Positions 1 through 24,848 of a DNA stretch of 24,848 bases are shown one piece after another. The translations under genes were made by a program, and so were the position numbers. Each line of letters begins with the position of its first letter. The first letter of the stretch is position 1. Below the pieces are notes generated by a model. That model saw nothing but the letters and a program-made list of their open reading frames with translations. It did no database searches and had not been told where the DNA came from. This DNA comes from a virus: positions 1 through 24,848 of the IMG/VR virus record IMGVR_UViG_3300017952_000097, one strand, 5' to 3'.

Positions 1-1065
1 ATTTATCTTATTCAGCAACATTATTATCAAGCCTTTCAGCATCGTACTCTAATCATTGTTCCGACAATTGGTTTGGTACATCAGATGAAAGGTGACTTTA
101 TTGACTATGGGTGCAATCCAGAACACATTTACACAATCCAAGGAGGTGTAGATAAAAATACTGCCGCACCCATAGTCATCTCTACATGGCAGTCACTGAT
201 TAAATTGCCAAAGGAATGGTTTGACCAGTTCCGTGTTGTGCTTGGTGACGAGGCACATCTATTCCAAGCTAAATCACTTACAAAGATTATGGAAAAGCTC
301 ACTGATTGTGACTATCGGCATGGGTTTACTGGTACTCTTAAATCGTCTGAATCAAAAACACACCGCATGGTATTAGAAGGATGTTTTGGACCGGTTGTCA
401 AATATGTCAGCACAAAGGATCTGATGGATCAAGGTACTGTTGCTGATTTCCAGGTAAAGGCAATCACACTGTCTCACTCAAAGGACGCTCGTAAAGTCTT
501 TAAGGATGCCATAAATAAAGTCGACAAGGTTAAAAAATATCCTGCCGAACGAGAGTTCATAGTCAATCACGAAAAACGAAATCTGTTTATACGGAATCTA
601 CTCTGGTCACTAGAAGGCCAGAATAATCTTGTTCTTTTTGATTTGGTTGAAAAACACGGGAAAATATTAGAACCCTTGTTGCACAAGGACGATCGTCAAT
701 TACATTTTATATACGGTGCAACTTCAGGAGAAGAACGTGAACGTATTCGACACTTGGTGGAAAATGACCCAATCAAACAACATGATATACTTGCATCTTA
801 TGGTGTGTTTTCAACGGGTGTAAACCTTAAGAAACTTGACAATGTCATCTTTGCTTCTGGTTCAAAATCAGAAATAAAAGTACTTCAATCTATTGGTAGA
901 ACATTGAGGAAGGGAAATGATGCAGATAAAGCTACTCTTTATGATATTGCTGATGACCTCAGCTCTGGCTCATTTGAAAACTATACTCTCCGTCATTTCA
1001 GAAAGAGAATTGAAATTTATTCTTCAGAAGAGTTTCCATTCAAAATTTATACAGTAGACATATAA
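1..1065 (+). CDS. uvsW: UvsW-like DNA/RNA helicase (5' end outside window)
   Basis: The reading frame is open from base 1, so this is the C-terminal 354 residues of a longer protein; the first ATG at 73 is internal. Visible superfamily 2 helicase motifs are TIGLVHQM (just before and across position 73), the Walker B box GDEAHLF near base 245, GFTGTL (motif III) near 327, and QSIGRTLRKG (motif VI) near 888. The order and wording match T4 UvsW, an ATP-dependent branch-migration and R-loop-unwinding helicase that helps shift T4 from origin-dependent to recombination-dependent replication. T4 UvsW is about 500 residues, so roughly the first third (including Walker A) lies upstream. As in T4, gene 55 is nearby. 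The family assignment is firm; its role in this phage is inferred. Confidence 0.93.
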   Translation: MYLIQQHYYQAFQHRTLIIVPTIGLVHQMKGDFIDYGCNPEHIYTIQGGVDKNTAAPIVISTWQSLIKLPKEWFDQFRVVLGDEAHLFQAKSLTKIMEKLTDCDYRHGFTGTLKSSESKTHRMVLEGCFGPVVKYVSTKDLMDQGTVADFQVKAITLSHSKDARKVFKDAINKVDKVKKYPAEREFIVNHEKRNLFIRNLLWSLEGQNNLVLFDLVEKHGKILEPLLHKDDRQLHFIYGATSGEERERIRHLVENDPIKQHDILASYGVFSTGVNLKKLDNVIFASGSKSEIKVLQSIGRTLRKGNDADKATLYDIADDLSSGSFENYTLRHFRKRIEIYSSEEFPFKIYTVDI

Positions 1066-1074
1066 TTGGTTTTT

Positions 1075-1091
1075 TAAGGTGCATAACCTTA
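1075..1091 (+). terminator. weak stem-loop after uvsW
   Basis: A 6-bp inverted repeat, TAAGGT / ACCTTA around the loop GCATA, lies 9 bases after the uvsW stop. The T-run precedes the stem and only a short T-poor stretch follows, so as an intrinsic terminator it is weak. Its position between uvsW and the promoter of gene 55 is the main reason to list it. Confidence 0.3.
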
Positions 1092-1151
1092 TTATACACA
1101 CTTCTGAGAATATGTCAACACGTAGAACGAAAAAAGTTGAAAAAAAAATTG

Positions 1152-1180
1152 TTGACTTTTGTTTGGGTACGTGATACTAT
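1152..1180 (+). promoter_or_regulatory. sigma70-type promoter for gene 55 unit
   Basis: TTGACT at 1152-1157, 17-nt spacer, TACTAT at 1175-1180, about 30 bases before the gp55 start. It has the same architecture (TTGACTTTT, 17-nt spacer) as the promoters before gp43 and the GIY-YIG gene. It lies in a non-coding gap of about 150 bases that otherwise holds only a weak stem-loop and an A-rich stretch. No activator (MotA-like) box is obvious. Confidence 0.8.
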
Positions 1181-1218
1181 AAAACAAATCCACCCATAAA
1201 AGAGGAACTCAATTTGCT

Positions 1219-1713
1219 ATGGCAGCTAAACGTAAAAGAAATTATGTAAACAATAAGGACCTATTGGATTCTCTAATTAAGTATAGAGCAGACTGTAAAG
1301 AGGCAGAGGATTCAGGTGAACCTACACCTAAGGTACCAGACTACATTGGCAGTTGTATTTTTCAGATTGCAACTCGACTAGCCACCAAGCCAAACTTTTC
1401 AGGCTATTCATATAAAGAGGATATGATTTCAGATGGCATTGAAAACTGCCTTCAATATATCCACAACTTTGATCCAGAAAAATCACAGAATCCATTTGCT
1501 TATTTTACCCAGATTATTTGGTATGCCTTTCTACGTCGTATTCAGAAAGAGAAAAAGCAAATGTATATCCGATTTAAATCGTCGCAGAATATGATGACAG
1601 AAGCTCAAATTCATGATTCAAGTGATGTACAAATTCATTTGAATGCTACTCCCGACTATATCAACGATTTTATTGAGGATTTCGAGGATAAAATTAAAAC
1701 GAAAAAGAAGTGA
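1219..1713 (+). CDS. 55: gp55-like late-transcription sigma factor
   Basis: 164 residues, against about 185 in T4 gp55. The middle of the protein (roughly residues 70-120, with EDMISDGIENCLQYIHNFD and FAYFTQIIWYAFLRRIQKEK) matches the gp55 version of sigma70 region 2, which binds core RNA polymerase and melts the late -10 box TATAAATA. The C-terminus is acidic and hydrophobic (NDFIEDFEDK), as expected of the tail that lets T4 gp55 bind the gp45 clamp. The shine-dalgarno AGAGGA precedes the ATG. Exact TATAAATA boxes elsewhere in this window are its likely targets. Family identity is confident; the clamp contact is inferred from T4. Confidence 0.92.
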   Translation: MAAKRKRNYVNNKDLLDSLIKYRADCKEAEDSGEPTPKVPDYIGSCIFQIATRLATKPNFSGYSYKEDMISDGIENCLQYIHNFDPEKSQNPFAYFTQIIWYAFLRRIQKEKKQMYIRFKSSQNMMTEAQIHDSSDVQIHLNATPDYINDFIEDFEDKIKTKKK

Positions 1714-1719
1714 GGTATT

Positions 1720-2142
1720 ATGAAAATACTAATTTTTGGATTGCCCGGAAGTGGTAAAACCACTCTGGCCAAACCTTTTGCTGATTTGATTGGTGGTGTT
1801 CATATTAATGCCGACGAGGTTCGAGAGCATTATGATGACTGGGACTTTACCCCTGAAGGCCGTATGAGACAAGCACAACGAATGCGTCATCTGAGTGATG
1901 GTGTGGTGAGAGCAGGTAAAATTGCTGTTACTGATTTTGTTTGTCCTACTGAGGAGGCTCGGCTAGCATTTGATCCAGATTTTACGGTTTGGATGGATAC
2001 CATTAAGGAAGGTCGATTTGAAGATACTAATAAAATGTTTCAAGCACCACCTAAATGTGATTACCATGTAAGTGAGTGGTTCGAAGATACTCATGTCGAG
2101 CTGTTAAAAGTAGTTAAAAAATGGATGGAGCGAGATGTCTGA
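1720..2142 (+). CDS. P-loop kinase, adenylylsulfate-kinase-like
   Basis: 140 residues with a clear N-terminal Walker A (GLPGSGKTTLA, residues 7-17), then NADEVRE at about 30-36, which resembles the DGDxxR segment of APS kinase (CysC). Full-length APS kinases are nearer 180-200 residues, so this is a short version. APS kinase phosphorylates adenosine 5'-phosphosulfate to PAPS; whether this protein uses APS or another small substrate cannot be told. It follows gp55 by 6 bases and overlaps the next gene by 8 bases, so it is co-transcribed with the DUF2061 and nucleotidylyltransferase genes, and the three probably act together. It could also be a generic zeta-toxin or PNK-like small-molecule kinase. 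Confidence 0.7.
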   Translation: MKILIFGLPGSGKTTLAKPFADLIGGVHINADEVREHYDDWDFTPEGRMRQAQRMRHLSDGVVRAGKIAVTDFVCPTEEARLAFDPDFTVWMDTIKEGRFEDTNKMFQAPPKCDYHVSEWFEDTHVELLKVVKKWMERDV

Positions 2143-2350
2143 AGTAGTTACTCGTAAACGTCACCTAGCCAAAGCGGTTACGTGGCGTATTATAGCAAGT
2201 ATCACAACAGCACTTATTGCATGGTTTTTTGGTCTACCACCAAAGGCGGTAGGTGCTGTTTTTGTGGCAGATTTGATAATCAAGTTTATCCTATATTATG
2301 CGCACGAACGAGTATGGTATAAGAATATAAGATTTGGTCTTAAGAAATAA
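2135..2350 (+). CDS. DUF2061 small membrane protein
   Basis: 71 residues. The opening RKRHLAKAVTWRIIAS, followed by two hydrophobic stretches (about residues 19-33 and 37-54) and the ending HERVWYKNIRFG, is the DUF2061 signature. These are small two-helix membrane proteins of unknown function, in bacteria often found near sulfate-activation or polysaccharide genes. The start overlaps the end of the kinase gene by 8 bases. Its place between a kinase and a nucleotidylyltransferase suggests a membrane partner for the same pathway; that is inference. Confidence 0.8.
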   Translation: MSEVVTRKRHLAKAVTWRIIASITTALIAWFFGLPPKAVGAVFVADLIIKFILYYAHERVWYKNIRFGLKK

Positions 2351-2363
2351 GAAAAGGAAGTAA

Positions 2364-2777
2364 ATGATGTTTGATCCACAGAAGCCAACAGTACAGATGT
2401 TGGGTAGGTGGCAGCCATGGCATGACGGCCATACTGCTTTGTTTAAAAAATGTGTTGACATTACTGGCCAAGTGTGTATAATGGTAAGAGATGTTGGCGG
2501 AATTGTCGGTCAGGATGCTGGTGCAGGTCGGACTGCCAAACAAGATGACAACCCCTTCGATATTGAAGTGGTAAGGAGGAACATTGAAGCCGGATTACAA
2601 GAACATGGTTTTAGTCTTGGTGTGGAATATGTTATTCTGGACGTCCCTAATATTGTTGATATTTCCTATGGGCGTGGCGTTGGTTATACTTTTACTGAGC
2701 ATGACCTTGGTGCTGACATCCATGGAATATCTGCGACAAAAATTAGAGCAAAGATGAGAGAAGAGGGCAAACTTTGA
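2364..2777 (+). CDS. HxGH nucleotidylyltransferase
   Basis: 137 residues. RWQPWHDGHTALF (about residues 15-27) holds the HxGH nucleotide-binding motif, and GISATKIRAKM near the C-terminus matches the ISxTxxR motif of the cytidylyl/adenylyltransferase superfamily. Such enzymes transfer NMP from CTP or ATP to a phosphate-bearing acceptor; the acceptor cannot be identified. A good ribosome site (AAGGAAG) precedes two tandem ATGs at 2364 and 2367; the second has equally plausible spacing. The stop overlaps the TTG start of gene 47. It is the third member of a cassette inserted between 55 and 47. Confidence 0.75.
   Translation: MMFDPQKPTVQMLGRWQPWHDGHTALFKKCVDITGQVCIMVRDVGGIVGQDAGAGRTAKQDDNPFDIEVVRRNIEAGLQEHGFSLGVEYVILDVPNIVDISYGRGVGYTFTEHDLGADIHGISATKIRAKMREEGKL
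2455..2482 (+). promoter_or_regulatory. possible intragenic sigma70 promoter before 47-46
   Basis: TTGACA at 2455-2460 and TATAAT at 2477-2482, both perfect consensus boxes with a 16-nt spacer, inside the nucleotidylyltransferase gene. It could drive 47-46 separately from the upstream cassette. A chance match in AT-rich coding sequence cannot be excluded. Confidence 0.45.
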
Positions 2778-3838
2778 AAATTGCAATAGTAACAGATATG
2801 CATATTGGTGTTCGTGGAGACAGTAAGGTCTTTCAGAATCACCAAGAAAAATTCTTTCTCGAAGTATTTTTTCCATATCTGGATGAGCATGGTATTGATA
2901 CAGTATTTGATCTCGGTGATACATTTGATCGCCGTAAATACATTAATTATGTGAGCCTACAACGAGGTAAGGAATATTTCTTTGAACAGATGGCCAAACG
3001 TGGTATTAAATACCATGCTCTTGTCGGTAACCACACGACATATTATACCAATACGAACGAGGTAAATTCTATGAATTTGCTTCTACGTGAGTATGATAAT
3101 TTTAAAATTTATGAACACGAGCCCGAGGAATTACAATTAGGATCTACAAAGTTCCTAATGGTTCCTTGGATTACTCGTGACAATGCTGAACGATGTATGG
3201 AAGCAATCCAGAGCAGTGATGCAAATGTACTGATGGGTCACCTTGAAGTCCAAGGCTTTGAGATGATGAAAGGTACTGTTTGTACACACGGTTTGGATAT
3301 GAATGTATTCAAGAACTTTGAAGGTGTGTATTCTGGTCACTTCCATCATCCATCACAGTATCGTAATATTGAATACCTAGGTGCGCCGTATGAAATGACA
3401 TGGTCAGATTACCAGGGCAAACGTGGGTTCCATATTTTTGATACTGAAACTCGTGAGGTCACTAAGGTTCTCAATCCGAATCGTATATTCCACAAAATTG
3501 ACTACGATGATGAGGATATGACTGTTGACGATATTGCAAGCTTAGATGTGTCTATGCTTGAGGATGCATATATCAAGGTTATTGTTAAAAACAGAACTAA
3601 TCCTTACATATATGATCTGTTCATGAGTCGCCTTGCTGATTCTGGTGCCGCAGATGTAAAAGCGGTTGATGATGCTCTCAATCTTGAATCAGCAGGGGTT
3701 GACGAAATACTTGACGAAACCAAGGATACTAAGGAAATCCTACATAACTATATCGATTCACTTGATACATCGGTTGACAAAAATAAAATCAAGAAAACGA
3801 TTGATGATCTTTATATAGAGGCTATGAATATTACATAA
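2774..3838 (+). CDS. 47: gp47 recombination endonuclease subunit (Mre11/SbcD-like)
   Basis: 354 residues, close to T4 gp47 (about 340). Metallophosphoesterase motifs appear in order: DMH (residues 8-10), GDTFD (48-52), GNH (85-87), GHLE (about 155) and GHFHH (about 190); these supply the metal ligands. With gp46 it forms the nuclease that resects DNA ends and supports recombination-dependent replication. The start is TTG, overlapping the preceding stop (TTGA). The first downstream ATG at 2798 would remove the DMH metal site, so TTG is preferred. It ends in TAATG, overlapping gene 46, which suggests translational coupling. Confidence 0.95.
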   Translation: MKIAIVTDMHIGVRGDSKVFQNHQEKFFLEVFFPYLDEHGIDTVFDLGDTFDRRKYINYVSLQRGKEYFFEQMAKRGIKYHALVGNHTTYYTNTNEVNSMNLLLREYDNFKIYEHEPEELQLGSTKFLMVPWITRDNAERCMEAIQSSDANVLMGHLEVQGFEMMKGTVCTHGLDMNVFKNFEGVYSGHFHHPSQYRNIEYLGAPYEMTWSDYQGKRGFHIFDTETREVTKVLNPNRIFHKIDYDDEDMTVDDIASLDVSMLEDAYIKVIVKNRTNPYIYDLFMSRLADSGAADVKAVDDALNLESAGVDEILDETKDTKEILHNYIDSLDTSVDKNKIKKTIDDLYIEAMNIT

Positions 3839-5550
3839 TGCGAATTACTTTTAAAAGCGTAAAATATAAAAATACATTATCAACAGGAAATTCATTTACC
3901 ACAATTCAGCTAGACCGGAAACCGACCACTCTAATTAGTGGCTCAAATGGTAGTGGTAAATCAACTCTGCTTGATGCTATTGTTTATGGGCTGTATGGTA
4001 AACCTTTTCGTAAGATTAACAAACCACAGCTAGTGAACAGTATCAACAGAAAGGATATGCTTGTAGAGGTAGCCTTTTCAGTCGGTGGGTCCAATTATAT
4101 GGTTCGCCGTGGTATGAAACCAAACGTCTTTGAAATTTTTAAAGATGGTGGCTTGCTGAATCAAGATTCGGCCAAGAGAGATTATCAGTCATACCTTGAA
4201 CAAAATATCCTGGGGATCAATTATAAATCATTTAACCAGATTGTTGTCCTTGGTAGTGCTACATATGTTCCGTTTATGGAATTACCAGTAGGCCAACGCC
4301 GAGAGATTATTGAGGATCTACTTGACATTCAGGTATTCAGTACGATGAACCTATTGGTCAAAGACAAGATTAATGATAATAAAACTAGTGTATCTGATAA
4401 CAGTTATAAAATTGATCTGGTCGAATCCAAAATTGAATCTGCTCAGGAACACAGTGATCAAATCCGTGATCTAAAGGAAGCAGAGGTTGCTAAAATTAAG
4501 GAGAAGATGGGTGAGCACATATCGAACATTGAGACGGAGAAAGAACACATCGAAGGTATCGAAGGTGAGATCACCGCGCTCATTGAAACCATCCAAGATA
4601 AGGCGAGCATCAAGTCAAAAGCCGAGAAGGCCAAGACGTTAAAGCGTGATCTTGAAACTAATATAACAACAAATCAAAAGGAATTGTTGTTCTATGTTGA
4701 CCATGATAATTGCCCTACTTGTAAACAAGGCATTGAACACACATTCAAGGAAACTGTTATCACCGAAAAAGGAAAAAAGGTAACTGAACTCGAGGCCGGT
4801 GTTAAGGAATTATCCGAAAAGATAACCGAATATGAAAATAGGATTGAGGAAATCTCGAAGGTAGAGGATAATATCCAGGATAAAAACCTTGCCATTGGTG
4901 AATGTAGAGCACACATTCGTATTGCAAAAAATGCTTTAAAAGAATATAAATCAGAATTGGATCAGGCTGAACGTGAGGTAGAAGAGGTTGATACATCTAA
5001 ACTCGAGGCGTTTGAAAATGAGTTGAAAGATTATCAGGAAGCCAGAGCAGATTTACTTGATGAACGAAATACCCTTAACGTTGTGTCGACAATTCTTAAG
5101 GATGGTGGAATTAAGGCTAAAATTATTAAGCAATATATTCCCGTGATGAACAAACTCATCAATAAATATCTCGGTGCGTTTGATCTGTTTGTTGATTTTC
5201 AGTTGGATGAGAACTTTAATGAGGTAATCAAATCCCGTTTCCGTGATACATTTTCATATTCGTCATTCTCGGAAGGTGAGAAATTGAGAATCTCCTTATC
5301 AATTATGTTGGCATGGCGATCAGTGGCAAAACTTCGCAACTCTGTTTCCACCAATCTGTTGATACTTGATGAAACATTGGATGGTGCTATGGATAATGTC
5401 GGTGTGGAAAATCTCATTGATACGCTGCACAATCTCAATACCGACGACAATATATTTGTAATCAGTCACCGTGGTGACCAATTTGCTGAAAAGTTCACCT
5501 CTCATATCAAATTCCATAAGGTCAAAAACTTTTCAGAAATGGCTGCATAA
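3838..5550 (+). CDS. 46: gp46 recombination endonuclease subunit (Rad50/SbcC-like)
   Basis: 570 residues, like T4 gp46 (560). Walker A GSNGSGKSTLLDA begins near residue 35. A long charged coiled coil runs from about residue 180 to 420 and is interrupted by the zinc-hook CPTC (292-295). The ABC signature SEGEKLRIS lies near 478 and Walker B LLILDETLD near 510. It is an ATPase that holds and opens DNA ends for gp47. The ATG overlaps the gene 47 stop by one base. Confidence 0.95.
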   Translation: MRITFKSVKYKNTLSTGNSFTTIQLDRKPTTLISGSNGSGKSTLLDAIVYGLYGKPFRKINKPQLVNSINRKDMLVEVAFSVGGSNYMVRRGMKPNVFEIFKDGGLLNQDSAKRDYQSYLEQNILGINYKSFNQIVVLGSATYVPFMELPVGQRREIIEDLLDIQVFSTMNLLVKDKINDNKTSVSDNSYKIDLVESKIESAQEHSDQIRDLKEAEVAKIKEKMGEHISNIETEKEHIEGIEGEITALIETIQDKASIKSKAEKAKTLKRDLETNITTNQKELLFYVDHDNCPTCKQGIEHTFKETVITEKGKKVTELEAGVKELSEKITEYENRIEEISKVEDNIQDKNLAIGECRAHIRIAKNALKEYKSELDQAEREVEEVDTSKLEAFENELKDYQEARADLLDERNTLNVVSTILKDGGIKAKIIKQYIPVMNKLINKYLGAFDLFVDFQLDENFNEVIKSRFRDTFSYSSFSEGEKLRISLSIMLAWRSVAKLRNSVSTNLLILDETLDGAMDNVGVENLIDTLHNLNTDDNIFVISHRGDQFAEKFTSHIKFHKVKNFSEMAA

Positions 5551-5554
5551 ATGG

Positions 5555-5583
5555 TTGACTTTTCCCGCAGCCCATTATATTAT
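5555..5583 (+). promoter_or_regulatory. sigma70-type promoter for gp43
   Basis: TTGACT at 5555-5560, 17-nt spacer, TATTAT at 5578-5583, in the 61-base gap before DNA polymerase. The leader then carries the ribosome site AAAAGGT before the ATG at 5612. It shares the TTGACTTTT start with the promoters at 1152 and 8890. Confidence 0.82.
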
Positions 5584-5611
5584 GTAAACTATACTGAACA
5601 AAAGGTAAATC

Positions 5612-8152
5612 ATGGCTTCATTCTATACATCTGTCGATCGCTGGGGCAACAATATCCTCTGGCGTGGTTACGAAAATGGCAAACGGTTCTCCCGTAAGGT
5701 TCCATTCAAGCCTACCCTATATCTACATACTCGTAAGCCCGGTGGTGAATATCGTTCACTAGTTGGTGACAAGGAACTTCACCCAAAAACTTTTGACTCT
5801 ATGTCCGAGGCCAAACAGTTCGTTGAGGAATACAAGGGTATTTCCAACATGGGTATCTATGGCAATACTAACTACGTTGCCCAGTTCATTCAAGAAAACT
5901 ATCCTGGCGAAATAAAATTTGACATGTCTGCAATTAATATTGTGTCCTTCGATATTGAGGTTGACATCAGTGACGGTTATGCAGACATTGATACGGCTGA
6001 TAAGGAAATTACCTCTATCGCCTACAAATCTTCCAAGAGCAATACTTATCATTTGCTCGGCCGGAAGGACTATGACAAATACTCTACGATAACTGATATT
6101 GATCCTGACGATATTCATTTTATGAAATTTGACACCGAGGAGGCATTGCTTCGTCGGTTTATTGACATTTGGAAAAATGACTATCCCGACATCGTGACTG
6201 GATGGAACGTAGAGTACTTTGACATTATGTACATTGTGACTCGGATTATTCGTCTCCTCGGTGAGGAAAGGGCCAAGGATCTATCTCCTTGGCGGTCGAT
6301 TAAAAAGGACACCCGTACCTTCTTCGGCAAGGAACAATCTACATATAAAATGTCTGGCCTCCACGTGATTGACTATATGGATGCCTTCAAAAAATTTGGT
6401 TACAAATATGGTACGCAGGAATCATACAAACTCGACCACGTTGCACATGCTGTACTCGGTGAGAAAAAACTTGACTATTCCGAATATGGTAACCTCACTA
6501 ATTTGTACAACGAAAACCCACAACTGTATCTCGACTATAACCTCAAGGATACTCAACTGATCCAAAAATTTGAGGATGAAACTGGTCTGCTCTCGTTGGT
6601 AATGACCGTTGCTTACGGTGGTGGTGACAACATTCCTTCAGCGTTTGGTACGGTGGGCATTTGGGAAACGACCATCTACCGTCGTCTAATCGCTGATAAA
6701 ATTGTACCGGATATTAAAGGTGGCCCTGGCGAAAGGGTTGAGGAACTGGTTGGTGGTTATGTTAAGGATCCAGACACTGGTCTACATCCATGGATTGTTT
6801 CATTTGACTTAAACTCTCTGTATCCGCACCTGATGCTTCAATATAATATGTCACCTGAAACATATATGCCTGATCGTAGAGAATATGTCAGTCAGGATAT
6901 GGTGCTTGATGATAAATTCCGAAACGATGATCCTTCTGTATCGGTTTGTGCCAACGGTGCTTGTTTTAGTAACGAAAAGGTTGGCATTATTCCTGGTATC
7001 ATTGACGAATATTACAATCGTCGGTCTGGTATTAAAAAGGAAATGCTTGCGGTTGAGCAACAACTTGAGGTGGAGACCGATCCGAAACAAAAGGAAAAAC
7101 TCAAACGAGAGGCAAACCAACTTCATAACTCTCAGATGGCTATCAAAATTGCTATGAACAGCCTTTATGGTGCTACTGCAAATATTTACTTCCTCTACTA
7201 TATTAACGATATGGCCGAGGCAATTACTACATCTGGTCAGTTATCCATTCGATGGGCACAAAAATCAGTCAACGAATACATGAATAAAATCCTCAAAACC
7301 GAAGGCAAGGATTATATTGCATACATTGACACCGATTCAATTTATGTTCACTTCGGTCCACTGATTGAGGCATCGTTTGGTACCACTGACATTGAGCGTG
7401 AACGCGGTGAGGCATTCTTGGATCAGGTATGTGGTTCCAAAATTGAGGAAATTATTGATCAAGGCTATGAGGATCTTGCCAAACGTATGGGTGCCTATCG
7501 GCAGGCCATGTTCATGAAACGTGAGAAAATCACCGATAAATCTCTATTCGTTGCTAAAAAACGGTATATCATGAACACCCTAAACAGCGAAGGTGTGCAT
7601 TACGAAAAACCAAAAATCTCAGTGACTGGTCTGGAATCAGTCCGATCCTCTACTCCCGAGATTTGCCGTGACAAAATGAAGGAAACCTTTGCCGTGATCA
7701 TGAATGGTTCCGAGGAGGAAACCCAGGCGTTTATTGCGAAATTCCGTGACGAATTTAAATCTTATGGTCCTGAGGAAATTGGTAAAACATCTGGTACGGA
7801 TAATATCACTAAATATCAGGATCGTGCTAGTCTTTACCGCAAGGGCACACCGATTCATGTCCGAGGTTGTATCCTATACAATCACCACCTCGAGCAGAAA
7901 AAACTAAATAAACGGTACGAAAAGGTACAATCAGGCGACAAGGTCAAATTTGTTTATCTGAAGGTGCCAAATCCGATTCGAGAGAACACCATTTCATTTC
8001 CTGGTGTCCTCCCCAAAGAACTTGGTCTACACGAGTATATCGACTACGATACTCAGTTCGAAAAGGTCTTTCTTAGCCCGATTGAACACATCCTTGAGGC
8101 ATTGGGTTGGACTTCGGAAAAGGTAAACACACTCGAGGATTTCTTTTCATAG
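5612..8152 (+). CDS. 43: gp43 family B DNA polymerase
   Basis: 846 residues; T4 gp43 is 898. The 3'-5' exonuclease ExoI motif FDIEVD has D114 and E116. Polymerase motif A is DLNSLYPHLM (D399), motif B KIAMNSLYGA starts at K512, and motif C YIDTDS has D573 and D575, so polymerase and proofreading sites both look intact. It replicates the phage genome on the gp45 clamp. The C-terminus ends TLEDFFS, in the position where the RB69/T4 polymerases carry their clamp-binding peptide. No intein or intron is seen. Confidence 0.97.
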   Translation: MASFYTSVDRWGNNILWRGYENGKRFSRKVPFKPTLYLHTRKPGGEYRSLVGDKELHPKTFDSMSEAKQFVEEYKGISNMGIYGNTNYVAQFIQENYPGEIKFDMSAINIVSFDIEVDISDGYADIDTADKEITSIAYKSSKSNTYHLLGRKDYDKYSTITDIDPDDIHFMKFDTEEALLRRFIDIWKNDYPDIVTGWNVEYFDIMYIVTRIIRLLGEERAKDLSPWRSIKKDTRTFFGKEQSTYKMSGLHVIDYMDAFKKFGYKYGTQESYKLDHVAHAVLGEKKLDYSEYGNLTNLYNENPQLYLDYNLKDTQLIQKFEDETGLLSLVMTVAYGGGDNIPSAFGTVGIWETTIYRRLIADKIVPDIKGGPGERVEELVGGYVKDPDTGLHPWIVSFDLNSLYPHLMLQYNMSPETYMPDRREYVSQDMVLDDKFRNDDPSVSVCANGACFSNEKVGIIPGIIDEYYNRRSGIKKEMLAVEQQLEVETDPKQKEKLKREANQLHNSQMAIKIAMNSLYGATANIYFLYYINDMAEAITTSGQLSIRWAQKSVNEYMNKILKTEGKDYIAYIDTDSIYVHFGPLIEASFGTTDIERERGEAFLDQVCGSKIEEIIDQGYEDLAKRMGAYRQAMFMKREKITDKSLFVAKKRYIMNTLNSEGVHYEKPKISVTGLESVRSSTPEICRDKMKETFAVIMNGSEEETQAFIAKFRDEFKSYGPEEIGKTSGTDNITKYQDRASLYRKGTPIHVRGCILYNHHLEQKKLNKRYEKVQSGDKVKFVYLKVPNPIRENTISFPGVLPKELGLHEYIDYDTQFEKVFLSPIEHILEALGWTSEKVNTLEDFFS

Positions 8153-8161
8153 GAGATATGT

Positions 8162-8413
8162 ATGTCAGATGTTCTAAATAATATGGAATTAAGATACAAA
8201 GGTATTAAGGAACAAATTAAATTTACCAAGGAATCAATGGAAGTTTTGGAAAAAAGTTCACCGCCCGATGTAATACAAAGAAACAGTAAAATTCTAAATC
8301 AGTTCTACCAAAAACTAGAACGTGAATTAAATATATTGGAAAGTGAAATTGAAGAAGAAAAATTGTCTATAGCCGAAAAGGAGGAAGCAGACAATGATAG
8401 CGGACAAAGTTAA
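8162..8413 (+). CDS. small coiled-coil protein, unknown
   Basis: 83 residues, highly charged, rich in Glu, Lys and Leu, with a heptad-like pattern through most of its length, so probably one long helix or coiled coil. A strong ribosome site AGGAGAT precedes the ATG. It sits 9 bases after gp43 and overlaps the next gene by 20 bases, so it is probably co-expressed with the polymerase. No family recognised. Confidence 0.7.
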   Translation: MSDVLNNMELRYKGIKEQIKFTKESMEVLEKSSPPDVIQRNSKILNQFYQKLERELNILESEIEEEKLSIAEKEEADNDSGQS

Positions 8414-8657
8414 ACAAGAGGCATTAACTATTACCATGGAGGAATGCGCTGAGCTGCAAGTAGAGGCAGCAAAGATTATCCGGTTTGGTTCTGACACCGC
8501 TGAAAATATCCACAAGCTAGAAGTGGAGATTGGCGATCTAATGTGTATGATCGATTTATTGGATCAATATAAGCTTATTGATCTGGGAGAGGTAGCCGAA
8601 CACAAGGCTGCTAAAAGAGAAAAACTTAAACTATGGTCAGATCTAATTGACCTGTAA
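8394..8657 (+). CDS. MazG-like nucleotide pyrophosphohydrolase
   Basis: 87 residues, all helical in appearance. EECAE (residues 16-20) followed by EVEIGD (43-48) fits the EExxE...ExxD metal-binding pattern of the all-alpha NTP pyrophosphatases (MazG/dUTPase-2 type). Such enzymes hydrolyse NTPs or dNTPs to NMPs and pyrophosphate; phage versions are thought to clean the nucleotide pool or alter host alarmones. The start overlaps the previous gene by 20 bases. The substrate is unknown. Confidence 0.72.
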   Translation: MIADKVKQEALTITMEECAELQVEAAKIIRFGSDTAENIHKLEVEIGDLMCMIDLLDQYKLIDLGEVAEHKAAKREKLKLWSDLIDL

Positions 8658-8666
8658 GGAAAGGAT

Positions 8667-8876
8667 ATGGACTTGAAACAACAAATGTTAAAAGCTCTGC
8701 GTATGCACGCTGAGGCTGAAATTGAATTGCATAAAACAAATGTTGAGGTTTATATGCAAAAGGTGGTAGGTATCGGTGAGCATTCCGACATCATTGAAAC
8801 CATCCAAAAGGAACTAGATGCCATGGCAGCCGCTGAGGACCGCCTGGAAATGCTAGAAAAATATTTTTTAAGATAA
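8667..8876 (+). CDS. small helical protein, unknown
   Basis: 69 residues, mostly predicted helix, Glu/Met/Lys rich, ending LEKYFLR. GGAAAGG precedes the ATG. It follows the MazG-like gene by 9 bases and ends just before the promoter at 8890. No recognised domain. Confidence 0.65.
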   Translation: MDLKQQMLKALRMHAEAEIELHKTNVEVYMQKVVGIGEHSDIIETIQKELDAMAAAEDRLEMLEKYFLR

Positions 8877-8889
8877 TGCAAAATAATTG

Positions 8890-8918
8890 TTGACTTTTGA
8901 TTTTTTTCGTGTTATAGT
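8890..8918 (+). promoter_or_regulatory. sigma70-type promoter for GIY-YIG gene
   Basis: TTGACT at 8890-8895, 17-nt spacer rich in T, TATAGT at 8913-8918. It occupies the 83-base gap before the gene at 8960 and shares TTGACTTTT with the promoters at 1152 and 5555. Confidence 0.82.
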
Positions 8919-8959
8919 ATATTATGTAAGGTGAAAAAACAAAGGAACCTTTTTATATT

Positions 8960-9664
8960 ATGTTTGATGATCGTTTTGAATCTGTACCAATGGCGTTCTG
9001 GGAAACCCTAGGACAATATGTGTATGGATATATGGAAAACGACCAGTTTGTCTATATTGGGAAGGGTAACGGTAACCGTGCTCTTTCCCATACCAAAACC
9101 AAAGACTATAATATTGACAATCTGGTCATTATTGCTCGGAATCTGGAAAATTTCCGAGACGATAAGGGAGACTTACAGTCTTTCATACTTGAGTCCTTTT
9201 TAATTGCAACCAACGATCCACGTGACAATTCCGTAGCCGGACACTACAAGGAGTGCTTTATTATGGCTAAATTCTCAGAACTGTTTGAAGAGTTCAAAAA
9301 AGATCAACACGACAACTTTGAAAAAATGCCTGAATGGTTCTCTCAGAACTATGAGATTTTTGCTGGTCGTCTGAATGTTTTGACTATTAAATCCACACAC
9401 CACGCTATGGAATTTTCTACTCGGCAACAGATGCAACCTTTCTTGGATATCACAACCGAGGAACAGGCATCACTTAAGGTTGCTATTTGGTCAAATGCAG
9501 AACGTAAGGCTGAACGATTGGATCAGCTGACTCGGTTCTGTGCTGAATTGGGAATCCGAAAGGAAAACATTGTAAAAACAGGCAACCGTGAAATTTATTC
9601 TATTGATTCTGAAGGAATGACAGTTGAAACTGCATTGTCCTTTATCAATGACTTCTTTTCATGA
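8960..9664 (+). CDS. GIY-YIG nuclease-domain protein
   Basis: 234 residues. YVYGY (20-24) and VYIGKGNGNRALSH (31-44) are the GIY and YIG segments, in the form typical of LEM3-like GIY-YIG domains; the Glu in FILESFLI (about residue 76) is the candidate metal-binding residue. The C-terminal half is not recognised and ends in FINDFFS, resembling the polymerase C-terminus. It has its own promoter and is probably expressed early. It could be a free-standing homing-type endonuclease, or a nuclease acting on host or phage DNA during replication. The GIY-YIG call is fairly sure, the role is not. Confidence 0.75.
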   Translation: MFDDRFESVPMAFWETLGQYVYGYMENDQFVYIGKGNGNRALSHTKTKDYNIDNLVIIARNLENFRDDKGDLQSFILESFLIATNDPRDNSVAGHYKECFIMAKFSELFEEFKKDQHDNFEKMPEWFSQNYEIFAGRLNVLTIKSTHHAMEFSTRQQMQPFLDITTEEQASLKVAIWSNAERKAERLDQLTRFCAELGIRKENIVKTGNREIYSIDSEGMTVETALSFINDFFS

Positions 9665-9705
9665 GTGTCTAAATACATGTGTGAAACAAAACATGAGGTA
9701 TATTA

Positions 9706-10017
9706 ATGAAGGAATATGAACACGATACGTCACAAGAATATGACGATATGGTTGGTTATGTTTCCCCTGAAAACTTGCCTAATAGCTTGGGCAAGTTTCT
9801 TGGCGAAGATGAGGAATATAAACCTACCGTTAAACCTGCTCCCAAGGATAATGAGTTCCCAGAACAATGGCAAAGCCTATATGTCAATTTTCGCAACGAA
9901 GAGGACTATAAAGCATTTATGTTGGCAATCGGTGATAAACCTATGCCGAAACTAAATAAAGTTGTCTATAAAATGGATGGTGAAAATGTTGGTCTGGAAA
10001 GCTTTTTTGGGGGTTGA
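9706..10017 (+). CDS. small phage protein with C-terminal VxFxxxxDxxxF-type domain
   Basis: 103 residues. The first 45 are acidic and probably disordered. From about residue 50 (EQWQSLYVNFRNEEDYKAFM) it resembles the domain of the next gene and of many phage proteins in which LxVxFxxxxDxxxFxxxxG is followed by a WYP-like end; here the end is VVYK. It stops in GLESFFGG, similar to the polymerase tail. The stop is 2 bases before the next ATG, so the two are coupled. Function unknown. Confidence 0.65.
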   Translation: MKEYEHDTSQEYDDMVGYVSPENLPNSLGKFLGEDEEYKPTVKPAPKDNEFPEQWQSLYVNFRNEEDYKAFMLAIGDKPMPKLNKVVYKMDGENVGLESFFGG

Positions 10018-10042
10018 CAATGTATAAAAAAGTTGATACAAT
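10014..10042 (+). promoter_or_regulatory. possible sigma70 promoter upstream of glycosyltransferase block
   Basis: TTGACA at 10014-10019, 17-nt spacer, TACAAT at 10037-10042. It overlaps a stop/start junction, so transcripts would begin near 10049, inside the 10020 gene, and would serve the glycosyltransferase and epimerase. The boxes and spacing are good, but its partly coding location lowers confidence. Confidence 0.45.
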
Positions 10043-10289
10043 AGAGGAACTACAAAACGAATGGCGTAACCCATACGTTCAATGGTATGCTGCTGGTATG
10101 CCATCCTTTACATCTGAAAAACTCGAGCCTTGGAAACAACTCACAGTTAAATTTAAAACACGGGAACATCGTCAGGAATTTGCTGACAAACTTGGTTACC
10201 AGTTGACTGATAAAACAAATGTGGTTTGGTATCCTGAAAAAGGTCGTGAACGTAATAATATGAATAGGTACATTGAAGAACATGAGTGA
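10020..10289 (+). CDS. small phage protein, GMPxF...WYP domain
   Basis: 89 residues from the ATG at 10020; a TTG at 10014 in the same frame is less likely. The pattern AGMPSF, then LTVKFKTREHRQEFADKLG, then TNVVWYP is a recurrent phage domain, often seen beside DNA-modification genes or fused to ParB-like or methyltransferase proteins. The upstream gene carries the second half of the same pattern, so the two are likely relatives. The stop overlaps the start of the TAGT-type glycosyltransferase. Function unknown; the context suggests the modification pathway. Confidence 0.65.
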   Translation: MYKKVDTIEELQNEWRNPYVQWYAAGMPSFTSEKLEPWKQLTVKFKTREHRQEFADKLGYQLTDKTNVVWYPEKGRERNNMNRYIEEHE

Positions 10290-11235
10290 GGAATTTACTA
10301 CACGATATCCGATCTACATTATTTCCAAAGGTCGGCACGAATCACGTTACACCAGTAGAGCCTTGGAGGGCATGGGTGTTCCGTATTATATTGCGGTCGA
10401 GCCACAAGAGTATGACGACTACTGCTCTGTAATTGATCCCAAAAAAGTTTTAAAACTTCCTTTTAGTAATCACGGCAAGGGCTCTGGTCCTGCTCGTAAC
10501 TGGTGCTGGGAACATTCTCAGGCTAACGGTTTTAAACGCCATTGGTTAATGGATGATAATATTGCAGAGTTTTGGCGTGTACATAAAAACAAACGGTACC
10601 GTGTTGACAAGGGTTCAGCTATTTTCCGTTCTACCGAGGACTTTGTTGATCGGTTTGAAAACGTGGCATTGGCTGGTCTCCAATATAAATTCTTTGTGGT
10701 TGACGACTATGACTACCCACCTTATATTCTGAACACTCGGATCATGAGTTGTTTTCTTATTGATAATGACTGCCCAGAAAAATGGCGTGGTAAATTCAAC
10801 GAGGACGTAGACTTATCTATCCGTGTACTCAAGCGTGGGCTGTGTACCATGTTGATGTATGGATTCCTGTGTGGTAAACTTCGTACTGGTACCGTTAAGG
10901 GTGGTAATACCACTGAGGTTTATAATAACTACGAAGAGGATGCTTCTCTCCGTAAATCACAAATGCTTAAGGAAATGCACCCAGATGTGGTCACATTGGT
11001 TGAGCGTTATGGTCGTACACACCACCATGTTGATCTTGATGCCATTAAAACGGCAGATGGTCAACCTGCTCGACAAAATCCACTTATTCTGAAAAAAGAT
11101 GTTGACATAGTCAATAAAGTGGATAATTATGGTATGAAATTAATGCGTGAATATGGAACACCAGAACAGTATGAGGATCCGTCTTTCAGTCTGGATGTGT
11201 TCCCAACTGGTAGGAAGGCTATACATGGTGGGTAA
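10282..11235 (+). CDS. TET-associated-type glycosyltransferase (TAGT)
   Basis: 317 residues from the ATG at 10282; a TTG nine bases upstream is also possible. RYPIYIISKGR at the start, GVPYYIAVEPQEYDDY, GPARNWCWEHS, RHWLMDDNI (the nucleotide-sugar DxD-like site) and FNEDVDLSIRVLKRG match the GT-A-fold TAGT family. That family was described from phages where it is thought to add sugars to oxidised or hydroxymethylated pyrimidines in DNA. No TET/JBP dioxygenase or hydroxymethylase lies in this window. It overlaps the genes on both sides (8 and 11 bases), including the epimerase, which could supply a sugar nucleotide. The family call is strong; DNA as the acceptor is inference. Confidence 0.82.
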   Translation: MSEEFTTRYPIYIISKGRHESRYTSRALEGMGVPYYIAVEPQEYDDYCSVIDPKKVLKLPFSNHGKGSGPARNWCWEHSQANGFKRHWLMDDNIAEFWRVHKNKRYRVDKGSAIFRSTEDFVDRFENVALAGLQYKFFVVDDYDYPPYILNTRIMSCFLIDNDCPEKWRGKFNEDVDLSIRVLKRGLCTMLMYGFLCGKLRTGTVKGGNTTEVYNNYEEDASLRKSQMLKEMHPDVVTLVERYGRTHHHVDLDAIKTADGQPARQNPLILKKDVDIVNKVDNYGMKLMREYGTPEQYEDPSFSLDVFPTGRKAIHGG

Positions 11236-12085
11236 AAATTTAACAGTTTTGGTAACCGGTGGTGCTGGTTTTGTTGGCAGTCATTTATGTGAACGCCTAA
11301 CAGGGATGGGCCATTCTGTAATTTCGCTTGATAATTATTTCACAGGCAGTGAGGAAAATCATATTGATGGTGTGGAATATATTACAGGCTCAACAGAATG
11401 TATTAATAAAATGCGACTGCCACCCGTAGATTATGTTTACCACCTGGGAGAATATTCCAGGGTCGAACAAAGTTTTGAGGACATTGATCTTGTCCACAAA
11501 TATAATATTAAAGGAACTTTTCAGGTTCTGGAATTTGTTCGGCGCACCGGTGCCAAATTAATTTACTCTGGTTCTAGTACTAAATTTGCAGATCAGTCTG
11601 ATGGTTATGTGATGAGTCCTTATGCTTGGTCCAAAGCAACCAATACTGAACTCGTTAAAAATTATGGCGAATGGTACGGCATTAAATATGCTATTACATA
11701 TTTTTATAACGTATATGGTCCTCGTGAAATTCAGACTGGTAAATATGCAACTTTAATTGCTAAATTTGCTGAGGCATCACGGTCTGGTCATGATCTTACT
11801 ATTGTCTCACCTGGAACACAGAAACGTAACTTTACTCATGTCAGCGACATCGTTGATGCACTAATTCTTATTGGTGAGTATGGTGATGGTGATGAATATG
11901 GTATTGGGCATCCTGACTCATATACGATTCTTGAGGTCGCTGCTATGTACAATCGGAATACCAAAATGTTACCCGAGCGTCGTGGTAACCGTATGTCAGC
12001 ACCAGTTGTTTCAGAAAAAACACAAAACCTAGGATGGGTTCCTCGGAAAAACCTAAAGGATTACATTAGGGAACTAAATATATGA
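11225..12085 (+). CDS. NAD-dependent sugar epimerase/dehydratase
   Basis: 286 residues from the ATG at 11225, chosen because it has the ribosome site AGGAAGG and places the Rossmann motif TGGAGFVGSHL at residues 11-21. The longer open frame from 11147 lies inside the glycosyltransferase gene. The short-chain dehydrogenase catalytic pair is Y133/K137 (SPYAWSKAT). It resembles UDP-glucose/galactose 4-epimerases, interconverting or dehydrating nucleotide sugars; the exact substrate is unknown. It is somewhat shorter than the usual 310-340. Its start overlaps the glycosyltransferase by 11 bases. Confidence 0.88.
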   Translation: MVGKNLTVLVTGGAGFVGSHLCERLTGMGHSVISLDNYFTGSEENHIDGVEYITGSTECINKMRLPPVDYVYHLGEYSRVEQSFEDIDLVHKYNIKGTFQVLEFVRRTGAKLIYSGSSTKFADQSDGYVMSPYAWSKATNTELVKNYGEWYGIKYAITYFYNVYGPREIQTGKYATLIAKFAEASRSGHDLTIVSPGTQKRNFTHVSDIVDALILIGEYGDGDEYGIGHPDSYTILEVAAMYNRNTKMLPERRGNRMSAPVVSEKTQNLGWVPRKNLKDYIRELNI

Positions 12086-12180
12086 TTTTTAAAAAGCTAT
12101 TTGGATTTGTACCAGTATTTAAATACGACAAGTCAGGACACAGACGACACACAATAATGTATGAAGATCTTTGTATGTGA
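12082..12180 (+). CDS. 32-residue ORF after the epimerase
   Basis: The ATG at 12082 overlaps the epimerase stop as ATGA, and the frame runs 32 codons. It begins MIFKKLFGFVPVFKYDKSGH and is basic. The start/stop overlap is the coupling arrangement used by proven neighbours here, but the protein is tiny and unrecognised. It could be a chance frame. Confidence 0.4.
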   Translation: MIFKKLFGFVPVFKYDKSGHRRHTIMYEDLCM

Positions 12181-12191
12181 TTAGTATTGCT

Positions 12192-12199
12192 TATAAATA
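12192..12199 (+). promoter_or_regulatory. T4-type late promoter box
   Basis: Exact TATAAATA, the -10 box read by gp55-type late sigma factors, 29 bases before the ATG at 12228 in an otherwise non-coding stretch. It would place the exonuclease and the second glycosyltransferase under late control. Confidence 0.65.
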
Positions 12200-12227
12200 G
12201 TACATTATAATATGATAAAGGTTGAAC

Positions 12228-12854
12228 ATGAAACACTTGATACTTGACTTCGAAACTTTCGGCACAGATACTTCTAGTTGTGTAGTAATTGATTGCTCTG
12301 CAATGGTATTTGAACCCGGAAGATTCTGCTCTGGATCTCCTTACACATTAGCATCTATCCGCGAACCGAAAAAGTTTAAACTCTCGGTGACGGATCAGGT
12401 TGAGAATTATAATTATAAAATTGAACAAAGCACTCTTGAGTTTTGGCAGGAACAACCAAAGCATGTCCGTGCAAATATCAAACCACGAGACACCGACCTC
12501 ACCGTCAAGGAATTTACTGAACAGTTCCTTGATTACTTAACCCCTCACGGCAAAATTGACTATTGGTGGTCAAGATCAAATTCATTTGATCCTATTATTC
12601 TGTGGCGTTTATTTGAATCTCAAAATGCCCTTAATAAGGTCCATGAATATCTTCCTCACTGGTCTCTACGTGACACAAGAACATGGATTGATGCCAAATT
12701 GGATTATCCTAAGAAAAATGGCTTTATGCCACTGGCTGACGAAGCTAAATGGAATCAAGCCTTTATGCATCATGATAGTTCTTGGGACATTCTTGCAGAT
12801 GTTTTGAGGTTGCAGGCAATTGCAAGAGCAGAAAATGATATGGAGCAGATTTAA
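12228..12854 (+). CDS. DnaQ-fold 3'-5' exonuclease
   Basis: 208 residues from the ATG at 12228, with AAAGG upstream; a TTG at 12222 is also in frame. ExoI is LDFETFG (D8, E10), ExoII lies in RSNSFDPII, and ExoIII in HHDSSWDIL, giving a full DEDDh-like set. It most resembles the Rv2179c-like exoribonuclease group, which degrades single-stranded RNA or DNA 3' to 5'. The exact T4 late box at 12192 lies upstream, so it is probably late. The target is unknown. Confidence 0.82.
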   Translation: MKHLILDFETFGTDTSSCVVIDCSAMVFEPGRFCSGSPYTLASIREPKKFKLSVTDQVENYNYKIEQSTLEFWQEQPKHVRANIKPRDTDLTVKEFTEQFLDYLTPHGKIDYWWSRSNSFDPIILWRLFESQNALNKVHEYLPHWSLRDTRTWIDAKLDYPKKNGFMPLADEAKWNQAFMHHDSSWDILADVLRLQAIARAENDMEQI

Positions 12855-12856
12855 TA

Positions 12857-13762
12857 ATGCAATTAGAAATTACCACTGAACAACTAAGACCTTATTCCAT
12901 TATGGTTGGTTGCCCTATGTATGGGGGACAAGCAACTGGGATGTTTACGAAGGCGACCAACGATCTTTCAATGCTTTGTACTGCGGCAGGAATTAAATTA
13001 AAATATTATTTCCTTTTCAATGAAAGCTTGGTACAAAGGGCTAGAAATTATATCGTAGATGAATTTATACGATCTGATTTTACACATCTTATGTTTATTG
13101 ATTCTGATATTGGTTTTGATGCAAGAGATGTTTTGGCTTTACTTGGAATTCAAACCCAGGATCCTGAAAAATATGATATTATGACAGGCCCATATCCCAA
13201 GAAAACAATTGCTTGGGAAAAAGTTTCAAAGGCCGCAGCATCAGGTGTCGCAAATGACAATCCATTTGAATTAGATAGATATACATCTGATTTTGTTTTT
13301 AATCCAGTTCAAGGACTTTCGTCTTTTGATTTGGGAGAACCTATTGAGGTCCGAGAGGCAGGAACTGGATTTATGTTAATTCCTCGTACGGTACTTGACA
13401 GATTTAAAAAGGCATATCCAGAATTGGCTTATTTACCTGACCATGCTCGTACTGAGAACTTTGATGGCAGTAGAGAAATTCATGCATATTTTGATTGCAT
13501 TATTGACCCGGAAACAAAGCGATATCTTTCAGAGGATTATTTCTTTTGTCGAAAGGCTAGAGATGCCGGAATGTCTGTATGGATGTGTCCATGGATGAAA
13601 TTGAATCATATTGGTTCATATATCTTTAAAGGTGATATGGGTGCTATTGGATCCATTGGTGTATCTGCCACGGCAGACCAATCATCAAAAAAGAAAAATT
13701 ATGGTAACAATAAACAAAAAAGTTTGTTGACAAACCAGAAAAAACGTAATAGAATGAAATAA
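12857..13762 (+). CDS. GT-A glycosyltransferase
   Basis: 301 residues. The early segment IMVGCPMYGG is followed by LVQRARNYIVDEF and the DxD site FIDSDIGFD (D82, D84), then EAGTGFMLIPR, SEDYFFCRKARDAG and a C-terminal His-containing LNHIGSY. This is the layout of GT2-like enzymes common in marine T4-like phages. Residues 270-301 form a basic, Lys/Asn/Gln-rich tail. The acceptor could be modified DNA, a capsid or tail protein, or a cell-surface glycan. It is the last gene of the sugar block, 3 bases after the exonuclease. Confidence 0.8.
   Translation: MQLEITTEQLRPYSIMVGCPMYGGQATGMFTKATNDLSMLCTAAGIKLKYYFLFNESLVQRARNYIVDEFIRSDFTHLMFIDSDIGFDARDVLALLGIQTQDPEKYDIMTGPYPKKTIAWEKVSKAAASGVANDNPFELDRYTSDFVFNPVQGLSSFDLGEPIEVREAGTGFMLIPRTVLDRFKKAYPELAYLPDHARTENFDGSREIHAYFDCIIDPETKRYLSEDYFFCRKARDAGMSVWMCPWMKLNHIGSYIFKGDMGAIGSIGVSATADQSSKKKNYGNNKQKSLLTNQKKRNRMK
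13727..13755 (+). promoter_or_regulatory. sigma70-type promoter for gp45
   Basis: TTGACA at 13727-13732, 17-nt spacer, TAGAAT at 13750-13755, overlapping the last codons of the glycosyltransferase. Transcription would start near 13762, about 28 bases before the clamp gene. This would let the clamp be expressed independently of the sugar block. Confidence 0.68.
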
Positions 13763-13789
13763 TGAAAACCTGCAAGGAGACCTTTTATA

Positions 13790-14452
13790 ATGAAATTTTC
13801 TGAACGTACTCTTACAATTCTGAAGAGTTTTTCTCAAATTAACAAATCAATTCTAATGCGGCAGGGTAATGTTCTCAAAACAATTACTCCTGAAAAGACA
13901 TTGATCGCCAATGCCACAATTCCAGATACAATCCCTTCCGATGCTTGTATCTATGATATGTCACGATTTTTGTCAATTTTATCGTTGTACGAAGATCCGG
14001 ATGTAGAGTTTCATGATAAATACTTTATTATATCCGAGGGTAAGCGTAGGACGAAATATGTCTATGCTGACATCTCTATGATCCACACTCCACCTGAAAA
14101 GGATATTACTATCCCTTCTGAGGATGTGGTTATGAATGTAAGTTGGGACGACATTTCATCGGTACTTAAGGCTGCTGGTGTCCTTCAATTTACTGAGGTT
14201 GCCTTTGTCGGTGTAGACGGCAAATGTTTCCTCAAGGCAATCGACAGTGCCAATCCCGGCGCAGACGATTTTGGTGTGGAGATTGGCGAAACTGCCGATA
14301 CGTTTAATATTGTCATTAAAACAGACAATCTCAAATTGTTGCCACAGGATTACCGAGTTACGCTTTGTTCAAAAGGTATCTCGGAATTTAAGGGTGCTGA
14401 CGTAACCTATTTTGTGGCAATTGATTCTAAGTCGACTTATAACAAAGGATAG
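13790..14452 (+). CDS. 45: gp45 sliding clamp
   Basis: 220 residues; T4 gp45 is 228. The start MKFSERTLTILKSFSQINKS and the pattern of two clamp repeats match gp45, a trimeric ring that tethers gp43 to DNA and also activates late promoters through gp55 and gp33. The ribosome site AAGGAG lies directly before CCTT and the ATG. Clamp loader genes 44 and 62 follow downstream, as in T4. Confidence 0.93.
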   Translation: MKFSERTLTILKSFSQINKSILMRQGNVLKTITPEKTLIANATIPDTIPSDACIYDMSRFLSILSLYEDPDVEFHDKYFIISEGKRRTKYVYADISMIHTPPEKDITIPSEDVVMNVSWDDISSVLKAAGVLQFTEVAFVGVDGKCFLKAIDSANPGADDFGVEIGETADTFNIVIKTDNLKLLPQDYRVTLCSKGISEFKGADVTYFVAIDSKSTYNKG

Positions 14453-14457
14453 AAAAT

Positions 14458-14727
14458 ATGAATGAACAAATGATGGGTCAACCCCAAGAAACTGTTACCT
14501 TGACTATTGGCGATGTTGCCACTGTTGTCCAGGTAATTGATGTAGTGACACGCCGTGGTGGGTTTCAAGGAAATGAACTCGCAAGCGTAGGTATGCTTCG
14601 CAACAAGTTGGAGGCATACGTTAATCAAAATGCACCACAACAACAGCCTGATGCAATGCAGGAAGTTGATGTTGCAATGCCTGCTGATGGTCCTGATGGC
14701 CCTCTCGCAGACAAGGTTGTTAGCTAA
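14458..14727 (+). CDS. small protein between clamp and clamp loader, unknown
   Basis: 89 residues. Residues 10-60 look folded (VTLTIGDVATVVQVIDVVTR, GGFQGNELASVG, LRNKLEAYV), followed by a Gln/Pro/Asp-rich tail. It begins 5 bases after gp45 and ends just before the terminator/promoter at 14737, so it is the last gene of the clamp unit. No domain recognised. Confidence 0.7.
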   Translation: MNEQMMGQPQETVTLTIGDVATVVQVIDVVTRRGGFQGNELASVGMLRNKLEAYVNQNAPQQQPDAMQEVDVAMPADGPDGPLADKVVS

Positions 14728-14736
14728 CAATCTTAT

Positions 14737-14766
14737 GGGGAGGAGGGTTGACTTCCTCCCCTTTTT
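14737..14766 (+). terminator. intrinsic terminator overlapping gp44 promoter
   Basis: A 10-bp GC-rich stem (GGGGAGGAGG / CTTCCTCCCC, one G-T pair) with the 5-base loop GTTGA, followed at once by TTTTT. It ends the gp45 unit. The loop and the stem's right arm contain the -35 box TTGACT of the next promoter. Confidence 0.85.
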
Positions 14767-14776
14767 ATTATATAAT
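14748..14776 (+). promoter_or_regulatory. sigma70-type promoter for gp44 unit
   Basis: TTGACT at 14748-14753, 17-nt spacer, perfect TATAAT at 14771-14776, 32 bases before the gp44 ATG. It lies partly within the terminator stem-loop. Confidence 0.85.
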
Positions 14777-14808
14777 ATGTTCTATATCATGATGACAAAG
14801 GTGAAAAA

Positions 14809-15759
14809 ATGGTTGATTCTAAATCAAACGAAGTGCTGTGGGTGGAAAAATACCGTCCTCAAAAAATTGACGACACTATCCTACCAGCCAAAACTAAAGA
14901 CATATTCAAAAAATTTGTAGCAGATGATTCTGTTCCCAATCTTCTCTTAACTGGTGGTCCAGGTGTTGGCAAAACTACTATCGCCAAAGCTATGCTTGAC
15001 GAACTTGACTGTGATTATATTGTTAAAAACGGTTCACTTAATGTCAATATCGACACACTCAGATATGAAATCTCCACGTTTGCCTCAGCGGTTTCCTTAT
15101 CAGGTAGTCGAAAATACGTCATCTTTGACGAGGCGGACTATCTCAACGCAACATCTGTTCAACCCGCACTCCGCAATTTTATTGAGGAATATTCAGCAAA
15201 CTGTGGGTTCATCTTTACTTGTAACTTTAAAAACCGCATAATCTCTCCATTACGTTCTCGACTATCTGAAATTGATTTTTCTATTGAAACATCAGAACGT
15301 CCAGCTCTTGCGGCACAATTCTTTAAACGCGTACAGGCAATTCTTGATCAGGAATCTGTATCGTATGATAAAAAGGTTGTGGCAAAGGTTATCGAAAAAC
15401 ACTTCCCAGACTTCCGTCGCGTATTGACTGAACTACAATCCTATGCAGCATCCGGCAATATTGACGAAGGTATCTTCATTAATATCAAACAGGAATCCAT
15501 TGACGAACTGTTCCGTTTGCTCAAGGAAAAAGACTTTACAAACATGCGTAAATGGGTTGCCAATAACTCTGATCAGGACATGAATGAAATGTTCCGTCGG
15601 ATTTATGATGCGGCAACCGACAAGGTTGAGTTCCGTAGTCTACCTGGGTTCGTTGTCACTATGGCTGATTATATGTACAAGGCTAATTTCGTGGCTGATC
15701 TTGAGGTCAATATGGTTGCCTTCCTAACTGAGGTGATGATCGAAAGTGAGTTTAAATAA
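14809..15759 (+). CDS. 44: gp44 clamp loader large subunit
   Basis: 316 residues, as in T4 gp44 (319). The start WVEKYRPQKIDDTI, Walker A GGPGVGKTT (from residue 49) and Walker B FDEADYLN (D107) are the AAA+ clamp-loader signature. Four copies with one gp62 open the gp45 ring with ATP. The ribosome site AAAGGT precedes the ATG. The stop overlaps the next gene as TAATG. Confidence 0.95.
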   Translation: MVDSKSNEVLWVEKYRPQKIDDTILPAKTKDIFKKFVADDSVPNLLLTGGPGVGKTTIAKAMLDELDCDYIVKNGSLNVNIDTLRYEISTFASAVSLSGSRKYVIFDEADYLNATSVQPALRNFIEEYSANCGFIFTCNFKNRIISPLRSRLSEIDFSIETSERPALAAQFFKRVQAILDQESVSYDKKVVAKVIEKHFPDFRRVLTELQSYAASGNIDEGIFINIKQESIDELFRLLKEKDFTNMRKWVANNSDQDMNEMFRRIYDAATDKVEFRSLPGFVVTMADYMYKANFVADLEVNMVAFLTEVMIESEFK

Positions 15760-16460
15760 TGGCAATTAAATCAGGATGGAATAAACCAGTCACAATTGGT
15801 GGTATTGATTATCAAAAATCAAATACTACCAACGATCGTTATATCATCACCATTGATGAGGAACTGAAAAAAACCAAGGATTATGAAGAGGTTATTCGCG
15901 TAGTAAAAACGCTTATGGATTCTGGTCTTTGTCGGATGGGCGAAGGATATTGTATCAGTACTAGTGATATAGTTTTCAATCACTTCGCTCACAATAATAT
16001 TAAAAGTCATCTTTGTGAAGTACAGCTTTCAATAGCTGATCAGGATGAGCGAAACATGCATTATATTGGGTTTGAAAACAAGAAGGAATGGGAACCAGAT
16101 GAGATACTTACTCACTGTGTTGTAGTTACTGACACAGAAATTCCTATGATTGTTGATTTATCAATTGCTCATCATCTACCTAAGGGTATGTGGGCTGTAG
16201 TGGAAAGAGCTCACAATTATGGTGATAAAGTACTTAGTACATTTAAATACAAAAATACAAGTTTTATTTACCAGGAAAAGGAAGGATTCCCTAATCTTCC
16301 TCGCTACCATCAAGCCAGTATTCTTGATCGGATCTCCATGGATAATAGGATCAATGAACAAATTAATAAAATTAAAACTCTAAATTATATTGGTATTGGA
16401 TTGAGTATCTTTGCGGTACTAAATGTAATTGGTAAAATGTTTATCGATGGGTATGAATAA
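15759..16460 (+). CDS. unknown protein with C-terminal membrane segment
   Basis: 233 residues, soluble-looking for the first 200, then one hydrophobic stretch (about 208-228, IGIGLSIFAVLNVIGKMFI) likely to be a membrane anchor. It is coupled to gp44 and to the next small gene by TAATG overlaps, so it is inserted between 44 and 62, which are adjacent in T4. No domain recognised. A membrane protein in the clamp-loader operon is unusual. Confidence 0.75.
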   Translation: MAIKSGWNKPVTIGGIDYQKSNTTNDRYIITIDEELKKTKDYEEVIRVVKTLMDSGLCRMGEGYCISTSDIVFNHFAHNNIKSHLCEVQLSIADQDERNMHYIGFENKKEWEPDEILTHCVVVTDTEIPMIVDLSIAHHLPKGMWAVVERAHNYGDKVLSTFKYKNTSFIYQEKEGFPNLPRYHQASILDRISMDNRINEQINKIKTLNYIGIGLSIFAVLNVIGKMFIDGYE

Positions 16461-16666
16461 TGGGCGAATGGATGAAACGACTTATCGAAAAGCATACTTG
16501 TTTCTTCTGCAAGGAAACTGCGGATCGTAAGGACTGTTTTACTATAAATATGGATACACTGGAGGGAAAACATAAGGTCAACATATGCCCAAAGTGTGCT
16601 AATGAATTTGACGATATTATGAAGGAATTGGAGATTGTAATTGAAGAACGAAATAACACCATTTGA
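16460..16666 (+). CDS. small zinc-ribbon-like protein
   Basis: 68 residues with paired cysteines TCFFCKE (C14, C17) and NICPKCANEF (C43, C46), the usual spacing for a treble-clef or ribbon zinc site, then an acidic helix. The start overlaps the previous stop as TAATG and the end overlaps gp62 by 26 bases. It could be a DNA- or protein-binding adaptor; function unknown. Confidence 0.72.
   Translation: MGEWMKRLIEKHTCFFCKETADRKDCFTINMDTLEGKHKVNICPKCANEFDDIMKELEIVIEERNNTI
16543..16550 (+). promoter_or_regulatory. TATAAATA box inside small zinc-protein gene
   Basis: Exact match to the T4 late -10 box, 91 bases before gp62. It lies inside coding sequence, so it may be chance; if used, it would give late expression of 62, regA and dut. 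Confidence 0.3.
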
Positions 16667-17045
16667 TTTTATTAAGGCGGCATCCGAGACTAAACAGGAC
16701 CTTATTCACGAAAGTGAAAATCCCGATCTCATCGAAAAACAGTATACGCCATATATTGTAAACCGTGGGTTTGCAAACTTTAATGATACTGTTTTGCATG
16801 CTAATGAAATGAACATGCGGTCCCATCTTTTTTCAGATGCTCAATTCCAATACTATCGCGCGGCCCTGCGCAAACGTAAACGCTGGTCCAAATGGCACAA
16901 AGCAGATAAGAATAAAGATCTTGATGCAATCCAGAATGTATATTCGTGTAATCGAACAGTTGCTAAACTTTATTTAAAGGCTCTATCTCCAGAGCAACTT
17001 GCCACTGTTCATGAAAAATTAGTAACTGGAGGTACTTCGAAATGA
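16641..17045 (+). CDS. 62: gp62 clamp loader small subunit
   Basis: 134 residues, shorter than T4 gp62 (187). The central FQYYRAALRKRKRWSKWHK aligns with the T4 segment FNYLMAAVPRGKRYGKWAK, and PFDFIKA near the start is typical of marine T4-like gp62. The start is TTG with GGAG upstream; the first ATG is at 16803 and would delete the conserved N-terminus. It lies in the 44-62-regA order known from T4. gp62 is the fifth, non-ATPase subunit of the loader. Confidence 0.85.
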   Translation: MKNEITPFDFIKAASETKQDLIHESENPDLIEKQYTPYIVNRGFANFNDTVLHANEMNMRSHLFSDAQFQYYRAALRKRKRWSKWHKADKNKDLDAIQNVYSCNRTVAKLYLKALSPEQLATVHEKLVTGGTSK

Positions 17046-17099
17046 TATATCCTACAGTTTGTCGCCAATAATAACTATAATAAAAAAGGTGAAAATATT

Positions 17100-17504
17100 A
17101 TGCAAGAGGAAGATATTTTTAAGGGTGTAGGTGTAGAAGTAAGGCTACCAACTCAAGATAGTTTTTTAAAAATTAAAGAAACGCTAACAAGAATTGGAAT
17201 TTCGTCTCGGAAGGAACGTAAACTTTACCAGTCGTGTCACATTCTACACAAAAAAGGTAGATATGCAATTCTCCATTTTAAAGAATTATTCATTCTGGAT
17301 GGTAAACAAAATACGTTTACGGATGAGGATAGAGCCCGAAGAAATACGATTGTGAATCTTTTGGATGAATGGGATCTACTAGAGCTGGTGGACCCAAAAT
17401 CAACTGAAGATCCAGTCGCACCACTCAATCAAATTAAAATTATTTCTTTTAAAGAGAAAAACAACTGGGACCTTGAAGTCAAATACAATATTGGGAAAAA
17501 ATAA
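17100..17504 (+). CDS. regA: RegA translational repressor
   Basis: 134 residues; T4 RegA is 122. FLKIKETLTRIGISSRKERK, LYQSCHILHKKGRYAILHFKE and the C-terminal IKIISFKEKNNWDLEVKYNIG match RegA closely. It binds mRNA around start codons of early genes, including its own and those of the clamp loader in T4. The leader (17046-17099) is AU-rich with AAAAAAGGTG before AUAUUAUG, a plausible self-binding site. The first ten or so residues are longer than in T4. Confidence 0.94.
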   Translation: MQEEDIFKGVGVEVRLPTQDSFLKIKETLTRIGISSRKERKLYQSCHILHKKGRYAILHFKELFILDGKQNTFTDEDRARRNTIVNLLDEWDLLELVDPKSTEDPVAPLNQIKIISFKEKNNWDLEVKYNIGKK

Positions 17505-17507
17505 ATT

Positions 17508-18020
17508 ATGTTGAAAATCTATGTTATGAATGAAAATGCGGAAATGCCCTCCTTTGCTACGGAGGGCTCTGCATGTTTTGATATTAAAGCATGTATCCAA
17601 CTCGGTACAGAGGTCACATCCTATAACACATGGAATAAAAAAACAAAGGTTATTCCTAAAGTTATTGCAGGTGTTCCGTCAATTCAGATCACTCCAGGAG
17701 ACCGAGTATTGGTTCCGACTGGTCTAATTTTTGACATCCCAGAAAAACATGTTTTAAAACTGTATAATAGGTCGAGCACAGGTTTGAAAAAAGGCCTGAT
17801 GCTTCCTAATAGTGTCGGCATTATTGATAGTGATTATGTAGAGCAATCGTTTATAATGCTACAAAATATGTCTGAAAGTCTTGTCGTAATCCAACACGGT
17901 GAGCGACTTGCACAGGCAATGTTGGAACCAGTATATGATTATTCATTGATGGTTTCTGAGGAAAAACCTCAACAAAAAACGTCGAGAGACGGAGGCTTCG
18001 GTAGTACCGGAGATAAATAA
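17508..18020 (+). CDS. dut: trimeric dUTPase
   Basis: 170 residues. Motif 1 SACFDIKA, motif 2 YNRSSTGLKKG, motif 3 NSVGIIDSDY with the catalytic Asp, motif 4 HGERLAQAML and the glycine-rich motif 5 RDGGFGSTG are all present. It hydrolyses dUTP to dUMP, limiting uracil in DNA and feeding dTMP synthesis. An insertion of about 20 residues follows motif 1 (LGTEVTSYNTWNKKTK). It follows regA by 3 bases. Confidence 0.94.
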   Translation: MLKIYVMNENAEMPSFATEGSACFDIKACIQLGTEVTSYNTWNKKTKVIPKVIAGVPSIQITPGDRVLVPTGLIFDIPEKHVLKLYNRSSTGLKKGLMLPNSVGIIDSDYVEQSFIMLQNMSESLVVIQHGERLAQAMLEPVYDYSLMVSEEKPQQKTSRDGGFGSTGDK

Positions 18021-18027
18021 ATGTGGT

Positions 18028-18055
18028 CCTAGGGGTTGACATTGTCAATCCTAGG
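18028..18055. repeat. inverted repeat enclosing the hsp20 -35 box
   Basis: CCTAGG, then TTGACA, a central T, TGTCAA, then CCTAGG again: two nested complementary pairs. It forms a roughly 12-bp stem with a small bulge. The left inner arm is the -35 box of the downstream promoter. It could be an operator or a weak end-of-transcript hairpin for dut. Confidence 0.65.
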
Positions 18056-18064
18056 TACTATATT
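18036..18064 (+). promoter_or_regulatory. sigma70-type promoter for hsp20
   Basis: TTGACA at 18036-18041 (perfect), 17-nt spacer, TATATT at 18059-18064, giving a 5' leader of about 60 bases before hsp20. Confidence 0.83.
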
Positions 18065-18071
18065 AACTAAA

Positions 18072-18134
18072 GGAACGCCTTACGGGTTCCGCTTCAAAAT
18101 AATCTTGCTTAATTAAAAAGGAGATAGCAAAATG
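18072..18134 (+). promoter_or_regulatory. structured hsp20 leader, possible RNA thermometer
   Basis: The leader holds a GGAAC / GTTCC hairpin (18072-18090). It then has CUUGCUU (18104-18110), whose UUGCU is complementary to AGCAA at 18126-18130 next to the AUG, with the ribosome site AGGAG (18119-18123) in the enclosed loop. UUGCU-type elements beside the ribosome site occur in ROSE thermometers of small heat-shock genes. The pairing is short, so this is a candidate only. Confidence 0.35.
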
Positions 18135-18593
18135 AATACACGTAGACTAACTACAGAACTTCTGAACGATCCGTTCTTTATTGGCTTTGACCGCGTACTT
18201 GATCGAATGAGAGACGCAACACCAGGCCAAACAAATTACCCTCCCTATAACATCGTAAAAGTTGACGAAGACAACTATGCCATTGAGTTGGCTGTCGCTG
18301 GGTTCAACAAGAATGAGCTCACTATTGAGCTTAAAGAAGGTGTTCTCTATATTGAGGGCAAAAAGAGCCATGATGATGTTGACGAATCAACTCAATATCT
18401 TCATAAAGGTATTTCGGCTCGTTCGTTCCGTCGCAGCTTCACACTTTCTGATACGATCGTTGTGAGAGGTGCCGACTTTAATGATGGTATTTTGAAGATT
18501 AATCTTGAAAATGTAATCCCTGAGGAAAAGAAACCTAGGGTCATTGAAATCGGTGGTGGTTCAACATTTGATCAAGAACTACTAACCGAATAA
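18132..18593 (+). CDS. Hsp20-family small heat-shock protein
   Basis: 153 residues. The alpha-crystallin domain runs from about 38 (PPYNIVKVDEDNYAIELAVA) to 140, with VAGFNKNELTIEL and FRRSFTLSDTIVVRGADFND, ending in a conserved-type RVIEI tail that binds neighbouring subunits. ATP-independent holdase, common in marine T4-like phages and thought to protect virion assembly or host proteins. It has its own promoter and a strong ribosome site (AAGGAG), and is followed by a terminator. Confidence 0.94.
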   Translation: MNTRRLTTELLNDPFFIGFDRVLDRMRDATPGQTNYPPYNIVKVDEDNYAIELAVAGFNKNELTIELKEGVLYIEGKKSHDDVDESTQYLHKGISARSFRRSFTLSDTIVVRGADFNDGILKINLENVIPEEKKPRVIEIGGGSTFDQELLTE

Positions 18594-18615
18594 ATTTTAT
18601 TATTATGAAGAACAG

Positions 18616-18646
18616 TAGGAGGTCGTTCAGGCCTCCTATTTTATTT
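18616..18646 (+). terminator. intrinsic terminator after hsp20
   Basis: 7-bp stem TAGGAGG / CCTCCTA with a 9-base loop, followed by TTTTATTT. It lies between hsp20 and the peroxiredoxin gene. Confidence 0.75.
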
Positions 18647-18667
18647 CACAACACACAGGAGACAAAT

Positions 18668-19228
18668 ATGAAAAACCTATGCGTACCAAATGTTACTTTT
18701 AAAACACGAGTTCGTGATGACAGTATTGATGGACCAAATCCTTACCGTTGGCAGGATGTAACAAGCAAAGACTATTTTGATGGTAAAAGAGTCCTAGTAT
18801 TTTCACTTCCAGGTGCATTTACACCAACATGTTCCACATATCAAGTTCCAGGCTTTGAAGAAAACTATAACAAGATTCGTGATCTTGGTATTGATGAAAT
18901 TTACTGTGTATCAGTAAACGATTCGTTTGTAATGAATAAGTGGGCAAAGGATCAATGTGTCGAGCGCATTAAAATGATCCCAGATGGTAATGGCCAATTC
19001 ACTCGTCAAATGGGAATGCTTGTCGAAAAGGAAAATCTTGGTTTCGGTACTCGTTCTTGGCGTTATGCGATGGTTGTCAATAACGGTGTCGTAGAAGCTT
19101 GGTTTGAAGAACCAGGTCGCCGTGATAATGCTGACGATGATCCATATGGTGTCACATCACCAGAAAATGTTCTTGAGTATTTGGAAAATCAAAGCACAAC
19201 TTCTGAGAGGGAATTAGAGGTAGCTTAA
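18668..19228 (+). CDS. peroxiredoxin (Prx5/AhpC-TSA family)
   Basis: 186 residues from the ATG at 18668, preceded by CAGGAG; the longer frame from 18605 would begin before the hsp20 terminator and is rejected. The active site PGAFTPTCSTYQVPGF has peroxidatic C55 with T52, as in Prx5-type enzymes. The later segments VSVNDSFVMNKWAKDQ and RYAMVVNNGVVEAWFEEPG also fit. It reduces peroxides using a thiol donor and may protect the infected cell from oxidative stress. No sigma70 promoter is obvious between it and the hsp20 terminator, so it may depend on read-through. Confidence 0.92.
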   Translation: MKNLCVPNVTFKTRVRDDSIDGPNPYRWQDVTSKDYFDGKRVLVFSLPGAFTPTCSTYQVPGFEENYNKIRDLGIDEIYCVSVNDSFVMNKWAKDQCVERIKMIPDGNGQFTRQMGMLVEKENLGFGTRSWRYAMVVNNGVVEAWFEEPGRRDNADDDPYGVTSPENVLEYLENQSTTSERELEVA

Positions 19229-19238
19229 TTTGTCTACA

Positions 19239-19255
19239 TATTCGGAATCCGAATA
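19239..19255. repeat. 17-bp perfect palindrome
   Basis: TATTCGGA, a central A, TCCGAATA. It lies 11 bases after the peroxiredoxin stop. Too tight for a full hairpin without opening the centre; it could be a protein-binding site or a short stem with loop GAATC. No T-run follows. Confidence 0.55.
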
Positions 19256-19297
19256 CCAGGTTTATTGATAATGTATACCTTAGTTGACACCTTGCTG

Positions 19298-19305
19298 TAT
19301 AAATA
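19298..19305 (+). promoter_or_regulatory. T4-type late promoter box for DUF1127 unit
   Basis: Exact TATAAATA in non-coding sequence, 83 bases before the ATG at 19388. A TTGACA at 19284 is too close to pair with it as a sigma70 promoter, so late use is more likely. Confidence 0.68.
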
Positions 19306-19324
19306 ATTTCGTAAAAGGGTTAAA

Positions 19325-19343
19325 CCAAAGTATTATACTTTGG
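19325..19343. repeat. 19-bp perfect inverted repeat in late leader
   Basis: CCAAAGTAT, a central T, ATACTTTGG, within the leader of the DUF1127 gene and followed by an imperfect CATAT repeat (about 19350-19370). As RNA it can form a 7-bp stem with loop ATTAT. It may protect or process the mRNA, or bind a regulator. Confidence 0.55.
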
Positions 19344-19387
19344 ACCGGATCACATCATATCATATCATACACAAGGAGTAAAACGAA

Positions 19388-19627
19388 ATGACTATTTCAA
19401 CAATAGCGGGTGTCAACTTCCCCGTGTTCAATATACCATCTTTTTTCTCTCGTCTTGCCATTAAATATAAAGCATGGGTAGCAGCAAAAGCAACGGTCAA
19501 AGAATTATCCTCACTATCTGACAGAGAACTGGCAGACATTGGACTTCATCGTGGTGCAATCAAAGGTATTGCTCAGGAACATTATGATGAAATTGTTACC
19601 AATGCTAATCTAAAGGGGAGGGTGTAA
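19388..19627 (+). CDS. DUF1127 (YjiS-like) small protein
   Basis: 79 residues. KELSSLSDRELADIGLHRGAI (about 38-58) is the hallmark of DUF1127, a family of short proteins common in alpha- and gammaproteobacteria, often linked to stress or phosphate responses and in some cases RNA binding. The N-terminal 30 residues are hydrophobic or aromatic. Ribosome site AAGGAG. The end overlaps the next gene as TAATG. It has probably been taken from or exchanged with a host; its role in infection is unknown. Confidence 0.88.
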   Translation: MTISTIAGVNFPVFNIPSFFSRLAIKYKAWVAAKATVKELSSLSDRELADIGLHRGAIKGIAQEHYDEIVTNANLKGRV

Positions 19628-19809
19628 TGGCTGTAGCATATAGACAACCCACTTTTAAAAATCCATTTCCAGGAATGTTTAAGCGCATTTTTACAGGAAT
19701 GATTAATGCATGTGAACACGCTGGTCGTTCTCGTGCTGCTTCCGAACTTGCCAAAATGGGAAGATACGAAGACGCAAAAAGAATTATGCTGGAGGCAAAC
19801 CGTGACTGA
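19627..19809 (+). CDS. small basic protein coupled to DUF1127 gene
   Basis: 60 residues, basic. FKRIFTGMINACEHAGRSRA then ASELAKMGRYEDAKRIM resembles the helix-turn-helix-like layout of short DUF1127-neighbour proteins, though it lacks the LSDRELxDIGL motif. It overlaps both neighbours (1 and 8 bases). Function unknown. Confidence 0.7.
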   Translation: MAVAYRQPTFKNPFPGMFKRIFTGMINACEHAGRSRAASELAKMGRYEDAKRIMLEANRD

Positions 19810-19909
19810 TCAAATTAAAGCTATTTTTAATGCTGCAATTTTGGTGTCAATAATTTTTGGAACACTTGTGGCATTTATTGGATTGTCACTTACACAATAC
19901 ACAATTTAA
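19802..19909 (+). CDS. 35-residue single-span membrane peptide
   Basis: GTG start overlapping the previous stop by 8 bases; 35 codons with one hydrophobic span (about 9-30, including AAILVSIIFGTLVAFIG). It is too short for standard gene finders, but the overlap is the same as for its neighbours and the span is a clean membrane helix. It could be a small regulator of a membrane complex or a lysis-related peptide; unproven. Confidence 0.55.
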   Translation: MTDQIKAIFNAAILVSIIFGTLVAFIGLSLTQYTI

Positions 19910-19912
19910 TTG

Positions 19913-19941
19913 TTGACTTATAAATAAAATAGTGATATATT
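19913..19941 (+). promoter_or_regulatory. overlapping sigma70 and late promoters
   Basis: TTGACT at 19913-19918, 17-nt spacer, TATATT at 19936-19941. The spacer begins with TATAAATA (19919-19926), an exact T4 late box. The next gene could thus be read from two sites at different times. Confidence 0.7.
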
Positions 19942-19976
19942 ATAATCACGCCAACACACAACACAGGAGGAAGATG

Positions 19977-20201
19977 ATGATGGCCAATAAAAATCCGTTT
20001 GAAATTCGTGCAGAAATGCTCACACTAGCAAAAGACTACATGGATCAGCAATATTATATGAATAAAGAATTTGCTGAGAAGATGTTCGAAGCTGGACAGA
20101 AAACAATGGAAGAAGTGCAAGAGGCTTGCAAAATGTATTCCGTTGAGGATCTAATGGAAAAGGCAAAGGAAATGTATTCCTTTGTGTCCAAAAAAGACTA
20201 A
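19977..20201 (+). CDS. small helical protein, unknown
   Basis: 74 residues from the middle of three ATGs (19974, 19977, 19980), which gives 6-base spacing from AGGAGG; the other two are possible. KNPFEIRAEMLTLAKDYMDQ starts a mostly helical, Met/Glu/Lys-rich protein ending FVSKKD. Similar short proteins starting with NPFEIR seem to occur in marine T4-like phages, but I know no function. It is the last plus-strand gene before the convergent terminator, and its strong ribosome site and double promoter suggest high expression. Confidence 0.72.
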   Translation: MMANKNPFEIRAEMLTLAKDYMDQQYYMNKEFAEKMFEAGQKTMEEVQEACKMYSVEDLMEKAKEMYSFVSKKD

Positions 20202-20234
20202 AACTGAGGGACCTTCGGGTCCCTTTTTAGTTTA
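20201..20234. terminator. bidirectional intrinsic terminator between convergent modules
   Basis: GGGACC, tetraloop TTCG, GGTCCC (20208-20223) followed by TTTTT on the plus strand; an outer AAACT / AGTTT pair can extend it. On the minus strand the same stem is followed by TCAGTTTT. It overlaps the stop of the minus-strand tape-measure-like gene and separates early plus-strand genes from late virion genes. Confidence 0.9.
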
Positions 20235-22278
20235 CACCTTGTGGTAGGATTCTAAACGGTCCACCTCCACCACCACCGTTATTAAAGAGCGTTGTGGTTT
20301 GCATTACACTACCACCTTGAATAACATTATTAACATTAGGTGCGACAGTAGGTGCGTTATGAATTACGATTGGATTGCCACCACTAGATGAACCTTCTAC
20401 TCTTGCCAAGACACCTTCCATTCCTGATACACGGGGTTCCATATTTTTCTGTAAACTATATACCTGAGCCAAAAGATCACCTGCGGCACTATTTCTAGGC
20501 ACGACCGCCTCTTTACCATGTAACATTACAAGACGCCCATCACCAAAGTCTTTAAAGCCGTTTGTTCCCTTATTATATTCAGGTATTCCAAGATCCTCCA
20601 GCGATGCACCACCTGCTAGTTCTCGGGCCATATCTATTTGGCTGCGACTAAATCTTATACCGCCAAAATCTGCCATATTATTTCGACTAAGCCTTCTGCG
20701 CTGCCCCTTTGTCAATTTACCACCAGCCTCAAAAAATGATTGTAAACTATCATATTCAGTTGTATTACCTTGGCGATCCGTTATTGATAATGCCTGTGAT
20801 GTTACTCTTTCAAAGTCGCCGCGCTTAGCAATTGATGGATCGTCACCAAGCAGCATTGATATAACCCATACACCAAATTCATCCGGTGTCAACATGCCAG
20901 CAGCAATAGCAGCACCAGCACCACCTAATAGAGCTCCCCAAGGACCACCCATTGCAAAACCAGCAATTGCCCCTATGGAACCAGCACCACTAGATACAAT
21001 CAACGTACCTACGATTGGACCTGCAGCTTGAATTTTTTCCTGATGAGATCTTTTCTTGTCAACATCTCCGAAAATTACATATAAATTATATACGTCATAT
21101 ATTGTAAATGCGACACCAGCAATAACAAATGCTCTTACCGCATATTTAAAGAATTTTGAATATTTTGGATCCAACGTCTTAGCTAATTCAGCAGCGGCAT
21201 CATCTAGGCTTGCAAACGTTCCGCCTTCCGCGTTTCTCAAAACAGTAGTACCATTGGCGTTCGTAGTAAGATTAAACTTTTTTAATTTTCCAGCATCTTG
21301 TTTTATTTGTGCTTTTTGTTCCGGTGTCATACCTGATGTTGGAGATTTAGATATTAAGTCAGCTTTTGCCTGAGGCGGAAGATTAGCTGGATCACCACTT
21401 GTAGTGGTTTTTGGGGTTGGAGATGTTTGTGTTTGTGTTTTTGTTTTTGTATTTGGCCCATCGCCTGGGCCGTCTGCATTTATACCATTTGTTCTTTTAA
21501 CCGCATTCTCGACCGCCTTTTCAATGTCTGCTTGCATCTTAGCAATTCTTCGTTTGTCAAGAAATCTCTTATACATAGCCACACCAGTAATTAATGCTAA
21601 ATTTAATTCTAATAAATTATCCCAAATAAAGCTTGCGACGCCAGACCATGAAGAAATTGATTCTTTAAAATCTGCCCAGCCCTCTCTTGCTGCGGCAATA
21701 TCGTCTTTTAAGCCTTTGAGTTGTTTATTTAATTCAATCATGGTTTCATCAAATTTTATTTGAGATACATTATATAATTTTGTGGCAGTATCTCCAATGG
21801 AAGTTTCCATTTTTGTAAACGCACCATCATATTTTTTGTCAATATATCCCTTTGCCAAATTATATAATGCGAAACCACCAGCACCTATAATAAACAGATC
21901 CTTTAAATTCCTCATTATGCCGCCTTCCATTAAAGCACCAAGAACCGATTCTTTTTTTCCTTGATCGGTTGCTTGGGTTTGAGCAGCGGTTGGTGTTTTG
22001 GTATAATCAGGTTTATCTTTTTCGGTGTCTCTAGCAAGTTCAGCAAGATCAGCCTCACGTCTCCTTGCCTCTGCAACCTCCTTGGCTATTCCTGCTTGTT
22101 CTCTCAGAATGTCTGTCTGAAACATCATTTCATTTCTGATATTTTGAAATACCGGCATGAATTTATCTAGTTTAATACTGACTTCTCTAATAGAGTTCTT
22201 GCCAGTATTTCGCACTAGATCGCCCTCGGCCTTGAGCCTTGCCAAAATAGCCTTTGTTTCGTCTGACATATCAGCCAT
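20227..22278 (-). CDS. tape-measure-like tail protein
   Basis: 683 residues. The N-terminal 100 are helical and charged. Hydrophobic stretches follow near 130-150 (DLFIIGAGGFALYNLAKG), about 385-410, and an Ala/Gly-rich one at about 430-470. A Thr/Gln/Pro-rich linker lies near 275-300, and the C-terminus is Asn/Gly-rich (FNNGGGGGGPF). Length and composition suit a tail-length ruler or hub protein like T4 gp29 (590), and its place directly after the gp26/frameshift gene is where tape-measure genes sit in long-tailed phages. I do not recognise a sequence match, so the name rests on position and composition. The stop lies in the terminator. Confidence 0.6.
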   Translation of the reverse strand: MADMSDETKAILARLKAEGDLVRNTGKNSIREVSIKLDKFMPVFQNIRNEMMFQTDILREQAGIAKEVAEARRREADLAELARDTEKDKPDYTKTPTAAQTQATDQGKKESVLGALMEGGIMRNLKDLFIIGAGGFALYNLAKGYIDKKYDGAFTKMETSIGDTATKLYNVSQIKFDETMIELNKQLKGLKDDIAAAREGWADFKESISSWSGVASFIWDNLLELNLALITGVAMYKRFLDKRRIAKMQADIEKAVENAVKRTNGINADGPGDGPNTKTKTQTQTSPTPKTTTSGDPANLPPQAKADLISKSPTSGMTPEQKAQIKQDAGKLKKFNLTTNANGTTVLRNAEGGTFASLDDAAAELAKTLDPKYSKFFKYAVRAFVIAGVAFTIYDVYNLYVIFGDVDKKRSHQEKIQAAGPIVGTLIVSSGAGSIGAIAGFAMGGPWGALLGGAGAAIAAGMLTPDEFGVWVISMLLGDDPSIAKRGDFERVTSQALSITDRQGNTTEYDSLQSFFEAGGKLTKGQRRRLSRNNMADFGGIRFSRSQIDMARELAGGASLEDLGIPEYNKGTNGFKDFGDGRLVMLHGKEAVVPRNSAAGDLLAQVYSLQKNMEPRVSGMEGVLARVEGSSSGGNPIVIHNAPTVAPNVNNVIQGGSVMQTTTLFNNGGGGGGPFRILPQGVN

Positions 22279-22280
22279 AG

Positions 22281-22451
22281 TTAGTTACCTTCGTTTTGCT
22301 TTTCTATATAATTAATTAACATTTGGAAATATAAATCTCTTTCATAAGGCATCAGATTTTCAATATCACTTATTGAGTATTTATGGTGCTGAGCCAGGGA
22401 GAATGTCATCTGATAATATTCACCCAAACTCGTGTGGCTCAGCACTAGATA
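22281..22451 (-). CDS. -1 frameshift extension of gp26 (tail assembly chaperone-like)
   Basis: This frame has no suitable independent start, but is open for 56 codons if ribosomes slip -1 at the T7 run at the end of gp26. The first codon is TAT at 22451. Its protein contains SLGEYYQMTFSLAQHHKYS and LMPYERDLYFQMLINYIEK, sequence that looks like real protein and like the C-terminal part of frameshifted tail chaperones. The stop at 22283-22281 is 2 bases before the tape-measure ATG. The fusion would be about 288 residues. By analogy with the lambda G-GT system, the extension would bind the tape measure or tube subunits during tail assembly. Confidence 0.72.
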   Translation of the reverse strand, partial: YLVLSHTSLGEYYQMTFSLAQHHKYSISDIENLMPYERDLYFQMLINYIEKQNEGN

Positions 22452-22457
22452 AAAAAA
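22386..22457 (-). promoter_or_regulatory. programmed -1 frameshift signal
   Basis: On the minus strand: in-frame slippery heptamer T TTT TTT (22457-22451), a 5-base spacer ATCTA, then an 11-bp perfect stem GTGCTGAGCCA / TGGCTCAGCAC (22445-22435 with 22396-22386). A second inner stem (GGGTGAAT / ATTCTCCC, one mismatch) abuts the outer one. The zero-frame stop TAG partly lies in the spacer. Heptamer, spacing and structure all match known -1 signals. Confidence 0.75.
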
Positions 22458-23146
22458 CTCCTTAATCCTTCTATCACAAATGTTCTTTCGTTTCCGTTTG
22501 AATTCTTATATTTCATTTCATGTCTAATTTTCGGCATTGTTTCAAAAAAGTTTTGAACACCACGCACTACATCACTAGTCATATTATCCATAAATTCATC
22601 AATCTGTTCATCAGAATAATCGTCAAAACTATAAACCTCATCGTCTGATGCAACCTTATCAAGACAAGACGTCATAATAAAATAATTGGCAAGAGGATCC
22701 TCCTCAATAAGACTTGAAATTTTGATAAATTGATCGATTGTAGGATATTTTAAAAATAAAGTATAATCATCATTAAGTTTAATTTTGTTTGTATGATCCT
22801 CGTTTGTAGAAACCGTTAAATCGTCAATATTAAAACTAACCTCAACTTTCTCTTCGGTCTCATCATCCGTAACCATAAATGCAATATTATTATTTACAGA
22901 TTTTGCTCTCAGATGAAGTAGGATATATTCCAAATCAAACATAGGAAGTTTACCCACATCAACATCCACAATACAGTTATTAATAATCTGCTTAGTTGCT
23001 AGAATTTCCTGTTCTGGATCATCGGATTGCTGAGCAACCAAAAGTATTTTTTCTTCTTTTACTGTAAATCCTCTATATTTGATCTTTTCACCAGTAGAAG
23101 GTAATTTCAATTCAAATAAGGGCAAATCAATTTTAGGCAAAGACAT
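22445..23146 (-). CDS. 26: gp26-like baseplate hub protein / tail chaperone (zero frame)
   Basis: 233 residues; T4 gp26 is 208. FELKLPSTGEKIKYRGFTVKEEKILL at the start, KQIINNCIVDVDVGKLPMFDLEYILLHLRAKSVNN in the middle and a C-terminal acidic half match the T4 baseplate gp26 family (quoted here as key stretches: LPSTGEKI, VKEEKILL, LPMFDLEY). gp26 is needed for hub assembly in T4. The protein ends SFFI just after the slippery T run, so part of its translation may continue as the fusion. Ribosome site AAGGAG before the ATG. Confidence 0.85.
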   Translation of the reverse strand: MSLPKIDLPLFELKLPSTGEKIKYRGFTVKEEKILLVAQQSDDPEQEILATKQIINNCIVDVDVGKLPMFDLEYILLHLRAKSVNNNIAFMVTDDETEEKVEVSFNIDDLTVSTNEDHTNKIKLNDDYTLFLKYPTIDQFIKISSLIEEDPLANYFIMTSCLDKVASDDEVYSFDDYSDEQIDEFMDNMTSDVVRGVQNFFETMPKIRHEMKYKNSNGNERTFVIEGLRSFFI

Positions 23147-23162
23147 AGTATAATCTCCTTAA

Positions 23163-23930
23163 TTATCCAAGCACATTATTTAATCTATCCAGAGAACCTC
23201 TTACTCTATAAATCCTGTTAATAGCATCTTGAATAGACGTAGGTTTTTGTTGTTTTACTGTTTGCTGAACTACACCTACAAATCCAGCAACAGCACCAAT
23301 AAGATCTAATAAACCAGAACCTCGTCCAAATGCACCTATCGGACTTCCCTCTAATTCACCAGAATATTCAATACGGTCAAATGCAAAACTTACGGGCAAT
23401 GTAAGAAATGAATCATTATCCGACCAAGACAATTCTACATCACCAATGGCAACTGGATATGCATTATCCATAATCACCTCATAAAATCTGCTTTCATTTG
23501 ATCCCGTAGTATAATGCTTGACCGAGAGTCTAGCACCATAATCTTCCATATATCCTAGCTCGAATGGAAGTTTACCACCAACCTCTGAAAAACGACCGGC
23601 TGTGGTACCATAATTTACTACATTTTGCATCCATCTATGGAAAAATGTTAATAGCTGATGTTCTGAATCCATCATAAAAATTGCATTAAATACTTGAGGC
23701 TGGACTCCAGTCGGATATTGTACGGGTGCCGCACCAACTGGTGTATATGTAGCCGTATCAAATGTAATTGATGGAATAGTTGCTGATTGACAGAAGAATC
23801 TAAAATTGCCGACATCAATACCAGTACCAGCCACCGGTGGATTAAAGACTGATACATCAAATATCGAAGCCCTTGCTGGACCTCCTAATCTATCAATCTG
23901 AGCCTTAAATTCGCTTATATTGAAAGGCAT
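23163..23930 (-). CDS. tail-tube-fold baseplate/tube protein (gp19/gp54-like)
   Basis: 255 residues. MPFNISEFKAQIDRLGGPAR, FRFFCQSATIPSI, FMMDSEHQLLTFFHRWM, and SDNDSFLTLPVSFAFDRI are in the order of tube-fold proteins: gp19 (tube) and gp54 (tube initiator) in T4. The segment MDSEHQL followed by WMQN recalls T4 gp54 MDSEACN...WVNS. The tail from about 205 (GLLDLIGAVAGFVGVV) is Gly/hydrophobic, then basic, as in gp54. It therefore looks more like a junction or hub protein than the main tube subunit, which is shorter. It lies just upstream of gp26. Confidence 0.6.
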   Translation of the reverse strand: MPFNISEFKAQIDRLGGPARASIFDVSVFNPPVAGTGIDVGNFRFFCQSATIPSITFDTATYTPVGAAPVQYPTGVQPQVFNAIFMMDSEHQLLTFFHRWMQNVVNYGTTAGRFSEVGGKLPFELGYMEDYGARLSVKHYTTGSNESRFYEVIMDNAYPVAIGDVELSWSDNDSFLTLPVSFAFDRIEYSGELEGSPIGAFGRGSGLLDLIGAVAGFVGVVQQTVKQQKPTSIQDAINRIYRVRGSLDRLNNVLG

Positions 23931-23932
23931 GT

Positions 23933-24553
23933 TTATTTCCCTCTGTTTCTAATAGCAATTCTTGATTCAGCATATACCTTGGTTTTGTTGGCACCATAGA
24001 AATTAGCACTTGGTAAAAACAATGCAATATCCCATTCCGCAGGATTCACATAAACAAGTCTAGTTCTGATATGAGGTGTTAGGTAATGCTTTATACAAGG
24101 TTTGAATTCTTTAAACTTTGTTGCTGCTTTTAATTTCTGATAATTGATTTTCAATCTGGTTGATTCGTCCAGCCTATCATTTGTTACGGTATCGTAAAGA
24201 GCATCCATTAGTTTTGCTCTTAGTACTGGAGGTAAGTAATGAAAATTGATTCCCAGGAAACCGCCTTGGGCTGGTCCAATTGGAATTACCAAAGGAAATC
24301 TGTCATAATATGGTAGCGTTTCTTTATGCTTTGGGTCGTATACAAACATATACATACTACCGATACGGAAACGTGATTTGGCTTTTAATCTAGTATTTTC
24401 TGCGGTACGAACCAAACGAGTACCTTCAGCTTTTCTTTTTGAAATCTCACCAGCCTTTTCACGATACCATTTTCTGGCATCCTGTGTGCGACCAGGCAAC
24501 TGACCAGCTCTAATGCCGGTGGCAAGTATCTCGTCGAATAACTTTGCACTCAT
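23933..24553 (-). CDS. conserved T4-like virion protein, unassigned
   Basis: 206 residues, basic. FRIGSMYMFVYDPKHKETLPYYDRFP, GGFLGINFHYLPPVLRAKLMDALYD and FKPCIKHYLTPHIRTRLV are distinctive; I recall the same pattern in other marine T4-like phages but not an assigned function. It does not show the T4 gp53 pattern expected after gp4. It is adjacent to gp4 (no gap) and a tube-fold gene, so a head-neck or baseplate role is likely. Membrane segments and enzyme motifs are not seen. Confidence 0.65.
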   Translation of the reverse strand: MSAKLFDEILATGIRAGQLPGRTQDARKWYREKAGEISKRKAEGTRLVRTAENTRLKAKSRFRIGSMYMFVYDPKHKETLPYYDRFPLVIPIGPAQGGFLGINFHYLPPVLRAKLMDALYDTVTNDRLDESTRLKINYQKLKAATKFKEFKPCIKHYLTPHIRTRLVYVNPAEWDIALFLPSANFYGANKTKVYAESRIAIRNRGK

Positions 24554-24848
24554 TTATTTTATCCCTAGTTCTTTTTCTGTCATAATTTGAAATTCCCATC
24601 CCCTGTCAGCACAGTAATTTCTTGCCGCTTTCCATTTTGCCGTATTGACACCATATGTTTTCACCTCGTTCAAATATCTCCTAGATACTCGACCCGTTGG
24701 AGTATTATTTTTCTTCTTCGGATCTGGTGGCAACGTTTGTTTAAATGGTTTAATTTCAATCATAACTGTTTTTGTCGTACCATCAGGTTGTTTTCTATTT
24801 ACTACCACGTCCGGAAAATATCTATGTCTTTTTCCATCAATAGGTGAA
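24554..24848 (-). CDS. 4: gp4 head-completion nuclease (5' end outside window)
   Basis: The frame is open to the window edge, so about 97 C-terminal residues are visible; the apparent GTG start at 24808 is internal. GKRHRYFPDVVV then VMIEIKPFKQTLPP supplies the D...ExK of a PD-(D/E)xK nuclease, and RYLNEVKTYGVNTAKWKAAR followed by FQIMTEKEL aligns with T4 gp4 (MNEIYTYSVNTDKWKAAQ, FRILTE). gp4 completes filled heads before tail joining; mutants make heads that cannot bind tails. The 3' end adjoins the 23933-24553 gene without a gap. Confidence 0.9.
   Translation of the reverse strand, partial: SPIDGKRHRYFPDVVVNRKQPDGTTKTVMIEIKPFKQTLPPDPKKKNNTPTGRVSRRYLNEVKTYGVNTAKWKAARNYCADRGWEFQIMTEKELGIK

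Follow-up and report, generated by a model that had tools for sequence, protein, structure and literature searches.

A probable −1 frameshift signal links gp26 to a gp51-type domain in an uncultured lineage of T4-type phages

The gp26 locus

The window, by which we mean the whole 24,848-base stretch of DNA analysed here, is an IMG/VR virus record from an uncultured marine T4-type lineage. All features of the locus lie on its minus strand. The gp26 gene (22445-23146) encodes 233 aa and would be the short tail-assembly chaperone (TAC-N). In the zero frame, its 3' end reads AGG AGT TTT TTT ATC TAG. This end includes a slippery heptamer in the gp26 frame, T TTT TTT (22451-22457), followed after one codon by the gp26 stop, TAG (22445-22447). 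Both the heptamer and the position of the stop are kept in relatives.

Directly downstream lies a bipartite secondary structure. A 5-nt spacer, ATCTA (22446-22450), leads from the heptamer to a perfect 11-bp outer stem, in which the 5' arm GTGCTGAGCCA (22435-22445) pairs with the 3' arm TGGCTCAGCAC (22386-22396). The minimum free energy fold places an inner hairpin (22397-22425) between these arms, with residues 22425-22413 paired to 22409-22397 around a 3-nt loop. This near-perfect inner stem is stacked on the outer one with no gap on the 3' side, and 9 nt remain unpaired on the 5' side. The site thus presents the elements of a canonical −1 frameshift signal: a zero-frame heptamer; a 5-nt spacer, within the 5-9 range; and a downstream structure.

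The −1 frame remains open for 56 codons plus a stop (22281-22451), and encodes a product that reads YLVLSH...KQNEGN. Translation through both frames would yield a predicted gp26-gp51 fusion of 288 aa. The TAA stop of the extension (22283-22281) falls 2 nt ahead of the ATG (22278) of a 683-aa tape-measure-like gene (20227-22278). The first-pass annotation had described the heptamer, 5-nt spacer, 11-bp stem, near-perfect second stem, 56-codon open frame, and 2-nt gap; on re-reading, each is found where it was placed.

The 683-aa gene shows no family match to Pfam and PHROG profiles. Its own profile has no detectable similarity to T4 gp29, and no convincing match to the candidates from RHph, KVP40, and S-SM2. 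Relatives have genes of 548-690 aa at this position, most of them no more than a few bases away, and the equivalent gene of RHph_I1_18 matches several tape-measure PHROGs. The gene is therefore the likely tape measure, assigned as such by its position.

gp26 and the gp51-type extension

Profile searches place both parts of the predicted fusion. The gp26 protein matches Pfam PF12322 (T4_baseplate; E 1.5e-59), spanning model positions 4-218 of 219, and phrog_150 (baseplate hub; E 1.1e-65); hhalign pairs it with T4 gp26 at 98.3% probability over 200 columns. Residues 2-54 of the extension match phrog_634 (baseplate hub assembly catalyst; E 2e-21), and no Pfam model was found for the extension. 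By this profile match, the extension is no anonymous reading frame but a TAC-C domain from a known family (gp51/phrog_634). Its gp51 identity had gone unrecognised in the first-pass annotation.

The full length of T4 gp51 is itself covered by a phrog_150 match, its C-terminus also matches phrog_634 (1.2e-23), and its tail aligns beyond the end of gp26. T4 gp51 therefore combines a gp26-like domain and the TAC-C extension in one frame. Alignments by hhalign are weak, both for gp26 against gp51 and for the TAC-C alignment against T4 gp51 alone (18% probability, E 0.0013), and the PHROG profiles give the stronger support to the gp51 identification. The window is a fragment of the virus genome and contains only one gp26 match; a second, in-frame gp26-gp51 fusion gene, in the T4 arrangement, was not found within these 24.8 kb.

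AlphaFold models the extension as a run of helices (pLDDT 75), and gp26 with a pLDDT of 83.6. Comparison of the gp26 model with PDB folds yields no significant match: 3fgx ranks first (E 0.9), and 2ob9, the HK97 TAC, ranks fifth (E 1.7). Both 2ob9 and the TAC-like 3fgx have been placed in the TAC family (PMC9603447). Two structures of this family appear among the five best matches of the model at E-values near 1, which is suggestive only. When solved structures were searched by sequence with the profiles of gp26 and TAC-C, nothing relevant came up.

Conservation across relatives

Loci of relatives were collected from IMG/VR with the window gp26 and four other gp26 sequences as queries, and named phages were added. 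A tblastn search with the 288-aa fusion matched 659 phage records; each of the 60 best that were listed shows the match in two pieces. The best identity to a named phage is 43.6%. At 245 loci, 186 of them distinct, the gp26 stop is readable and TAC-C is matched. The domain lies in the −1 frame at every one, and at none of the 245 in frame 0 or +1. T4 is the only case in which a gp26 stop is followed by no TAC-C match, and it has the two-gene arrangement. The 2022 abstract of Vladimirov and colleagues is said to describe frameshifting as apparently conserved in several T4-like groups, with the T4 group having separate genes 26 and 51; the pattern found here agrees with that account.

The first-pass annotation had proposed an alignment of gp26 loci as a check. 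Across the collected loci, the heptamer keeps its register in 184 of the 186 distinct ones, where it reads either T TTT TTC or T TTT TTT. The preceding codon specifies S, N, D, T, A, G, or H, and always ends in T. Among 185 distinct loci, 166 have the zero-frame stop one codon past the heptamer, and TAG, TAA, and TGA are all in use. A naive codon-usage null, which ignores relatedness, gives 10^-81 for the conservation of the heptamer. There are two departures from T TTT TTY: one locus (L028) has G TTT TTT, and RHph_I1_18 (L007) has T TTT TTA, situated farther upstream of the stop.

The −1 frame is free of stops in each of 53 distinct close relatives; the other two frames are interrupted by stops in every one of them. 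Entropy by codon position in these relatives is 0.64, 0.37, and 1.10 bits, the third position being most variable, and the conserved stretch of the −1 frame starts right at the heptamer. Runs of seven Ts are about three times rarer in the window than expected from dinucleotide shuffles (8 versus 24.7). This scarcity, together with the conserved heptamer and the open −1 frame, leads us to reject the chance coincidence of a T7 run with an open frame.

The putative stimulatory hairpin

The RNA folds at −27.6 kcal/mol, compared with a shuffle mean of −13.6 (z = −4.75), and none of 200 shuffles is as stable. The inner pairing occurs in the individual folds of most relatives; it is absent from the consensus structure. 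Covariation of the outer stem was analysed in 46 distinct relatives that share 59% gp26 identity or more. Standard pairs occupy 92.5% of the cells of the 11-bp stem, whereas sliding the partner by 1-3 columns leaves only 19.8-52.6% paired. Changes on both sides occur in 30 cells, and 0 of 500 shuffles score as high; because the sequences are related, the shuffle and Fisher figures for the stem are not strict probabilities.

Both arms of the stem are coding, and nulls based on synonymous codons were therefore run. When synonymous codons are permuted within columns, pairing rises to 90.1% at most, and none of 2000 permutations reaches the observed 92.5%. When the codons are synonymously recoded, mean pairing is 72.9%, with a maximum of 78.1% in 2000. 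Pair 7 provides the clearest example: A-U, U-A, U-G, and G-C are all seen. Here, the third base of an Ala/Val codon varies with the first position of a Ser/Cys codon (12:1 versus 1:29), and on a gp26 tree the 5' base has changed 8 times or more.

The well-kept core across the clade consists of pairs 3-11 only; pair 2 is C-A in 17 of the 46 relatives. The distance from the heptamer to this conserved 9-bp core is 7 nt. Folds with z < −2 against composition shuffles are found in all 45 folded close relatives, in 45% of cyanophage-type loci, and in 56% of other loci. A stem of the same form was not found in the named cyanophages, KVP40, or CC2. The stimulator therefore depends on lineage, whereas the heptamer is general.

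Some distant T4-type loci (among them L175, L182, L214, and L227) have a stem at the same place downstream of the heptamer, made of other base pairs. The same geometry thus is possibly ancestral, or possibly has arisen repeatedly. We tentatively suggest, with somewhat less than even confidence, that the hairpin of the clade is a dedicated driver whose arms occupy codons of two invariant gp51 motifs, L-x-L-C/S-H and A/V-Q-H-H, with protein and stem co-evolving through wobble positions; this geometry, whether ancestral or repeated, may be undescribed.

Proposed mechanism and its alternatives

The signal is real and, judged by sequence comparison, very probably directs functional −1 programmed frameshifting. 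We hold with high confidence that −1 programmed ribosomal frameshifting would produce two proteins from this locus, gp26 (TAC-N) and gp26-gp51 (TAC-NC), as the short and long tail-assembly chaperones. Most ribosomes would terminate at the TAG and release the 233-aa gp26. A minority, held up on U UUU UUU by the hairpin 3' of it, would slip back by one base. The slipped ribosomes would then read the 56 codons of the −1 frame to make the 288-aa fusion, with its C-terminal helical domain of the gp51 family. By analogy to lambda gpG and gpGT, both forms may coat the tape measure, presumably the product of the next gene, and hand it over in tail assembly. The sequences establish the signal, the homology of the extension, and its conservation and the covariation among relatives; slippage, its rate, and the chaperone function are the steps that we infer.

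Might gp51 instead be translated separately? Reinitiation at the GTG (22445) that overlaps the TAG, or initiation there through an upstream AAGGAG, would yield a free 54-aa gp51, and most public records annotate the small downstream gene in this way. The window does offer the overlapping GTG and, 12 nt 5' of it, the Shine-Dalgarno-like AAGGAG (22458-22463), a motif that is not conserved in relatives. The second −1 codon is ATG in 27 and GTG in 17 of 186 distinct relatives, and a separate gp51-type gene is annotated in the S-SM2, phiN3, KVP40, and RHph_I1_18 records. However, 36 of the 186 distinct loci lack any ATG, GTG, or TTG within nine codons past the stop, and a Shine-Dalgarno-like site precedes any candidate start in only 7 of 186. 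Separate initiation also leaves unexplained the heptamer and the covarying stem just 3' of it, and runs counter to two further facts: the −1 frame is conserved from the heptamer onward; and in T4 the gp51 domain and a gp26-like part form one in-frame fusion. Given the 36 loci without a start, separate initiation is very unlikely and mostly rejected across loci, though less firmly for this window considered alone.

T runs can provoke polymerase slippage. Slippage during transcription of the T7 run would generate mRNAs one base shorter or two bases longer, fusing the frames without a ribosomal slip, and some relatives do have eight Ts. Such slippage accounts for neither the exact codon register nor the covarying RNA stem at ribosome spacing, which a polymerase would not need. 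It is also made unlikely by the 133 of 185 distinct loci that have T TTT TTC and hence no T7 run in the heptamer; overall, we regard it as highly improbable. An error of sequencing or assembly could have split one in-frame gp26-gp51 gene at the homopolymer: such runs are prone to errors, and gp51 of T4 is itself fused in frame. The comparative data, independent contigs, and isolate genomes refute it, leaving a negligible chance: the same −1 relation recurs at 186 distinct loci from many samples and in six isolate genomes, mostly with T6C; a second contig is identical to the window at the locus; and the zero-frame stop keeps its place with all three stop codons.

A further alternative accepts the frameshift and denies the hairpin a role, viewing it as a coding by-product of the motifs LxLC/SH and A/V-QHH that provides no stimulation. 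Both arms do lie in conserved codons, and the same stem is missing from the named cyanophages, KVP40, and CC2. Yet the observed pairing (92.5%) exceeds the maxima from both synonymous recoding (78.1%) and codon permutation (90.1%), the wobble base covaries with its partner, and z is below −2 in 45 of 45 folded close relatives. A hairpin of this passive kind is unlikely. Programmed ribosomal frameshifting is our preferred reading of the locus.

Other genes in the window

Several plus-strand genes bear on the biology of this virus. A gene at 19388-19627 encodes a DUF1127 protein (PF06568, 1.9e-12). DUF1127 proteins are typical of Alphaproteobacteria, and the presence of such a gene in a phage hints at the host. 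An Hsp20 chaperone gene (18132-18593; PF00011) adjoins a peroxiredoxin gene (18605-19228; Redoxin, PF08534), and the two represent host-like stress functions in a phage. A TET-associated glycosyltransferase (10273-11235, plus strand; PF20691, 1.1e-45) is encoded beside an NAD-dependent epimerase (11147-12085), a pair that suggests modified DNA bases.

Annotation and significance

In public records, the extension is listed as a small protein of its own, carries a hypothetical label, or goes unannotated. A joined gp26-gp51 gene is annotated in none of six phages with the frameshift-type locus, S-SM2, phiN3, KVP40, CC2, RHph_I1_18, and P-RSM3 (L003-L008); the CC2 and P-RSM3 records list no gene over the extension. 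T4 gp51, the "baseplate hub assembly catalyst", is essential, and its function has been called unknown (PMC3004832). From the sequences compared here, gp51 in most of the T4-type phages examined reads as the C-terminal portion that a frameshift adds to gp26. Correct annotation would change the reading of both gp26 and gp51 in cyanophages and other T4-type phages. The marine lineage is abundant in the metagenomic collection, and its covarying stem is a candidate stimulator that lends itself to a clean test.

Comparison with known systems

Frameshifting in T4-type chaperone genes has been described before. Vladimirov, Gautam, and Davidson (2022, Virology 566:9-15) identified the T4-like tail-assembly chaperones; in the passage of PMC12846349 that cites their study, poly-T tracts are the −1 slippery sequences of T4-like TAC-N genes. 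Citing the same study, a passage of PMC10885494 describes some T4-like phages as having a separate short gene and a fused long gene. The first-pass annotation was thus mistaken to treat a frameshift on a T4-type gp26 as one not previously described, although its reading of the site as a −1 frameshift that opens a tail-assembly chaperone extension is strongly supported by comparison across relatives. The type of frameshift being known, our additions are the covariation of the stem, which is the main one; the gp51 identity of the extension; and the breadth of conservation.

As far as these citing passages describe them, the reported T4-like gp26/gp51 chaperones share with the window the gene family, the downstream gp51 domain, and the poly-T −1 site. 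The window differs in representing an uncultured lineage (43.6% identity at best to a named phage) and in having a strong covarying stem. T4 genes 26 and 51 encode a homologous gp26 and a gp51 composed of a gp26-like domain plus the TAC-C tail. They differ in being two separate genes, such that the long form is made without a frameshift.

The slippery heptamer of phage lambda is G GGA AAG. The window instead has T TTT TTT and a clear 3' stem, and it is compared to lambda here in its arrangement. That arrangement, shared by lambda G/GT and other long-tailed phages (Xu, Hendrix & Duda 2004), comprises a short product, a −1 slip near the 3' end of its gene, and a C-terminal extension, all 5' of the tape measure gene or, in the window, of its likely counterpart. 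Likewise, the TAC locus of the Vandenendeviridae and Andersonviridae, exemplified by Pseudomonas phage Adele (PMC12846349), shifts by −1 at a T-rich motif that closes TAC-N, and its −1 frame has no stops in any of the genomes. Its motif is GTTTTT, not the canonical T TTT TTY heptamer, and here too the comparison is of arrangement.
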